Both the position numbers and the translations under genes were made by a program. From positions 248,001 through 312,000 of the forward strand of contig NZ_FRAA01000003.1 in the NCBI RefSeq assembly GCF_900142205.1: a DNA stretch of 64,000 nucleotides, given 5' to 3'. The notes under the pieces are model-generated. The model made no database searches. It was not told where the DNA came from and was given only the letters and a program-made list of their open reading frames with translations. Position 1 is the first letter of the stretch. Every line of letters starts with the position of its first letter. This DNA is from Reichenbachiella agariperforans (GTDB taxonomy: Bacteria > Bacteroidota > Bacteroidia > Cytophagales > Cyclobacteriaceae). Below, piece by piece: positions 1 to 64,000 of this stretch.

Positions 1-1089
1 CGCACCTTCATAAATAACCGTCCCCGCACGATTGATCAGCTGATATAGCCCATTTTGTTTTACCTCCAGAACTTCTTCCTCTACACCGCCGCACAAATAT
101 GAAAAACTTATATCTTCATAAGGACCTCCCAAAAAAGCGCTGCCCTCCAGATCAAAAAATGCATACTTACCCTCCTTGTAAAATGGATAAAGCACAACCG
201 CATTCAGCGCCTCTAATGCTGCAACAGAATCCATGAAGTGATGATATACCGTTCGGTTAAAGGAAGCCAATTGATCCGCATCTATCCCTCCCGAATGATA
301 GAGCAACCCAAGTGCTTTTTGGGTTAGTCGAGGGTTTTGGTAGTGGTTGACAAAATCCATAATATCTTCGGCTAACAAGCCCGCAACTTTCTTTTGATAG
401 ATCATGGTCTCTACCTCATCACGATACGGAGTATCTGGAAAATCGACTAAAAACTGTTCTAAATCCGCTAGTTGGTTGGATCGTGTTTTCTCCTCGAACA
501 CCAGTCGATCAAAACGCTCTTTGGCCTCCGCATACTGTGCAGCCTCAGGGTATCGCAACACAAAATCCTGATAAGCCTCCCACGTCCCTTCCTTCACAAT
601 GACTCGAAATTGGAGTTCATTCCGACGAGACTTAGCCAAGCCTAACTCCTCAGCATTAGGGTAGTGATTGATAAAAAACGCATACGCTTCAATTTCATCT
701 ACAGCTACTGCTCGTTGATAAGCCAGACTGTCAATATACATTTTCAGCACTGAGAATGATTCCTCCGTCACATCGGACTTATCCATCTCATCACTATGAT
801 CTTCCGTACGGTCTGGCAACATGTTCATCCCCGCTAGGATGTAATCATGCGCTGTATCTAGGTCACCCTGTTCGTTGCTCGGTGCGACATAGAACTTAGC
901 GTAGGCATAGGAGACCAGTGGGTTCAGACTATCTACATCATAAGACCGAATCAGATATTCCTTCGCCTTTTCATAGTCTTCCTTTTCAATGGCACGGAGT
1001 GCTTGTTTGGACCGATCTGCCAGCAAGACATGCGCCATGCATAGCAGCAATAAGAGGATATATTTACTTTTATTCAAAAAATACAGCAT
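1..1089 (-). CDS. WG-repeat-type protein, partial (3' end beyond the left edge)
   Basis: Reading the minus strand from an ATG at 1089 gives 363 codons open to the window edge, so the C-terminus is missing. The N-terminus is a signal peptide (a run of Leu ending in HVLLA). A helical, TPR-like region follows, with repeated YP.A.....A patterns. From about residue 300 there are WG/KWG-repeat-like segments (KEGKYAFFDLEG, KQNGLYQLINRAG). Such proteins are usually exported and bind other proteins; no enzyme motif is visible. The function is unknown. The reading frame is long and free of stops, so the gene is secure, while the WG-repeat assignment is by pattern only. Confidence 0.8.
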   Translation of the reverse strand, partial: MLYFLNKSKYILLLLLCMAHVLLADRSKQALRAIEKEDYEKAKEYLIRSYDVDSLNPLVSYAYAKFYVAPSNEQGDLDTAHDYILAGMNMLPDRTEDHSDEMDKSDVTEESFSVLKMYIDSLAYQRAVAVDEIEAYAFFINHYPNAEELGLAKSRRNELQFRVIVKEGTWEAYQDFVLRYPEAAQYAEAKERFDRLVFEEKTRSNQLADLEQFLVDFPDTPYRDEVETMIYQKKVAGLLAEDIMDFVNHYQNPRLTQKALGLLYHSGGIDADQLASFNRTVYHHFMDSVAALEALNAVVLYPFYKEGKYAFFDLEGSAFLGGPYEDISFSYLCGGVEEEVLEVKQNGLYQLINRAGTVIYEGA

Positions 1090-1181
1090 TGGTTGTCATG
1101 CGAAATTAATCAATTCAATTTTAGAGCAACGACAAGTCATAGATAGGATTCCTCCATTATTTTTGAATCAAATATCAATCC

Positions 1182-1805
1182 ATGACCATACAACAGCTCA
1201 ACAAGGAATTAGGCAATATAGACCTCTACCTTTTAGATCAAATCCTCAAAGCCAATATACCACCCACTGTGCGGGTATTAGATGCAGGCTGTGGAGAAGG
1301 TCGAAACCTGATCTATTTCCTCAACAATGGCTACAATGTACACGGGATAGACCAAAATCCTGATGCGATTCGCATGCTACAGTTCATCGCAGGCAGCAAC
1401 TATCCCGATCAACCCAAAGGAAACTTCATAGAAGGTCAAATCCACGACATGCCCTATCCTGACCAATGTTTCGACTTGGTCATCAGCAGTGCTGTACTGC
1501 ACTTCTCTCCAGACACCGCTACTTTTTGGGCGGGGGTCAAAGAGATGACACGCGTCCTCAGACCTGGAGGTATGCTATTCATCCGTATGACAGCCATCAT
1601 GGGGCTGGAGGATGTTATCAGCCCACAAGGAGAGCAGCATGCGCTACCCGATGGCAGTGTTCGTTTCCTCATCACCGAGAGCATTATCGAGCAACTCCAA
1701 AATGACTATAACTATAGCCCTATAGAAGCTACCAAATCTGTACTCGTCGACAGAAAGCGATGCATGACAACCTTGGTTTTGAGAAAAAACCAAATCGAAC
1801 TGTAA
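1182..1805 (+). CDS. class I SAM-dependent methyltransferase
   Basis: This 207-residue protein carries SAM-binding motif I (VLDAGCGEGRN, about residues 32-42), an acidic end to beta-2 (GID), and a motif IV region (FDLVISSAVLHF, about 97-108), followed by a post-motif typical of the Methyltransf_11/25 families (MTRVLRPGGMLFIR). It should transfer a methyl group from S-adenosylmethionine to an unknown small molecule in the cytosol. It resembles TehB-like enzymes in length, but the substrate cannot be told. It stands alone on the plus strand, divergent from the gene at the left edge. Confidence 0.88.
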   Translation: MTIQQLNKELGNIDLYLLDQILKANIPPTVRVLDAGCGEGRNLIYFLNNGYNVHGIDQNPDAIRMLQFIAGSNYPDQPKGNFIEGQIHDMPYPDQCFDLVISSAVLHFSPDTATFWAGVKEMTRVLRPGGMLFIRMTAIMGLEDVISPQGEQHALPDGSVRFLITESIIEQLQNDYNYSPIEATKSVLVDRKRCMTTLVLRKNQIEL

Positions 1806-1894
1806 TCTTGGCAACAATAATTCGTAATATTACTACCTCTTCAAACAGCAACTATTGCGTGTATACCATACTTTTGAAGGGTTAAAAAAATTAT

Positions 1895-2812
1895 ATGCTT
1901 CGCACGAGTCTATTTGTTATTTTCTTCCTTTCCGCCTTTGCAAGCCAGTCCCAAAACTTCTTTGACTGGCGCTATCACGATCGGTATTTCTCGGTATTCG
2001 CTGGGACGGGATGGACAGGCTACTTAGGAGACTTGACCAATGGATCACCCCTTACCTCTGGCCTATCACATTTCAACGTAGGTGCAGAAGCGCGTCTCTA
2101 CTCCAAAATTGCGGTTCGTGCCCAATATGCCACCTACAAACTAGAAGGCTCAGACCGTAACGCCGCAGACAGCTCCTACAACAGGCAGCGCAACCTCTCC
2201 TTTCATTCTCAAAACCATGAGTGGCAACTACAGATGGTCTACTATCTGTTCAAGTACAAAGGAAAATACTACAAACGCAGAGTCTATGAACCCTACATCG
2301 CCATAGGTGGAGGACAAACTTTCTTCAACCCAAAAGCAGATTTGACCAACTCAGAAGGCAAATCCACCACCTACACACTACGCGACTACCAAACCGAAAC
2401 CGAAAGCTACAAGGGCTGGGCATGGATCATTCCCGTCAATATCGGTGTAAAACTAGTGATCACTGAATTCATCAACTTAGGCGTAGACGTTGGCTATAGG
2501 TATGCATTCACAGGTCATCTGGATGATGTGTACGGTGACTATGCTAATCCCAACGGTGACGGACAGGGCTATCCCGACGGCACGATCGATGCATCTCTCA
2601 GTAATCGTAAATTCGAAGACAATGTCTACATCATCAACCAAGACGCGTTTGATGAAATGATTCCTGGACAGCAACGTGGCAATGGGAAACTCGATTCTTA
2701 CTTTCTGATGAATGTCAACCTAGAGGTTTACCTCCCAAAAGATGTATTCAAATCAAAAAAAGGAAGAGGCAGAAAAGGCAAAATACTTGGCAAACGGGGT
2801 GCGTATGATTGA
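1895..2812 (+). CDS. outer-membrane beta-barrel protein (DUF6089-like)
   Basis: A 305-residue protein with an N-terminal signal peptide (FFLSAFASQSQ) and then alternating aromatic strands such as YFSVFAGTGWTGYLGDL and LGVDVGYRYAFTGHLDDVYGDY, typical of small Bacteroidota outer-membrane barrels. The early YLGDL motif fits the DUF6089 group that I know from this phylum. The C-terminus is a basic tail (KSKKGRGRKGK) instead of a terminal aromatic strand, so a short periplasmic or cytosolic tail may follow the barrel. Its end overlaps the next gene by 8 nt, which implies co-translation with the DUF4159 protein. Confidence 0.8.
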   Translation: MLRTSLFVIFFLSAFASQSQNFFDWRYHDRYFSVFAGTGWTGYLGDLTNGSPLTSGLSHFNVGAEARLYSKIAVRAQYATYKLEGSDRNAADSSYNRQRNLSFHSQNHEWQLQMVYYLFKYKGKYYKRRVYEPYIAIGGGQTFFNPKADLTNSEGKSTTYTLRDYQTETESYKGWAWIIPVNIGVKLVITEFINLGVDVGYRYAFTGHLDDVYGDYANPNGDGQGYPDGTIDASLSNRKFEDNVYIINQDAFDEMIPGQQRGNGKLDSYFLMNVNLEVYLPKDVFKSKKGRGRKGKILGKRGAYD

Positions 2813-3467
2813 TCACAAACTACGAAACATACTGATGGTACTGCTGATCTCCTGCAGTAGCGCATTTGCGCAAAACAAAATACAGATTGCCAAAGTCAAA
2901 TACGACGGAGGGGGAGACTGGTATGGCAATAAGACCGCACTACCCAACCTAGCCACTTTCTGCAATCAGCGACTTCATACCAACCTAGATCCAGAAGATG
3001 CAGTGGTAGAGGTCGGTAGTCCAAATTTATTTTTGTACCCTTATGTCTACTTGACGGGGCATGGCAATGTAGTCTTCTCACCCAATGACGCCAGTAATCT
3101 GCGCAACTATCTCATAGCAGGAGGTTTTTTGCACATCGATGACAACTATGGTTTGGATCAATTCATCCGACTCGAAATGAAGAAAGTCTTTCCTAATCTA
3201 GCATTCGTAGAGCTGCCGCATGACCACCCGATATACCGACAGCTATACCAGTTCCCTGGAGGTCTACCCAAAATCCACGAACATGATGGCAAACCTGCAC
3301 AAGGGTTCGGTCTGATCTACGAAGGACGATTGGTCTGTTTCTACTCCTATGAATCCGATCTCGGCAATGGCTGGGAGGATCAAATCATCTACAACGATCC
3401 CGCCAACAAAAGAGAAGAAGCACTGCGCATGGGCGCCAACATCATTAGTTACGCTTTCTCTGAGTAA
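2805..3467 (+). CDS. DUF4159 family secreted protein
   Basis: The start at 2805 is chosen because the following residues form a signal peptide (LRNILMVLLISCSSAFAQ), while the longer frame from 2742 would begin inside the upstream gene. The mature part of about 200 residues has the DUF4159 signature: KYDGGGDWYGN, a glycine-rich GGFLHIDD, and a C-terminal EALRMGANII. The family has a glutamine-amidotransferase-like fold, and its role in Bacteroidota is not established. The 8-nt overlap with the upstream barrel gene suggests one operon. Confidence 0.85.
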   Translation: MIDHKLRNILMVLLISCSSAFAQNKIQIAKVKYDGGGDWYGNKTALPNLATFCNQRLHTNLDPEDAVVEVGSPNLFLYPYVYLTGHGNVVFSPNDASNLRNYLIAGGFLHIDDNYGLDQFIRLEMKKVFPNLAFVELPHDHPIYRQLYQFPGGLPKIHEHDGKPAQGFGLIYEGRLVCFYSYESDLGNGWEDQIIYNDPANKREEALRMGANIISYAFSE

Positions 3468-3487
3468 CTAATAACGCTGGCTAAATT

Positions 3488-4432
3488 TTATTGAGTCTTC
3501 AATACTTTGATTCCAAAGCCTAACTCCCACTTCTCATTTGGCTTTAAAACGACTAAGCTTTCCCCTGTATTGAAGGCATTCGGAGGACACGTCACAGGCT
3601 CTACAGCCAGTGTCTTGCGCGAATCAGGCGAATAGATTTGACAGTACCCATACTCTTTCTCTTGAAACAATTGTACCTTCATCTCATTCGATGGGTCTGT
3701 CATTGACACTACAAAAGGCACATTGGTATCCGTCACTTGAAAGCAATCATCTAAAGCCATATCGACTAGCTCCTGACCTGACTCGAAACCATGTGTGTCC
3801 GAAACGGCATTGCCTGCAAGGGAAAAGATACGCTTGGCAGCTCCCATCTCTAATGTCAACTGCCCTACACCATTGTCGAACTGAAAGTAAGGATGCCATC
3901 CGTCACCTATCGGCATGCTGCCTTGCCCTATATTCTCTATCGACGTGTCGAAACGTGTACCTTCCTTTCCGAACGAAATCGTGACAGTCATCGCGTAAGC
4001 AAATGGATAACCTTGATCGGTACCGAGGTATTGATAGCGAAGTACCAACTGACAGTTGTCAGAGCCATCCACCGTATCTACCACCTCAAAGGGTCTGCAG
4101 TGCAACAATGCGTGCAGGTTATTGTTGCGATCGATTTCATTGACTATCATCTGGTAATCCTCACCCTCAAAACTGTATTGCCCAGCAGTCAGTCGATTAG
4201 GAAACGGTGAAAGCTTAGAGCCTTTGAAGGCTGAATGATGGGTACGCATCACCTCTTCCTCGCTGCGGTATCCATCTATGATAGACACCAAATCTCCTTT
4301 GCCGTTCTCGACCACTAAATCATTGATCCCTGCTCCAAAACCCGACAATACCTCCAAATACTCGCCAGTTGCTGTGTTCGTCAAACGATAGGCTTCAAAC
4401 CTACCGATTGGCGCTTTTTTTACTTCGTACAT
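3488..4432 (-). CDS. aldose 1-epimerase family protein
   Basis: A 314-residue cytosolic protein of the galactose mutarotase-like beta-sandwich fold. Visible family features are the substrate-site stretch KGSKLSPFPNRL near residue 70, NNLHALLH near 105, and GWHPYFQ near 180, which supply the conserved Asn/Arg and His residues. It probably interconverts alpha and beta anomers of a sugar. The exact sugar is unknown, and it could belong to the YeaD/hexose-6-phosphate subgroup. It is convergent with the DUF4159 gene. Confidence 0.85.
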   Translation of the reverse strand: MYEVKKAPIGRFEAYRLTNTATGEYLEVLSGFGAGINDLVVENGKGDLVSIIDGYRSEEEVMRTHHSAFKGSKLSPFPNRLTAGQYSFEGEDYQMIVNEIDRNNNLHALLHCRPFEVVDTVDGSDNCQLVLRYQYLGTDQGYPFAYAMTVTISFGKEGTRFDTSIENIGQGSMPIGDGWHPYFQFDNGVGQLTLEMGAAKRIFSLAGNAVSDTHGFESGQELVDMALDDCFQVTDTNVPFVVSMTDPSNEMKVQLFQEKEYGYCQIYSPDSRKTLAVEPVTCPPNAFNTGESLVVLKPNEKWELGFGIKVLKTQ

Positions 4433-4547
4433 GCTTTGTGTTTTAATACCCGTACCTAATACGTTTTATATCTACTGATAGCGAATATATCATATTGAGT
4501 GGAATGCAACCTAGATACCCGATAGAAATTGAATCCAGATGCAACAT

Positions 4548-5780
4548 TTAGAAGCAAACCTTATCCATCGGTTTTTCTGCTCGCTCTTCTCCTAACTCTA
4601 TCGCCTTACGAAAAGTCTTGCAAGCCTCATCATCCTGGCTATCCTTCATATAAGCCAATCCCATATTGTAGAATACTGACGCGTCTGGTCCTGCATTGTC
4701 TAGAAACCTTTGATAATACTTGATCGCATAGCCATAGTCTCCTAGCTCCTGCTGCGCATTGCCGATGAGCACAAAGTTCCTCAGCAGTGAATTATCCGCA
4801 TAGATGGATGAATTAAAATCTTTGATAGCCGACTCATACTTTCCCAGTTTGGATTTAACAATCCCACGATTCATCAGGTCACTGGCATTGTCAGCCTTGA
4901 TGAGCAAAGCAGAATCATAGTCCAACAGGGCCGCTTCATACTGCCCTTTCTGAAAGCGCTCAAATGCCCGTTTGGAGTATACCTTGGCAAAATCCCCCTT
5001 ACCAAACAATATCTGATTGATCTCATCACGTTCGTCTTCATCTACGAGGAAGCTTAGATTATATAGTGCATTGCGGTGATGCGGATTGATCTTGAGTGCA
5101 CGACGATAGTCTGCTATCGCACCTGTTTTGTCTCCACGATCCAACCGGTACATCCCCCGACTCACATAATAGTTCGGGTCGAAACCATTCAACTCGATCG
5201 CCGCATCAAAATCCAACATCGCTGGCGTATTGTACCCTAGCTTTTCATAGGTCATCGCACGATGAATATAGACATCCGCCTTCATTTCCTCCATCGTAGA
5301 GATTCCTGATAGTTTGACCTCTCCATCTTCCTCATAGGACACGCCTTTAAAAATCACCGCACGCGTCTCGATGGTCTCCATGTTGTCGATCAGGAAAGTG
5401 AAATCAGACGCTGCCTGCTTGTAGTTCTTTCTGTTATAGTAGATCAAAGCTCGCTTAAACACCGAAGCATAGTTCATAAGGTCTACTTTGCGAGCGGACT
5501 CAAAATCAATCAAAGCACCGACCTCATCCCCTTCCAGTTCTTTGGCCTGTCCTCTGGAAATATAATAGTCTGACTGGCGACTGTCCAACTGGATCGCACT
5601 ATCGTAGTAGATCACGCCTAGCTCATATCTGGCTTGGAGCACCGCTTCGTTCGCTTGTTGATAGTATCGGGCAGCAGCGGCCTCCTTTTCTGCTCGGCTC
5701 GAATAAGAATCTTGCCCCTGACCTAGGGCTATAAAAGATGTGAGAAATGTTAAAATCGTTAGCGTTAGTTTTAGCTGCAT
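4548..5780 (-). CDS. secreted tetratricopeptide-repeat protein
   Basis: A 410-residue protein with a signal peptide (TILTFLTSFIALGQG) followed by about nine TPR units. Recurrent patterns such as YYISRGQAKELEGDEVGALIDF and YYVSRGMYRLDRGDKTGAIADY are separated by roughly 34 residues. TPR arrays form superhelical protein-binding scaffolds, so the protein is likely periplasmic and acts in a complex. No catalytic motif is visible, and the partner is unknown. It is a single gene with its own 5' region, divergent from tyrS. Confidence 0.85.
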   Translation of the reverse strand: MQLKLTLTILTFLTSFIALGQGQDSYSSRAEKEAAAARYYQQANEAVLQARYELGVIYYDSAIQLDSRQSDYYISRGQAKELEGDEVGALIDFESARKVDLMNYASVFKRALIYYNRKNYKQAASDFTFLIDNMETIETRAVIFKGVSYEEDGEVKLSGISTMEEMKADVYIHRAMTYEKLGYNTPAMLDFDAAIELNGFDPNYYVSRGMYRLDRGDKTGAIADYRRALKINPHHRNALYNLSFLVDEDERDEINQILFGKGDFAKVYSKRAFERFQKGQYEAALLDYDSALLIKADNASDLMNRGIVKSKLGKYESAIKDFNSSIYADNSLLRNFVLIGNAQQELGDYGYAIKYYQRFLDNAGPDASVFYNMGLAYMKDSQDDEACKTFRKAIELGEERAEKPMDKVCF

Positions 5781-5959
5781 ATCATGGCTTTAGTTATGTT
5801 AGATAGCTGGTCACAGTAGATTTTAACGCCCAAAATACGGATTACAGATTGAATAATTTATTTTTTGGCTTAATTAAAAATCCTTATCCAATCCTATTTT
5901 TTACTTCTATCTTTGTCAGTTCAAAATCTCAAGAATACTTACAGAATATTATTAGAATA

Positions 5960-7249
5960 ATGATAAAAGACTTTGTAGCAGAACTGACGTGGAGAGGCAT
6001 GATACACGATAAGATGCCTGGGGTACAAGAGCAAATGAATAAAGAAATGGTGTCTGCCTATATTGGATTTGACCCGACGGCTGATTCGCTACACATCGGA
6101 CACTTGGTACAGATCATGACGCTCGTACATCTACAGAGATCAGGACACAAGCCACTAGCACTGGTCGGTGGTGCGACAGGCATGGTCGGTGACCCATCTG
6201 GCAAGTCTGCTGAAAGAAACCTGCTGTCCGAGGACATCCTCAATCACAACCTGGCAAGTGTCAAAAAACAACTAGAGCAGTTCTTGGATTTTGACTGTGG
6301 GGACAACTCTGCCGAGATGGTCAACAACTACGACTGGTTCAAGGATTTCAACTTCCTTGACTTCATCCGTGATGTAGGCAAACACATCTCTGTCAACTAC
6401 ATGCTCGCCAAAGACTCTGTCAAAACAAGACTAGAGACAGGCATGTCTTTCACCGAGTTCACCTACCAACTGGTGCAGGGCTATGACTTCTACTGGCTCA
6501 ACCAAAACAAAAACTGCAAAGTACAACTGGGCGGGTCTGACCAGTGGGGCAATATCGTCACCGGTACCGAACTGATCCGAAGAAAAGCACAAGGCGAAGC
6601 ATGGGCGATCACTACGCCACTCATCCGCAAGGCAGACGGAACTAAGTTTGGTAAGACGGCTGGTGGCAATGTATGGCTGGACAAGGACAGAACGTCTCCG
6701 TACGAGTTTTACCAATACTGGCTCAACTCATCGGACGAAGATTCAGAAAATTACATCAAGATCTTTACCCTCAAAGAGAAAGAAGAGATTGACAACTTGA
6801 TCGCAGAGCATAAGGAAGCGCCACACCTCAGAATACTCCAAAAAGCAGTCGCCGAGGACATCACGGTCAGAGTACATTCTCAAGAGGATCTGGAGATGGC
6901 CATCAAAGCATCCAGCATCCTATTCGGCAAGTCAACTGCTGAGGATCTGGCTTCTCTGGACGAAAAAACACTGCTGTCTGTATTCGAAGGCGTACCACAG
7001 GCTACCATCAGCCAAGCGGACTATGCGGCGCTAGAAAACGTGACCGACTTACTATCCGAAGGCAGCGATGGCGTAGTATTCCCCTCCAAAGGAGAGGCGC
7101 GACGCATGATCAAAGGCGGTGGTGTCAGCATCAACAAAACCAAAGTAGAATCTGCGGATCAAGCGGTTGACTTCAGTCTACTCAATGACAAATACCTGCT
7201 TGCACAGAAGGGCAAGAAAAACTACTACCTGATCACTGTCGCGTCCTAA
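5960..7249 (+). CDS. tyrS: tyrosine--tRNA ligase
   Basis: A class I aminoacyl-tRNA synthetase that charges tRNA-Tyr. The start at 5960 gives 429 residues, the usual bacterial TyrS length; the frame stays open upstream to 5849, but that extension is AT-rich and hydrophobic. Visible features are the HIGH motif (SLHIGHLVQ), the tyrosine-pocket region ([12 protein letters not shown]), GGSDQWGN, the KMSKS loop as KFGKT, and a C-terminal S4-like RNA-binding domain ([17 protein letters not shown]). A short hairpin overlaps the stop codon (7240-7257). It is a core gene. Confidence 0.97.
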
Positions 7250-7293
7250 TAGACGCGTAGATTGGGGCGTTTGGGAATCCAAATACCAAGATT

Positions 7294-9378
7294 ATGAAAA
7301 AGCAATTTTTAGCAGGGCTCATCGCCCTGCTACTCATCCATGCCTGTACCCCTATGAACCAAGAACATAAGTACACCAACGCCCTGATCCACGAAAGCAG
7401 CCCCTACCTGCTCCAGCATGCACACAACCCCGTGAACTGGCAGCCCTGGGGAGACCCAGCCCTAGCCGAGGCACAAAAAGAAGACAAGCTCGTCATCATC
7501 AGCATAGGCTATGCCGCCTGTCACTGGTGTCATGTCATGGAGCACGAGTCGTTCGAGGATAGCCTGATCGCAGCGAACATGAATACCAACTTCGTCTCCA
7601 TCAAAGTAGACCGAGAAGAACGCCCCGATATCGACCAAATCTACATGGATGCCGCCCAGCTCATGACTGGCCGTGGTGGCTGGCCGCTCAATATCATCGC
7701 TTTGCCGAATGGCAAACCTGTGTTTGCAGGGACCTACTTCCCTCGGGACAACTGGGAGAAAGTGCTCAACCACTTCTCTAAAATCTACCAAAGCGAACCC
7801 GAAAAGCTCCGTGAGCATGCCGACAAAGTAACCGAAGGCATCTCTAACAACGAGATGCCTACCTTCAACGAAACTGCTGGCGACTACTCCTCAGACACCG
7901 CCATCCAAATCGCTCAAAACCTACTCGCCGGGATAGACTTAGAACTAGGAGGCAAAAACGAAGCGCCTAAGTTCCCCATGCCGACGGTCTATGAATACCT
8001 GATGGCAGAGAGCTACTACCGAAACAACGACACAGTCAACCAAGCCATACGCACGACGCTAGATCACATGGCCAATGGCGGTATCTACGATCACCTCGGC
8101 GGTGGTTTTGCGCGCTATTCGGTCGACGCGACGTGGACGGTTCCGCATTTTGAGAAGATGCTCTATGACAATGCCCAGTTGATCAGCCTGTACAGTCACG
8201 CCTATCAACACTATGGTGATGATACCTACCTACAGACCGTAGAGGAAACGATCGCGTTTTGTAACCGTGAGCTCAAAGACGCATCCGGCGGATACTACTC
8301 GTCACTAGATGCCGATAGCGATGGAGAGGAAGGCAAATTCTACGTATGGCAGGCCAGTGAGATCGATAGCCTACTGGGTGAAAAAGCCCAAATATTCAAG
8401 ACCTACTATGGCATCACGCCCAAAGGGAATTTTGAAGGAAAGAACATCCTAGAACGCAAAACCTCTGTCAGAACGCTATCGGTAGACTATGGCCGCACGG
8501 AGACCGAAATCCAACGCATCATCGATGACTGCAAAGCCACGCTGATCACTGCACGAGACCAGCGCATACGCCCAGGACTGGATGACAAAATCCTGACCTC
8601 ATGGAACGCACTCATGGTCACCGCACTGACGGATGCATACTTTGCGACGGGCAAACAGGCGTACAAAACGCAAGCCCTAGAAACAGGAAACTTCTTACTG
8701 ACCCAGCAAATCTTTGACGCGAATCAAATCAATAGAAACTTCAATAATGGCAAATCGACCATACATGGTTTCTTAGATGACTATGCCTTTACCATCCTCG
8801 CTTTCGTCAAGCTGTACGAAGCGACCTTTGACGAGGCTTGGCTACTCCAGGCACAAGAGATGAAGACCTTTGTCAATGCACACTTTTTGGATCCAAAATC
8901 CAAAATGTACTACTACACCTCTGACACGGATCAGAAACTGATCGCGAGAAAGATGGAACTCTCGGACAACGTCATCCCCAGTTCTAACTCCGCCATGGCG
9001 CATGCACTCATCCTGCTGGGGCAGTACTTCTACCAAGAAGAAGACATCCAGCATGCTGCACAAATGATCGCCAACAGCCAAGCCAACTTCAGCGAATACC
9101 CCTTCTACTACAGCAACTGGGCGCGACTCTACACCCTACTAGGAGAAACACACTACGAAGTAGCCATCGTAGGAGACGAGGCAGCCGCCAAACGCGATGC
9201 GCTAGCCCAGCACTACATCCCCAACAAGATACTCCTAGGCGGCAAAACAGAAGGAACGCTCGCGCTATTAGCAGGAAAACACTCCGAAGGTGCCACCTTC
9301 CTCTACGTCTGCCAAAACAAATCCTGCCAACTGCCCACACAGACAGTAGACCAAGCCTTGAAACAAATCAAGAAGTAA
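7294..9378 (+). CDS. thioredoxin-domain lipoprotein (DUF255 / YyaL / SSP411-like)
   Basis: A 694-residue protein whose N-terminus is a lipoprotein signal ([10 protein letters not shown]). The thioredoxin-like DUF255 domain comes first, with the hallmark [15 protein letters not shown], a CxxC-type pair. A long (alpha/alpha) toroid domain related to N-acylglucosamine epimerase/glycosidase folds follows ([36 protein letters not shown]). Members are usually cytosolic, so the lipobox here is notable and suggests a periplasmic location. The substrate is unknown. The gene is followed by a strong hairpin. Confidence 0.9.
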
Positions 9379-9400
9379 AAAATGCCTTTATAGCCCACTA

Positions 9401-9446
9401 AACCCTTCAAGATTTCTGTCTAAGTGAAGATAAATCTTGAAGGGTT
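9401..9446. terminator. 15-bp inverted repeat after the DUF255 gene
   Basis: The arms AACCCTTCAAGATTT (9401-9415) and AAATCTTGAAGGGTT (9432-9446) are perfectly complementary, with a 16-nt spacer. The structure lies 22 bp after the stop codon of the upstream gene. There is no strong U-tract on either strand, so it may act as a terminator, an mRNA-stabilising hairpin or a small repeat element. Confidence 0.5.
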
Positions 9447-9579
9447 AGGAGTATATCGAATCTGGACAGGTACTCAGTCAGGCTTTTGGAAGAAGAGGGC
9501 AACTCTCCGTAGTAGACAAGCCTCCAAGGGTGGGATATTGTTTTGTAGCGCTTGTACAGCCATTGACTCAGCTCTGGTC

Positions 9580-9689
9580 TTGCGCTAGGTCGACGCTCCC
9601 CTTGCGCAAGGGGGAGCCTGTGCTTGGGCAAGCTCAACTGCCTGCTTGCCCAAGGTGGATCTTCTGCTTGCGCAAGCAGAAACCCAAAC
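9580..9689. repeat. 22-bp-period array A (five units, TTGCGCAAG heads)
   Basis: Five units start at 9580, 9602, 9624, 9646 and 9668, exactly 22 bp apart. The heads read TTGCGCTAG, TTGCGCAAG, TTGGGCAAG, TTGCCCAAG and TTGCGCAAG. The remaining 12-13 bp of each unit differ, although three end in TGC. The last unit is centred on a perfect 18-bp palindrome (9663-9680). The period is not a multiple of 3, so the repeat is not selected as protein. It precedes the AT-rich patch that begins near 9850. Confidence 0.85.
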
Positions 9690-9866
9690 CTTTATTACTC
9701 TCCTCAAAGCTATCTGAAAGATGAAAAGAGCGAGCCTTTGATTCGCTACCTAGATTTGGGGGTTTTTCATGATTCGCGTGATTTTCAAGCCAGGTGTTGG
9801 TATGGGATTGTGAAGAATGGCTTATTCTTGGAGGAATCAAAACAAACAGCCTGATGGTAGTCGTGT
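9690..9866. other. Intergenic stretch without a recognised gene
   Basis: Together with 9447-9579 this leaves the region between the DUF255 gene and the orphan gene at 9934 without a supported coding sequence. Short frames cross it, including one reading YLDLGVFHDSRDF on the plus strand, but they run through the repeat array and match no family known to me. They may be remnants. Confidence 0.4.
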
Positions 9867-9892
9867 TTTATACGTGTAATTATACGTATAAA
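9867..9892. repeat. Dyad TTTATACGT...ACGTATAAA upstream of an orphan gene
   Basis: Nine-bp arms (9867-9875 and 9884-9892) flank an 8-nt spacer, 42 bp before the start of the gene at 9934. A similar palindrome beginning TATACG lies upstream of the orphan gene whose start is at 37677, which suggests a shared 5' boundary or operator. Confidence 0.55.
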
Positions 9893-9917
9893 CTGTGGAG
9901 TGAACTATATTCGGTTG

Positions 9918-9926
9918 TTGGCAACC
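9918..9926 (+). repeat. Cassette-like left core TTGGCAACC
   Basis: This 9-bp core lies 7 bp before the ATG at 9934. Its exact reverse complement, GGTTGCCAA, is at 10510-10518, 24 bp after the stop codon. The pair encloses only the orphan gene, an arrangement repeated around 36976-37677 with a related core. Confidence 0.5.
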
Positions 9927-9933
9927 ATTTAGA

Positions 9934-10485
9934 ATGAAAATAGAAAAGAAAGATATCCCAATTTTAAAAGGTTTATTGTCAGAATTGATTAAGCCAATAA
10001 ATAGCAATGGAATTGATTTTGACAGCTTACCAAAGGATTTTAAGCAAAATTTCAATAATAATAATAATGATTTAGATACTGAATTCAGAAGATTTGCAAA
10101 TATTTTTGACAAAGCAGAGGCAGGAAAATTTGAACAGTCTCAAATTGGATGGGCTTTGATTTTAAGGACATCCAATTCTTATGGTTTTGATTTTGATGAT
10201 TATTTTAAAACCCAAAATAGAAAGGAAAGAAAGGCGGAATTGGATTTTCAAATTTCAAAAATAAAAGCCAAAACATTTATCCCAGTATTAATTTTAGGTT
10301 CTTTTGGTGGAATTTATAGTGGTATTAGCTTATTGAAAGATTTTGGAATTATCCCAAATAAAGAAATAGAAACCCAACAACAAGCTGATGAAATTCAAAA
10401 TCAAGAATCAACTTTAATTAAAGACAACGAAACTATTGATAATTTGCAGAATAAGATTCTAAAGAATTCTGATACAATTAAATAG
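9934..10485 (+). CDS. Orphan AT-rich membrane protein, unknown function
   Basis: A 183-residue product that I do not recognise. The N-terminal 105 residues are charged and helical with an Asn-rich stretch. One transmembrane segment lies at about 113-133 (FIPVLILGSFGGIYSGISLL), and the C-terminus is a coiled-coil-like Q/N/E-rich tail (about 140-183). Base composition is much more AT-rich than the neighbours, which points to recent acquisition. It is enclosed by inverted 9-bp cores and has no operon partner. Confidence 0.7.
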   Translation: MKIEKKDIPILKGLLSELIKPINSNGIDFDSLPKDFKQNFNNNNNDLDTEFRRFANIFDKAEAGKFEQSQIGWALILRTSNSYGFDFDDYFKTQNRKERKAELDFQISKIKAKTFIPVLILGSFGGIYSGISLLKDFGIIPNKEIETQQQADEIQNQESTLIKDNETIDNLQNKILKNSDTIK

Positions 10486-10509
10486 TTTTATAACTAGCTG
10501 ATAAAAAAC

Positions 10510-10518
10510 GGTTGCCAA
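10510..10518 (-). repeat. Cassette-like right core GGTTGCCAA
   Basis: The exact inverse of the core at 9918-9926, located just after the orphan gene. It overlaps the start of the 15-bp direct repeat at 10517, so two boundary signals meet here. Confidence 0.45.
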
Positions 10519-10531
10519 TCAAGTAGACGGC
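10517..10531. repeat. 15-bp direct repeat AATCAAGTAGACGGC, copy 1
   Basis: Identical to 11327-11341. The two copies bracket about 800 bp holding the intron-like remnant and the toxin-antitoxin pair. On the minus strand the motif ends in CTACTTGATT, similar to the 3' ends of several Bacteroidota group II introns. Confidence 0.7.
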
Positions 10532-10620
10532 TGACGATCAAATGACCGCCAGTGCGCCTCTCACACCACCCAGCGTACGGTTACCCTACAGGCCTGCTCG
10601 CAAGGGACCTCCGGTTCGTA
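10517..10620 (-). other. Group II intron 3'-end-like remnant (domains V-VI)
   Basis: On the minus strand this segment contains GGTAACCGTACG, GGTGGTGTGAGAGG (10557-10570), a weak hairpin CTGGCG...CGTCAG and a terminal GTCTACTTGATT. This is the order seen at the 3' ends of bacterial group II introns that end in ...CTACTCGATT. Pairing in the proposed domain V is imperfect and no reverse transcriptase gene is present, so this would be a dead fragment. The call is by motif memory only. Confidence 0.4.
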
Positions 10621-10792
10621 GGAGTTTTCATCTTTCTAAACGCAGTGCTTTCCAATACTTTCGATGCGCTGGAAGATTTTGCCACTTCGTCCAAAGTGTG
10701 AGCACATGCCTCATACATGGGCGATAGCGAAAATTAACATCTAATAAATCTACTTCAGACAAATTCAATCATACTTTTTCGTAAATTGTAGT

Positions 10793-11011
10793 ATGGATTT
10801 ACAAACATCTAAAATAGAATTAGCAAAACTTATTTTAAACTTAGAGAATCCCTCTATTCTTCAAAAGATTAAGGACTTAATACAAAGTCAGTATGAAGAT
10901 TTCGGAGAAGAATTAACAAAGTCTGAAACCGAAGAAATTGAAATTGCTTTAAATCTTCTAGATAAAGGAAGTAGAACCTCATTTGATGATTATTTGAAGA
11001 AAGTTTCGTGA
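10793..11011 (+). CDS. Antitoxin of a ParE/RelE-type module (putative)
   Basis: A 72-residue acidic protein directly before a RelE/ParE-like toxin. The last 4 nt overlap the toxin's GTG start (GTGA), the typical coupling of type II toxin-antitoxin operons. The second half (KSETEEIEIALNLLDKGSRTSFDDYLKK) resembles the C-terminal toxin-binding helix and tail of small addiction-module antitoxins. The N-terminal half is helical, without a clear DNA-binding motif. By family logic it neutralises the toxin and represses the operon; this is inferred from position and size. Confidence 0.75.
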   Translation: MDLQTSKIELAKLILNLENPSILQKIKDLIQSQYEDFGEELTKSETEEIEIALNLLDKGSRTSFDDYLKKVS

Positions 11012-11328
11012 GTAGTAAGCATACTATTTACTTATCTCCTGTTGCAGAATTAAAACTAGATAAACTCCTTGAATATCTAAATTCTGAGTGGGGACATCAA
11101 TCTAAATCAAATTTTCTTAAAGATTTAGATTCAGCAATCCGAAGAATTGAAAAATTCCCTGAATCCTCTCCTAAAACTAATTTAATGGGCGGGTTTTACA
11201 AATGTGTTATTTCCAAACAAACATCTTTTTATTACAGAATTAAAGGACTTGATATAGAAATAATTACTCTTAGTGATAATCGACAAAATCCAAAAGAACT
11301 ACTAAAGGAGATTAAAAAAAATCGCTAA
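11008..11328 (+). CDS. ParE/RelE family toxin
   Basis: A 106-residue protein starting at GTG 11008. It shows the RelE/ParE order: N-terminal strand (TIYLSPVAELKLDKLLEYL), helix pair with AIRRIEKFPESSPK, then the beta-sheet YKCVISKQTSFYYRIKGLDIEIITLSDNRQNP. The central ...YYRI and final DNRQNP are typical of the superfamily. Members inhibit growth by cleaving mRNA or poisoning gyrase; which applies here cannot be told. The length is normal and it appears intact with its antitoxin. Confidence 0.85.
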   Translation: MSSKHTIYLSPVAELKLDKLLEYLNSEWGHQSKSNFLKDLDSAIRRIEKFPESSPKTNLMGGFYKCVISKQTSFYYRIKGLDIEIITLSDNRQNPKELLKEIKKNR

Positions 11329-11341
11329 TCAAGTAGACGGC
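11327..11341. repeat. 15-bp direct repeat AATCAAGTAGACGGC, copy 2
   Basis: The second copy of the repeat at 10517-10531. It overlaps the toxin stop codon region and marks the right edge of the AT-rich patch. The match is exact over 15 bp and then diverges. Confidence 0.7.
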
Positions 11342-11405
11342 CGTGAACGATAAGCCCAAGGTACATTGACCGTTTTTCAATACTGGACTATACAAGATCC
11401 AAAGC

Positions 11406-11537
11406 TTGCCTTACCATGAGATCCAAGTAAGCTTTAGTTGGGGTGTATGTTGCCTTACCATGGGCTCCAAGTAAGCTTTAGTTGAGGTGTGTGTTGCCTT
11501 ACCTTATACTCCTAGTAAGCTTACCTTTTTGGGTATG
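11406..11537. repeat. 22-bp-period array B (six units, TTGCCTTACC / TAAGCTTTAG alternating)
   Basis: Six units start at 11406, 11428, 11450, 11472, 11494 and 11516, exactly 22 bp apart. Odd units begin TTGCCTTACC and even units begin TAAGCTTTAG (the last reads TAAGCTTACC). This gives an apparent 44-bp higher-order repeat in which unit pairs 1-2 and 3-4 are nearly identical. The tails vary but often end in AAG or ATG. Heads of both kinds recur in the array at 38069. Confidence 0.88.
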
Positions 11538-11846
11538 CTCCCATCACTGCAATATACAACCCAAACCAAGCGGCCATCGGGGTATAAAACCAGAAATCAG
11601 CGAGTCGAAAAACCAAGTAAACGGGTTGCCTGACGATGAGACAATCGAATAGTCGTCTCAAAAGAATTGAACTTTTCAGGACAATAAAAGATAGCATTTT
11701 GGAAAAAGTTCTCCCCACGTTCGATCGCATTTCCATTGTCTATCGGTAGGGAACCTCTAGCCATATTTTGGTTATTGGCCAACCGATCCTTTATCTTCAC
11801 CTAAACCCAAGGCTACCGCTGTAACAATGGAGTACAACCCTACCCT
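11538..11846. other. Intergenic stretch without a supported gene
   Basis: No frame here has family features or a convincing start. Two short minus-strand frames (within 11521-11800) lack recognisable motifs and run into the repeat array. The segment probably holds the 5' regulatory region of the SDR gene at 11847. Confidence 0.4.
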
Positions 11847-13280
11847 ATGAAAATACTACTAACAGGAGCTACAGGATACATTGGCAAACGACTGCTTCCC
11901 ATTCTCGTGGAAGCTGGCCATGAGGTCATTTGCTGTGTCAGAGACCCTAAAAGATTCAATCCCCCTGCGTCACTGCATGGCAATATCTCCATACTACAAC
12001 TAGACCTACTGGATGAGGCATCACTAGCACATATCCCCGAGGACATAGATGCCGCATATTATCTGGTACACTCCATGTCCGCGTCAGCCGATTATCAGTC
12101 CCTCGAAGAGACATCCGCCATCCATTTCAGACAGGCACTGAATAGAACCCGTGTCCAGCATGTCATCTATCTCAGCGGAATAGTCAACGAATCAGAGCTT
12201 TCGAAACACCTCAGTTCTCGAAAAAATGTAGAAATAGAACTGAGCAAAGGGGACTATAGTTTCACTGCATTACGAGCAGGGATCATCATTGGCTCGGGCA
12301 GTGCCTCCTTCGAAATCATACGTGACCTGGTAGAAAAACTACCTGTCATGATCACCCCCAAGTGGCTCAACACCAAGTGTCAACCCATAGGCATCTCGGA
12401 TGTCCTTGGTTTTCTCTCCAAGTCACTCTTCAACCCAAAAACCTATAACCAAAACTTTGATATCGGTGGGCCAGATGTATTGTCATACAAAAGCATGCTG
12501 CTGGAGTTTGGCCAAGCACGAAACCTTAAGCGTACCATCATCACTGTGCCCGTGATGACCCCAAAACTCTCCTCCTACTGGCTATACTTCGTCACCTCCA
12601 CCTCCTACAAACTGGCCATATCCCTCGTCAACAGTATGAAAATAGAAGTGATCTGCCGTGACCATCAGCTCGCTGACATCCTAGGGATCAAGCCTATCAG
12701 CTATCAAGAATCCTTGGCCAAAGCCTTTCACAAAATCGAAAGCAACGAAATCCTGTCCAGTTGGAAAGATGCCTATTCGAGTAGCGGACTTAGCTTTAAC
12801 ATATCGGACTTTATTCAAGTCCCTTCCTACGGATGTTTCAAAGATGTAAGAACCCGCACCATCAAAGACCGAACCGCATGCATTCACAAAATATGGAGTC
12901 TAGGTGGAGAGACAGGGTGGTACTATGGCGACTGGCTATGGAGCCTAAGGGGCTTTATCGACAAACTCTCCGGGGGTGTCGGACTAAGACGAGGACGAAC
13001 CAATCCCTCATCTATCAATGTCGGTGACACGATCGATTTTTGGCGCACCTTGTACGCCAACAAAACCGAAGGGCGGTTACTCTTATTTGCTGAGATGAAA
13101 CTACCCGGCGAAGCTTGGCTTGAGTTCAAGATAGTGGACGATCAACTCATACAGACCGCTACTTTTAGACCCTTAGGTGTACTAGGACGACTGTACTGGT
13201 ATGCAGTACTCCCCTTTCATGGATTCATCTTTAAAGGGATGATCACACAGCTCACTACACCTCCAGCTGTGCAGGGTTAG
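11847..13280 (+). CDS. Atypical SDR oxidoreductase with DUF2867 domain
   Basis: A 477-residue protein. The N-terminal Rossmann domain carries the atypical SDR glycine motif TGATGYIG (residues 7-14), acting with CCVRDPKRF to bind NAD(P), and has YLSG..N in place of a classical YxxxK. The C-terminal half (from about 300) fits DUF2867 (WYYGDWLWSLRGFIDKLSGG; GDTIDFWR; FRPLGVLGRLYWYAVLPFH). The fusion is common in Bacteroidota and related to the YbjT/NDUFA9-like group. It may be membrane-associated through the C-terminal helices. The substrate is unknown. Confidence 0.88.
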   Translation: MKILLTGATGYIGKRLLPILVEAGHEVICCVRDPKRFNPPASLHGNISILQLDLLDEASLAHIPEDIDAAYYLVHSMSASADYQSLEETSAIHFRQALNRTRVQHVIYLSGIVNESELSKHLSSRKNVEIELSKGDYSFTALRAGIIIGSGSASFEIIRDLVEKLPVMITPKWLNTKCQPIGISDVLGFLSKSLFNPKTYNQNFDIGGPDVLSYKSMLLEFGQARNLKRTIITVPVMTPKLSSYWLYFVTSTSYKLAISLVNSMKIEVICRDHQLADILGIKPISYQESLAKAFHKIESNEILSSWKDAYSSSGLSFNISDFIQVPSYGCFKDVRTRTIKDRTACIHKIWSLGGETGWYYGDWLWSLRGFIDKLSGGVGLRRGRTNPSSINVGDTIDFWRTLYANKTEGRLLLFAEMKLPGEAWLEFKIVDDQLIQTATFRPLGVLGRLYWYAVLPFHGFIFKGMITQLTTPPAVQG

Positions 13281-13405
13281 CTATTTTCGATACCACATAC
13301 ATACCTGAGAGCAACAAGAGACAGAACTAAACTAGATACCAAAAGCATGTCAGAAAGAAGTATTGTATGGTTTTAAGTCTCTCGGCGTTTCTCAGCAAGC
13401 GCTCA

Positions 13406-13927
13406 TCAGAATGTCAGCAACGCATCGACCTGCTCTTCGAGTAGACCATGATACAGCGTTGACAGTTTGTTTTCGGTCAGGTTCTTTTCGATATGGTATA
13501 GTTTGGGCTTTTGGGCGAGTACGTGCATGCCACAGTAGTTGAATATATCCGTAAGGTGACTCAGCGCTAGACCTGCCCCTTGTATCCCTGAAGACAAACC
13601 TACGAGAGCGGCTTTCTTACCTCGAAATGCATCAGGGTATTTCATCCCGTCGATGAAGGCTTTGAGTACACCAGGGAAAGAACCGTTGTACTCAGGTACG
13701 ACGAAGATCATTTTTTGTGACTGCATGATCAGCTCACGAAAAGGGTTGAAGAGCTTATTCTTTCCAGCGTTTTCGTAGAGTGCCGTCGTGACAAAGTCCG
13801 TTGGCAAATCTTCCAAATAAATCACTTCCGCTTCTTGCCCTTTGTCTCTCAGGATAGATTGATAGATATGTGCTATTTTCTTCGATACAGAGTTTCTTCT
13901 GTTAGTACCGCTAATAATCGTGATCAT
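13406..13927 (-). CDS. NADPH-dependent FMN reductase family protein
   Basis: Starting at ATG 13927 gives 173 residues that begin directly with the flavodoxin-like phosphate loop (IISGTNRRNSVSKKIA), as is standard for the family; the longer frame to 14041 adds an unrelated AT-rich extension. PEYNGSFPGVLKAFIDG (about 76-92) is the hallmark of FMN_red enzymes, and GLSSGIQGAG follows. It should reduce free flavin or quinone/azo-type acceptors with NADPH in the cytosol. Confidence 0.88.
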   Translation of the reverse strand: MITIISGTNRRNSVSKKIAHIYQSILRDKGQEAEVIYLEDLPTDFVTTALYENAGKNKLFNPFRELIMQSQKMIFVVPEYNGSFPGVLKAFIDGMKYPDAFRGKKAALVGLSSGIQGAGLALSHLTDIFNYCGMHVLAQKPKLYHIEKNLTENKLSTLYHGLLEEQVDALLTF

Positions 13928-14161
13928 GTAATACGCATAATAATTCAATGGCAAGTTAAAACCGAATTTACAATTCTTGCCTTTGGCCTTAGACAAAAGG
14001 CAAAAAAGCTGGTCAATGTACTTTGGCACCACCCATATCATACATATAAAGCATCAACACCCTCATTCATCGTCTCATTAGAGGCCTCTATCGAAACAAT
14101 TTCATTTTAGATCTAGATCACGGCAGATTTGAAACATCAAACAGCTAAAGTCCAATAAGAA

Positions 14162-14350
14162 ATGATTTACTTGTGGTACAATACCGAAGAAAAACGCCTA
14201 AAAATGGGACAACGGGTAGACCTAAAAAATGACTATCTACACTATGACGAATCGAGTATATCGGTAGTCAACCAGCTAAAGTCTACTGAGCAATTTACGG
14301 CTATGAAAATTATTAAACGATTTGAGGAGATGAATACCTGCCTAAATTAG
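14162..14350 (+). CDS. Small hypothetical protein (62 aa)
   Basis: An open frame of 62 residues rich in charged residues (MIYLWYNTEEKRLKMGQRVDLKNDY), without signal peptide or transmembrane helix. I do not recognise it. It lies on the same strand 101 bp before another small gene and could be a real Cytophagales-specific protein or a chance frame. Confidence 0.4.
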   Translation: MIYLWYNTEEKRLKMGQRVDLKNDYLHYDESSISVVNQLKSTEQFTAMKIIKRFEEMNTCLN

Positions 14351-14385
14351 CATCACACGAATACCTAATTGCCCCAACTACTTTC

Positions 14386-14393
14386 TAGATTTG
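14386..14393 (+). promoter_or_regulatory. Bacteroidota-type -7 element TAGATTTG
   Basis: TAGATTTG matches the Bacteroidota -7 consensus TAnnTTTG, 58 bp before the ATG at 14452. The TTG at 14369-14371 is closer than the usual 19-20 bp, so the -33 element is unclear. Confidence 0.4.
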
Positions 14394-14451
14394 CACAGAC
14401 ATTCGTAGACTGTCTACCTTATTGAAAGAAACGATTTGCATCCCATAAATT

Positions 14452-14712
14452 ATGTTTGATAGTTCTGATTACCCGAGACCACTAGACGAAATGCTTTTCA
14501 ATACTTGGTTAGAAGAGGGCCGTTTGAGCAAAATATCTTATCAATACCTCCTCATTGTCTGGGATGAGTTCGAGTCGAGCTATTCGCCAGTATATACCGA
14601 AGACCGAGACAGCATCTCTCAATACGAACCCTACGACAACTCGACAGGCAGAGAATCTCTCGTAGCAGTCTATGACTTATTCTCCGAATCAAGAATTTAC
14701 ATTGGTCAGTAA
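14452..14712 (+). CDS. Small hypothetical acidic protein (86 aa)
   Basis: An 86-residue acidic protein (DSSDYPRPLDEMLFNTWLEEGRL) with many Tyr and Asp/Glu residues and no export signal. No family is recognised. A promoter-like TAGATTTG upstream and codon use like the neighbouring core genes favour a genuine gene. It precedes the ammonium transporter by 245 bp. Confidence 0.55.
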   Translation: MFDSSDYPRPLDEMLFNTWLEEGRLSKISYQYLLIVWDEFESSYSPVYTEDRDSISQYEPYDNSTGRESLVAVYDLFSESRIYIGQ

Positions 14713-14957
14713 ACCCGACCGATGTATAGCCAATTTGAGTCATAGCCTGACTCATACATGAGTAGGGCATGCAACTAATACCTGACACTCCTCCATACTA
14801 AAACCGTTAGTTATTACCTTATTTTATGGTCATTAGACATATTGAAAACTATCTCTTCACATATTTTGCTATATAGTGCCCTGATTGCTTTTAAACACAC
14901 TACTTATTAGTAATATTCGCAATTAGTAGTAGGTAGAATCACTCATTAAAATCATTT

Positions 14958-16316
14958 ATGAAGAGAAAAATTATGACAACATTGTTGCTGATTTCGTATG
15001 CAACAATGTCTGAGGTATGGGCTATGCCCGATGCCTCCCCCCCAACAGTTAGTTTCAACATCGATCACATCTGGGTATTACTGTCCGCCGCGCTGGTATT
15101 TTTCATGCAAGCGGGCTTCAAGGCTTTTGAGGTCGGAATGGTCAGAGCCGAGCATGGCAATGCAGTTGCCATCAAAAACCTCATCGACTGGATCATCGGT
15201 AGTCTGATCTTCCTGTTTATCGGGTTTGGAATTATGTTTGGCAAATCTTCCTATGGGCTCATAGGTACTGATTTGTTTTTTGGGATCGGTGTACAGGACA
15301 ACCCTGAAGGGTCAGGCCTAGGCACCATCTTTTTCCTATTCCAGATCGCCTTTGCGACCACCGCCCTGACGATCGTATCAGGAGCCATGTCAGAGCGTAC
15401 GGGTTTTATCCCCTACATGACTGCCTCAGCGATCGTAGCTGTGGTCATCTATCCGGTCTTTGGACACTGGGTGTGGGGCAATCTGTTTTATGAAGACAAT
15501 CCCGCTTGGCTAGCCGACTTAGGCTTTATCGATTTTGCTGGATCGACCGTCGTGCATTCGATAGGTGCATGGGTAGGACTAGTGGGTATATGGATCATCG
15601 GTCCACGGCTCGGCAGGTTCGATAGCCACGGAAACCCTAAGGAGTTCAAGCCCGCCAACTACTCCTACAGTGTCCTAGGACTACTCATCCTATGGCTTGG
15701 ATGGTGGGGTTTCAACGGCGGTAGCCAGTTGGCGCTAGATGGAGCAGTAGGCGACATCATCCTCAATACCAACATCGCAGGAGCGGCGGCTGGTCTGGTT
15801 GCCTTCTTTCATTGCTATTGGTTTCAGAATAGAAAAGACCTGTACCCTAAGTTTCTCGGAGGAATCATAGGTGGGTTAGTTGCCATCACAGCTTGCTGTG
15901 CCAATGTCAACCACTTCGGCGCATTAGCAGTCGGTCTCACGGCTGGACTCGTCCACAACTATGGCTATGACCTCATCCTCTATAAGCTAAAACTGGACGA
16001 CCCAGTAGGTGCCATTCCAGTCCATGGATTCTGTGGCGTGTGGGGTACGCTGTGTGTGGCTTTGTTCGGGCAACTCGGTCCAGAAACTTCCAGACTAACA
16101 CAGCTGGGCATACAAGCACTAGGTGTATCAGTCGCTTTTGTTTTTACCATCACGGTTTCCTATGTCATGTTCACGCTACTCAAGAAAACCATAGGTCTGC
16201 GTGTCTCTCCTGATGAGGAAAAGTATGGTATCATCATCGGAGGTGAGGCCAATATGGGCGAAGAAGAGGAAGAGATGGAAATGAGCGAAGAAGAGTTGCT
16301 CCAATTGATGAAATAA
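14958..16316 (+). CDS. amt: Ammonium transporter (Amt family)
   Basis: A 452-residue inner-membrane channel with an N-terminal signal-like helix and about eleven transmembrane segments. Hallmarks are FFMQAGFKAFEVGMVRAEHGNA (Amt entry helix), STVVHSIGAWVGL (first pore His), LWLGWWGFNGGS and PVHGFCGVWGTL (second pore His). It conducts ammonium/ammonia into the cell. The C-terminus ends in a strongly acidic tail (EEEEEMEMSEEELLQLM). No PII gene is adjacent; instead a 64-codon gene follows after 24 bp. Confidence 0.95.
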   Translation: MKRKIMTTLLLISYATMSEVWAMPDASPPTVSFNIDHIWVLLSAALVFFMQAGFKAFEVGMVRAEHGNAVAIKNLIDWIIGSLIFLFIGFGIMFGKSSYGLIGTDLFFGIGVQDNPEGSGLGTIFFLFQIAFATTALTIVSGAMSERTGFIPYMTASAIVAVVIYPVFGHWVWGNLFYEDNPAWLADLGFIDFAGSTVVHSIGAWVGLVGIWIIGPRLGRFDSHGNPKEFKPANYSYSVLGLLILWLGWWGFNGGSQLALDGAVGDIILNTNIAGAAAGLVAFFHCYWFQNRKDLYPKFLGGIIGGLVAITACCANVNHFGALAVGLTAGLVHNYGYDLILYKLKLDDPVGAIPVHGFCGVWGTLCVALFGQLGPETSRLTQLGIQALGVSVAFVFTITVSYVMFTLLKKTIGLRVSPDEEKYGIIIGGEANMGEEEEEMEMSEEELLQLMK

Positions 16317-16340
16317 GTAGAACCGAGAAAAAATCACGAT

Positions 16341-16535
16341 ATGACCGTACACCAAATATCAATCAAAATAAAATCAGGATACGACCTGATCAGTGTAGAA
16401 AAATACCGCGAAATCCGTCCCATAGAACGGGTACAATTGGTCTCACAAAAGAAGATCAAATTTCTGGATGTAGAAGGTAACATGATCCCGACGCTCGCAG
16501 CGATCAAGGACATTAACAAAAACCTCCATCGCTAA
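16341..16535 (+). CDS. Small protein downstream of amt (64 aa)
   Basis: A 64-residue basic protein (VHQISIKIKSGYDLISVEKYREIRPIERVQLVSQKKIKFLDVEGNMIP) that begins 24 bp after amt and ends just before a strong terminator, so it should share the amt transcript. It has no PII signature, no membrane helix and no family known to me. Its position is the one usually held by glnK. Confidence 0.65.
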   Translation: MTVHQISIKIKSGYDLISVEKYREIRPIERVQLVSQKKIKFLDVEGNMIPTLAAIKDINKNLHR

Positions 16536-16565
16536 GATGGACTCACTACTCTAATGAAAAAACAC

Positions 16566-16600
16566 AGTGCAAGGCTACTCCAAGCCTTGCACTATTTGTT
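16566..16600 (+). terminator. Rho-independent terminator after amt and the small ORF
   Basis: The arms AGTGCAAGGCT (16566-16576) and AGCCTTGCACT (16583-16593) enclose a 6-nt loop and are followed by ATTTGTTTT. The hairpin lies 31 bp after the small gene's stop and closes the amt transcript. The following 260 bp to the next gene show nothing else I can support. Confidence 0.85.
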
Positions 16601-16861
16601 TTGATCCATATCTAACATACCCTCCAAAAGGATTTATCTATCCCTATCGAACAACGTTAACAGCGTTTGTTTTTTTCGGAACTGAACGTCAGTTGTAGCT
16701 TAACCCAATGGGTTAAACGCTTACGCTTAGTAAAATGCTATTTAGCACATTGATTACTACCTTTAAACTACCTTCTTTTTAACGTTTAACTCCTGAATTA
16801 TACAATTCAGGATAAATTAGCATCATAGACACTATTCAGATCGCACTGATAATACCCCAAC

Positions 16862-17443
16862 ATGAAAGAGAAAACAATCGAGGAGTTTTGCCCCTCCAAT
16901 CAACAAGAATGGCGACAATGGCTCCAAACCAACCATGTGGACAAAGACGCAGTATGGCTCATCTTCTATAAGAAAAAAGCGCAAATCCCTACCATTACTT
17001 GGAGCCAATCAGTAGATGAGGCACTATGCTTTGGCTGGATAGATAGCGTAAAAAAAACCATCGACGAGACAAAATACATACAGTACTTTAGCAAACGAAA
17101 AGCCAACAGTATATGGTCAAAGATCAACAAGGACAAAGTAGAACTCTTGATCAAGGAAGGTCTAATGACAGATGCAGGGCTTCAGTGTATCGAGATAGCC
17201 AAACAAAATGGGTCATGGACGATCCTAGATGAAGTAGAAAATCTTGCCATACCCAAAGACTTAGACCAAGAACTAAAAAAGACAACTGGCGCCATGGACT
17301 ACTTTCTAAGTCTAAGTAAATCGGCGAGAAAAAGTCTACTGCAATGGGTCATCTTAGCCAAAAGACCTGAGACTCGACAAAAAAGAATCACAGATATCGT
17401 AGAAAGTGCAGGGCAAAAGCGCAAACCTAAAGCATTTAGCTAA
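16862..17443 (+). CDS. YdeI/OmpD-associated family protein
   Basis: A 193-residue protein with the YdeI family pattern: WRQWLQTNHVDKDAVWLIFYKK, then LCFGWIDSVKKTID (about 53-66), YFSKRKANSIWSKINKDKV and a C-terminal ARKSLLQWVILAKRPETRQKRI. Family members contain a DUF1801-like fold and have been called bacteriocin-protection proteins; the biochemical role is not settled. It is cytosolic, single and convergent with tamL. Confidence 0.88.
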   Translation: MKEKTIEEFCPSNQQEWRQWLQTNHVDKDAVWLIFYKKKAQIPTITWSQSVDEALCFGWIDSVKKTIDETKYIQYFSKRKANSIWSKINKDKVELLIKEGLMTDAGLQCIEIAKQNGSWTILDEVENLAIPKDLDQELKKTTGAMDYFLSLSKSARKSLLQWVILAKRPETRQKRITDIVESAGQKRKPKAFS

Positions 17444-17490
17444 CCCACAAGATTCAACCCCAGCATACCAATATCCTCTCATGAGAACAA

Positions 17491-19755
17491 TCAAAATGAG
17501 TACCCTATGGCAAAATTGAGGATAGAATCTCGGAGATCAAATGTGAGTCGTTCACCAGCAGGCAGACTTGGGTTTTTGAGTGGGGTAGCGAGATCAAGGC
17601 GGATCACAAAACCTTGTAGATCGACCCTCAGACCGACCCCTGCTCCCACAGCCAGTTCACTCAGGAACTGTGACGAAAAACGTCCTCCTGGCAATTCATC
17701 ATTCTCTTTAATCAACCAAACGTTCCCTGCATCCACGAACCACGCCCCTTTCAAAAATGAAATCAATGGGAAGCGATGCTCGACATTGGCCTCTATGCGG
17801 ATATCTCCTGACTGATCGAAAAAGCTATCGGTCTGAGCATCGTCAGGACTGGTCGTTCCTGGTCCCAAAGACCGTATGCGAAAGGCTCGCACACTATAAG
17901 GCCCTCCCGAAAAGAACTGCTTGGAATATGGCATAGTGACCGAGTTGCCATAGGCATAACCCACGCCCCCAAACACCCGTCCAACGAGCACCTGGGATCG
18001 CCCAAAACGATAATGATTCTGAATATCCATATCGATTTTAGCATACTGCGCATACGCTAACCCTAAAAAATCACTACTTCCACCATCCTCCTGTCCAGCG
18101 AAGAGATCTACCATGTTGCCTGCTATGTCTACATTCACTTTCATCAGCAGTGCGTTGGGTTTCTTGGAGTCTACCAGCTCATTGTACACGAAGGTATAGG
18201 TCAGCCCTGCAATAAACTGCTGCTCAAAACTGGTCTTGAGAAAGGTGTTTTCATCTAGGATGTCTTGAAACCTACTCGTCACATGGGTCAGGTTCACATA
18301 GTTGATGCTAATCGGATTAATCTGGTGAAACACCCGTCTGTTGCCTTGCCAAGCATAGCCAAAAGTCCCGAGATATGAGATCAGTCGGTAATAGCTACTC
18401 CTATCCAGAAAATCCATACCCATAGCCACTTTCGTCTTAGGAATCGAATATTTGAACCGTCCAGTATATCGCCCAGGAAAGATGAGTCTTGGAAAAATCA
18501 GCTCCACATTACCCCCTAACTGAGTACTCGTCAACCCTTCGTTGCTCCCATTGAGCACTTGCGCTTCATAGCCCACCTTTGCCGAGACATTGATTTTCTC
18601 TCCCCCTGCGAAAAGATTGCGGTCGCTATAGGTCAGAGACAAAGCTGGACCCGTGAAGTTATTGGACTGCATGACCGCTTGCAATTCGGCCCGCACCGCA
18701 CGTTTGCTCAGCGGTGAAAGGTAGATTTTGGTATCTAAAAACCCTTGCTGAGAAGTACTATCAATGGGCTGCTCTTCAAAATCAATATTGACATACTTGT
18801 AGGTATTGAGCGAGGAGAGTCTACGGCTGGTGAATTTGGCATTGGTCGGGTCATACCCCTGCCCTTGTGCTAATACGATGTGATCGGACAGCCGATTGGG
18901 CTTAAAGAAAATCCCCTCCTGTACATACGCTGTACTATCGAGCATGACGGTATCTTCTACCGCATCCTCGTCTACCGAATAGTTCGGATAGACTGTCAGA
19001 CTACTAATCTCGTAGGGAATAATGGATGCATGAGGCACATCCTTTTTCAGTCGCAGATAGAGATTGAAATTCTTGTCTCCGATCTGATTGGTGTCTGCTT
19101 CGAAGATGAGCAGCTTCTGACTAAAGTTATAATACCCCTGAGACTTTAGGTAGGTGTCGATACGCTCCCGCTCGGCAGTCAGTGCATATAGATCAAAACG
19201 TGAACCTGAGTCGAGCAATGTTTTCTCCATGGATTCGGCGATCACCTTATATATTGGGAGGCTGTCAGCACTGAGAATGTATTCGCGCAACTTATATGGC
19301 GTTTGCATCTCGACGCTATATTTCACCTGAGCAGTGTGGCGACCTATTTTCTCTTCACTCTTGATGTAGTTTTTGAAGTACCCTCGGTTTTCGAGACGGT
19401 TTTCTATCAATTCTTCGGTTCGGTTTGTTTTCACATCGGAGAGATAGACTGGCTCCTCTCCTATTTTTTTATTGATGAAACGAACGACAAAATCATCTTT
19501 ATCATTTTCTACCAGATAATGCGCCATCAGACCGACCCTACGCCCAAGAATCTTCTTATTGGGTTTTGGCCTCAATAGTTCTTCGAGTTCTCTGTCCAGT
19601 GCTCGCTTGTTTTTCTCGCCATCAGGTGCCTTGAGAGCAATCGATCCTCCTGTATACAACCGCTCATTCTCTGGCACATAACGCATCACTGTACATCCTT
19701 CTATGATGAGTAAGATGAAGAGTAAATAGCTATATGTTTTGAGCTTTGTCGTCAT
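17491..19755 (-). CDS. tamL: TamL, BamA/TamA-family outer-membrane lipoprotein
   Basis: A 754-residue protein with a lipobox signal (LLIIEGC), POTRA-like repeats in the N-terminal 350 residues (NRGYFKNYI, SQGYYNFSQ), and a C-terminal 16-strand Omp85 barrel with SGGPYSVRAFRIRSLGPG as the conserved VRGF-type lid-lock motif (as VRAF) and a final aromatic strand. In Bacteroidota such lipidated TamA homologues pair with TamB for outer-membrane protein or lipid transport. It starts 1 bp after the tamB stop, so the two form an operon transcribed tamB then tamL. Confidence 0.92.
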   Translation of the reverse strand: MTTKLKTYSYLLFILLIIEGCTVMRYVPENERLYTGGSIALKAPDGEKNKRALDRELEELLRPKPNKKILGRRVGLMAHYLVENDKDDFVVRFINKKIGEEPVYLSDVKTNRTEELIENRLENRGYFKNYIKSEEKIGRHTAQVKYSVEMQTPYKLREYILSADSLPIYKVIAESMEKTLLDSGSRFDLYALTAERERIDTYLKSQGYYNFSQKLLIFEADTNQIGDKNFNLYLRLKKDVPHASIIPYEISSLTVYPNYSVDEDAVEDTVMLDSTAYVQEGIFFKPNRLSDHIVLAQGQGYDPTNAKFTSRRLSSLNTYKYVNIDFEEQPIDSTSQQGFLDTKIYLSPLSKRAVRAELQAVMQSNNFTGPALSLTYSDRNLFAGGEKINVSAKVGYEAQVLNGSNEGLTSTQLGGNVELIFPRLIFPGRYTGRFKYSIPKTKVAMGMDFLDRSSYYRLISYLGTFGYAWQGNRRVFHQINPISINYVNLTHVTSRFQDILDENTFLKTSFEQQFIAGLTYTFVYNELVDSKKPNALLMKVNVDIAGNMVDLFAGQEDGGSSDFLGLAYAQYAKIDMDIQNHYRFGRSQVLVGRVFGGVGYAYGNSVTMPYSKQFFSGGPYSVRAFRIRSLGPGTTSPDDAQTDSFFDQSGDIRIEANVEHRFPLISFLKGAWFVDAGNVWLIKENDELPGGRFSSQFLSELAVGAGVGLRVDLQGFVIRLDLATPLKNPSLPAGERLTFDLRDSILNFAIGYSF

Positions 19756-19756
19756 A

Positions 19757-22700
19757 TTATTTCTTCTTGTCGGTCTTGGTTTGTTGCTCTTCTTTCTTCG
19801 AACTCTTTTGCTTTTTTGAGTCTAAATCTATCCCTTCTTCTTTGGCGGCCCTCTTCCATAGATCACTAAACTCGTTGAACTCGCGGTTGTATATAAAAGC
19901 TATACCCGTCACGAAATACTGCCCATCGATCACCGTATCGAACTCATCCTTGCCAAATCCTTTGACACGGTATCGGCCGTTTTTGGTCAACAAATACTCG
20001 ACACTCGCGTCACCGATCAATGGCGAACCTTGTCCCTCCTGCTCTTTGCCTTGGATATTGACATCACTCCCGACCTTCACAATCACGCGATCATCCGCAA
20101 ATTTCTTCCTTGCATCGATTCCGAGCTGCGTGCGCGTCTCAGCCCCTTCGCCCTGATCATACGTATAGCTGTCTACATTAAAATTCAGTTCCAATCCTGA
20201 ATTGCCCGTCACCTTGTCCGACACCTGATTGAGTTGACTTGACAGCACCTTAGAGACATTGTCTCGTGCGATAGCGGCTGTACCTCCACTACTACCGTCA
20301 CTACCCGCCTGTGGGAAGAAACGATCCAAAACCAACAGTGAAAACACCTGCTTATTAAGTTCCTCTTCTTGCTCGTTGAGCTGCTTGATCTGTCCATATA
20401 CCTCTCCACCAAGGGTACTCTGATCCTCTGGTTTCATATCTAGCTCGAATGAGATTTGTGGTTTCAGCAACTGGTCTTTCACATTGAGATAAACCAAAAA
20501 CGGCAAGCGTCGGTTATAGATACTGGCTGCATCGCTCGTTAAACCAGAGGTCTTATTGGCCATCAGTGGTGCAGCAGATGTCGTTACTTTATAGATCGCA
20601 CGAACATCCACATCGGCATCCAACGGGTCACCTTTCCACACAATACGACTACCAGACGCTATATCAAACTCCTTCGTTACCAAATTATAGAGACTGGCTT
20701 TGTAGTGTCCTTTGCTGATCTCATACCTCCCGTTAAAGGACGTACGTCCATTCGGCTCTAACCCAAGGTTAAAATCTCCTTTACCAGATATCTCTAAATT
20801 GTCATTCGTGTTTTCATTTACTACGATTTTGAAAGTTGATTTTTCGTTGATCGAGACAGTGGCATTGACATCATAGCCTTTGAGTGTCATAGCAGAGAGC
20901 TCTTCCTCATTGCCTCTGGTGAGGATATCGTCTGGGTTTTGCTTGTTCACGAATAGCACCACGCCATCTCTTTCTTTGACTTCCACTTCAGACTCTGGAA
21001 TCACAACTGTCAGGTTCGTCCCCTCGTTGATGTTGATCTTGCCACGGATGATAGGGATTTTCAAATCTCCACCTACTTTCATGTCCGCATCCAAATTGAC
21101 TTTCCCGTAAAACAACTCTTGGTCATTCTTGTCAGAGTTGAGTGCATGAAAATTCTTCGCCTGAAGACGGATATCAAACTTCGGATTCAGTCTATCGACC
21201 GTATTGATCAGCCCATCAATTTCGATGCTATTTTGCTTCTCATCGAGGACCGTAAATTGGTTAAGTATGACCTGTTTCGTATCAAAGCTGATTTGCTCCT
21301 CTGCCAGCATAAACTTGGCATCCAAAGCATCCACACGAAAACCTACCTGATCAAATGCCAAGTTTCCTTTGTATTCCGGTTTTAGCGTCGTGCCACTGAC
21401 CTTGGCCTTACCCGTAATCACACCTGAAGCATCTGAGAGCTGCCCTCCAGAGAGACTATCTAGCAAATGCGCCTGAAACTGTCTCAGGTCCAAATCAAGA
21501 TTCATCGCCGCTCTATCCGCCGACGCATGATAGTCTCCTTTCAGTCCCAGATCAATGTATTCTCCTTTCAGTCCTAGATCAAAATCATAATTTTTAGCTG
21601 TTTTCGATTCACCGTACAAGGTCAGTGTACCCAGCTGCGCCCCCATGGCCTGAAGGTTTTTTACTGTCAGGTCAGCGAGGAGCGCTTTGTCAGCAAAGGG
21701 ATTGACCAAAACCACATCCCCACCCATAACTCCATCAGCCAGCGGCTCACCTCCCGACAGGTAACTAGTCACCGAACCAATACTAAAATTCGCCAAACGC
21801 AAACCGATGTGCGGCTCATCCACCTGCGCAAAACCACAGTCAAGTTCCACCCGCTGTTGCTGATAACTCAATACAAAGTCTGAAAAATTCACAAATGACT
21901 GGGCTAGTTTGATTTCATTGTCAGGGTCTACTTGCCATGACTGCCCATTCAAGACCAACCCCTCTGGGCGCATATGATAGACTATCGTATCGCCAATGCT
22001 ATGCACATCAGACTGCACATGCACGAGCACATCCTCTCCTCGATAGGCATCCAGATCAAACACCAATTGATCCTCAGCCACCGTCCCTGACAGACGCGTA
22101 CGCTCGATCAGTACTGGATCCATCGCGATCTCATACCACCCCATATCAAAGGCTAACTGAGCAGAATCTGCATGGACATGCATCTCCAAACTGTCTACGA
22201 CTGTTCCGTTGTATTGGGTATAAGGAGCTGAAAACTGCAAATCCAGCAGTCGTTTTTCTTCGCTAAAATCCACATGTAGATTGACTGGATCGAGTTCCTC
22301 CAAATCTGCCAAAACCACCTCTAGTAGCATGGGCGTTTCGGTAATGGTCATATCCAGCGTCATCCCCACAGGGCTGTCCATATTCCTCTCCGTCGTATCC
22401 TCCAAATAACTAGACAAGTGCCGCTCTATCGCAGCAATCATCACCTCAGGAGCGGCATTGGACAGTAGCTTGGCGTTGAGTACTTGGCTCGAGATCTCTA
22501 ATTTCGTCGAGTCTTCATCACGCAGACCATCGACCGAAAAAGCCCCCAGCGAATACGGCTCCTTGTCATAGACCACCTGCCCTTCTGAAATCACCGCATG
22601 CAACCTGCTATCCGCAGAATCCAAAACAGCCGAAAGCTCTAGTTTCATTCTCGCTCGAATATCGTCCTGTGTCAATCCAAGTGCATACAGGTCTATTCCT

Positions 22701-24784
22701 TTTAGATCCAGAGCCAATTGTATCTCTTTGCGCTCCTCGATCAGATGCAGCTGACCGTTGAGCGCCAACTTGATATTTTCATCATCGATGATCAGATCCA
22801 CCGTTGCCCTCCCGTTCTTCATTTCTCCCTTGAGCGTAAGATCAGAGTAGTCTTTTTCTTTGATTTGAAAAGCCGTAAAGTGTGTCTTGAGGTCTGCATT
22901 AAGAGACTGGAGATCATTCCCTTTGCCTTTGGCTGTAGCCGTAAAGCTCATTTCTCCTAGCGCAGGATTCTGTAGCCATTTGCCCATCGCCAACTGATCC
23001 ACTGCTAGGTCAGCATCGAAAGACATCATTTTCTTCTTCGAAAACCGCCCATCCAAACGCACATCACCATCCGTAGTATTCACAGCTGTATTGACCTTGA
23101 CCTGGCTCAGGTCGCCTACCACAGCTGCTGTCACCCGTATCGAATCAGGATACTGAATACCAGAGGCCTGTGCTCCTAACAGTCGGTCTACATCTGCCCT
23201 TCTTGTACGGAGCTTTACCGTCTGCATGTCAAAACTCAGTAGATTGCTATCCAAAGGGTTCAGAATTTCTCCATCTAGCGTAATGTGTGTCTGATCGCCC
23301 CAGTGTAGCTCCGTATGGCGCAGTGTCACCGCTGCCTGAGATGCTTCTAGGTCAATCCTACCTGACAGAACCTCCTCACCAAATACAGCGACTGTAGCGT
23401 TTTGTGCTAAATCAGGGGCAAATATGTAAGCCTCTTGCATCTGTAGCGCCATGTCGTTCAGTTGTAAGGCTACTTTCGTCTGTTTGGGGTTTTGGATCAA
23501 CTGATCGATGGATGCATATTCGGCATGTATGTCAGCCTTTAGCTTATTCTGGGCAGTCGCCAAAACGAAATCCGTCAACGCGGCAGATTGCTCATCCACT
23601 GTCAGTTCAAAAGCGAGTTCGCTCAATGTAAATCCGCTTGCCTCAGCAAATGTTAACTGGTTGAGCATCAAATGAGCTTGTTGATCTTGCAGACTGATAT
23701 CCTCCGCCAGCAAGGTCAATCCTCGATAATCCATTGCCTGAGGATTAAAGGCTCCAACCGTTGGGGTATTGCTACCAGTAGTATAGGACAAATGGTTTCG
23801 CTCCAGACTAATGTCATCCACCTGTACTTGCCAGTCTGGCCATTCGAATGATGCTGATGACTGTGTCAGCGTGTCACTCACTTGCTCCTCCATAGCCATG
23901 CTATGCCAAGCAATATCCGAGTCATCCAACTGTAGTTTCTTTCCTTGAATATACTGCTGTGTCAAATCCAAAACAGGATCTTCCAACAGCAAGTAGCCAA
24001 TCACAGCATCCAACGACATAGTATCTGGTCTCGCGGCATAACGCACCGTAACGTCCTCCAGCTCCAAATCCCCTACCCGAAAAAAAGGCAAAGCACTCGC
24101 ATCATCACTCGAACTACTGCCTTTCTCTGCGGTTGCTTTGGTCTGTTCGTAGACGACTTGAGTATGGGCGATATTGAGTTCGTCTACTTCGAAAGTCAGC
24201 GTATCCAGATCCATACGATCTACATCTAGCCTCAACTCACCGAGCTGCAGCGTACTATACATCCCAGCATACTGATCATCATATAACAGGTCAAAATCTC
24301 GAAAGGCAATCACCCCAATAGCAAACTGGTATGGTTCGCTAGGTGGATCAGTCTGTGTGGTATCTTGTGAGGCAAATGCATCGATGAGAAAATCAAAATT
24401 GAAAGCTCCCGTACTATCCGCTCGTTGGACGCGAGCGGTCAGACCAGACCATGAGACTTTGTCCACGTCAATGGTTCGATCCATGAGAATGGGGAGCAAT
24501 GCAACGGAGACTTCCAGATTGTCTGAGTAGAGCAGCGTGTCCTGTTGTTGATCTTCGACGTAGAGTCCTTCTAGGTAGACATTGCCCGTAAAGGTGATAA
24601 ACAGCCTATCCAACTCGACACGTGTGTCTGTCTTCTGGGCTACAAAATCAAGGGCTTTGGTCACAATGAGACCTTGTCCCCACGCACTGCGAATGAGGAG
24701 TACAATCCCCACAAAGAGGATGAAAATCCCCGAAATGGCCCAGCCTATACCCTTTAAAATCTTGTAGTTCTTCCCTATCGACAT
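19757..24784 (-). CDS. tamB: Translocation/assembly module protein TamB
   Basis: A very large protein (1675 residues) anchored by one N-terminal transmembrane helix (ISGIFILFVGIVLLI) with an AsmA-like start (LDRLFITFTGNVYLEGLYV). A long repetitive beta-taco region follows, and a C-terminal TamB/DUF490 domain from about residue 1200 (FNGRYEISKGHYKASLYNLV; GLELNFNVDSY). It should bridge the periplasm between inner membrane and TamL as a hydrophobic groove. The length is normal for Bacteroidota. The last residues are Lys/Glu-rich. Confidence 0.93.
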   Translation of the reverse strand: MSIGKNYKILKGIGWAISGIFILFVGIVLLIRSAWGQGLIVTKALDFVAQKTDTRVELDRLFITFTGNVYLEGLYVEDQQQDTLLYSDNLEVSVALLPILMDRTIDVDKVSWSGLTARVQRADSTGAFNFDFLIDAFASQDTTQTDPPSEPYQFAIGVIAFRDFDLLYDDQYAGMYSTLQLGELRLDVDRMDLDTLTFEVDELNIAHTQVVYEQTKATAEKGSSSSDDASALPFFRVGDLELEDVTVRYAARPDTMSLDAVIGYLLLEDPVLDLTQQYIQGKKLQLDDSDIAWHSMAMEEQVSDTLTQSSASFEWPDWQVQVDDISLERNHLSYTTGSNTPTVGAFNPQAMDYRGLTLLAEDISLQDQQAHLMLNQLTFAEASGFTLSELAFELTVDEQSAALTDFVLATAQNKLKADIHAEYASIDQLIQNPKQTKVALQLNDMALQMQEAYIFAPDLAQNATVAVFGEEVLSGRIDLEASQAAVTLRHTELHWGDQTHITLDGEILNPLDSNLLSFDMQTVKLRTRRADVDRLLGAQASGIQYPDSIRVTAAVVGDLSQVKVNTAVNTTDGDVRLDGRFSKKKMMSFDADLAVDQLAMGKWLQNPALGEMSFTATAKGKGNDLQSLNADLKTHFTAFQIKEKDYSDLTLKGEMKNGRATVDLIIDDENIKLALNGQLHLIEERKEIQLALDLKGIDLYALGLTQDDIRARMKLELSAVLDSADSRLHAVISEGQVVYDKEPYSLGAFSVDGLRDEDSTKLEISSQVLNAKLLSNAAPEVMIAAIERHLSSYLEDTTERNMDSPVGMTLDMTITETPMLLEVVLADLEELDPVNLHVDFSEEKRLLDLQFSAPYTQYNGTVVDSLEMHVHADSAQLAFDMGWYEIAMDPVLIERTRLSGTVAEDQLVFDLDAYRGEDVLVHVQSDVHSIGDTIVYHMRPEGLVLNGQSWQVDPDNEIKLAQSFVNFSDFVLSYQQQRVELDCGFAQVDEPHIGLRLANFSIGSVTSYLSGGEPLADGVMGGDVVLVNPFADKALLADLTVKNLQAMGAQLGTLTLYGESKTAKNYDFDLGLKGEYIDLGLKGDYHASADRAAMNLDLDLRQFQAHLLDSLSGGQLSDASGVITGKAKVSGTTLKPEYKGNLAFDQVGFRVDALDAKFMLAEEQISFDTKQVILNQFTVLDEKQNSIEIDGLINTVDRLNPKFDIRLQAKNFHALNSDKNDQELFYGKVNLDADMKVGGDLKIPIIRGKININEGTNLTVVIPESEVEVKERDGVVLFVNKQNPDDILTRGNEEELSAMTLKGYDVNATVSINEKSTFKIVVNENTNDNLEISGKGDFNLGLEPNGRTSFNGRYEISKGHYKASLYNLVTKEFDIASGSRIVWKGDPLDADVDVRAIYKVTTSAAPLMANKTSGLTSDAASIYNRRLPFLVYLNVKDQLLKPQISFELDMKPEDQSTLGGEVYGQIKQLNEQEEELNKQVFSLLVLDRFFPQAGSDGSSGGTAAIARDNVSKVLSSQLNQVSDKVTGNSGLELNFNVDSYTYDQGEGAETRTQLGIDARKKFADDRVIVKVGSDVNIQGKEQEGQGSPLIGDASVEYLLTKNGRYRVKGFGKDEFDTVIDGQYFVTGIAFIYNREFNEFSDLWKRAAKEEGIDLDSKKQKSSKKEEQQTKTDKKK

Positions 24785-25037
24785 ACAGTCCTAATACAAC
24801 CCAATGCTATCGTAGCAGCAATGATAAGCTATGTCGTTTTCAAACTGCTACGTTACAGATCAGATTTATCCAAGAACTGCGCCACATTGATTCCTAATGC
24901 TTTACCCTCAAGTTAGCCACCATACCTCCACAGACTAAAAACAGCTTAGGTTTAGAGAAAATGAAATACCCTACATGACCGAATTACGACCTTAAATCAC
25001 TAACCCCTAAATACGCGACAGAAAAAGGAATCAAGCT

Positions 25038-25280
25038 CTAATTAGATTGAATTTTCATCACCTCCGCTTCAAACTCATTGTTAGGGATCAACGATTGATT
25101 CTTGATCCGATTCTTATAAGTGTAGATGGTATTGACCGAATAACCCAAAATACCAGCAAGTCGATCACTATCTCTGACACCTATTCTGATCAGTGCAAAC
25201 AACCTGAGTTCGGTACTAAGAATCTCTCCTTTGGCAGGTTTAAAGCGCTCACCCTCCTCAAATAGGTCATTGAACCGCAT
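25038..25280 (-). pseudogene. C-terminal HTH fragment of a DUF6377-like regulator
   Basis: Eighty codons encode only the distal part of a Bacteroidota regulator: ILSTELRLFALIRIGVRDSDRLAGILGYSVNTIYTYKNRIKN, a LuxR-like winged helix that normally ends proteins of about 550 residues with a TPR/transmembrane N-terminal part. The frame runs only about 17 codons further upstream before a TAG, and the signal and transmembrane parts are absent. A remnant is most likely; a free-standing small HTH protein is possible. Confidence 0.55.
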
Positions 25281-25363
25281 TTGTACGATTACACCCCCAT
25301 TTCTGGATTTTTAGTTTTTTGAATCCATCTAACTATGAGCTTAGAAAACTAAATGTATATACT

Positions 25364-26656
25364 ATGTATAAAAACTTATCTAAAAGAGTACACCTCAAAA
25401 GCACATGGGTGGCGGGAGCCATTCTGCTATTCACGACAGTTTTGATCTCCTGTAGCGAAGATGAAGGAGGCAAATCGGCACCCATTCCTACCATTACTGC
25501 TGTCAGTGCAGAGAGTGGAGAGCCTGGTGACGACATCACGATCACAGGTACGGACCTAGACGAAGCGCTGACGGTTGCATTCGGTGGAGCCAATGCGGCC
25601 ATCGTATCCAATACCTCTACTGAGATCGTAGCGACTGTTCCCGAAGATGCCGTGACAGGCAAAATCAGAGTAACCACTGAAGGTGGCGTAGCAGAAAGCG
25701 CTGGTGACTTCAATGTCATCATCGTAGGAGCTGCCGTCATTTCAGATATTAGCCCTATGTCTGCTCAGGCGGGAGAGACTGTAATCATCACAGGTACAGA
25801 TATGGCGACTATCTCCTCTGTCAAAATTGGTGAGATCGATGCAACGGTAGTCGGCACCACCGAAACCACTGCAACAATCACCGTGGGCGAAGGCTCCGCT
25901 CTAGGACTCAGCTCGCTCACTATCGTCAACGAAGGCGGAACTGCCACTACCTCTACGGAGCAAAATGCATTCTACGTCATCAAAATGATCGACGAAAAAT
26001 ACCGAATGACGTTTGACAATGATGATGTGGAGTTGGCCTTTTCGGGTAGTCCAGATACCGAAGAGTCTACAGCATTTGGTCGCAGTGATGATGTCACGAA
26101 CGTAGCAGACGTGGCGGACGCACTACCATCAGCCATCGACGGGACTTTCTTCCACATGGAAGGATACAGCAGCACGGAGTACTCAGGCAGCTACATCTGC
26201 TATGTGGGTACAGCCGAACAAGAGGTAGGGACTTTCTCTGACTTCTTTGGGACAGCACTACCCGAAGACATCTATTTCAACATCCAAATGAATGTAGGTG
26301 ACCTACCAGAGGGCTATACAGGCGATGAAGATGACGGACAAATGGTCGTTGGATTTAGATTTAGATTCTCTAGCGACTATTATGAATACAACGCTACGAT
26401 GAAAGAATTGCTAGACATGGGGTTTGCTCCGGATGAAAATGGATGGCAGAATGTCTCTGTCCCTGCTTCACTGTTCGTAGACAGAGCAGGGTTAGAAGAG
26501 TTTAACTTTGGAGACATGAACCGCTATGGACTATCTGTCAGAAGAGCCTACGGCGGGGGTACTACACTCCCTCTATCATCTGACCCAGATGCGATATTCT
26601 ACTCATTGAGCTATGACAATGCCAGCATCTCTGTAGGAGGTCCAGCATCGTTCTAA
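25364..26656 (+). CDS. IPT/TIG-domain lipoprotein
   Basis: Starting at ATG 25364 gives a type II signal (AGAILLFTTVLISC). Two IPT/TIG immunoglobulin-like domains follow (about 35-115, ITAVSAESGEPGDDITITGTDL; and about 120-200, ISDISPMSAQAGETVIITGTDM). The C-terminal 230 residues form an unassigned domain rich in aromatic and acidic residues (YFNIQMNVGDLPEGYTG). Such surface lipoproteins often bind glycans. It is not next to a susC/susD pair. A strong terminator follows. Confidence 0.85.
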   Translation: MYKNLSKRVHLKSTWVAGAILLFTTVLISCSEDEGGKSAPIPTITAVSAESGEPGDDITITGTDLDEALTVAFGGANAAIVSNTSTEIVATVPEDAVTGKIRVTTEGGVAESAGDFNVIIVGAAVISDISPMSAQAGETVIITGTDMATISSVKIGEIDATVVGTTETTATITVGEGSALGLSSLTIVNEGGTATTSTEQNAFYVIKMIDEKYRMTFDNDDVELAFSGSPDTEESTAFGRSDDVTNVADVADALPSAIDGTFFHMEGYSSTEYSGSYICYVGTAEQEVGTFSDFFGTALPEDIYFNIQMNVGDLPEGYTGDEDDGQMVVGFRFRFSSDYYEYNATMKELLDMGFAPDENGWQNVSVPASLFVDRAGLEEFNFGDMNRYGLSVRRAYGGGTTLPLSSDPDAIFYSLSYDNASISVGGPASF

Positions 26657-26685
26657 GGCTTTAGCTAGGAAATTAATTGTTTGTG

Positions 26686-26713
26686 AAAGGCGGGTCGGTT
26701 GACCCGCCTTTTT
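26686..26713. terminator. Bidirectional terminator hairpin
   Basis: The arms AAAGGCGGGTC (26686-26696) and GACCCGCCTTT (26701-26711) enclose a GGTT loop, with A and T tracts on both sides. It lies 30 bp after the IPT lipoprotein gene. A hairpin of the same design occurs at 38430-38457. Confidence 0.9.
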
Positions 26714-26739
26714 GATGTCATCAATCGCATAGTCACCGC

Positions 26740-26890
26740 GCTGCAAATTTGCAGCTTGTGTCTAACCACTCCACAGAGAATGTTTGAGATAGATTGTATC
26801 AGACGTGGAGGTACGAGCTGCAAACTCGCACCCCATGTCGTTAAGTTAAATGCATACGCTCCATTGTGTCATCCCGACGGAGGAGGGAAC
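26740..26890. repeat. REP-like intergenic repeat segment
   Basis: It contains a perfect 16-bp palindrome GCTGCAAATTTGCAGC (26740-26755), a related motif GAGCTGCAAACTCGC near 26815, and the stretch TCATCCCGACGGAGGAGGGA near 26868. From memory these resemble dispersed intergenic repeats of Bacteroidota. No gene is supported between 26657 and 26976. Confidence 0.5.
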
Positions 26891-26976
26891 TTTGCCATGC
26901 AGAAAGAATCAGTGCCTGTATAGATTGGCAACTATTTTTTATTACTTTCTAAATACACGATGAATATATAATTGTA

Positions 26977-27930
26977 TTAGAATGGTGCAGAATTGTCTTT
27001 AGGATTGTTGGGAATACTCCATCGTTGATGAGCAGTAACGTTTTCTCGTGCATCAATAGATGTGGAAGAATCATTAAAAATACCATAGCTACTTGAACCT
27101 CCTCGTGGAATTTGCATACGGTCTCCATATAACCATACTACTAAGTTACTGCGTTGCCCACTAATTATTGGATGCGTAGCGTGGGGAACATTCCCTGTGT
27201 GAATAATTGCTTTACCTGATCCAAAAGTCGTTTGCACAGTTAGTCCTGTAGTATTGTCGTGAAAATCAACTTGTGAGCCTGTAAACTCTTCATCGGGTAA
27301 GTTAATATTGATATTTAAAGTGGCTGCAGAAGCATCTGTGTGTGGTTTTAAATCTTTATCCTTGTCGGGGTTGTACTGAATAGAAAAACCAAATGTTTGG
27401 CTATCATACCCATAAGTCCCTAATAATAAACGCGCAATCGGTCGCATGTAGCGGTTCATTATATCATGGTAAAAATTCTGAAAATTAGGTGCCGCAAGAA
27501 ACCCTTCTGATCGAGGATCAAGCATCATTCCATAACGATTTAATTGAATACCATAAGGTGCACGTTTAGGGATTTGTGAGTTTACTACAGCTTCTAAATA
27601 ATTACGGAAATCCGCTAGTCGTTCAGGGTCAAAAAACTGTGCAGAATAAACATTCGGAATGATTTCTTCCCATAAATCAGCAACAGCATTTTCTTTTTCC
27701 GGGTTTTTCCATGCTTCGTTAACAGCTTGTCGCAAGTTTGGTGCAAGGAGTGTTTCGTCTGGAACTAATAAATTGTCTTTGTTTTCGATTTCCCATTCTG
27801 CCCATGCATTTTCGAGTAAATTTCTATTGTTATTCCAAAAATGAGAGACTGATATATCACGTTGAAGTGATGCTTCGCGAGAAGGTAAGGTGAGTGCACG
27901 AGCTTTTGTCAGAGCGTTAATGGTTGTCAT
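26977..27930 (-). CDS. 2OG-Fe(II) oxygenase
   Basis: A 317-residue cytosolic protein with the double-stranded beta-helix motifs of prolyl-4-hydroxylase-like oxygenases: HxD at H197/D199 (KPHTDAS), the distal His around H250 (HTGNVPHATHP) and the 2-oxoglutarate-binding Arg R260 (SGQRSNLVVWLYG). It should hydroxylate an unknown substrate with O2 and 2-oxoglutarate. It is the last gene of an AT-rich operon and overlaps the SDR gene by 4 nt. Confidence 0.85.
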   Translation of the reverse strand: MTTINALTKARALTLPSREASLQRDISVSHFWNNNRNLLENAWAEWEIENKDNLLVPDETLLAPNLRQAVNEAWKNPEKENAVADLWEEIIPNVYSAQFFDPERLADFRNYLEAVVNSQIPKRAPYGIQLNRYGMMLDPRSEGFLAAPNFQNFYHDIMNRYMRPIARLLLGTYGYDSQTFGFSIQYNPDKDKDLKPHTDASAATLNININLPDEEFTGSQVDFHDNTTGLTVQTTFGSGKAIIHTGNVPHATHPIISGQRSNLVVWLYGDRMQIPRGGSSSYGIFNDSSTSIDARENVTAHQRWSIPNNPKDNSAPF

Positions 27931-28721
27931 ACTTTTAATATTTTGTTTGTTTCAGAAATCAAGTGATTTATTTTTTCTTGATTATAAGCATCAGGGTGAG
28001 CAGTAGAAAAACTTCCTTTGTCATTGTCAAAGTACTTTCCTGAGTCTGTGAGGTGCTTTTCTTTAATAGCTAATTGACACAGGATAGAAGCTCCTTTATC
28101 AGCGGAGTTCCAATATTGGCCATATGCTTCTTGCACCATTTTCGTATTTAATAAAGAGCCTGGGTTAACAGCAATTGTAGTTATTGAAGGATGTTTTGCT
28201 GCTAGATAAAAACTCCACATAGTAAGAGCAAGTTTACTCTGAGCATATGAATTTTGTGAGTCGATGGTTTCTGTTCCACACAAGGCACTAATTGACACCG
28301 GAGCTTGCGCAGCTGAGCTTAAGTTTATTATTCGAGAGTCGCCTTTAGTGAGCAAAGGCATTAGCATATTTGTAAATGCTACAGGAGCTAGATAATTGAC
28401 CACAAAACGTAAGTCTAATCCTTCTTTGTTTGTAGGTCTGTTACTTTTAAATACTCCAGCATTATTAATTAATACATCAATCGAAGAGCTTGTTTGGCTA
28501 ATATCTTTTGCCAAATCGTTTACCTCGTTTAGATTTGATAGGTCAGCATTAAAAGCCAGTATGTTTTGGTTGCCAGTGGTGTTGATGATTTCTTTTTTGA
28601 CAGCGTTTAATTTTTCAGGGTTTCGACCGTGTAGTATTACTTGGTGTCCTTCTGAAGCAAGTTGAGTAGCAGCAAGTTTTCCTATACCATCGGTGCTTCC
28701 AGTTATTACAATTGTCTTCAT
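27927..28721 (-). CDS. SDR family NAD(P)-dependent oxidoreductase
   Basis: A classical short-chain dehydrogenase of 264 residues: TGxxxGIG as TGSTDGIG (7-14), NNAG (about 87-90), catalytic Ser near INLSSAAQ and YAQSK (about 160-164). It resembles the retinol dehydrogenase/WWOX-like group. It lies between the cupin and the 2OG oxygenase genes in an AT-rich operon, 3 bp after the cupin gene. The substrate is unknown. Confidence 0.92.
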   Translation of the reverse strand: MKTIVITGSTDGIGKLAATQLASEGHQVILHGRNPEKLNAVKKEIINTTGNQNILAFNADLSNLNEVNDLAKDISQTSSSIDVLINNAGVFKSNRPTNKEGLDLRFVVNYLAPVAFTNMLMPLLTKGDSRIINLSSAAQAPVSISALCGTETIDSQNSYAQSKLALTMWSFYLAAKHPSITTIAVNPGSLLNTKMVQEAYGQYWNSADKGASILCQLAIKEKHLTDSGKYFDNDKGSFSTAHPDAYNQEKINHLISETNKILKV

Positions 28722-28724
28722 GGC

Positions 28725-29555
28725 TTATTGGATTTTAATTGACCCGTTTGTTCTTATATAGAGTACTGTTTCCTTATTGCTGTCATTAGCAATGCTATGA
28801 TTAGCGGCACTTGTAGAACTAAAATAACTGCCGACATCAAGAATACTATTTGTAGTAGTAGAATAACCTAGTTTTCCTTGTACAACTACACTATGGAATA
28901 TGTCTCCATTGCTTCTAAGATTGCCTTTAAAACCGCTTGGTAATTTTATAAATAGGCCTTTTAAATTATCGTCATTCTGACTTCCCCATAAATAACAGAG
29001 CTCTGCATTGGTGTTTTGTTCAATCCAATTGGTTTGGTCAAAGCCTAACCAAACTAAGTTAGAAACATCAATGTTGATTGGTCGTTCTCCATTGTCAAAA
29101 GCTTCGTTAATTGGTTCAACAAGGTAAGGGCCTTGGTCTATTTCAACATAAGCAATAGTTTCGCCTCCTTTGGCTGATGTAATGTGCGATTCACCTTTTG
29201 GTTGAGTCCAAAAAGACCCAGGTTTCATCCACATAGTTTTTGCCTCAGGGTCATCATTATGAATTAAGCCTTTAAGAACAATTGCTCTGTATGTAACATT
29301 ATGGATGTGTGGAGGCGACGAAAATCCATCAACAAATTTTGCCAGAAAACCAGTTGCAACTTCGCCTTTTCTATCTCCCCATATCGTGCCTGCTTGTGGG
29401 CTTTTGTCTCCACGTGCTGGATTGAGTTTTTCCCATTTAATATCTGAACTCAACACAATTTTATGATTGGTTATAGTGCTGTTGGTTTCTTCTGTTGGAG
29501 TAGAACATGAAACTAATAAGCAAGCGAAAAGGAATGTGTGGGTTAAGTTTTTCAT
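28725..29555 (-). CDS. DUF4437-like bicupin lipoprotein
   Basis: A 276-residue product with a lipoprotein signal ([11 protein letters not shown]). It has a first cupin domain (about 65-150; [22 protein letters not shown], whose HxH can bind metal, and [11 protein letters not shown]) and a second cupin (about 185-270; [24 protein letters not shown]). The arrangement fits DUF4437. Export makes it odd in an operon of cytosolic redox enzymes. The function is unknown. Confidence 0.8.
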
Positions 29556-29562
29556 ACTATTA

Positions 29563-30237
29563 TTATTTCCAAGTTATGATATCGTCAAACGCTCTTCTTG
29601 ATTTTGCGTGAATAGGGTCTTCTTTTCTGTATCCAAATGCAACCATGAATGATAGACCGTATTTGGTAGTGTCTACATCAAATTTTTCTTGTAACACTTT
29701 CTCTGCTTTTTCTTGGTGGAACCCTTCAATAGGACATGAATCAATACCAACTAAAGCGGCAGAAGACATCATGTTTGCCAAGGCAATATATGTTTGCTTA
29801 GATGCCCAATCGAATAATTTTTTATCGTCATCAAGCTTAAAATCACTTTCTTGAAATTCGCGATAAAATTTGCTGTAAACTTCAATTACATCTTCAGGCA
29901 TTTTCTTTACCTCTTCCAACATGTGTTTTATGTAGTCAGATTTGTGATGTGTCAAGGGAGCTTTCATGCTTAAGCCCAATACGAAATGACTTGCTGTATC
30001 TAATTTTAATGGAGCGCCCCATGCTACAGGTTTAAGTAACTCTCTTAACTCTTTATCTTGCACAACAATAAAGTGCCAAGGTTCAAAACCGAACGAACTA
30101 GGGGACAGGTGTGCTGTTTCTAAAATAAATTTGATGTTTTCATCAGTTATTTTTTTAGTCGAATCAAATTCTTTGCAAGCGTGACGAAATTGATATGCAT
30201 TTAAAATCTCTTCTTTTTGTATGCTGGGTGTTTTCAT
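29563..30237 (-). CDS. Nitroreductase family NAD(P)H oxidoreductase
   Basis: A 224-residue FMN enzyme of the NfsB type: [13 protein letters not shown] at the N-terminus (FMN phosphate site), [15 protein letters not shown] (about 51-65) and [19 protein letters not shown] in the C-terminal half. It reduces nitroaromatics, quinones or similar electrophiles with NAD(P)H. It is the first gene of the four-gene operon and is divergent from the HxlR regulator. Confidence 0.92.
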
Positions 30238-30251
30238 GACTCTTTTTGTTA

Positions 30252-30266
30252 CTATAATTATTATAG
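30252..30266. promoter_or_regulatory. Candidate HxlR operator (palindrome CTATAATTATTATAG)
   Basis: A perfect 15-bp palindrome in the 91-bp divergent region between the nitroreductase operon and the HxlR gene. A further AATTATAG lies at 30277-30284. HxlR dimers bind such inverted repeats; assignment to this regulator is by position. Confidence 0.5.
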
Positions 30267-30328
30267 CAACAATATTAATTATAGTTTACTACCTTTACAA
30301 TAACGGTCACAAATGATAGTATGAAATA

Positions 30329-30673
30329 ATGGAGGGGCAAGAAAAGAAAGTAATACAATTTAAAGGGAAAGAATACCCTTGTTGTGCGAGTCTTACGATG
30401 GGTATAATAGGCGGTAAATGGAAAACCGTAATTCTATACCATTTAATGTCAGGTAAGTTGAGGTATAATGAATTGAGGAAAACGATGCCTACAGTAACTG
30501 AGCGTACGTTAAGTCTACAATTAAAGGCATTAGAAGAAGATGGACTAGTCATTCGGAAAGTATACAATAAAAAACCGCCATTGAAAGTAGAATATACTTT
30601 AACTGATTTTGGGAAGACTTTAATTCCAATAATTGAGTCTATTGCAGAATGGGGTGATAAAGTTTCAGAATAG
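30329..30673 (+). CDS. HxlR family transcriptional regulator
   Basis: A 114-residue winged-helix protein with the full HxlR signature: PCCASLTMGIIGGKWKTVILYHL (residues 18-40), RYNELRKTMPTVTERTLSLQLKALEEDGLV, and PPLKVEYTLTDFGKTL. Paired Cys residues (CC, about 19-20) precede the HTH, a position where related regulators sense thiol-reactive compounds. It probably controls the divergent reductase operon. Confidence 0.92.
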   Translation: MEGQEKKVIQFKGKEYPCCASLTMGIIGGKWKTVILYHLMSGKLRYNELRKTMPTVTERTLSLQLKALEEDGLVIRKVYNKKPPLKVEYTLTDFGKTLIPIIESIAEWGDKVSE

Positions 30674-30867
30674 GCTAATTGTTTTTAATTGTTGCGAACA
30701 ATCAAGTATGCACACCCTTATGAAACATACTTGTATATCTCAGTAATCTAAACCAACATCAGAAAATATGAAACCACCTACTCTCACTTTAAACCAAAGC
30801 GGTTAGTTCAAAAGGCGCTACTCAGTACATCAATGATCAGGTCGAGCAAGTAGATCAACTCCAATCA

Positions 30868-30905
30868 CAAAAAAGGGGCTAAAGAATTCCCGCGTTTCAG
30901 CCCCT
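30868..30905 (-). terminator. Terminator of the CotH-like gene
   Basis: Read on the minus strand, AGGGGCTGAAA pairs with TTTAGCCCCT across a GC-rich loop and is followed by a run of six or more T. It begins 26 bp after the stop codon of the CotH-like gene. Confidence 0.85.
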
Positions 30906-30930
30906 ACTCTAGCATTCAAACAAAAATTTA

Positions 30931-32358
30931 TTAATCCAAATAACTGTCCACAGCTGAGTTGCGCTGCACCACATGTGCATTCAGTTCGCTAATTGCAGAC
31001 TGAAAACTTGAACTAGAATTTAGAAAAGTATATCCATCGAGCTCGGAGGTCGCATATTCCTCTACCAAAGTGGAATATTTTGAATAAGTAGCCTGGATGG
31101 TACTCACACTGAAAGGACCGTCTACAACCTCTTGTACATAGGCATCATACTTCGCCTTATAAACATCATCTTGGTAGAGATAGCCAATCAGTGGCCATGA
31201 GGAAGTACTTAAATCTGAAAAATTCAGTGCCAAAGAACCTCCCATATTACCTTGTTGCAAGGCTTCATTGTTGTCCCACGGTATCCATGTCAACTTTTCC
31301 GTATCGGGATTGTTGTATAGGTAATAGTTGTGGGTCATTCTGCCATAGGTATCCCAGTTTTGGATTACCGTATTTACCGCTAGGTATTTCAAAAACACAT
31401 CTGTGTCAAAAACTGCTTCTAGATCAGCTCTCCATGCAGCCGCATCGCTCGTGCGCGTAGCGTCATGAAGGATGGTCAGCAAGCTTCCTACATCCGTGAA
31501 ATCTGCGTCATCCTCATTCGTCTTCTTTACATACTCATCTTCATCGTATGTGCCCAATGCGAAACTAGCCGCATCGCCATCTGGCTTGTACAAGTTGCCG
31601 TCATTGTCTGAAAACTGCTCATCCAAAACCGTATCGTCTACTTCCTCTACCAAGGTGTACAACCCAAAATAGGTAGGCCCATCACCATGATCTACATAAA
31701 CGGTATAAAACGCCGTATGCGAAACCACCAAACCCGCATCTCTAAACACCTCACTCGATACCTTCTCACGAAGCATCGAGTCGTCATTGTAATTGTTTTT
31801 AAGGCTCAGTTTCTTGAATCCATAAAAGCGTTGATTGTCGATCTGTGGGTAGTCATCCTCAAACTCATCAAAATCCAATTTGAAAGAAAGTTTCAAAATG
31901 CCGCTGGCCCATGAGGAAGCCAAACTGGAGTTTCCTTTAAAACGCACCCCCACTCTATACCACTCAATCCCTTCATAAAAAACCTCTGCTGGAACGAAAA
32001 TAGGATCTTCATCGTCGCTAGAAAATGAACCTCTACCCCTACCAAAAGTGCCGTACATGTTGGTCATATCATCTAGCATGCTTTCCCAGCGAGATTCTGA
32101 AATTACGATATCAAGCCTCTTTACGGCATTGTCTTCAAACACTTCGGCAAAATTAGGATCGGCATCTTTGCTGTGCGTTTCTGTAGTCCAGTCCGTGGCT
32201 TCAAATTCCGTATCGTCTAGTACTATTACGACCTCTTTTTCTTCTTCATCAGTAGATATCCCCTCTTCGCTATTACATGCAGCCAAAAAGGATAAACTCA
32301 ACACGAATAGCATGGCTTTTGTGACATGCAGAAGAATACGCTCTTTTATATTAATCAT
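30931..32358 (-). CDS. CotH kinase-family lipoprotein
   Basis: A 475-residue lipoprotein (signal LSLSFLAAC). The CotH domain spans about 75-400: WYRVGVRFKGNSSL, YGFKKLSLKNNYNDDSMLREKV, YFGLYTLVEEVDD and the active-site-like NYYLYNNPDTEKLTWIPWDNNEAL. CotH proteins are atypical protein kinases, secreted or surface-exposed in Bacteroidota. The linker after the lipobox is very acidic. It is a single gene with its own terminator. Confidence 0.9.
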   Translation of the reverse strand: MINIKERILLHVTKAMLFVLSLSFLAACNSEEGISTDEEEKEVVIVLDDTEFEATDWTTETHSKDADPNFAEVFEDNAVKRLDIVISESRWESMLDDMTNMYGTFGRGRGSFSSDDEDPIFVPAEVFYEGIEWYRVGVRFKGNSSLASSWASGILKLSFKLDFDEFEDDYPQIDNQRFYGFKKLSLKNNYNDDSMLREKVSSEVFRDAGLVVSHTAFYTVYVDHGDGPTYFGLYTLVEEVDDTVLDEQFSDNDGNLYKPDGDAASFALGTYDEDEYVKKTNEDDADFTDVGSLLTILHDATRTSDAAAWRADLEAVFDTDVFLKYLAVNTVIQNWDTYGRMTHNYYLYNNPDTEKLTWIPWDNNEALQQGNMGGSLALNFSDLSTSSWPLIGYLYQDDVYKAKYDAYVQEVVDGPFSVSTIQATYSKYSTLVEEYATSELDGYTFLNSSSSFQSAISELNAHVVQRNSAVDSYLD

Positions 32359-32496
32359 AGTTGTGATTTTGATAAAACAAATTCTTTTTCATTATGAGTC
32401 GAAATGAATTTTTCTCGCCTCTTTGGTATAGACGCTAGTGATTTCAAAATCCCTCGGGCTGATGGGATTTTTTTTCAACTTGCCAATAGAGGAGCA

Positions 32497-32679
32497 TTAA
32501 TATGGATAAGTAAAAGTTAGTGCTGGCCAAACCTCTTGCTTGAAGGCACTCGTTTCGAACAAGTACAATTCGTCAAAATACTTCCAATATTCGTTGAGGT
32601 TCTGGAATCCAAGTTGATATCGAGATTCAATTTCGTGTTCAGGTACGTGATGGCCTCCGTTTTCCACTCGGATTTGCAC
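32497..32679 (-). pseudogene. C-terminal fragment of a zeta-toxin-like kinase
   Basis: The 60-codon frame from a GTG at 32679 reads RVENGGHHVPEHEIESRYQLGFQNL, matching the C-terminal part of zeta-toxin/predicted ABC-type ATPase proteins of about 190 residues. The Walker A half is absent, and an in-frame TAG lies three codons upstream. It is therefore a remnant left after recombination and lies 9 bp downstream of the membrane-protein gene. Confidence 0.7.
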
Positions 32680-32688
32680 TATTTTCTA

Positions 32689-33069
32689 TCAAATTGTCAA
32701 AGCTAGAATTAGTGAAAATACAGCGAGAATAATGGTGATAGGAGTAAACACCCATAGCTCTATTTTGCTTTTTGAAATAATATTACCATAAGTATTAAAA
32801 AGAAATAGAACCGTCATAATCCACAACAAGATTGTCATCATACTTTTTGGAAAGTGAATGGACAAGAATTCGGATTGAACTAATATAATAAACAGAAAAA
32901 ATAGATTGATTAAAATGGATACAATTTCAAACTGATACATTTCCTTATCGGAATTTAGTCGTCCACCCCAAACATTTTTGTACGGAATCATTTTAGTTAA
33001 AATGCAGACATGTAGAACTAAAAAAAATGATAGAATAATTATTAGACCGTATTGAGAAAAAGTTATCAT
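32689..33069 (-). CDS. Hypothetical membrane protein (126 aa)
   Basis: Starting at ATG 33069 gives 126 residues with four predicted transmembrane helices (SQYGLIIILSFFLVLHVCIL, IVSILINLFFLFIILV, MMTILLWIMTVLFLFNTYG, VFTPITIILAVFSLILAL). The long upstream frame overlaps the barrel gene and is rejected. It follows the barrel gene by 1 bp, so both are co-transcribed. The family is unknown and the composition is AT-rich. Confidence 0.7.
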   Translation of the reverse strand: MITFSQYGLIIILSFFLVLHVCILTKMIPYKNVWGGRLNSDKEMYQFEIVSILINLFFLFIILVQSEFLSIHFPKSMMTILLWIMTVLFLFNTYGNIISKSKIELWVFTPITIILAVFSLILALTI

Positions 33070-33070
33070 A

Positions 33071-33640
33071 TTAATACCAATTGAATCCAATGATGAACAT
33101 ACTTGAAACTCCTTCTCTTTGTCCATTATTAGAAAGATTAGATTTCCCAAGAAATATTCTGTATTGCAAGTCCAACGCAAAACGCCCCTTGTGCCAAATT
33201 TCATAACCTGTTGCAAACGTAAATGCTGGAAACCCAGTGTAAAAACCTGCTGTTTTAGGATCTTTAACTGTGTAAAATGCAGGAGCATCAAATGTCAAAC
33301 CTGCACCACCCAATACCCACCAATTTTCTTTTAGCCAATATTGTCCTGCGATTATTACCCCTTCAAATCCTCTGTCCTTACCATTGTATTTGTAGTTGGC
33401 TCCTGGCAGCAGAGCCAGTAAGGCTAGTCGATTATTGAGCATATACCCCACTTTTATGTTTGGTAAAGTCGTAGAAAACGCTATCTCGGTAGTGTCGTTT
33501 GTATTGAGTGATAATGCACCTGCACCAAGTCCTAAGCCAATTACAAAGCCTTTTCGTTCAACTGGTTTCTTGTCTAAATTAGTTTGTGCAAATGTGTAAT
33601 TTGCCATAACTGTTAAGGTAAGAATCAAAATTCCACGCAT
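33071..33640 (-). CDS. Outer-membrane beta-barrel protein
   Basis: The ATG at 33640 gives 189 residues with a signal peptide (ILILTLTVMANYTFAQ) and alternating strands (GFVIGLGLGAGALSL; NIKVGYMLNNRLALLALLPG; FALDLQYRIFLG) ending in the aromatic strand FIIGFNWY. This is a typical 8-strand barrel of Bacteroidota with unknown ligand. It lies 76 bp from the Crp/Fnr gene on the same strand. Confidence 0.8.
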   Translation of the reverse strand: MRGILILTLTVMANYTFAQTNLDKKPVERKGFVIGLGLGAGALSLNTNDTTEIAFSTTLPNIKVGYMLNNRLALLALLPGANYKYNGKDRGFEGVIIAGQYWLKENWWVLGGAGLTFDAPAFYTVKDPKTAGFYTGFPAFTFATGYEIWHKGRFALDLQYRIFLGKSNLSNNGQREGVSSMFIIGFNWY

Positions 33641-33715
33641 CTTTTCATTTTTAATATTGTTAAGATGCAAAGGTCAAAACTGTCTGTTTGAAAGCCGTTA
33701 CCATATGGTAAAAAA

Positions 33716-34285
33716 TCAACCTGCTGGATTTCTTATTCTACTCAAACTTTGCGGTGTAATCCCAAGATATGATGCAATGTGCTTTTGTGCAATTCGCTGA
33801 TGAATGTTCGGGAATTTGGTTTGTAAAATCCGATATCGCTCTTCAGCTGTTTTAGTTAACAGCTCAATTTGCTGTTGCTGTTTTTCAACAAAAGAAGACT
33901 CTGCCGACTTCTGCATTATGACCTGCCCAACCGATTTCTGACTTAACATGTAAAAATCATTCCTTGAAATTCTAACCATTTCAGATTTTTCAAGGGCTAC
34001 TACTTCCAATTCTGTGGGTTTTTGAGTTAACAGAGACATATAGTCCCCACAAAAATTGTTATCAAATGCAAAGTCAAGACAAACAAAATTGTTTTCTTTC
34101 CACAAAAAAATCCCTGCACTCCCTTTAATTATAAAATAAAAATACTTTTCTGCTTTATGTTGATGTTTAATTATTTCGTCCTTTGCAAAATGAATTGATT
34201 CGCATAAGTCAGCAAATTCTTTCCATACTTCAATAGGTGCATTGAAGTATCTTTCAAATGACTTTTTTAAAATTTCTGCAAGCAT
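33716..34285 (-). CDS. Crp/Fnr family transcriptional regulator
   Basis: A 189-residue protein with a cyclic-nucleotide-binding-like beta-roll (about 15-110; FYFIIKGSAGIFLWKENNFVCLDFAFDNNFCGDY) and a short C-terminal HTH (IAQKHIASYLGITPQSLSRIR). The Bacteroidota Crp-like group has this form without conserved cAMP residues, so the ligand is uncertain. It is the first gene before the barrel and membrane protein genes and may regulate them. CTAACAACC upstream at 34342-34350 resembles the cassette cores. Confidence 0.9.
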   Translation of the reverse strand: MLAEILKKSFERYFNAPIEVWKEFADLCESIHFAKDEIIKHQHKAEKYFYFIIKGSAGIFLWKENNFVCLDFAFDNNFCGDYMSLLTQKPTELEVVALEKSEMVRISRNDFYMLSQKSVGQVIMQKSAESSFVEKQQQQIELLTKTAEERYRILQTKFPNIHQRIAQKHIASYLGITPQSLSRIRNPAG

Positions 34286-34434
34286 TTATTTTATCAAATA
34301 TTTCTTCCCGTTAATGTTTGTACAGTCTTTTGCCATTACGTCTAACAACCGGAGATGAAGTATGCTTTGAACTGTAATTAAGAAAGTAAAATAGGGTAAT
34401 AGATCAAAAGTGACAAGACGAACGAGGAGCTGAT

Positions 34435-34528
34435 TTCAGTTCGATCGCAATTGCACTGCGATCGCTTCTTCTGGGCATTTCAAATGCCTCTAAAGTTTTC
34501 AGTCGAATTAGGACATGCGACTGAGCGG
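34435..34528. repeat. 94-bp structured repeat, copy 1
   Basis: The first of three same-orientation copies (others at 36609-36702 and 37892-37985). It contains three successive dyads: CGATCGCA...TGCGATCG, GGCATTTcAAATGCC and CAGTCG...CGACTG. Copy 1 keeps all arms complementary. The REP/RAYT-type style is suggested, with no transposase nearby. Confidence 0.88.
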
Positions 34529-34581
34529 AGATAGAGATGGGTCAAGCATGATTTCATTACAGCATGTTGTGATCCGTCTTT

Positions 34582-34875
34582 TTAGCCGATTGTCAGATTA
34601 ACTCGTTTACCTAAACCAACTTCCATTAGCCTGTATAGCGTAGAAAGCTGAATGTCGCTATGCCCATTTTCTATTCTAGAAATGAAGCTTTTCTTCGTGC
34701 CTGTTCGTTCCGCTAGTTGTTCCTGAGTTAAATGCGCCTCTTTACGCGCATCTCTGATTATCTCTCCAATGGCAAAGGCTTTTGCTTTGATTTCAAAATT
34801 AACCCGTTCAGCTGTTCCGATTTCACCGTATTGTTCAGTTAAATGATCGTCGAATGATGTTATGTGTTCGTTCAT
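34582..34875 (-). CDS. HigA-type XRE antitoxin
   Basis: A 97-residue protein with an N-terminal extension and an XRE helix-turn-helix (IRDARKEAHLTQEQLAERTGTKKSFISRIENGHSDIQLSTLYRL, about 40-83). It follows the toxin gene with a 4-nt overlap, the HigBA order of toxin first. It should neutralise the toxin and repress the operon. It appears intact. Confidence 0.88.
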   Translation of the reverse strand: MNEHITSFDDHLTEQYGEIGTAERVNFEIKAKAFAIGEIIRDARKEAHLTQEQLAERTGTKKSFISRIENGHSDIQLSTLYRLMEVGLGKRVNLTIG

Positions 34876-35180
34876 TTTGATTTGTTTTTAAGGTCAAAGT
34901 ATTCTTCTTTTATTCTCAATGCTCTTTCAATCTCTTTCTTTGGAGTCTTTTGGGACTTCTTTTGAAAACCGTTGAAAAGCACTACCAGATTCCCATTATC
35001 AAAACAGCAAAATACCCTGTAGATGTTACTACGATATTCAATGCGTATTTCAAATAGACCATCTGTTCCTGTCATATGCCTGAAGAATTTACTGGGTATT
35101 CTTTCTGCAATACGAATCATAAAGAGAACCTCATCTACTTTGTTCTTAAGTTTTGGATCCAATTTTCTGCCAGTATTCAT
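34872..35180 (-). CDS. HigB/RelE-type toxin, probably N-terminally shortened
   Basis: A 102-residue protein with the HigB core FFRHMTGTDGLFEIRIEYRSNIYRVFCCFDNGNLVVLFNGFQKKSQKTPKKEIERA. Family members usually begin with a beta strand and helix before DPKLKNKV; here the ATG at 35180 is directly preceded by an in-frame TAG, so that strand is missing. Its 5' end overlaps the 3' end of the HEPN-like gene by 35 nt. Activity is uncertain. Confidence 0.75.
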   Translation of the reverse strand: MNTGRKLDPKLKNKVDEVLFMIRIAERIPSKFFRHMTGTDGLFEIRIEYRSNIYRVFCCFDNGNLVVLFNGFQKKSQKTPKKEIERALRIKEEYFDLKNKSK

Positions 35181-35811
35181 CTACAAGCTTTCGATCTTCC
35201 AGAACAGAATCTATGGAAGCAATGTTTATTTCGAACATGAAATGAACACCGGTCAAGCCTTCGTTTATTTTATGAAATACTGCAATTGCAAGATCCTTGA
35301 CAACCTTAAGATCACTTAAAGTTTCCGGTTGAAAATCGCTGGCGTCTTTATCCGAATGAGCATAAAATTTTAATCGTCTGTTGTTGACTTTTTCTAAAAT
35401 AGCTGATTGTTCATCTATATAGGCTCTAATTACTGAAACTATTTGGATGAATTCTGCTTTCGATTTAATGGAACCACCACTATCAGTCGTTTTTTCATTA
35501 GATTCTATAAGTTCTCTTAATTCCTTATTGAAGTCAGAATTTTCTATTTTGTTGCATAGCTTGAGAATACTCCAGCTTTCACCCTTCTTAAATATTTTAT
35601 AGCAATTAATAACACAGTTAGAATATGATAGATATACATAGTGACCAATAAATCCTTCAATTGGCTTTAGCAATAAGCCTTCATTTTGTGATTTAATGAT
35701 TTGCTCAATATTTGAAATACATATTGATATGTCATATATGAAACTCTTAAGGTGCTTGATATAATCATTGACTTCATTAAGTGTTAGTTCTGGTTTCATG
35801 GGGTGTTTCAA
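35146..35811 (-). CDS. HEPN-like (AbiU2-like) protein, putative
   Basis: A 221-residue helical protein. RRLKFYAH at residues 145-152 fits the Rx4-6H motif of HEPN ribonucleases (R146-x5-H152), preceded by helices with YVYLSYSNCVINCYKIF, as in AbiU2-like abortive infection proteins. The C-terminus (EYWQKIG) runs into the HigB gene. A role in phage defence or a toxin-like RNase is inferred from the motif and from the adjacent HigBA module; the family assignment is tentative. Confidence 0.6.
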   Translation of the reverse strand: MKHPMKPELTLNEVNDYIKHLKSFIYDISICISNIEQIIKSQNEGLLLKPIEGFIGHYVYLSYSNCVINCYKIFKKGESWSILKLCNKIENSDFNKELRELIESNEKTTDSGGSIKSKAEFIQIVSVIRAYIDEQSAILEKVNNRRLKFYAHSDKDASDFQPETLSDLKVVKDLAIAVFHKINEGLTGVHFMFEINIASIDSVLEDRKLVDEYWQKIGSKT

Positions 35812-35857
35812 TTACAACTAAAGCCACGGTATCAAACCCTTTGTCATGTACAGTAGT

Positions 35858-35894
35858 AATTGATTAATTATTTTACTAATAATTAATCAATTAA
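35858..35894. promoter_or_regulatory. Perfect 16-bp inverted repeat upstream of the HEPN-like gene
   Basis: The arms TAATTGATTAATTATT (35858-35873) and AATAATTAATCAATTA (35879-35894) enclose TTACT. The element is 47 bp before the HEPN-like start and could be an operator, or a terminator for the gene at 36054. It contains no GC-rich stem. Confidence 0.7.
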
Positions 35895-36053
35895 ATAACT
35901 TGGGAGAGCTATGAATCAAGCCGCGTTTGATAAAGATAAAGTATCGTCTACTAAATAGCCAGTTCTGCGAATTGGCGAGGCTGCCAGAATGCAGAAAACC
36001 TTGGAATAGCACTACATACACATGATTTGATCACAGGATGTTGGCTGTATATT

Positions 36054-36380
36054 TCACTCATCGAATTTGTTTTTTTTCTCAATCTTTATCGAGTTTAGAG
36101 AACGGTTGTAATAAAGGAAAAACAATGCAGAGGAAATCGTGAACATAACAAATGCAGGTTTATAATTATAAAAATAAATTTTTCTATAAGTATGCCTCTC
36201 TATTACATTTTCGCCAGTTGGAATTAGTTGTTTTTTCACATACTCCCACTCGTGTTCAGTATTGTTAAATACAAAAACACCAATGATAAAACCAAGGGTC
36301 ATCGAAAGAATTATATTATTAATTAACTTTTCAGAACCTCGCTTAAAAAAATGAATTAATTGTTTAAGTCGGTTTACCAT
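36054..36380 (-). CDS. Hypothetical two-helix membrane protein (108 aa)
   Basis: Starting at ATG 36380 gives 108 residues with two transmembrane helices (ILSMTLGFIIGVFVFN and AFVMFTISSALFFLYYN) around a basic, Tyr-rich loop. No family is known. It is AT-rich, isolated on the minus strand, and preceded by GGTTGTTAGC (complement of 36399-36408) and an imperfect AT-rich dyad (36409-36434), the same 5' arrangement as the other orphan genes of the island. Confidence 0.6.
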   Translation of the reverse strand: MVNRLKQLIHFFKRGSEKLINNIILSMTLGFIIGVFVFNNTEHEWEYVKKQLIPTGENVIERHTYRKIYFYNYKPAFVMFTISSALFFLYYNRSLNSIKIEKKNKFDE

Positions 36381-36608
36381 TGTTTTAATCAAGTTACAGC
36401 TAACAACCATATAAAGCACACCATGCACTTATATATCTGCTATGTCTTTATACTGTTCTTTATTTTTCTACGTAGTGACAGCTCTCAATAGGGCGAATCG
36501 CCCACAGGATAGAGATAGCTGCACACTTCGAAGATAGTGATAGTCTAGTGATCAAACAACAATCCTAGGTTGATACCTACTTGCCCCAAAAACCTGACGG
36601 AACACCAA

Positions 36609-36702
36609 TTCAGCTCGATCACAATTGCACTGCGATCGCTTTTTCTGGGCATTTCAAATGCCTCTAAAGTTTTCAGTCGCATTAGGACATGTGACCGAGC
36701 GG
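36609..36702. repeat. 94-bp structured repeat, copy 2
   Basis: It has the same length, orientation and order of elements as copies 1 and 3. Here the first dyad is weakened (GATCACAATTGCA...TGCGATCGC), as in copy 3. It lies between two orphan genes. Confidence 0.88.
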
Positions 36703-36838
36703 GTACAGTTCGCACATGCATCTCTCCGCCATGTTACCTGCCGGTTTCTACCTCAAGGCTTGGTCGTTCAAGAAGGTAACGGTTAGTATAAGAAACGTAG
36801 GGCAGGTGATAAGCACTTGCGTTTCGGTTTATTACTTA

Positions 36839-36899
36839 GCTAAATATAAATATTTTGCTTTTATCTTTTCTACTATAAATGCCAAATTTTATATTTAGC
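36839..36899. repeat. Long imperfect hairpin in the cassette boundary region
   Basis: GCTAAATATAAATATTTTGC (36839-36858) pairs with GCCAAATTTTATATTTAGC (36881-36899) with few mismatches. Outer segments GGTTTATTAC and CTTTCGGTTTAGC add weaker symmetry. The structure ends about 60 bp before the GTTAGCAAC core next to the gene at 36976, recalling the extended dyads of integron attC sites. Confidence 0.55.
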
Positions 36900-36962
36900 G
36901 GACTTTGTTAATATTCACAGAACTTTCGGTTTAGCACAAATGACCTATGTTTTTTATACCGT

Positions 36963-36971
36963 GTTAGCAAC
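36963..36971 (+). repeat. Cassette-like core GTTAGCAAC
   Basis: It lies 4 bp beyond the stop codon of the minus-strand gene at 36976. Its exact inverse, GTTGCTAAC, is at 37698-37706 before that gene's start. The pair encloses a single gene. Confidence 0.5.
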
Positions 36972-36975
36972 TAGG

Positions 36976-37677
36976 TTATTCTTTCTTTTCGATTTCTACG
37001 TCAATTATTTTTAGGGATAAAAGCTTAGTAAATAATTCAAGTATTAATTTATAAATATTTGATATTTCAATAGTTCCAAATACACCAGTCCTTTCGGCAA
37101 TTCCTTGTTCGATTAAATCATCTATCGAATTATTGTATTTGTATTTTATTTCAAAAGCTCTTATTTCAACGCAAAGTTGGCTTACGTCAGATATTATTTC
37201 CTGGTCAATATCTAAAGAATGAAAACCTATTATTGTCTCTAATTTAGTGTTAAGATTGTCCAATCTTTTTTTCTCTAAAGTAACTAAGTCAAATTTCTCA
37301 TCAGGATTTAGATTTTGAAACTTGCTTAAAATCAATTTCCTTATTTTTAAATGAGTTATTTCTATGAATAAGTTTAGGTCTATTATTCCAATAAACTTAT
37401 GATTTTTTAAGTCTTTTTTTGTGGTGTAAATAGATAATTGTTCAGAAGTTAGTTCCTTATCTTTAAAAGGGGATTTTTCAATAAATCCACAAAACTCTTG
37501 AATAATATAGGATATTTTGGTCGTTATAAATTTCTTTCTTTTTTTCTTCAGTAGTTTTAAAGTGAAATGAGGTATTGCTAATATGGATATTAAGATACTA
37601 ATTATTAAGAAAATAAAACTTACAAATGAGTTCATCAAAAATGAATCCCAATCAAAACACGAAAAAAAATCACTCAT
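36976..37677 (-). CDS. Orphan AT-rich membrane-anchored protein, unknown function
   Basis: A 233-residue protein with an N-terminal transmembrane segment (about 14-38, MNSFVSFIFLIISILISILA) and a basic stop-transfer (KKKRKK), then a long helical cytosolic part with Lys/Glu/Ile bias. I recognise no family. It is very AT-rich and enclosed by exact inverted 9-bp cores, so it looks like a gene cassette. Confidence 0.7.
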   Translation of the reverse strand: MSDFFSCFDWDSFLMNSFVSFIFLIISILISILAIPHFTLKLLKKKRKKFITTKISYIIQEFCGFIEKSPFKDKELTSEQLSIYTTKKDLKNHKFIGIIDLNLFIEITHLKIRKLILSKFQNLNPDEKFDLVTLEKKRLDNLNTKLETIIGFHSLDIDQEIISDVSQLCVEIRAFEIKYKYNNSIDDLIEQGIAERTGVFGTIEISNIYKLILELFTKLLSLKIIDVEIEKKE

Positions 37678-37697
37678 AAATATTTTGGTTTTTCCTT

Positions 37698-37731
37698 GTT
37701 GCTAACATTTCACTATACGCAATTGCGTATA
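37698..37731 (-). repeat. Cassette 5' boundary: core GTTGCTAAC plus palindrome TATACGCAATTGCGTATA
   Basis: The core (37698-37706) and a perfect 18-bp palindrome (37714-37731) lie 20 and 36 bp upstream of the start at 37677. The order palindrome, core, start codon matches that before the orphan gene at 9934. Confidence 0.6.
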
Positions 37732-37891
37732 TAGTATTGGTATCAACACTACGACAGTCATTGATATCCCCAAGAATACCCCTTAGCCCTGATAGATACA
37801 AGCAAGCGGATCTCTAAGATCAAAGTACAGCCTATATATACCTAGATACAGGGGGCTATTCAGTGAAGTGTGACGGGATTTACTCCTGACG

Positions 37892-37985
37892 TTCAGCTCG
37901 ATCACAATTGCACTGCGATCGCTTCTTCTGGGTATTTCAAATGCCTCTAAAGTTTTCAGTCGCATTAGGACATGTGACCGAGCGG
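37892..37985. repeat. 94-bp structured repeat, copy 3
   Basis: The third copy in the same orientation, nearly identical to copy 2 (GGGTATTT replaces GGGCATTT in the middle dyad). It lies in a 786-bp stretch (37678-38463) without an intact gene. Confidence 0.88.
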
Positions 37986-38068
37986 CCCCCTTCGAATAGC
38001 ACAAAACGCTATGAGGTGGGTGCTATATTTTGGGTTGGGAGGTGAGGTGAGACCTGATCTATCCAAAC

Positions 38069-38200
38069 TAAGCTTAGTTCGGCTTCCATGTTGCCTTACC
38101 TCAGGGTCAAGGTAAGCTTAGTTCCACCCTGTAGTAAGCTTAGGTTGGGGCTCTGGTAAGCTTACCTTCAGGCTCAGGTAAGCTTAGCTATTTGTCCACT
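38069..38200. repeat. 22-bp-period array C (six units, TAAGCTTA heads)
   Basis: Units start at 38069, 38091, 38113, 38135, 38157 and 38179, exactly 22 bp apart. Five heads read TAAGCTTA followed by GT, GG, CC or GC; the second reads TTGCCTTACC, identical to the odd heads of the array at 11406. The tails vary. The first head lies in a perfect 14-bp palindrome AACTAAGCTTAGTT (38066-38079). Confidence 0.9.
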
Positions 38201-38358
38201 TTTTTGTTGCAAGTCCACTCACCACGCTCTGCCACTTGCTCAATGGGCTAGAGATGGCCAACATCGCGGGTATCGCGGCACTCAATACCCAGATAGACCA
38301 AATCATCATGGAGGTAGAAGTACCCGCTAGATCCAGATCCACCAAAAAAAGGAAATAA
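38188..38358 (+). pseudogene. C-terminal remnant of an unidentified protein
   Basis: An open plus-strand frame from 38188 to a TAA at 38356-38358 has no clear start. Its last 45 codons have core-like composition and read LTTLCHLLNGLEMANIAGI, then ALNTQIDQIIMEVEVPARS and a basic end. It follows the repeat array directly and precedes a terminator, so it looks like the tail of a gene whose body was lost. Confidence 0.45.
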
Positions 38359-38429
38359 CAACGAGGAGTAGTCGCTCGCCTGAGCAGCGAAGAATCCTCC
38401 GTGCTCTGTCATGTTTATCCATTGCTTGT

Positions 38430-38457
38430 AAAAGGCGAGTCGGTCGACTCGCCTTTT
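38430..38457. terminator. Bidirectional terminator between the island and the ars operon
   Basis: The arms AAAAGGCGAGTC (38430-38441) and GACTCGCCTTTT (38446-38457) enclose a GGTC loop. It ends 6 bp from the acr3 stop codon, so it closes the arsenic operon on the minus strand. Confidence 0.92.
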
Positions 38458-38463
38458 ATGATG

Positions 38464-39522
38464 TTATGATGTGCGAGGTTGTCCATAATACTTGGCTTTG
38501 AGCCAAAACGCCACACGTACCAGCAGTATCAGCGCAGGCACCTCTACCAAAGGCCCAATCACGCCAGCAAAGGCTTGTCCGGAGTTCAAACCAAACACGG
38601 CGATAGCTACTGCAATGGCCAATTCGAAGTTGTTGCCCGCAGCTGTGAAAGCAATGGAGGCATTCTGACTGTAGTCCGCTCCGACTGCTTTGCTGATGAA
38701 AAACCCAATCAAGAACATGATAAAGAAATAAACCAACAAAGGAATCGCTATCCGCACCACATCCATCGGGATCTCTACGATCAATTCTCCCTTGAGCGAA
38801 AACATCACCACGATGGTAAACAAAAGCGCAATCAGTGTCATCGGCGAAATCGCTGGGATAAAACGGTTGTTGTACCAGTCTTCTCCTTTGACCCTAACCA
38901 AAATCACTCGACTCAAAATCCCCATCAAAAAGGGCAAGCCCAGATACAATGCCACACTCTCAGCAATAGTCCCTATGGATATGTCAACGATGGCTCCCTC
39001 AAACCCAAAATACGGTGGCAGCACAGTGATAAACAACCATGCATAAAAGCTATAACCGAACACCTGAAAAACACTATTGAGGGCTACCAAACCCGCACCA
39101 TACTCGGTACTGCCTTCTGCCAGATCATTCCAGACGAGCACCATCGCGATGCATCTGGCCAGTCCGATTAGAATCAGTCCTACCATATACTCAGGGTAGT
39201 CACTCAAAAACAAGATGGCCAATACAAACATCAATACAGGACCAATAATCCAGTTGAGCAACAGCGATACGGATAGCACTTTGACGTTCTTAAATACCGC
39301 TGGGAGTAGCCTATAATTGACCTTGGCCAGCGGTGGATACATCATCAAAATCAGCCCTATCGCGATGGGTACATTGGTCGATCCATGACTAAACGAATTG
39401 ATAAAACCAGCTGTGGATGGCACCAAATATCCTATAGAAACCCCCACAGCCATGGCCAAAAATATCCACCATGTCAGATGCTGATCGAGAAAACTTAATT
39501 TTTTTGAACTCCCCATGGTCAT
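38464..39522 (-). CDS. acr3: ACR3 family arsenite efflux transporter
   Basis: A 352-residue inner-membrane protein with about ten transmembrane helices. ACR3 hallmarks are [16 protein letters not shown] (the conserved Cys of TM4) and [15 protein letters not shown] with [23 protein letters not shown] near the end. It exports arsenite using the proton gradient. It is the last gene of the ars operon, overlapping the arsC-like gene by 4 nt. Confidence 0.95.
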
Positions 39523-40148
39523 GATTTTATTTGAGAGAAAACATAAAACATCTCTGAAGCAATCTGATGCGATCGCTCATCGTACATCTCTACTTCCTTA
39601 GGCGTGTCATCGAAAGCCTTAGGGTCTTCATAGCGTACGGGGATTCGCTGCTCTGTACCAGGGATGAAAGGACAGTTGTCATCCGCATGTGAGCAGGTCA
39701 TGATCGCCGCGAACTGATCCGCAGTATTGACAGGGTCGTCAAACAGTTTTGAGAAAGCCAATATTTGGTTTCCGCTTTCCGAGTGCGTGATGGTGTATTT
39801 GGGATTTCCCTCTCCCACCGAACTCACCTGAAAACCACTGCGTTCGATAGAGGCCACCGCACGCTCGTTAAATGCCGTCACCTCTACTCCACCAGAGTAG
39901 CAGTGTGCCGAAACCCCATAGCGGTCTGCCGCTGTCTGTGCCCAAACCTGTGAAAACTGGCTCCTACGTGAATTGTGCGTACAGATGAAATTGAGATGAA
40001 TGGGCTGTCCCTCATCCACTTTCTTCTGGATATAATCGATGAGTACCTGCAAAACCTCTCTCCTCTCCTCAGACACAGACCGTTGATCTATTTGTTCAAC
40101 AGCTTTGGCTAGGGCAGGATACCAATTGTTCGTTTTTTGTTGATTCAT
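39519..40148 (-). CDS. Arsenate reductase of the LMW phosphatase type, with N-terminal extension
   Basis: A 209-residue protein whose catalytic P-loop is CTHNSRR (CX5R, about residue 60), with a general-acid-like EDP in the [10 protein letters not shown] loop and an extra CSHADDNC pair near 150. An extension of about 55 residues precedes the usual start. It should reduce arsenate to arsenite, which ACR3 then exports. Position in the ars operon supports this over a protein phosphatase role. Confidence 0.88.
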
Positions 40149-40161
40149 GATTTGAATAATA

Positions 40162-40635
40162 TTAGCAACATCCTGATCCAGGAGCGCAGCTGTTTTCGTT
40201 TTCTGATTGTAGTGTTGACATTTTTATCCTCGGCTTTTGGGCAGGAATACCACATGCATCCTCTGCAAGGCAAGCGGTTTGCTTGGTCGTGAGGACAAAT
40301 TCGCCATCTACTACGCTCAGGCCATACTTACCGATGCTATCTGACTGATACTCTACCTCTATCTCCCAGTCTTCTATTCCTAGCTTCTCCTCTGACAAGG
40401 ATATAATATTCACGAGTTTAGAAGCGCTCAACCTGTGGTCATGGTCGTCAGCATGCCACAGTTGGAAGTTGACCACCTGCTCTTCTCTAATCGTCCCTCC
40501 ACAGTCAATGAATTTCTTATGAATCCCTCCTACTTCTGTCACATGAAAGTGCTCTGGCACTATCTCACCGTTTGGCAATTTGAATACGACTTGATCCAGT
40601 CCCTTCAATGCTAATTTCATTTCTGATAGTTTCAT
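40162..40635 (-). CDS. DUF6428 family protein of the arsenic operon
   Basis: A 157-residue protein with the DUF6428 pattern (MKLSEMKLALKGLDQVVFKLPNGEIVPEHFHVTEVG; FIDCGGTIREEQVVNFQLWHADDHDHRLSASK). A C-terminal cysteine-rich tail (ENSCAPGSGCC) could bind trivalent arsenic. The family is regularly found next to arsR/arsC genes, but its role is unknown. It lies between arsR and the arsC-like gene. Confidence 0.85.
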   Translation of the reverse strand: MKLSEMKLALKGLDQVVFKLPNGEIVPEHFHVTEVGGIHKKFIDCGGTIREEQVVNFQLWHADDHDHRLSASKLVNIISLSEEKLGIEDWEIEVEYQSDSIGKYGLSVVDGEFVLTTKQTACLAEDACGIPAQKPRIKMSTLQSENENSCAPGSGCC

Positions 40636-40657
40636 ATTTATAGCTTTTTATATTGCA

Positions 40658-40668
40658 ATATTAGAATA
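40658..40668. promoter_or_regulatory. Candidate ArsR operator ATATTAGAATA (internal)
   Basis: It lies between arsR and the DUF6428 gene, 23 bp before the latter's start codon. The same 11-mer is found upstream of arsR (41022-41032), and AATATTAG recurs at 40158-40165 before the arsC-like gene. Confidence 0.55.
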
Positions 40669-40685
40669 GGGTTAAACAAAAAAAT

Positions 40686-41015
40686 TTAACAGCAATTTTT
40701 ATTTACAGTCAATATCTCTGATATCTCTGCCAAAGCTCCCTTGACACGCATCCACGTCTGCTCATCGATACAGTAGCAAATATTCTTTCCCTCAATGCTC
40801 CCTTTGATCAACCCCACCCTTTTCAACTCTGACAAGTGTCGAGAGATCGTAGGCTGTGCCAGCGGCAACTCCCCGACGATATCATTACAAATGCATGAAG
40901 GACTCTTAGCTAGATACTCCATGATGGCCAGTCTAGCAGGATGCCCCAGTGCCTTGAGTATATCTGCCATCTCAGTGATGCGTGATTCGAAACCTTCGGT
41001 CTTTGTTGTTCCCAT
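40686..41015 (-). CDS. arsR: ArsR family metalloregulator
   Basis: A 109-residue winged-helix repressor: LKALGHPARLAIMEYLAKSPSCICNDIVGELPLAQPTISRHLSELKRVGLI. The CIC (CxC) pair just before the recognition helix and a C-terminal CC can ligate arsenite. The protein should repress the operon until As(III) binds. It is the first gene of the operon. Confidence 0.93.
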   Translation of the reverse strand: MGTTKTEGFESRITEMADILKALGHPARLAIMEYLAKSPSCICNDIVGELPLAQPTISRHLSELKRVGLIKGSIEGKNICYCIDEQTWMRVKGALAEISEILTVNKNCC

Positions 41016-41021
41016 ATAGCG

Positions 41022-41032
41022 ATATTAGAATA
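41022..41032. promoter_or_regulatory. Candidate ArsR operator ATATTAGAATA (promoter-proximal)
   Basis: It lies 7 bp before the arsR start codon and is identical to 40658-40668. Two identical 11-mers before the first two genes of the operon are best explained as ArsR sites. Confidence 0.6.
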
Positions 41033-41114
41033 CATTATCCATTTACACAAACTTATTGAGCATGATTTCTTCTCCTCCTTTCGACTTGCCTTAGATTTGT
41101 CGACCAGACGACCT

Positions 41115-42185
41115 ATGAAAATGTCGATTTTATATCTAAGCAAAGCAGTCAGCCCACGCATCAGACAGATGCTCAGTACCAATGTGATCGGCGCAGCGGG
41201 ACAGTCACCTGTCTACCAGCAGCTCTCCACTGATCAAAAACTCAGTCAACTTCCTCGACCCCACTTTGCTGAACTGGTAAAAGGAGATCGTCTACTGGGC
41301 GTATGTTGTTTTTGTGAACGCGAAACGAGGATAGACCAAACACCACTCACTAGCTACTATGTTCGCTACTTTTCATTCCTAGATCAACTCAGAGTCGCCA
41401 AAAGACTGCCCAATGGACGCAAAAAGAACAGCCAACTCAAACAAGAAGTACACGAATTACTAACCGGGACGGCATTTGCTCACGCCAGTCATACGCCCAA
41501 CCTATTCTATGCCTATGTAGACCCCAACAATGCAAGGTCGGCGCTACTCTGCGAGGAGTTTGGTTTTGAGACAATAGGTAGCTTTCGGACCCAAATGATA
41601 GGAAGACTCTTCCCCCGAGAGCGATGCTTACCAGAGCGAGTGACTCCCGAGACTCAGCCACTGCTACGAAAACTACTCAGCACTCACTATCAGAACTATA
41701 ACTTCTACACGGAAGACAATCTATTCTATCAAGACAACTACTTTGTCCTACGGGATTCGGACGGAAAGATATTGGCTGGACTACAAGCCAACCCAGAACA
41801 ATGGAAGATTCACAGCTTACCTAGTCCATTGGGCAAAATTCTGCTCAATGTTGGTAGTAGAATCCCGGTCTTCAACCGGTTACTCAATCAACAATTTCGG
41901 TTCCTCGCAGTAGATTATATCTACAGTCCAGATGATAATGAGCAATATCTAATACAACTCATCGAAACCTTACTCGCTCGATTCGGGCTTTACACTGCTA
42001 TGTTTTTAGTCGATGACAAATCCGACCTAACAAAGCAAATCAACAACATCAACAAGGGACTAATCAGCAAACTCCAAAAGGCAATTCCCATTTCGATTAT
42101 CGTAAAACCTAACCAGCTGACGACAAATCAGCTAAAACACCTAAAAAAACATCCCACTTTTTTATCATCTTTTGATACTACTTAA
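41115..42185 (+). CDS. GNAT-like acyltransferase-fold protein
   Basis: The protein has about 356 residues; starts at 41097, 41115 or 41121 are all possible and none has a clear ribosome site. NLFYAYVDPNNARSALLCEEFGFETIGSFRT (about 135-165) resembles the C-terminal half of a GNAT domain, where N.rA..ly.k.GF is typical. The remaining 190 residues form a second GNAT-like part. No substrate can be inferred. It is divergent from arsR by about 100 bp. Confidence 0.65.
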   Translation: MKMSILYLSKAVSPRIRQMLSTNVIGAAGQSPVYQQLSTDQKLSQLPRPHFAELVKGDRLLGVCCFCERETRIDQTPLTSYYVRYFSFLDQLRVAKRLPNGRKKNSQLKQEVHELLTGTAFAHASHTPNLFYAYVDPNNARSALLCEEFGFETIGSFRTQMIGRLFPRERCLPERVTPETQPLLRKLLSTHYQNYNFYTEDNLFYQDNYFVLRDSDGKILAGLQANPEQWKIHSLPSPLGKILLNVGSRIPVFNRLLNQQFRFLAVDYIYSPDDNEQYLIQLIETLLARFGLYTAMFLVDDKSDLTKQINNINKGLISKLQKAIPISIIVKPNQLTTNQLKHLKKHPTFLSSFDTT

Positions 42186-42194
42186 CATAATTCA

Positions 42195-42224
42195 CTTGAT
42201 TTTTTTTTCTGACCATTATATTTG
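42195..42224 (+). promoter_or_regulatory. Bacteroidota promoter TTG-N19-TATATTTG
   Basis: TTG at 42195-42197 and TATATTTG at 42217-42224 are separated by 19 bp, matching the consensus. The ATG of the downstream gene is at 42253. Confidence 0.65.
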
Positions 42225-42252
42225 CGACCTAAACACGCCTAAGTATTAAAGT

Positions 42253-43266
42253 ATGAGACTGAGTTCCTTAGCTAGAAAGATCAAAATCACCCCCAATCAA
42301 TTGGCGGATTTCCTATCCGAAAGATCGATTGACACACCTCAGGGGACTAATTCTAAGCTAACGGACGAAACCATCGAGCTAGTCCACGAGGCATTTGACT
42401 ACCAAGAACCTGAAGAAGCCCCTATTACAGAAGAAGAGCCTGTCCTAGAAGAATCTCCTGTAGATACGACCGAAACAATCATCTTGGAAGAAGCTGTCGC
42501 TCCTGAAACCGATAGTTCTACGGTCAATGAAGTAGAAATGGAACTAGAGGACGAAATATTGCCCACCGAAACAGTACTGGAAGCAGAAGAAATACCTGAC
42601 GAAATGGACGAATCTACTACGACCGCAGATGTGGAAGAAGTCCAAGCGAAAGAAGCGATCGATGAACCCGACACACAGCCAGAAGAAGCAATAGACCCAA
42701 TCACAGAAGAGTCAGTTTCGGCAGAGCCAGAGCCAGAATATCAACCCATAGAAGCTGAGGATGGTACATTAATAGAAGCCAGAGCCGAACTACTTGCATT
42801 GGACAAATCTGTCAAAATCATCAAGGCTCCAAAAGCTCAAACGCTCCAAGGGCTCACCATCAAGGGAAAAATCGATCTACCACAACCCAAAACGCCCGAG
42901 CAAAAAGCTCAAGAGAAAAAAGAGAAAGAATCTAAACCGCTAGATCCTAATGCCATCGTGTACACCAGCGGGCCAAAACGTGAAAGAACCCAAAAACACA
43001 ACCCTCGCCGAAACAAAAAATCACAGAAACCCAACCCTGTCAACAAAGTAGAAGCAGAAAGAAGACGCAAAGAGAAAGAAGAGCAAAGAAAAAAGGCGCG
43101 TCAATTGCAGCAAGAAAAAGAAGCAAAAAAACAATACTACCAATCCCAAGTCAAAACCAGCCCTACCAATACTCCAGCCAAAAAGAAAGCAAAAATCAAG
43201 AAACATAAACCAGAAAAAGTAGAAGGAAATGCACTTCAAAAATTCTGGAAATGGCTCAACACCTAA
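42253..43266 (+). CDS. Charge-polarised protein with an IF2_N-like N-terminal domain
   Basis: A 337-residue protein in three parts. Residues 1-50 (RLSSLARKIKITPNQLADFLSERSI) resemble the IF2_N helical domain. Residues 50-170 are extremely acidic (EEAPITEEEPVLEESPV and similar). Residues 200-330 are Lys/Arg/Gln-rich and probably disordered (KKSQKPNPVNKVEAERRRKEKEEQRKK). There is no GTPase domain, so it is not IF-2. An RNA- or ribosome-associated role is conceivable but unproven. Confidence 0.75.
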   Translation: MRLSSLARKIKITPNQLADFLSERSIDTPQGTNSKLTDETIELVHEAFDYQEPEEAPITEEEPVLEESPVDTTETIILEEAVAPETDSSTVNEVEMELEDEILPTETVLEAEEIPDEMDESTTTADVEEVQAKEAIDEPDTQPEEAIDPITEESVSAEPEPEYQPIEAEDGTLIEARAELLALDKSVKIIKAPKAQTLQGLTIKGKIDLPQPKTPEQKAQEKKEKESKPLDPNAIVYTSGPKRERTQKHNPRRNKKSQKPNPVNKVEAERRRKEKEEQRKKARQLQQEKEAKKQYYQSQVKTSPTNTPAKKKAKIKKHKPEKVEGNALQKFWKWLNT

Positions 43267-43410
43267 TCATATACCACGATCTATCTAACCTAATTCTACA
43301 ATCAACCCCAACTAAAAAAACACACCTGTAGTACTGAAAATGGCATACTTTTTTCTTGTCACGATCTCGAAAGCAACTAAATATAGCTAAAAACATCATT
43401 TGCGACATAT

Positions 43411-45282
43411 ATGTTAAGAACTAGATTACTCGTCCTTCTCTCCCTGTGCCTATTCTCTCATTTCTCTTTTGGTCAAGCCAATGACAGTCTCAAACTCTCG
43501 ATAGACCAGAGCTTCATTCAAGCACAAAGAGGAGAAAAAATAAAGTTCCAAATAGGGAAAACACTTGACTATGGTCGTATCAGATTGATCAAAGCACCCG
43601 AAGGTGCTACACTCGACCCGTCTGGCAACTTTTTTTGGGACATCCCAAATCATTATGCTAAAAACAACGCCATCGTCGAAGTACATCTATATCTCGAAGA
43701 GAGATTGGTAGATGCACAGTCCATATTCATCATTATCACTCAGCCCTCTTCTGCTCCGCAGATTACGATCAAAAGCAATGCTGTTCTCCAAAATGGCGTC
43801 TACAAAATCAACCCCGCCTCGGATTTCCACCTATATGCTTCGGCCTATCTACCCTACAGTGCAGACTCTACTGGCGCCGTATTAGACTATTATTTCAATG
43901 AAAATCCTGAACTAAAGTCTCTCGACAATGTCGTCATCAAAAGCCAAGGACATCACCTCAACATAGAGTGGTCTCCAGATGCACTGCAAATCCAACAGAA
44001 ATACTATCGTCTCACACTGATCGCTACTGACGAATACCATAACGTCACCAAGGAAGTGCTCATGTTTGCCCTAAGTAGCAACAATCACCTGCCCTATTTC
44101 AAATTCCCTGTTTTGGATGAATACTACGTCGCAGAAAATGAGGCCCTGTCGATAGATCTATCAGCAGATGATATGGATCATGACTCACTACTCTATGAGC
44201 TAATCATCCCCAGCAAAATCGGTAATCCGAGATTGTCTGAAAAAGGGCTATTCACATGGAAAATCAACGGGGACGAAATCCGAAGACTGAGAAGCTTCTT
44301 CCCTATGAAAGTAACGGTAGAAGTAACAGAGAAAGGGCCTGAAAACCCAAACACCATCTCCAAGACATTTCTCATCAGAAAAAGTATCCGAAACGAGCCC
44401 CCAAAAATCCTAAACCTGCAAAACGAACAGATCAGAGAAGGTATTACTCTAAACAAGAAAGTCTTTATTCAAGATGGAAATGATCAGTTTTCTGAATTGG
44501 AAATAGACATCATCGGTGCTCCCGAAAACATGGTATGGGATTTTGAAAACAACCTATTATCCATTCAGTGGACTCCTGGTTTTGAAGTGGTAGGTGTAGA
44601 GATGCAACCCAAAAAATTCGACATGCTACTAGTGGTTAGAGACCCACATGGCTATGTGGATCAGAAAGCATTTACCATCACTGTAGAGCACCGAGAAAAC
44701 ACCGAAGTAACCTACGAAACCTATCTAGACTACAGAGACGATGCAGTGCAATTGATAGAGCTACTCTCTCAAATCAACAACGAAATGGAAGACAGAGAAA
44801 ACAAAGTCCAGAGCCTCAAAAAAGGTTTATCCGTGACTTCTATGTTTTTGGCTGTTTATACCGCTAGTGGTAACGTCTTTGATGACGGATCTACAGCCAG
44901 TGAGTTAGTGCCCTTCGTCGGTATCATGGCTGCTATCACCACTGGTATCAACGCATTTGGATTCAACGACCTACCCAAATTCGGGTCGATCCGTGAGCAA
45001 ACATTTATCCTCCAGCAAAAACTCATGTACATACTAGCACTACTCAATGAGTACCGCATCGATGGACCTAACAGCCCCAACCTGGAAAACAAAGAGTTTA
45101 GAGACAACCTATCCACCTATGAACAGTGGATGGTGCAAGACAAGCTAAACTTCAAGAGTTACTATAGCAAATACAAGAGTCTAAACTACATCAAAAAGAA
45201 AACACAGCAGCAACGCAAAAAAGCAAAAGCACAGGGCAAAAAACCAGAAGGACTGCTATTCCTGGATTTGACAAAAATATAA
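43411..45282 (+). CDS. Secreted protein with cadherin/Ig-like repeats
   Basis: A 623-residue protein with a signal peptide (LLSLCLFSHFSFG). Four or so Ig/cadherin-like modules follow, marked by recurring PEGATLDPSGNFFWDIP, NPRLSEKGLFTWKI and PENMVWDFENNLLSIQWTP (the putative-Ig pattern with a W near each end). A helical C-terminal part (about 450-623) holds a hydrophobic segment (SELVPFVGIMAAITTGINAFG) and a very basic tail. It could be membrane-tethered near its C-terminus. The function is unknown. Confidence 0.75.
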   Translation: MLRTRLLVLLSLCLFSHFSFGQANDSLKLSIDQSFIQAQRGEKIKFQIGKTLDYGRIRLIKAPEGATLDPSGNFFWDIPNHYAKNNAIVEVHLYLEERLVDAQSIFIIITQPSSAPQITIKSNAVLQNGVYKINPASDFHLYASAYLPYSADSTGAVLDYYFNENPELKSLDNVVIKSQGHHLNIEWSPDALQIQQKYYRLTLIATDEYHNVTKEVLMFALSSNNHLPYFKFPVLDEYYVAENEALSIDLSADDMDHDSLLYELIIPSKIGNPRLSEKGLFTWKINGDEIRRLRSFFPMKVTVEVTEKGPENPNTISKTFLIRKSIRNEPPKILNLQNEQIREGITLNKKVFIQDGNDQFSELEIDIIGAPENMVWDFENNLLSIQWTPGFEVVGVEMQPKKFDMLLVVRDPHGYVDQKAFTITVEHRENTEVTYETYLDYRDDAVQLIELLSQINNEMEDRENKVQSLKKGLSVTSMFLAVYTASGNVFDDGSTASELVPFVGIMAAITTGINAFGFNDLPKFGSIREQTFILQQKLMYILALLNEYRIDGPNSPNLENKEFRDNLSTYEQWMVQDKLNFKSYYSKYKSLNYIKKKTQQQRKKAKAQGKKPEGLLFLDLTKI

Positions 45283-45330
45283 GGATACGAAAAACAAATT
45301 GACTGCTGGCACAAACCAGTGGTCAATTTA

Positions 45331-45888
45331 TTAGAAGCCTACCATGATATTCACCCCTATAGACCAGGGAGAAGCATAGCGTCCATTGTCTCGACCCGTA
45401 CGATAGGTCACATTATAGAGTGCGTAAAAATTAATAGCCGCTTTCCCACCAATATTCTGAGAATACCCTCCTCCCACAAAAAAAGCATCATATCCTCTTC
45501 GCTCTTCGACATAATCTAGATTTAGGTATTCATACTGCGCCATCAGAAAGAATGGCGGGTAGATCGCGTACTGAGCAAACACATTGACTCCATAGTCATT
45601 GTAATTCGTATTAGTTGGCTTCCATTTATAATATTGATAGGTCAAACCTACACCAGTATTGAGTTTTTCGGTCCACCTATACCCCGTCAATACAGACACG
45701 CCTACATTTGTCTCACGATCACTAAAAAACAGCGACCCTATACCTCCACCAACATAGACTTTATCCATCCACTCACGGTTTTGGTTACCACGTTTATCCC
45801 CTTCTATCGTATAGCCATTGCGTGATTGCCCCATTGCCACACCAGTCATCAAAGCGAAAAACAGGCTAATCACTACTAATTTCTTCAT
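45331..45888 (-). CDS. Outer-membrane beta-barrel protein
   Basis: The ATG at 45888 is chosen because MKKLVVISLFFALMTGVAMGQ is a clean signal peptide. The 185-residue product has alternating strands (VYVGGGIGSLFFSD; NTGVGLTYQYYKW; AFFVGGGYSQNIGG) and ends in the outer-membrane terminal strand WSIGVNIMVGF. The ligand is unknown. It follows the FtsB-like gene by 17 bp and may be co-transcribed. Confidence 0.82.
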   Translation of the reverse strand: MKKLVVISLFFALMTGVAMGQSRNGYTIEGDKRGNQNREWMDKVYVGGGIGSLFFSDRETNVGVSVLTGYRWTEKLNTGVGLTYQYYKWKPTNTNYNDYGVNVFAQYAIYPPFFLMAQYEYLNLDYVEERRGYDAFFVGGGYSQNIGGKAAINFYALYNVTYRTGRDNGRYASPWSIGVNIMVGF

Positions 45889-45905
45889 ATCTATTACTTG
45901 TAACA

Positions 45906-46199
45906 TCACTCTTCTATTACTACGAAAACATCCTCTCCATCCTTCTTCATGAAATACTTTTCACGAGCAAACTTCTCCAACAGTTCATCATCATTGAGGA
46001 GTGCCTCACGGTCTGCTTCCGTACGCTCAATCTTCTTCTGATAGTAAGCTTTTTGATCTTCGAGTTCTTCGACCTTACTTTTTAGTTGATATTGGGAATA
46101 AAAATCATTGGAATCAAAAAACAGCATCCATACCAGAAAAACCACCGTGGCGATGAAGTAAAAGTTCTTGGTAACCTTGATGTGTTGTTTCATGGGCAT
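45906..46199 (-). CDS. Septum formation initiator (FtsB/DivIC-like)
   Basis: A 97-residue bitopic protein: a short cytosolic N-terminus, one transmembrane helix (FYFIATVVFLVWMLFF) and a periplasmic coiled coil (QYQLKSKVEELEDQKAYYQKKIERTEADREAL) ending in the conserved LEKFAREKYFMKKDGEDVFVV. It acts in the FtsQLB-type divisome complex. The start may be at the second Met (46193). Confidence 0.9.
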   Translation of the reverse strand: MPMKQHIKVTKNFYFIATVVFLVWMLFFDSNDFYSQYQLKSKVEELEDQKAYYQKKIERTEADREALLNDDELLEKFAREKYFMKKDGEDVFVVIEE

Positions 46200-46374
46200 T
46201 GTATTTTATGGCACTAAATTAACCAATATCAGTATCTTTTGCTACACCCATTATGCACTTCACTACTCGTCGCTCCCCACCCGACTTATCAAGTGAAAAT
46301 CTCCATTATTGATTAGCTTCAGACAAAATTCAAAATCTAATGTTTTATTTGTCCTTCATCAACCCTCTATTTGA

Positions 46375-47055
46375 ATGAAAGTACTTCTGACCGAAGACAA
46401 CGTTGATTTGCAAAACAACATCCTCACCTACCTCCAAAATGAAGGTATTCTCTGTGAGTGTGCTACGTCTATTCAAGCCTGTCAAGACCGGCTCGTTGCA
46501 TTCGAATACGACATTCTAATTCTAGACAGAATGTTACCAGATGGAGATGGTATTGAGATTATCCAGTTTGTCAAGTCGAGAAATATCAACATCAGCATCC
46601 TCATTGCATCCGCCAAAAATGAGTTGGATGACAAAGTAGAAGGGCTCAACCTTGGTGCAGATGACTACATTACTAAGCCATATTTCATGACAGAGCTAAT
46701 CGCTCGACTCAAAGCACTCTACAGACGAAACACGCTGGGCGGCAATCAAAAACTACAGATCGGTAACATCACCATAGACACAGACAAACAAGAAGTCTGT
46801 ATCAACAACACCCTAATCCCACTCACCAAGAAAGAATACGATTTGCTCCTCTACATCTATGCTAACAAGAACCGAATCATAACCAAACTAGCGATCGCCG
46901 AGCATCTTTGGGGAGATTTCACGGACACGTTAGGTTCTTTGGACTTTGTCTATCAACACATCAAAAATCTTCGAAAAAAAATCATCTCCGCAGGTGGCAA
47001 TGACTTCATACAGACAGTCTATGGCTCTGGATATAAATACGCAATTGACGCATGA
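46375..47055 (+). CDS. OmpR/PhoB-type response regulator
   Basis: A 226-residue protein with a receiver domain (phospho-acceptor Asp in DILILDRMLPDGDGIEI, about 52; Lys in YITKPY, about 101) and a C-terminal winged helix (NTLIPLTKKEYDLLLYIYANKNRI...LDFVYQHIKNLRKKI). It is phosphorylated by the downstream kinase, whose start overlaps by 4 nt. A TonB-dependent receptor gene follows the kinase and is a likely target. Confidence 0.94.
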   Translation: MKVLLTEDNVDLQNNILTYLQNEGILCECATSIQACQDRLVAFEYDILILDRMLPDGDGIEIIQFVKSRNINISILIASAKNELDDKVEGLNLGADDYITKPYFMTELIARLKALYRRNTLGGNQKLQIGNITIDTDKQEVCINNTLIPLTKKEYDLLLYIYANKNRIITKLAIAEHLWGDFTDTLGSLDFVYQHIKNLRKKIISAGGNDFIQTVYGSGYKYAIDA

Positions 47056-48320
47056 AACTCGTTCAAAAACTTACGCTATTCTACTTGCTACTTAGTTTAG
47101 TTGTTCTTTCTCTGGGAGGGGTCTTCTACTATATTACCTTCACCCAGTTAATTGATAAAGAAACCGATTATGAGCTCAATGGAGAAGTAGGCAGACTCTC
47201 CAAATTCATTGAAAAAGGAATCCCTTATGATTCCCTTACCGATCAGCGCGTACAAATTTCACTCATAGTAGACAGTGCAGACATGCACCATTCGAGAGCA
47301 TTCAAGGACACCACAGCCTATCACGGGCCTTCCAAGGCAATAATTCACCACCGAAAGATCAAAAAAACAGTTCAAATCAACCAAGACTGGTACCATTTCC
47401 AAATCTACGAATCAGTCATCGAACCCCTCGACACCTTTTATGGAACTTTCAAAGCTACGCTAGTCGTATCTATAGCATTAATTCTATTCTCCCTGATTTA
47501 CAGCTTTTTCGTATCTAAATGGCTCCTTCAACCCTTTCACAAAGCACTAAAACTTATTCAGAACTTCAATGTCCAAACCTCTACACCAATCGTAACTGAA
47601 CCCGCCAGCACTTCAGAGTTCAAAAAACTCAATGACTTCATTGAGAACATGACACACCGAACAGTCACAGACTATAATAACCTCAAAGAATTCTCCGAAA
47701 ATATAGCACACGAGATCCGTACACCACTCGCTATTGCTTCAGGAAAACTCGACCTCCTGATGCAAAACAGTGAGCTGTCCGAACAACAAATCGATTGGAC
47801 AATTCAGTCCCAAAAGGCGCTTAACAAGGTCTCTAAGATTCAACAATCTCTGGTCACTCTTAGCCGGATAGAAAACAAGGAGTTCAACCATATTGCAGAC
47901 ATCCAGCTCAGTCATATGATCCGACATATCTGTGAAGAAAACGCCGACATATTTGAACTACGACACATCCATATCGAAACAGAATTAGCAACTGACACAG
48001 TCATCCAAAACGACCCTGTACTAATCGAAATCTTACTCACCAACCTTCTCCAAAATGCCATCAAACATAACCTATCAACTGCCGGCAATATCACGATATC
48101 GCTAAGCCATACTAAACTCAAAATAACCAACTCAGGATACGATCTACACGCCACGACAGAGATACTCATGCAACGGTTCAAAAAAGACAGCTCCAACAAC
48201 GATTCTATCGGTTTAGGTCTATCTATCATCAAAAAGATCTGTGATTTATCCAACTATGGATTTGATTATTCCTTTGATCAGAGTCTAAAACAACACGAAA
48301 TCACCATTGAGCTATCCTAA
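47052..48320 (+). CDS. Membrane sensor histidine kinase
   Basis: A 422-residue kinase with TM1 (FYLLLSLVVLSLGGVFYYIT), a periplasmic sensor of about 100 residues, TM2 (TLVVSIALILFSLIYSFFV), a HAMP-like linker and HisKA with the phospho-accepting His in FSENIAHEIRTPLAIASG. The ATPase domain has the N box LLTNLLQNAIKHN and a G2-like GLGLSI. The G1 box is reduced (ITNSGYD in place of DNGxGI). It is translationally coupled to the response regulator. Confidence 0.92.
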   Translation: MKLVQKLTLFYLLLSLVVLSLGGVFYYITFTQLIDKETDYELNGEVGRLSKFIEKGIPYDSLTDQRVQISLIVDSADMHHSRAFKDTTAYHGPSKAIIHHRKIKKTVQINQDWYHFQIYESVIEPLDTFYGTFKATLVVSIALILFSLIYSFFVSKWLLQPFHKALKLIQNFNVQTSTPIVTEPASTSEFKKLNDFIENMTHRTVTDYNNLKEFSENIAHEIRTPLAIASGKLDLLMQNSELSEQQIDWTIQSQKALNKVSKIQQSLVTLSRIENKEFNHIADIQLSHMIRHICEENADIFELRHIHIETELATDTVIQNDPVLIEILLTNLLQNAIKHNLSTAGNITISLSHTKLKITNSGYDLHATTEILMQRFKKDSSNNDSIGLGLSIIKKICDLSNYGFDYSFDQSLKQHEITIELS

Positions 48321-48425
48321 TCACCCTATTCACTATCTCACATACATGACTGGGAGTCTTTCGTTTGTATCCAAGGCTATCTACCCACTCATGTAAAACT
48401 TCAAATTCTACACAGATTTGCATTC

Positions 48426-48433
48426 TATCTTTG
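48426..48433 (+). promoter_or_regulatory. Bacteroidota -7 element TATCTTTG before the TonB receptor
   Basis: It matches TAnnTTTG, 37 bp before the ATG at 48470. A clear -33 TTG is not evident, which would fit activation by the upstream response regulator. Confidence 0.5.
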
Positions 48434-48469
48434 TGATGAAAACATTTAAAACGTACGATTATCGAACAC

Positions 48470-50896
48470 ATGAAAGCATTATTCCTTGCTGTATTCACCA
48501 CCATCCTATTTTCTATCCCGAACTGGTCCATTGCTGCCACTGAGTACCAAGTCAGAGGCAAAATAATTGATGCTTCATCAAAAGAACCTTTGGCATATGC
48601 TACTGCTTCTATTCATGACAAAACCACTAACGAGTTAATCGATGGACAAATCACACAAGAATCAGGCACCTTCCAGCTTCAAGTAAAACCTGGTTCTTAT
48701 TATTTGGAAGTAAAATTCATCTCCTTCGAAACCAAAAACATCAATTTCATAGTCAGCAACTCAGATGTCAACCTAGGAGACATTATGCTGACAGTCGACA
48801 GCCAAGAATTGGAAGAAGTAGTAGTTCAAGGCAGGAAAGAACAAGTCGAATTTTCACTCGATAAAAAGACCTTTAATGTAAATGAAAATATAAGTAATAT
48901 CGGAAAAAATGCTTCCGACATACTGGACAATCTCCCTTCTGTACAAGTAGATGTAGAAGGCAACGTTTCTCTCCGGGGCAATGACAATGTCAACATCCTA
49001 ATCAATGGAAAGCCATCAGGCATGGCAGGCATGAGTAGTCAAGATGCACTCCGCATGCTACAAGGCAATATGATCGAACGAGTAGAAGTGATCACCAATC
49101 CATCGGCACGCTACGATGCAGAGGGCACGGGCGGCATCATCAATATAGTACTCAAAAAAGATGCACAAAAAGGCCTGAACGGGACATTCGGACTAGACGC
49201 TGGATACCCTGACCTGATCAGACCCAATGCCAGTATCAACTACCGGTCAGGCAAGTTCAACTTCTTCGCCGGAGCAGGCCTCAGCTACCGCCGCTACAAC
49301 GGCTATGGAGAATCATACACGACTTACTATGAGACAGACACCACTTACGCTACCGATAGCCGTCGCGACCATGATCGGGGAGGCATCTCTCAAAACTATA
49401 GAGTGGGTGCAGATTATTTCATCAACGACAATAACAAGCTCACCCTCACAGGAATTTATAATGTAGGAGACGAAACCAATAATACTACACTAATCTACCA
49501 TGATTTTGACGTCTACGATTCGCTACGCTACATTACGAATAGGGATGATACTGAGCAAGAAGACGAAAGTCTAATCGAAACCTCCCTTAATTATGAAAAA
49601 ACTTTCTCTGATCACGAGGATCATAAACTAACAGCATATCTACAATACCGTGACAATAGCGAATTAGAGCAGTCAGACATCGATCAGGTATCGACTAAAC
49701 CAGATAGCGATGTGATCCAAAAGGTGAGAAACGACGAAGGGGAGAAAACTCAACTAGCACAGGTAGACTATATTCATCCCTTTTCAGAAACCGGAAAATT
49801 TGAGCTCGGCATTCGAACTTCACTAAGAAACATCCGAAATGACTATCTAATCGAAAGTCTAGAAAACGAAATATGGGTCAGAGAAGATAGTTTGTCCAAC
49901 GATTTTGAATACCAAGAAAACATCTATGCCGCCTACGCTATTTATGGCAATAAATTCGGCAAGATTTCTTATCAACTCGGCTTACGGGTAGAAGCCACCA
50001 ACATTGAGACAACACTTGAATCTGAAATACTTGATGACACGAACACAAAAAAATATGTCAACTATTTCCCCTCCGGGCATTTCACCTACGAAATGAACGA
50101 AAATCAAAATGTACAATTGAGTTACTCACGGCGTCTACGTAGACCCAGTTTCCGCAACCTTAATCCTATTAGTGGGTTTAGCGACTATAGAAACCTACGC
50201 TTTGGAAACCCTGACTTAAACCCTGAATTGACAGACTCCTATGAACTAGGGTATCTCCATAATTGGGAAACGGGTTCTTTCTATGGAGGGATATACTACA
50301 ATCATACAACCGATGAGATTGATCGTTTGACTTTCCCCAGCCCAAATCCAGATGACGATGGCGTGATGCATTCTAAGCTCTACAATCTAGCGACTGAAGA
50401 TGCCTATGGTTTTGAGATCAATGTATCGCAGGACTTCACCGATTGGTGGACAATGAATGGTGACTTCAATTTTTTCAGGCGAATCACAGCAGGGGAAGCG
50501 AGAGGCGAGTCATTCGATGCAGATGCCCGCTCCTACAGTGCCCGGGTCAACACAAAGTTTGACCTTCCTCAAGACATTGATTTTCAGGCCAACCTGAACT
50601 ACAGAGGACCGCAGAACACCACTCAGGGAAAGAGACTGGCATTCTACACCGTTGACTTAGGTGCTACCCGTGACTTCTTCGATGGCAAAGCCACACTCAC
50701 AGCCAGTGTACAAGACTTGTTCAACACCAGAAAGTACCGAAACGAGTCTGCCGATACAGGCTTTGAGTCCAGCTCGGTGTTTCAATGGAGATCGAGACAG
50801 TTTATTCTCAGCTTTACCTACCGTCTTAATCAGAAGAAAACCAGAGAAGATAAGCAAGACAACAATCAAAACAATAATAACGACGGGGAACTATAA
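48470..50896 (+). CDS. TonB-dependent receptor-type outer-membrane protein
   Basis: An 808-residue protein with a signal peptide, an N-terminal carboxypeptidase-regulatory-like domain (YQVRGKIIDASSKEPLAYATASI, about 25-105), a plug domain (NASDILDNLPSVQVDVEGNVSLRGNDNVNILINGKPSG) and a C-terminal OMP_b-brl_3-type barrel. The final aromatic strand QFILSFTYRL is followed by a short Asn-rich tail. It should import a ligand through the outer membrane. Position after a two-component system suggests regulated expression. Confidence 0.93.
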   Translation: MKALFLAVFTTILFSIPNWSIAATEYQVRGKIIDASSKEPLAYATASIHDKTTNELIDGQITQESGTFQLQVKPGSYYLEVKFISFETKNINFIVSNSDVNLGDIMLTVDSQELEEVVVQGRKEQVEFSLDKKTFNVNENISNIGKNASDILDNLPSVQVDVEGNVSLRGNDNVNILINGKPSGMAGMSSQDALRMLQGNMIERVEVITNPSARYDAEGTGGIINIVLKKDAQKGLNGTFGLDAGYPDLIRPNASINYRSGKFNFFAGAGLSYRRYNGYGESYTTYYETDTTYATDSRRDHDRGGISQNYRVGADYFINDNNKLTLTGIYNVGDETNNTTLIYHDFDVYDSLRYITNRDDTEQEDESLIETSLNYEKTFSDHEDHKLTAYLQYRDNSELEQSDIDQVSTKPDSDVIQKVRNDEGEKTQLAQVDYIHPFSETGKFELGIRTSLRNIRNDYLIESLENEIWVREDSLSNDFEYQENIYAAYAIYGNKFGKISYQLGLRVEATNIETTLESEILDDTNTKKYVNYFPSGHFTYEMNENQNVQLSYSRRLRRPSFRNLNPISGFSDYRNLRFGNPDLNPELTDSYELGYLHNWETGSFYGGIYYNHTTDEIDRLTFPSPNPDDDGVMHSKLYNLATEDAYGFEINVSQDFTDWWTMNGDFNFFRRITAGEARGESFDADARSYSARVNTKFDLPQDIDFQANLNYRGPQNTTQGKRLAFYTVDLGATRDFFDGKATLTASVQDLFNTRKYRNESADTGFESSSVFQWRSRQFILSFTYRLNQKKTREDKQDNNQNNNNDGEL

Positions 50897-50917
50897 ACCG
50901 CCCAATTGATTAGATAT

Positions 50918-50951
50918 AAAAAAAGCCGAAGTTCTCACTTCGGCTTTTTTT
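50918..50951. terminator. Terminator between the TonB receptor and hpf genes
   Basis: GCCGAAGT (50925-50932) and ACTTCGGC (50937-50944) enclose TCTC, with seven A before and seven T after the stem. It serves both converging genes. Confidence 0.92.
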
Positions 50952-50974
50952 ATATTCTTAATATGTAATACGAC

Positions 50975-51274
50975 TTAGTGAGCCGCCATCTTTTCCTTTC
51001 TCTTTTTCAGTTGACGTCTCAGTGATTCTATCACCTCATCTGTCCCTGCCTCAAAAGACTTAGATTGTCTCTTAGCAAATAACTGTGTCCCAGGTATATT
51101 AACCTTAATCTCTATTGTCTTATTATCTCTCGAATCTGCGTTCTCCACTTTCATGATAACCTCACCATCAATGATACGGTCATAAAATGTTTCCAACTTG
51201 TCAGCCTTCTTTTGGATGAAGTTTACCAATTTTTGATCTGCGTCAAAATGAATGGAATGCATCTGTAATTTCAT
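50975..51274 (-). CDS. hpf: Ribosome hibernation-promoting factor (short HPF/RaiA)
   Basis: A 99-residue protein with the beta-alpha fold of the S30AE family: MKLQMHSIHFDADQKLVNFIQKKADKLETFYDRIIDGEVIMKVEN, then a basic C-terminal helix (ESLRRQLKKRKEKM). It binds the 30S decoding region in slow growth. Its place next to xerC and rpsU is a conserved Bacteroidota order. Confidence 0.92.
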   Translation of the reverse strand: MKLQMHSIHFDADQKLVNFIQKKADKLETFYDRIIDGEVIMKVENADSRDNKTIEIKVNIPGTQLFAKRQSKSFEAGTDEVIESLRRQLKKRKEKMAAH

Positions 51275-51302
51275 AAGATTAAATTTTAATTAAACAATTG
51301 AT

Positions 51303-52172
51303 TTATGCCTTTGGATGCGCCTGATCGAAGGTCGATTTTAGCTTCTCCAAAGAGTTATGAGTATAGACTTGAGTAGCAGCAAGACTTGCATGTCCCAGCA
51401 AATCCTTGACCGCATTCAAGTCTGCCCCATTATCTAACATATGCGTCGCAAAAGTATGTCTTAGCACATGAGGGCTTTTCTTATTTATTTTTGATATCAA
51501 CCCGAGGTATCGCTTCACTATCCTATTGATCAACATAGGATAGCATGGCTTACCAGCATCTGTCACTAACAAAAATGGACTATCAAAACCAGCTTCTTGC
51601 TTATGCTTATTATACGTTTTGATGATAGAGGTGTTGTCAACTGACAGAGGAATAATACGCTCTTTATTTCTTTTTCCTAAAACCTTAATGGTAGCAACAT
51701 ACAAATTAACATCCGCAACCTTTAAACCTATCAATTCGGACAATCTAATACCGGTACCATAGAGTAGCTCGAGTACCAAACGGTCTCTTTGGCCTGAGAA
51801 GTTATCTTCAAACACCATCTGATCCAACATGTTATTCATTTCAATTTTTTGAATAAACTCTGGTAGAGGCTTAGGTATTTTGAGCGGGCGTATCCCTACT
51901 ACAGGATTCTGGGCAACTACTTCTCGTTTTATAAGGAATTTATAGAAAGTTCGCAGGGATGCAATCTTCCTGTTAACTGATCGGGGCTTGATATCAGCTT
52001 CAATGAGAGAAACTATCCAAGTTCGCAAAAGCTTTGGATTAGCAGTTTCTAGCGTTTCGTTAAGATCTTCTAAAAAAGCATGAAATTGATTGATGTCAAT
52101 TTCATATGATTGTACAGTATGAATGCTGTACCGCTTTTCGTTAAGAAGGTGTTTTATAAAAGGTTCTATCAT
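51303..52172 (-). CDS. xerC: Tyrosine recombinase (XerC/XerD-like)
   Basis: A 289-residue recombinase with an N-terminal SAM-like domain (LLNEKRYSIHTVQSYEIDINQF) and a catalytic domain carrying the R-H-R-H-Y set: GTGIRLSELIGL, HVLRHTFATHML, LGHASLAATQVYTH (nucleophile Tyr). It acts in chromosome dimer resolution at dif. It is the only site-specific recombinase in the window. Whether it is XerC or XerD is not decided by sequence alone. Confidence 0.9.
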   Translation of the reverse strand: MIEPFIKHLLNEKRYSIHTVQSYEIDINQFHAFLEDLNETLETANPKLLRTWIVSLIEADIKPRSVNRKIASLRTFYKFLIKREVVAQNPVVGIRPLKIPKPLPEFIQKIEMNNMLDQMVFEDNFSGQRDRLVLELLYGTGIRLSELIGLKVADVNLYVATIKVLGKRNKERIIPLSVDNTSIIKTYNKHKQEAGFDSPFLLVTDAGKPCYPMLINRIVKRYLGLISKINKKSPHVLRHTFATHMLDNGADLNAVKDLLGHASLAATQVYTHNSLEKLKSTFDQAHPKA

Positions 52173-52236
52173 TAGTATAACCTTGACATGAAGGTTATAC
52201 TAACTTATCAAAAACCATCCAGAAAAACTACAAAGA

Positions 52237-52431
52237 CTAGTAGTTTTCGTCAGCGAACATTTTCTGCTTGTAAGCAGCTCTGATCTTTTGCGTTCTCTCT
52301 GTAATAGAAGGCTTTTCAAAGTATGCTCTAGACCTCAATTCTTTCAAAACACCCGTTTTTTCAAACTTCTTTTTGAATCTTTTCAAAGCCTTATCAATTG
52401 ATTCGTTCTCTTTAACGTTTATAATTAACAT
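52237..52431 (-). CDS. rpsU: 30S ribosomal protein S21
   Basis: A 64-residue protein starting at ATG 52431 (MLIINVKENESIDKALKRFKKKFEKTG), the normal S21 start and length. LKELRSRAYFEKPS and a basic helix follow. It is a core translation gene. Confidence 0.96.
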   Translation of the reverse strand: MLIINVKENESIDKALKRFKKKFEKTGVLKELRSRAYFEKPSITERTQKIRAAYKQKMFADENY

Positions 52432-52504
52432 AATATCTTGTTTTCTAAAGGAGCGCAAATTTATGATTCAATTCAGACTTTACCAAGACTCCCTCTAGTA
52501 TTAA

Positions 52505-53671
52505 TTAAATTTTATCAAACAAAGTACGAGATATAACTAACTTCTGAATCTCTGAAGTCCCCTCCCCTATCGTACACAATTTAGCATCTCTGTAGAATTT
52601 TTCGACTGGAAAATCTTTAACATAACCATAGCCTCCAAAAATCTGAACAGCGTCATTGGCTACAGAAACAGCAGTTTCTGACGAATGAAGCTTTGCCATC
52701 GCAGATTCTCTATTTACACTTTTGCCTTGGTTTTTCAGTTCAGCAGCCTGCTTGATCAATAGTCTTGACGCCATCACCTGAGTCGCCATGTCCGCTATCT
52801 TAAACGAAACCCCCTGAAATTTAGCAATCTCTTGATTGAACTGCTTCCGCTCCTGTGCATATGCAACAGCCGCGTCTAATGCCCCCTGAGCTATCCCAAG
52901 CCCTAATGCTGCAATAGAAATACGCCCCCCATCAAGAATCTTCAAAGCTTGCACAAACCCTTCTCCAACTTCTCCCAATATATTCTCCTCAGGCACTCTA
53001 CAATCCTCAAAAATCATTTCAGCAGTCTCTGATGCCCGCATCCCCAATTTATTCTCTTTTTTACCTCCAGAAAAGCCAGGCGTCCCTCGCTCCACCACAA
53101 AGGCCGTCATACCATGTGAATCACCAGCTTCACCAGTCCTTGTCATCACTACTGCCAAATCACCACTAATCCCATGGGTGATAAAATTTTTCGTACCATT
53201 GATCACCCAATGGTCACCATCCTTTCTCGCAACTGTCTTCATATTACCTGCATCAGAACCTGTATTAGGCTCTGTCAAGCCCCATGCACCTATCCATTCT
53301 CCTGACGCAAGTTTGGGCAACCATCGTTGCTTTTGTCCCTCACTCCCAAACTGTAAGATATGCCCCGTACAAAGCGAATTATGTGCAGCAACGGATAAAC
53401 CAATAGAACCGTCAATCTTTGCTATCTCCGAAACCACTGTCACATACTCATGATAACCAAAACCTGAACCTCCATACTCTTCTGGTACAAGAACCCCCAT
53501 CATACCCATTTCACCTAGCTTCCTAAACAAGTCAATAGGAAACTCCTGAGTCTCATCCCATTGCATGAACTGCGGTTTAATCTCCTTTTCAGCAAAATTT
53601 TTAATCATATCTGCAATCAACTCACAGTTTTGAATAGAGATATTTTGCGTATTTTCGCTATTTTTTATCAT
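52505..53671 (-). CDS. Acyl-CoA dehydrogenase
   Basis: From ATG 53671 it has about 388 residues; an upstream Met at 53704 is an alternative. Domains run in the family order: N-terminal helices, the beta domain with [15 protein letters not shown] (FAD/substrate contact), and the C-terminal helical domain with [38 protein letters not shown], where the Glu of GEGTSE is the usual catalytic base. It oxidises acyl-CoA to enoyl-CoA with FAD, probably in fatty-acid or branched-chain breakdown. Confidence 0.94.
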
Positions 53672-53815
53672 TTTATTTAATTGATTATCAGTTATTAAAC
53701 ACAATTATTAAAACATTATCCGCAATAATAAAAATACGCATGTGAGATTTTTAAGTTACTACTTAAAATCACTTCATTTCATATCAAAACACTCCCATTT
53801 TAACAATTCAACCAT

Positions 53816-53823
53816 TAGATTTG
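53816..53823 (+). promoter_or_regulatory. Bacteroidota -7 element TAGATTTG before ugd
   Basis: It matches TAnnTTTG, 28 bp before the ATG at 53851. The -33 element is unclear. Confidence 0.45.
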
Positions 53824-53850
53824 CACCACTCCAAATGAATTGAATAAAAT

Positions 53851-55161
53851 ATGAAAATAGCTGTAGTTGGAACTGGTTACGTAGGTTTGGTAACTGGCAC
53901 ATGTTTTGCTGAAACGGGCAACCATGTCACATGTATTGACATTGACGAGAAAAAAGTTGAAAAACTTAAAAACAAAATAATACCTATATATGAACCAGGG
54001 CTGGATGTCCTTTTTGACAGAAACATCAAACAAGGCAGATTAGACTTTACGACTAATCTGAAGGAAGGGATCAAAGGTGCTAAAATCATCTTTTTAGCAC
54101 TTCCAACACCTCCAGGCGAAGACGGGTCAGCTGACCTAAGCTACATCCTTGGTGTAGCTGAAGATTTAGGCCCATTACTGGATCAATACACTGTCATCGT
54201 AGACAAAAGCACAGTACCTGTTGGCACAGCAGACAAGGTTACTGCAAAGATTGCTGAAAACGCTAAGGTAGAATTCAGTGTAGTATCTAATCCAGAATTC
54301 TTGAGGGAAGGGGTTGCCGTAGAAGATTTCATGAAGCCCGACCGTGTGGTCATTGGCACATCATCTACTAAGGCACAAAAAATCATGGAAGAGCTTTATG
54401 CACCATTAGTTAGACAAGGCAATCCTATCATCACCATGGATGAGAAGTCTGCTGAGCTGACTAAGTATGCTGCCAACTCTTTCTTGGCTACTAAAATCAC
54501 GTTCATGAACGAAATCGCCAACATGTGTGAACTCGTCGGTGCTGACGTAGATATGGTAAGAAAAGGAGTAGGAACTGACTCTAGAATCGGAAAAAGATTC
54601 CTATTTGCTGGAATCGGATATGGAGGTAGTTGCTTTCCTAAAGACGTACAAGCTCTAGCCAAATCTGCAAAAGAGGTCAACTATAATTTTGAGATTCTTA
54701 ATGCAGTAATGGCTAAAAACAAAGAGCAAAAGACCAAGTTGATAGACAGGCTCAAAGACCACTATGGTTCTGATCTCAAAGGAAAAACGGTTGCAGTATG
54801 GGGGCTTGCCTTCAAACCTTATACCGATGACATTAGAGAAGCCCCTGCTCTTGTTAATATTAAGGCGTTGTTAGAAGCTGGTGTTAAAATCAAGACTTAC
54901 GATCCAGAAGCGATGGATAACGTCAAAGAACTTCTCGGTGATTCTATTACGTTCTGCAAAGATGAATACGACGCAGCAGAAGATGCAGATGCTCTTCTCA
55001 TCATGACGGAGTGGCCAGTATTCAGGACACCTGACTTTGACAAAATCAAGTCTACACTCAAGGACAATGTCATTTTCGATGGTAGAAATCTCTATAATAC
55101 TGAGACGATGGCCGAATTAGGAATTACTTATTACAGCATCGGTAGAGCGATTGTAAAGTAA
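53851..55161 (+). CDS. ugd: UDP-glucose 6-dehydrogenase
   Basis: A 436-residue enzyme with the NAD-binding GTGYVG (7-12), STVPVGTA, SNPEFLREG and the catalytic Cys in GIGYGGSCFPKD (about 257). It converts UDP-glucose to UDP-glucuronate for polysaccharide synthesis. It is followed by its own terminator, so rfbB is a separate unit although functionally related. Confidence 0.95.
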   Translation: MKIAVVGTGYVGLVTGTCFAETGNHVTCIDIDEKKVEKLKNKIIPIYEPGLDVLFDRNIKQGRLDFTTNLKEGIKGAKIIFLALPTPPGEDGSADLSYILGVAEDLGPLLDQYTVIVDKSTVPVGTADKVTAKIAENAKVEFSVVSNPEFLREGVAVEDFMKPDRVVIGTSSTKAQKIMEELYAPLVRQGNPIITMDEKSAELTKYAANSFLATKITFMNEIANMCELVGADVDMVRKGVGTDSRIGKRFLFAGIGYGGSCFPKDVQALAKSAKEVNYNFEILNAVMAKNKEQKTKLIDRLKDHYGSDLKGKTVAVWGLAFKPYTDDIREAPALVNIKALLEAGVKIKTYDPEAMDNVKELLGDSITFCKDEYDAAEDADALLIMTEWPVFRTPDFDKIKSTLKDNVIFDGRNLYNTETMAELGITYYSIGRAIVK

Positions 55162-55178
55162 GATTGAATAACAATACA

Positions 55179-55219
55179 AGACCGAGGTGTGAATTATACA
55201 TTCATGCCTCGGTCTTTTT
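55179..55219 (+). terminator. Terminator of ugd
   Basis: AGACCGAGG (55179-55187) and CCTCGGTCT (55207-55215) form the stem, with an inner TGAAT/ATTCA extension, and TTTTTG follows. It argues against translation starting before it for rfbB. Confidence 0.9.
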
Positions 55220-55290
55220 GTATAGGTAAGGCTATCTGTATAATTGACAACCCACAAGTTTCAAATCGAAATAGTAAAGCATTAGAACAA

Positions 55291-56316
55291 ATGAAAAGAT
55301 CAATACTTATCACTGGTGGAGCAGGGTTTATCGGTTCGCATGTTGTGCGATATTTTGTCAACCAATACCCTGATTATCAAATCATAAATCTAGATAAGCT
55401 AACCTATGCAGGAAATCTAGAAAACCTAACAGACGTCACAAATAGTAATTACAAATTCTTAAAAGGAGATATCTGCGAGGCAAACTTCATAGAGAAGTTG
55501 TTCGCTTCAGAGTCCATTGATGCCGTCATCCACCTGGCAGCAGAATCACATGTGGATCGTTCCATTGAAGACCCACTTTCCTTTGTCAATACCAATATAA
55601 TTGGCACGGTAAACCTACTCAATGCTGCGAAGAAACAATGGAATGGAGATTTTGACAACAAGCTCTTTTATCACGTTTCTACTGATGAAGTCTATGGGTC
55701 ACTAAAAGATGGAGAGTTCTTCTTAGAAACGACCTCATACGATCCTCAATCTCCCTACTCTGCTTCAAAAGCTAGTTCGGATCATTTTGTAAGAGCCTAT
55801 CAAAACACCTATAACCTACCTATAGTAATCTCTAATTGTTCCAATAACTATGGCCCTAATCAATTTCCTGAGAAATTGATTCCAGTATGTATCGAAAAAA
55901 TCATTGAAGAAAAGCCGCTACCCATATATGGGGCAGGTGTCAACGTACGTGATTGGCTATTTGTAGTAGATCATGTCACGGCCATTGATGCAGTTTTTCA
56001 CAAAGGAAAAATTGGAGAAACCTACAATATAGGTGGCTTCAACGAATGGAAAAACATAGACCTAGTCAAACTCCTGTGTAAAATCATGGACAACAAACTA
56101 GGCCGTCCAGAAGGGTATTCTGCTCAGCTTATAACCTTCGTGACCGATAGGGCTGGACACGACATGAGGTATGCGATCGACTCTACCAAGATATCCAACG
56201 AACTCAACTGGAAGCCATCGGTACAGTTCGAAGAAGGACTCACGAAAACAGTAGACTGGTATCTCGCCAATCAACCTTGGTTAGACAATATTAAATCTGG
56301 TGCATACAGAAAATAG
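55291..56316 (+). CDS. rfbB: dTDP-glucose 4,6-dehydratase
   Basis: Start 55291 is chosen because it directly precedes the Rossmann strand (KRSILITGGAGFIGSH), and the longer frame crosses the ugd terminator. The 341-residue protein has HLAAESHVDRSI, STDEVYGSL (catalytic Asp/Glu), YSASKASSDH (YxxxK) and NNYGPNQFPEKLIP. It makes dTDP-4-keto-6-deoxyglucose for rhamnose and related sugars. The rest of the dTDP pathway is not in the window. Confidence 0.95.
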   Translation: MKRSILITGGAGFIGSHVVRYFVNQYPDYQIINLDKLTYAGNLENLTDVTNSNYKFLKGDICEANFIEKLFASESIDAVIHLAAESHVDRSIEDPLSFVNTNIIGTVNLLNAAKKQWNGDFDNKLFYHVSTDEVYGSLKDGEFFLETTSYDPQSPYSASKASSDHFVRAYQNTYNLPIVISNCSNNYGPNQFPEKLIPVCIEKIIEEKPLPIYGAGVNVRDWLFVVDHVTAIDAVFHKGKIGETYNIGGFNEWKNIDLVKLLCKIMDNKLGRPEGYSAQLITFVTDRAGHDMRYAIDSTKISNELNWKPSVQFEEGLTKTVDWYLANQPWLDNIKSGAYRK

Positions 56317-56355
56317 TCGTTTAATTTATCTTCGTAGACTTTAACACAATCACTC

Positions 56356-57381
56356 ATGGTTATATCATCAGAAGTTCGGCTCAACCAATTGGTCATTCAC
56401 AAACTGGCAGAAGAAGGTCTCATCACCTCTACTGGTAGTATCGACGCGCTAGACGAAGACCTTAATAAACTGTTGGTTAATTATTTCTTCAAGTCTTTCA
56501 AGGAAGAAGAGCGATACCATTTTGCGATCGACAATGAGGAGATTGATCCTAAAACTTTTGAAGTGGTTAGTCAGATTTTTGACAACCCTGAATCTCTTTA
56601 CGATCACTCATTAGTACTAGCCTCACACCTCTCTGCTCTTTCTCAAAACCAAAACATTAAAGAAGGAGACTTCTTGGTGTGTCACTTTGAAGATTGCGTA
56701 ATCGACGATGAAGTTACAGATGTGATCGGGTTGTTCAAAGTAGAAAACAAAGAGACCTACATCAAAATCATGGGGCAAGGAAACGATTTCAATATTATCT
56801 CCGATGAAGGTATAAGCATCAATAAACTCGACAAAGGCGTACTTATCTTCAATACAAGTAGAGAAAGTGGGTATCAAGTTTTGCTCGTAGATATAACAAA
56901 CAAATCAAATAGTGCGCAATACTGGCAAAATGATTTTTTGGGACTAGAAAAAACGGTAGACGAATATTATCAAACACAAAACCTCATCAATAACATTCAG
57001 GAATTTGCTCAAGGGGCTTTCGAACAAAATGAAAAGCCAGAGAAGCTTTCCTTTGTCAATGAATCCATTGATTACTTAAAAAACAACGAATTTTTCAACA
57101 AAGAGGATTATCAAGAAAAGGTATTACAATCACCAGAACTGATTGATCAATTCGAGAACTTTCAAATAAAAAAACAAGAAGAAGAACCAGACCTAGACAC
57201 CAATCAATTCGATATATCCAAACCAGCCATTAAGAACACCAAGAGATTCATCCGTTCGATCATCAAGCTAGATAAAAATTTTCATGTCTATGTACATGGC
57301 AACAAAGAGCAAATTACACGCGGGTACGACAATGAGCGAAAACTCAACTACTACACTTTATACTTTCACGAAGAACATTAG
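56356..57381 (+). CDS. Nucleoid-associated protein (NdpA/YejK-like)
   Basis: A 341-residue protein with the family pattern in the first half (EVRLNQLVIHKLAEEGLI; LASHLSALSQNQNIKEGDFLVCHFED) and later ILIFNTSRESGYQVLLVDI, with a C-terminal NFHVYVHGNKEQITRGYD. Members bind DNA and associate with the nucleoid. It lies 39 bp after rfbB on the same strand and converges with a two-component pair. Confidence 0.85.
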   Translation: MVISSEVRLNQLVIHKLAEEGLITSTGSIDALDEDLNKLLVNYFFKSFKEEERYHFAIDNEEIDPKTFEVVSQIFDNPESLYDHSLVLASHLSALSQNQNIKEGDFLVCHFEDCVIDDEVTDVIGLFKVENKETYIKIMGQGNDFNIISDEGISINKLDKGVLIFNTSRESGYQVLLVDITNKSNSAQYWQNDFLGLEKTVDEYYQTQNLINNIQEFAQGAFEQNEKPEKLSFVNESIDYLKNNEFFNKEDYQEKVLQSPELIDQFENFQIKKQEEEPDLDTNQFDISKPAIKNTKRFIRSIIKLDKNFHVYVHGNKEQITRGYDNERKLNYYTLYFHEEH

Positions 57382-57400
57382 GGATTCCTACAAAAGAATT

Positions 57401-57793
57401 TTAACTAAAGACCTCTTCTAGTTTTTCGTTGGTGATAGGCTTACTGACAAATGAAATGATATTTTCATTGTCATTGGCTTTATCAATATCAGATTGAATC
57501 ACTGAAGAAGTGACCATGTATAGCTTTATCTTAGATCTCATCTCTGAAGGCAGCGTCTGATAGTCCTGTAGAAAATCCCAACCATTTTTAACAGGCATAT
57601 TCACATCCAGCATAACCAAATCTGGGAGTACATCCGCTTGATCTACGTTCTCTTTAAAAAAATCGTACGCCTCTTGCCCATTAAAAAAACTGAGAATTTC
57701 ACATTCGAAATTTTTCATCTCGATTTGCTTCTTGATAATCAACTGAAACACCTGATCATCATCTATAACTGCTACCTTTCTTATCTTACCCAT
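57401..57793 (-). CDS. Single-domain response regulator
   Basis: A 130-residue receiver-only protein: acidic pocket IDDDQVF, phospho-acceptor Asp in LPDLVMLDVNMPVKNGWDF (about 60), Thr/Ser switch MVTSS and Lys in VSKPITN. Without an output domain it probably works by protein contact. It follows the large kinase gene by 20 bp and is its likely partner. Confidence 0.92.
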   Translation of the reverse strand: MGKIRKVAVIDDDQVFQLIIKKQIEMKNFECEILSFFNGQEAYDFFKENVDQADVLPDLVMLDVNMPVKNGWDFLQDYQTLPSEMRSKIKLYMVTSSVIQSDIDKANDNENIISFVSKPITNEKLEEVFS

Positions 57794-57813
57794 AATGTGA
57801 AATCTAATTTATA

Positions 57814-60168
57814 TTAATGGTCTGTACTTATCAACTTTAATGTTCCAAAATCGACAATAAACTTAGTCCCTTTTCCTTCTTTACTTTCTACCGAAATCAA
57901 GCCACCTAGGGATTCTATCTGTGCTCTAGTGATAAATAGCCCTACGCCCCGCGCATCTTGGTGTGCATGAAATGTCTTTCGCAATCCAAACAGTTTGTCA
58001 CCATGCTTTTCCAAATCTATCCCCAGACCATTGTCCTCAATCGAAAGATACCCTCTACCGTTTTGTTCCCAACTTCGCAGCTTAATCAGTGCCTTCTCAT
58101 TAGACCTCCGATACTTTATCGCATTGGTCACTAGGTTCTGCAAGATACTCTCCAAATAGATTTTGGGATAAAAAATTGAAGGCATGTCAAAGTTAACCAC
58201 AAACTCCGCATCTGCCTTAGCAATTTGGTCAACAATACTGTTTAGTATTTTCTCTAACACCTCCTCAAAATGCAAAATTTTCCTCTGTTTATCTAGCTCC
58301 CAAGAAGTCTTCACGACATCATTGAGCTCAATAATGGTCTCGTCTAGGTTGCGAACCGTCTTTCCTACATTCTCCCATACGAACGCCTGTGTGGCTTCTG
58401 ACGGGTCCGCTTCTCTAATCTTAATCAGAGATAGCATATTGGTAATCGGTGCTCTCAAATTATGGGACGCGATGTGAGCAAACTCCTCCAACTGATTGTT
58501 TTGGCGAGCGAGATTTTCGTTAAGCACTTCCAATTCTTGGTCTCGAACTAGAATATGACGTTCCGCTTCTTTACGATCTGATATATCATAAAATGCAATT
58601 TGCACAGACTCTTCTCCTTGATAATCTATCAAGGTACCCATAGCCTCCACTTCTATTACTGACCCATCCACACATAGAAACTTCTGTTCGTTACGATGTG
58701 CCTTTTTGGTTTTATATATCTTATCTACTCTTGCTTGGGCGATTTCTTTAGATTCGGGATGGACAAAACTCATGGCTTGCTTCCCTACAAAATCATAGAT
58801 GCTATTTCCTCGTGCTAAACGAACCGTCTCCGTATTTACGTGTTTGATCACACCATTGCTATGTATAATGATGCCAACTGGAGAGTTATCAAAAAGCAAC
58901 TGAAAACGATTGGCTTCCTCTATTACTCGCTCCTCACTGAGACGTAGATCTCTTTCCACCTGACGCAACAATGTCACATCATTCAAGCTCATAATATTCT
59001 TAACAAATCTACCATGCTCATCTCTGATGGTGGTAGCAGAGAACATGACCTCCATGATATCACCATTCTTCTTGATGAACTGCAGAGCCACATCTTTACA
59101 GTAACCATTTTGCAAAAAATCAGGCAACATCTTGACGGCATCCTTTCTAGACCGTGATGTCAGAAAATGCATCGCTCGTCTACCAATCACGTCTTTTCTA
59201 GCATAGCCAGTCTTCTCTAGGAAGTAATCCCCCACTTCTATCACCACGCCAGACTTATTGGTAGAGGAGAAATAAGCTGGTGTATTATTATAAAGAGCCT
59301 TGAACCGGTTTTCGCTATCTTCAATTTTCTTTTGGTATTCAATACGCTGTAGCTCCGCAGCTGCACGTGTCGAAAATATTTGCAAGATTTTTTCGGTATG
59401 CGTACTGGACGCCAATGGTCTTTCGTAAAGTGCAAAAATGAACCCTATTGGCTTGCTATACAACTCATTGTAATAGAGGGGAATACCTACAAAACCATTA
59501 AAAACATGGTACTGGTTCAGTTCGAAGTGCGGAAATTTATTTTTGAAGCCATGACCAATCTCAAAATAAGAATGAGTAACGACCTCTTCGAAGGGTGAGC
59601 CTTCTATCTCCCACTCAACATTCTCAATTTTCCCTCCTATAAAGTTAACAGAGACAGTCTCCAAAAGATCTTGTCTATCATCTATTAAACATATCGCAGT
59701 ATAATCGGCCTTGAGCGCTTTGGACAGCTGTAGCGTCAGTTGATCCAAATAATCAGTGCCCGTCCAAGAAGATGTCGCTTCATAGATATTCTGAAGCAAA
59801 TCATAATATTCTATGAGTTCGTTTTCACGCTGCCTTTTTTTCGTAATTTCTTTGATGATCGCCAGAACCTCGTCTGTATCATTGGGCTCTACTAGCACTT
59901 CGTAGTGCGTCCTGCTCCCCAGCCTCCCTAATGAGAAATATGCAGATTGTGATTCTTGAGACTCGATACAATCACGAACCGCTTTGTACACCTCTCCTAA
60001 AAACTCAAAATCCTTAATATTCCGATTGTTGTACAAATCCAACTCCAAAATAGCTGGATCACTACTAGGATGACAATGACACTCCAATACCCTGCCACTC
60101 CAATCTATGCGTAGAATGGGATCTTTTACAATCTTCAGTAAACCTTGTTTGGTATCAATGGGAGTCAT
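57814..60168 (-). CDS. Multi-PAS/GAF sensor histidine kinase
   Basis: A soluble 784-residue kinase with no transmembrane helix. The order is PAS (about 1-115), GAF (about 140-290), PAS (305-420, NRFKALYNNTPAYFS), PAS (430-545, NRFQLLFDNSPVGII), a HisKA-like helix with phospho-His in FAHIASHNLRAPITN, and HATPase (LQNLVTNAIKYR; IEDNGLGIDL; ARGVGLFITRAQ). It senses a cytosolic signal; the ligand is unknown. Confidence 0.93.
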   Translation of the reverse strand: MTPIDTKQGLLKIVKDPILRIDWSGRVLECHCHPSSDPAILELDLYNNRNIKDFEFLGEVYKAVRDCIESQESQSAYFSLGRLGSRTHYEVLVEPNDTDEVLAIIKEITKKRQRENELIEYYDLLQNIYEATSSWTGTDYLDQLTLQLSKALKADYTAICLIDDRQDLLETVSVNFIGGKIENVEWEIEGSPFEEVVTHSYFEIGHGFKNKFPHFELNQYHVFNGFVGIPLYYNELYSKPIGFIFALYERPLASSTHTEKILQIFSTRAAAELQRIEYQKKIEDSENRFKALYNNTPAYFSSTNKSGVVIEVGDYFLEKTGYARKDVIGRRAMHFLTSRSRKDAVKMLPDFLQNGYCKDVALQFIKKNGDIMEVMFSATTIRDEHGRFVKNIMSLNDVTLLRQVERDLRLSEERVIEEANRFQLLFDNSPVGIIIHSNGVIKHVNTETVRLARGNSIYDFVGKQAMSFVHPESKEIAQARVDKIYKTKKAHRNEQKFLCVDGSVIEVEAMGTLIDYQGEESVQIAFYDISDRKEAERHILVRDQELEVLNENLARQNNQLEEFAHIASHNLRAPITNMLSLIKIREADPSEATQAFVWENVGKTVRNLDETIIELNDVVKTSWELDKQRKILHFEEVLEKILNSIVDQIAKADAEFVVNFDMPSIFYPKIYLESILQNLVTNAIKYRRSNEKALIKLRSWEQNGRGYLSIEDNGLGIDLEKHGDKLFGLRKTFHAHQDARGVGLFITRAQIESLGGLISVESKEGKGTKFIVDFGTLKLISTDH

Positions 60169-60382
60169 GTATGCGACGAAAATAAATCAATTAAACCATT
60201 TTGCTTTCACATACATGAGCAGATTCCGAAATAGTCATAGCTGATCAACTTTTCTCCAATTCGTAAATAGTGCTACTTGATTCCTTAGAAATCAGCCTTA
60301 AGACTAAGCCATAATTCACAGATTCACAATTTTACATTCAAATATTTTATCCCATTATTTTTAATTTCCATCACCAGCATTC

Positions 60383-60414
60383 TTTGCTTAATAAGAGGGC
60401 ATCTTCTAAATTTG
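60383..60414 (+). promoter_or_regulatory. Bacteroidota promoter TTTG-N20-TAAATTTG before glyA
   Basis: TTTG (60383-60386) and TAAATTTG (60407-60414) are 20 bp apart, a full match to the consensus. It lies 23 bp before the ATG at 60438 and rules out the longer upstream frame. Confidence 0.75.
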
Positions 60415-60437
60415 CGCCTCATAGAAACCATTATATC

Positions 60438-61727
60438 ATGCAGAGAGATCTTGACGTATTCAACCTAATCGAAAAAGAAAGAGAAAGACAAGAAAGTGGA
60501 ATAGAACTTATTGCTTCTGAGAACTTTGTATCACCGCAAGTGATGGAGGCCGCAGGAACGGTACTCACCAACAAATACGCTGAAGGTCTACCAGGCAAAA
60601 GATACTATGGTGGCTGTGAAGTCGTCGATCAAATCGAAGACATCGCTAGAAACAGAGCCAAAGAACTGTTCGGTGCAGAATGGGTCAACGTGCAGCCACA
60701 CTCAGGTGCACAAGCGAATGCAGCGGTATTCTTGGCATGTTTGAAACCAGGGGATGCAGTATTAGGTTTTGACTTGTCGCACGGCGGTCACCTCTCGCAC
60801 GGTTCGCCCGTCAATATCTCTGGAAAATACTTTGACGCCAACTTCTACGGCGTAGAAAAAGAAACAGGACTCATCGACATGGACAAAGTCGAGGAGAAAG
60901 CCAAAGCTGTAAAACCTAAATTGATCATCTGCGGAGCATCTGCTTATTCTAGAGATTGGGATTACGCACGATTCAGAGCGATCGCTGATTCGGTCGGCGC
61001 TTTGCTATTGGCTGATATCTCTCACCCGTCTGGACTGATCGCCAAAGGTCTCTTGGAAGACCCTATGCCGCACTGTCACATCGTGACCACCACCACCCAC
61101 AAAACACTCAGAGGCCCTAGAGGCGGGATGATTTTGATGGGCGAAGATTTTGAAAACCCATGGGGGTTGAAAACACCAAAAGGCATCACTCGCATGATGT
61201 CGTCTGTTTTGGATTCGGGTGTATTCCCAGGTACACAAGGAGGGCCGCTAGAGCATATCATCGCAGCGAAAGCCATTGCATTTGGCGAAGCGCTAACGGA
61301 TGATTACATGCACTACGCACTCCAGGTCAAGAAAAACGCAGAGGTAATGGCTGAGTCTTTCGTCAAAAGAGGCTACAACCTGATCTCAGGTGGCACAGAC
61401 AATCACCTCATGCTGATCGATCTCGGTTCAAAAGGCATCACAGGAAAGGATGCTGAAAACGGGCTCGTTAGAGCTGAAATCACCGTCAACAAAAACATGG
61501 TACCATTTGATGAGCGTTCTCCATTCGTCACCTCAGGTATCCGTGTAGGTACTGCCGCTATCACTTCACGCCACATGAAAGATGGCGACATGGATCGCGT
61601 AGTTGAGTTGATGGATACCGTTTTGATGAACCTCGACAATGACGCTAAAATCAACGAAGTGAAAAACGATGTAAACACATGGATGAAAGACTTCCCACTT
61701 TACACACAACTTGCTTCTTTGGTATAA
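60438..61727 (+). CDS. glyA: Serine hydroxymethyltransferase
   Basis: Start 60438 gives 429 residues ([18 protein letters not shown]), the usual length. PLP-enzyme hallmarks are [42 protein letters not shown] and the PLP lysine in [14 protein letters not shown]. It converts serine and tetrahydrofolate to glycine and methylene-THF. It is followed by tatC after 3 bp. Confidence 0.97.
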
Positions 61728-61730
61728 ACT

Positions 61731-62579
61731 ATGAGTAACCTCCCCTTGGATCAAATGGATCCAGACGAACACGAAACAAACGAAATGTCGTTTCTTGATC
61801 ATCTGGAAGAACTCCGGTGGCACATCATCAGAGCATTTATTGCGATCACTGCATTCACCGTCGGAGCATTTGCGTCCAAGGAGCTGGTTTTCGGCACCAT
61901 CATTCTAGGGCCATCCAAAACGGACTTCTGGACCTATCGCTGGCTCTGTCAGTTGGGTGACCTCCTACAGACGCAAGCTATTTGCATAGATACACTCCCC
62001 TTCATCCTACAGAGTAGACAGATGACGGGGCAGTTTACGATGCACATCGCATCCTCCTTTGCGATAGGACTGATCTGTGCATTTCCGTATGCCTTTTGGG
62101 AAATCTGGAGATTTATCAGCCCAGGACTCTATATCAACGAAAAGAAAGTAGCGCGCGGAGCGGTCTTTTGGGTTAGCTTTCTTTTCATGATAGGTGTGGC
62201 CTTTGGCTATCTGATCTTGACGCCACTCAGTGTCAATTTCCTATCCAACTACCAGATCGATCCCTCGATTCTCAACGAGTTTGACATCATCTCGTATGTA
62301 TCGACAGTGACCACACTGGTATTGGCTTGTGGATTGTTGTTTCAACTCCCAATGGTGGTACTCTTCCTCACCAAAGCAGGGATCATCACTCCTGCAATCA
62401 TGAAAGCCTACCGCAAGCATGGCATAGTGGTCATATTCTTTTTGGGAGCTTTGCTGACCCCACCAGACCCGTTTAGTCAGATACTGATAGCTATACCCCT
62501 CATCGGGCTCTATCAGATCAGTATCACGGTATCCAAGAGAGCGTATAAGAACAGAGAAAAAGAATTAATCAAATTGTAA
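61731..62579 (+). CDS. tatC: Sec-independent translocase subunit TatC
   Basis: A 282-residue inner-membrane protein with six helices and the conserved N-terminal FLDHLEELRWHIIRA, then FPYAFWEIWRFISPGLYINEKK. An insertion of about 40 residues between TM1 and the next conserved block (DFWTYRWLCQLGDLLQTQAICID) is visible; I believe such insertions occur in Bacteroidota TatC. It recognises twin-arginine signals. It is in an operon with glyA and rpiB; tatA is not nearby. Confidence 0.94.
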   Translation: MSNLPLDQMDPDEHETNEMSFLDHLEELRWHIIRAFIAITAFTVGAFASKELVFGTIILGPSKTDFWTYRWLCQLGDLLQTQAICIDTLPFILQSRQMTGQFTMHIASSFAIGLICAFPYAFWEIWRFISPGLYINEKKVARGAVFWVSFLFMIGVAFGYLILTPLSVNFLSNYQIDPSILNEFDIISYVSTVTTLVLACGLLFQLPMVVLFLTKAGIITPAIMKAYRKHGIVVIFFLGALLTPPDPFSQILIAIPLIGLYQISITVSKRAYKNREKELIKL

Positions 62580-62590
62580 ATAACAGCAAG

Positions 62591-63022
62591 ATGAAAATAG
62601 CAATAGGCGGTGATCATGCCGGATTTGAATACAAAAGAGACATCATCTCTCACTTACAAAAGTTAGGGCATGAGGTAGAGGATTTCGGGCCAAACACTGC
62701 AGATTCGGTAGACTACCCCGATCATGTGCACCCTGTAGCTGACTCCATCGAAGGTGGCAAAAACGAGCTAGGCATCTTGATCTGTGGTAGTGCCAATGGA
62801 GTAGCTATGACCGCCAACAAGCACCAAGGTATCCGCGCAGGCCTCTGCTGGGAAGTAGAAGTAGCTGAACTCATTCGTCAGCACAATGATGCCAATATCA
62901 TCTGTCTCCCCGCTCGTTTTGTCTCGCTAGATAAAGCCCTCGCAATGGTAGACAAATTCGTCACCACGGAGTTCGAAGGGGGCAGACACCAGACCAGAGT
63001 CGATAAGATTCGTTGTGTTTGA
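62591..63022 (+). CDS. rpiB: Ribose-5-phosphate isomerase B
   Basis: A 143-residue enzyme: IAIGGDHAGFEYK, active-site Cys in GILICGSANGVAMTANKHQGIRAGLCW, and NIICLPARFVS. It interconverts ribose 5-phosphate and ribulose 5-phosphate in the pentose phosphate pathway. It is the last gene of the glyA-tatC-rpiB unit, followed by a terminator. Confidence 0.95.
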   Translation: MKIAIGGDHAGFEYKRDIISHLQKLGHEVEDFGPNTADSVDYPDHVHPVADSIEGGKNELGILICGSANGVAMTANKHQGIRAGLCWEVEVAELIRQHNDANIICLPARFVSLDKALAMVDKFVTTEFEGGRHQTRVDKIRCV

Positions 63023-63051
63023 GCCAATGCTTAAACAATAGACTTTAGAAG

Positions 63052-63079
63052 AAAGCGCAGCAGTTTGTTGCGCTTTTTT
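63052..63079 (+). terminator. Terminator after rpiB
   Basis: AAAGCGCA (63052-63059) and TGCGCTTT (63069-63076) form a stem followed by TTTT. It is 29 bp after the stop codon. Confidence 0.88.
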
Positions 63080-63278
63080 ATTGCCTTTCTATTGACACTA
63101 CCAACTTTTCATCATAGACAGGTTAAAACGTTGTCAGTCACTTTTTCCTAAAATGAATAGACTCTTCCACTAATATCTATTATAATAGCTAAGCAGCTCA
63201 TCTGAGAAAACTTCTTTATCTAAGTATGACATAAGCCCTATCAGTAGGCTTATGAAATCCTACTAGAAAAGTATATCT

Positions 63279-63476
63279 ATGAAAACAAGCTTACTACCAA
63301 CCCCCACCATGCCTCTATGGCACACGCGAGCACTTTATACCCTATTCACAGTTATATCCAGCATTGGCAATGTTCATTTGAAGTGTAATAAAAGAATTGA
63401 CGAATTGGCCAAACAGCTGGAAGAGTTGACAAAATATAGTCTAAACCGTTATGACTATGATTACCGAAGTGCATAA
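63279..63476 (+). CDS. Possible small ORF (65 aa), weak
   Basis: In the 549-bp gap between rpiB and the last gene, this frame encodes KTSLLPTPTMPLWHTRALYTLF and KCNKRIDELAKQLEELTKYS. The second half looks helical. There is no family, clear ribosome site or operon context. Apart from this and the rpiB terminator nothing else is seen in the gap. Confidence 0.25.
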   Translation: MKTSLLPTPTMPLWHTRALYTLFTVISSIGNVHLKCNKRIDELAKQLEELTKYSLNRYDYDYRSA

Positions 63477-63571
63477 GGTAACAAAAGTGTGCAAGTATGC
63501 TGATCTCACCAAAAACGCAAAGTATGTCTAGCAAGTAAATCATTTTTTTAATCTTATAAACACCAACTATT

Positions 63572-64000
63572 ATGTCAAGCTTAAACTACAGTTTGTACGA
63601 AAACAAACTAACCAAAGACGTAGACAATGACTACATCGCCCGTCCGGTAAACAACGTGATCCGCGACCGTCAGGCACTGATCGATGTTATCACCGGACCA
63701 GGCTCCATCCTCAAACCTACCGAAACCACCGCTTCCATAGACGCCTACTGGAACACCATCATAGGCTTTATCGAAAAGGGTGAAAACTATCGTGACGACT
63801 TCATCACGGTCAAATTCGAAATGGGTGGCGTCTACATCACGCTAGACGATCGTTTCGATAGAGATCGTCACTCTCTGGTGGTCAATCTGGTACCTGGATC
63901 AGCACTATCCAAAGCGGCAGCTGCTGTACGACCTACCTACAAGAAGACTCAGGAAGTAGCACCCAACATAGAGACGGTCTACGACTGGGCCAGCGACAGC
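63572..64000 (+). CDS. HU-like DNA-binding / DUF4469-type protein, partial (cut by the right edge)
   Basis: An open frame from ATG 63572 to the window end gives 143 residues. YSLYENKLTKDVDNDYIARPVN, then DVITGPGSILKPTETTASIDAYWNTI and EMGGVYITLDDRFDRDRHSLVVNLVPGSAL match the Bacteroidota DNA-binding protein family with an IHF-like N-terminal domain and a C-terminal DUF4469 (Bvu_2165-like). The C-terminus lies outside the window. Confidence 0.8.
   Translation, partial: MSSLNYSLYENKLTKDVDNDYIARPVNNVIRDRQALIDVITGPGSILKPTETTASIDAYWNTIIGFIEKGENYRDDFITVKFEMGGVYITLDDRFDRDRHSLVVNLVPGSALSKAAAAVRPTYKKTQEVAPNIETVYDWASDS

Follow-up and report, generated by a model that had tools for sequence, protein, structure and literature searches.

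Palindrome arrays with a fixed 22-bp pitch, dispersed among genomes and in part apparently housed in cassette-type spacers

Array C of the window (the whole stretch of 64,000 nucleotides analysed here) is a lattice of palindromic heads set at a fixed pitch of 22 bp, and belongs to a family that is dispersed in its own genome and in others of the genus. We tentatively read such arrays, at a probability of roughly 0.4, as a foldable palindrome module that is constrained by its pitch and carried in large attC-like spacers. Array C is one copy of a dispersed 132-bp palindrome module, here inside a large spacer between integron-like gene units. The arrays would act as foldable nucleic acid, with one or more hairpins in single-stranded DNA or RNA, and folding would be their function. 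Within the genus, an array may be the extrudable part of a giant attC-like spacer; in other genomes, it may be a hairpin at gene 3' ends. The gene units would presumably move by recombination at the spacer ends.

Array C and its surroundings hold the following features:
38069-38200, no strand assigned: array C, six 22-bp units making up a 132-bp module
38047-38068, no strand assigned: leader GTGAGACCTGATCTATCCAAAC on the 5' side of array C, largely conserved among copies
37988-38198, no strand assigned: homology to the longest other copy of array C, from the alignment of copies
37892-37985, no strand assigned: 94-bp repeat module with internal inverted repeats, adjoining the start of the array-C homology

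The heads of array C start at 38069, 38091, 38113, 38135, 38157, and 38179; five of the six are TAAGCTTA and the one at 38091 is TTGCCTTACC. These are the positions (38069 + 22n) and head types given in a preliminary description of this DNA. TAAGCTTA has six matches in the window against 1.22 expected from shuffles, none of which reaches six; five of the matches lie in array C and one in array B, so that array C accounts for the excess. The genome-wide search for heads at the 22-bp pitch, which had been proposed as a check, gave 30 matches to two exact heads in the own genome and none to the reversed control pattern (the two-head pattern is its own reverse complement, which applies to the count of 30). 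Searching the same genome with 37980-38200 returned ten matches: the window copy, eight others with 88-95% identity across 145-211 query bases, and a partial match of 57 bases (84%) that belongs to another array. The array-C family comprises nine near-copies, the window one included. Among 59 genomes searched (the own one counted), the array-C sequence is present in two, the own genome and G003, another species of the genus, where five copies have 92-94% identity. In the aligned copies, the tails are conserved along with the heads and the flanks partly so, with the flank homology stopping at a different point in each copy. The earlier model of a unit with 10 fixed and 12 free positions is not supported; as the tails are conserved across the copies of array C (88-95%), they are not free, and the half-tails are complementary as sets. 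A stretch resembling the leader, AGACCTGA, sits just before array D and is possibly a decayed repeat unit. The 94-bp module, whose inverted repeats were recognised by eye, has copies at 36609-36702 and 34435-34528 (identity 93.6-97.9%), one per spacer in three spacers of the run at 34346-38206. Between the array-C spacer and the gene at 38464-39522 there is a short open stretch (38207-38458) that ends MANIAGIAALNTQIDQIIMEVEVPARSRSTKKRK, as judged by eye. A terminator-like inverted repeat lies at about 38428-38458.

Two other arrays lie in the window:
11406-11537, no strand assigned: array B, six units
9602-9675, no strand assigned: array A, four heads (TTGCGCAA, TTGGGCAA, TTGCCCAA, TTGCGCAA) at 22-bp pitch

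Array B has the heads TTGCCTTACC (three), TAAGCTTTAG (two), and TAAGCTTACC (one), and contains TAAGCTTA in exact form just once. The earlier statement that arrays B and C each have six units, with differing tails, is correct. Another long match to array B lies at C8:1113847 (93%).

The preference for 22 bp was measured with a lattice scan for four near-palindromic 8-mers at equal spacing (at most 2 bad pairs of 16, periods 10-44), run on 157,511 bases that the array search had not retrieved, with N stretches excluded. The scan, devised after the arrays had been seen, found seven matches at period 22, one each at 11, 39, and 44, and none at the remaining periods; five block shuffles gave no lattice at period 22. 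Looser or shorter settings gave 9-10 matches at period 22 and 0-3 elsewhere, save for 7-8 at period 44, twice the pitch. Two of the seven places are arrays A and C of the window, and the other five lie in loci chosen for cassette ends or integrase fragments. Because members of a family are related copies, the seven matches represent three families and not seven independent events. The head families at 22-bp pitch are:
TAAGCTTA: window
TTGCGCAA: array A, L182, and L183
CTGCGCAG/CCGCGCAG: L171, L172, and L180, with three-head lattices also at L178 and L179

Two of these families are unrelated to TAAGCTTA, which bears out the view that several head types exist. Pitch and dyad symmetry are kept, and the head sequence varies by family. 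That heads of unrelated sequence keep one pitch speaks more for a constraint of geometry than for one protein that recognises a specific sequence. Should pitch and dyad be conserved and the sequence be free, these bacteria would have some means of measuring 22 bases in DNA or RNA.

Three-head lattices with up to three mismatches occur in three of eight genomes of the genus (G000, G001, and G003) and the control pattern in none of the eight; the dispersed 22-bp family is present in the own genome and in two of the seven others. Among 84,980 species genomes, a set that may exclude the own genus, three exact heads at pitch were found in nine stretches of four genomes. These are Epilithonimonas lactis, Epilithonimonas sp. 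JDS, a metagenome-assembled genome titled Bacteroides sp. MO.1_1 (six stretches), and the rumen Bacteroidetes RUG11139, all of them Bacteroidota by title. Two-head lattices with at most one mismatch number 27 in MO.1_1, 4 and 3 in the two Epilithonimonas, and 7 in RUG11139, against none for the control. The dispersed family with a fixed 22-bp period, as first proposed, is thus present in the own genome, in two of seven relatives, and as exact triples in four genomes more. When 394 genomes drawn from the phylum were scanned with at most three mismatches, the own one alone had a three-head lattice, and the reversed control matched in one (G170); the TAAGCTTA head is therefore rare, and the class with this head sporadic. 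Matches in G016 and G023 are single pairs that look like chance. Outside the genus, where the setting was judged from simple ORF calls of at least 80 amino acids, an ORF 3' end is found no more than 60 bp from 12 of 18 arrays, with an overlap of 32 bases in one of them; of the 18, nine lie between convergent ORFs, six between codirectional, one between divergent, and two in an undetermined setting.

The heads of the arrays are palindromes, and the half-tails extend them. Taken as sets, left and right half-tails form on average 4.22 standard pairs of 7, whereas 7-mers drawn at random from these loci form 2.63 (four lineages with 23 arrays in all, one copy of C, array B omitted). The half-tail sets lengthen the dyad of each head. 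The flank consensus differs from lineage to lineage; like the half-tail and compensation counts, it leaves out eight of the nine C copies and near-copies of other families. Within one unit, the half-tails pair less than expected (z -3.4), and simple 22-nt hairpins are therefore not favoured. The two flanks of one head pair as expected overall (z +0.6) and above chance in the genus (z +2.5). An operator lattice for a dimeric DNA-binding protein, with one palindrome per site and sites about two helical turns apart on the same helix face, would account for the palindromes, the pitch, the half-tail sets that extend the head dyad, and the match of same-head flanks in the genus. However, that match is absent in the other three lineages (z -0.2, -0.7, and +0.6), three unrelated head families with a common pitch would require several proteins of one geometry, and outside the genus a single one of the 18 arrays lies between divergent ORFs. 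We consider such a lattice unlikely, and return to the foldable module.

RNA folding was scored against 60 dinucleotide shuffles. Outside the C and B families, 12 of 16 arrays reach z -4 or lower on at least one strand; the exceptions are L056, MO L098, MO L103, and the viral contig L106. The last, whose units are nearly identical, does not surpass chance in folding; it was set aside. Among the nine C copies, z runs from -1.6 to -4.8, the window copy being one of the weakest (-1.6 and -2.5), and arrays B and B2 (z -0.7 to +0.5) give no folding signal. The modest fold of array C and the absence of one in B and B2 count against the foldable-module reading. Much of the folding comes from the palindromic heads alone. 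Permuting the half-tails of 16 arrays, two C copies among them, did not weaken the folding (combined p 0.23); taken singly, array B and MO L104 alone had p below 0.05. An order of half-tails that makes one long mirror-symmetric hairpin was rejected on this result. With the attC fold in view (R''/R' and L''/L' boxes on one strand), window 37685-38222 was folded as single-stranded DNA; it folds better than shuffles (z -2.2 on the minus and -3.1 on the plus strand), and its minimum-energy fold does not bring the two ends together. A T run of at least five follows the array end at 3 of 16 ends (both Epilithonimonas ends and L124, where it is inside the last units), so classical intrinsic terminators are not the rule.

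Compensatory base changes were sought in the variant heads. An initial tally, which covered 24 arrays with 38 variant heads and omitted L056, L057, and those heads of B and C that are degenerate (more than two mismatches), found six exact reverse-complement head pairs, against 1.2 when variant heads were shuffled among arrays (P 0.00015) and 1.4 for random single mutants (P 0.0005). Over all families (29 arrays with 59 heads differing from their own reverse complement), there are 12 pairs against 6.2 from shuffling within families (P 0.001), and no excess over the 10.3 obtained when the mutated arm was flipped at random (P 0.27). Variant heads are thus shared between units of one array, with no preference of orientation, and the counts do not support compensation. 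Neither these counts nor the half-tail permutation support selection on base pairing.

Arrays D and G001b1 (loci L060:5281-7955 and L174:3165-5232) lie downstream of the same gene in two species. The protein is 88.7% identical between them and has SIS and glutamine amidotransferase domains, for which we call the gene glmS-like. The two arrays differ by a gap of 22 bases, by the heads ATAGCTTA and TAAGCTAT, which are altered in G001, and by an inverted tail (by eye). Repeat units are thus gained or lost. The preliminary description had held that the repeats are not a product of local slippage; this is right for the dispersal of whole arrays, though single units are gained or lost as just described. 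Such changes would also be expected if the arrays had no function, the palindromes growing by hairpin-primed template switching with duplication of units in either orientation and spreading passively with the spacers. The recurrence of variant heads within an array irrespective of orientation agrees with this, as does the broken head, one per array, found in all nine copies of array C. Mutation alone, however, would not obviously fix a 22-bp pitch in unrelated heads, and the same pitch is found in four lineages (the own genus, Epilithonimonas, MO.1_1, and RUG11139). We regard functionless arrays as a serious but doubtful explanation.

The preferred reading, a foldable module in large attC-like spacers, draws its second part from the surroundings of the arrays. 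Many intergenic repeats here end sharply, and the termini are of two types (a slash marks the boundary). In the first, a variable flank is followed by /AATCGAGTAGACGGCTGACGG; a 119-base query (window 10507-10625) gave 22 matches, 20 of which include the terminus, and the AATC-type terminus is found in five of the eight genus genomes. In the second, G/TT precedes the flank. A unit's two flanks, one following G/TT at its start and the other ahead of its terminal AA, tend to be reverse complements of each other, as in the GmrSD-type gene of L049, the 183-aa ORF at 9934-10485, and units in L052, L172, L178, and L179. For 15 termini, the best flank match averages 5.27 of 8 with the own partner and 4.55 with permuted partners (p 0.0018), and at least 7 of 8 positions match in 3 of 15 own pairs as compared to 2 of 210 mismatched ones. 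No partner could be found for seven of the 15, including the terminus ahead of array B. For part of the units, the layout therefore appears to be that of integron cassettes. The units and the spacer of the window concerned are:
37706-38206, minus strand: attC-like spacer holding array C, left end AAATG/TTAGCAAC with the boundary at 37705/37706
36964-37705, minus strand: cassette-like unit, ORF 36976-37677 (233 aa, no Pfam match), flanks 8/9 complementary
36041-36403, minus strand: cassette-like unit, ORF of 109 aa (no Pfam match), flanks 8/9 complementary
34567-35817, minus strand: possible cassette-like unit with AbiU2-like HEPN, Gp49/HigB-like, and HTH antitoxin-like genes, flanks 6/9
9918-10516, plus strand: cassette-like unit, ORF 9934-10485 (183 aa, no Pfam match), ends G/TTGGCAACC...GGTTGCC/AATC

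The three minus-strand units match their own flanks at 8, 8, and 6 of 9 positions, and six mismatched pairs at 2-5 of 9. The left end of the array-C spacer is backed by the opposite end of the gene unit with the 233-aa ORF, to which it is complementary; the right end, probably at 38206/38207, is placed from a TTGCAAGTCC stretch common with locus L136 of G003. On the minus strand, 34346-38206 reads as consecutive integron-like gene units, whose spacers measure 221, 223, 560, and about 501 bp. Array B starts 79 bp past a AATCAAGTAGACGG terminus at 11326/11327, for which no matching cassette start was found, and 227 bp separate the last unit of array A from the cassette start at 9917/9918. From their sequence context, arrays A, B, and C appear to occupy or adjoin the spacers that separate gene units with integron-type ends. 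At L172 and L179, the CTGCGCAG arrays are either flanked by a terminus and the start that follows it, or placed directly ahead of a start. The C copies of L047 and L052 extend to an AATCGAG end, and those of L049 and of L134-L137 in G003 have a G/TT end. The lattices of L171, L178, L180, L182, and L183 are kilobases away from a terminus or have none in the stretch examined. A cassette-spacer setting is thus supported at least for arrays A, B, and C and, among the CTGCGCAG arrays, for those at L172 and L179. It is not supported for the five lattices just named, for arrays D and E, or for those of G001, which weighs against the preferred reading. Genes beside termini include GmrSD, ApeA-like HEPN, AbiU2-like HEPN (22.4 bits, under the cut-off of 26.8), a Gp49/HigB-like and HTH pair, glyoxalase, and peptidase M24, and many have no Pfam match. 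Several arrays may therefore mark the spacers of an apparent cassette-exchange system with defence-type cargo; to our knowledge, integrons have seldom been reported in this bacterial group. To judge from its genes, for example those for TonB-plug/carboxypeptidase-like and DUF4249 proteins, the own organism probably belongs to the Bacteroidota, like the four genomes with exact triples.

None of the eight genus genomes has an IntI over the curated cut-off of TIGR02249, and weaker matches mean little as all 14 control genomes have them. We therefore do not file the system as an integron. With NF040815 (XerA/integron-type, cut-off 220 bits), a recombinase of G003 scores 233 bits and one of G001 197, below the cut-off. 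Array E adjoins a decayed stretch that weakly matches a tyrosine-recombinase end (L054:7202-7354, minus strand; 20 bits, E 9.9e-4) and has an internal stop codon. Further recombinase fragments with internal TAG are found on C8, C13, C17, and C20 of G000. At L173:2547-4726 in G001, the 5' end of a XerA/integron-type recombinase gene has apparently been cut by an insertion that carries an rve-domain gene, immediately beyond which lies a palindrome array. That geometry and not sequence defines the elements, and that they make up the part that folds in giant attC-like sites of an integron-like cassette system without IntI, perhaps served by a XerA-type recombinase, is a speculative and rather improbable extension of the foldable-module reading.

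Among the matches listed for open-licence PMC literature, there is no description of 22-bp palindrome arrays, of TAAGCTTA, or of GTAAGCTTAC. No Rfam 15 model matches at gathering score, either in the window or in nine further regions from the genus. Read as ...GCCGTCTACTCGATT, the terminus at cassette ends resembles a group II intron 3' end; a group II intron was rejected, as there is no such Rfam match. CRISPR repeats measure at least some 23 nt and alternate with unique spacers about as long; a CRISPR array was rejected, the constant part here being 8-10 bp and the remainder 12-14 bp. REP/REPIN/BIME and ERIC elements are dispersed palindromic sequences, often near gene 3' ends; the arrays share the dispersed palindromes with them and differ in that heads of unrelated sequence keep to a 22-bp pitch.

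Of the known elements that we came upon, the closest in kind is the BrickBuilt element of Porphyromonas gingivalis, a minisatellite inside a non-autonomous transposon with IS5-family-like terminal inverted repeats (PMC4596501). Its units are 23 nt long with the consensus AGAYCATARTATCCTCTCRTRTG, number from 1 to 22.8, and form 19 copies in one strain, with a limited host range (PMC4596501). Short tandem units in a dispersed intergenic element with a conserved leader and tail are common to both, and the arrays could be part of a BrickBuilt-type MITE. Unlike that element as there described, the present arrays are 22-bp palindromic lattices of 3-8 heads, several of them in cassette spacers, and the 23-nt unit AGAYCATARTATCCTCTCRTRTG is absent, the unit being 22 bp with the head TAAGCTTA (PMC4596501). 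Moreover, no terminal inverted repeats were found at the termini of the aligned copies: the ends AACATTTGTG... and ...CTACTCGATT do not form an inverted pair, and the flanks that they adjoin are part of gene units. Among the loci compared there was no clean empty site from which a target-site duplication could be read. We regard a MITE of this kind as very improbable, and the foldable module in an attC-like spacer as the better description. The TAACTGA direct repeats of Beggiatoaceae, Cyanobacteria, and five Bacteroidetes resemble the arrays in forming sporadic short sets (2-6 copies per set in the main genome) that are mostly intergenic, and differ from the palindromes here in being direct repeats of a heptamer, located in the main genome mostly just upstream of start codons (PMC4679880).

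Integron integrases cut GTTRRRY between the first and second base (PMC8876359). The units described here resemble those with attC sites in their G/TT and AA/C or AA/T ends, in the complementary flanks at start and end, and in a spacer past the gene 3' end. attC sites are 57-141 bp long, unlike the present spacers, which measure 221-560 bp in the window and about 1 kb at L172 and are spread over many loci.
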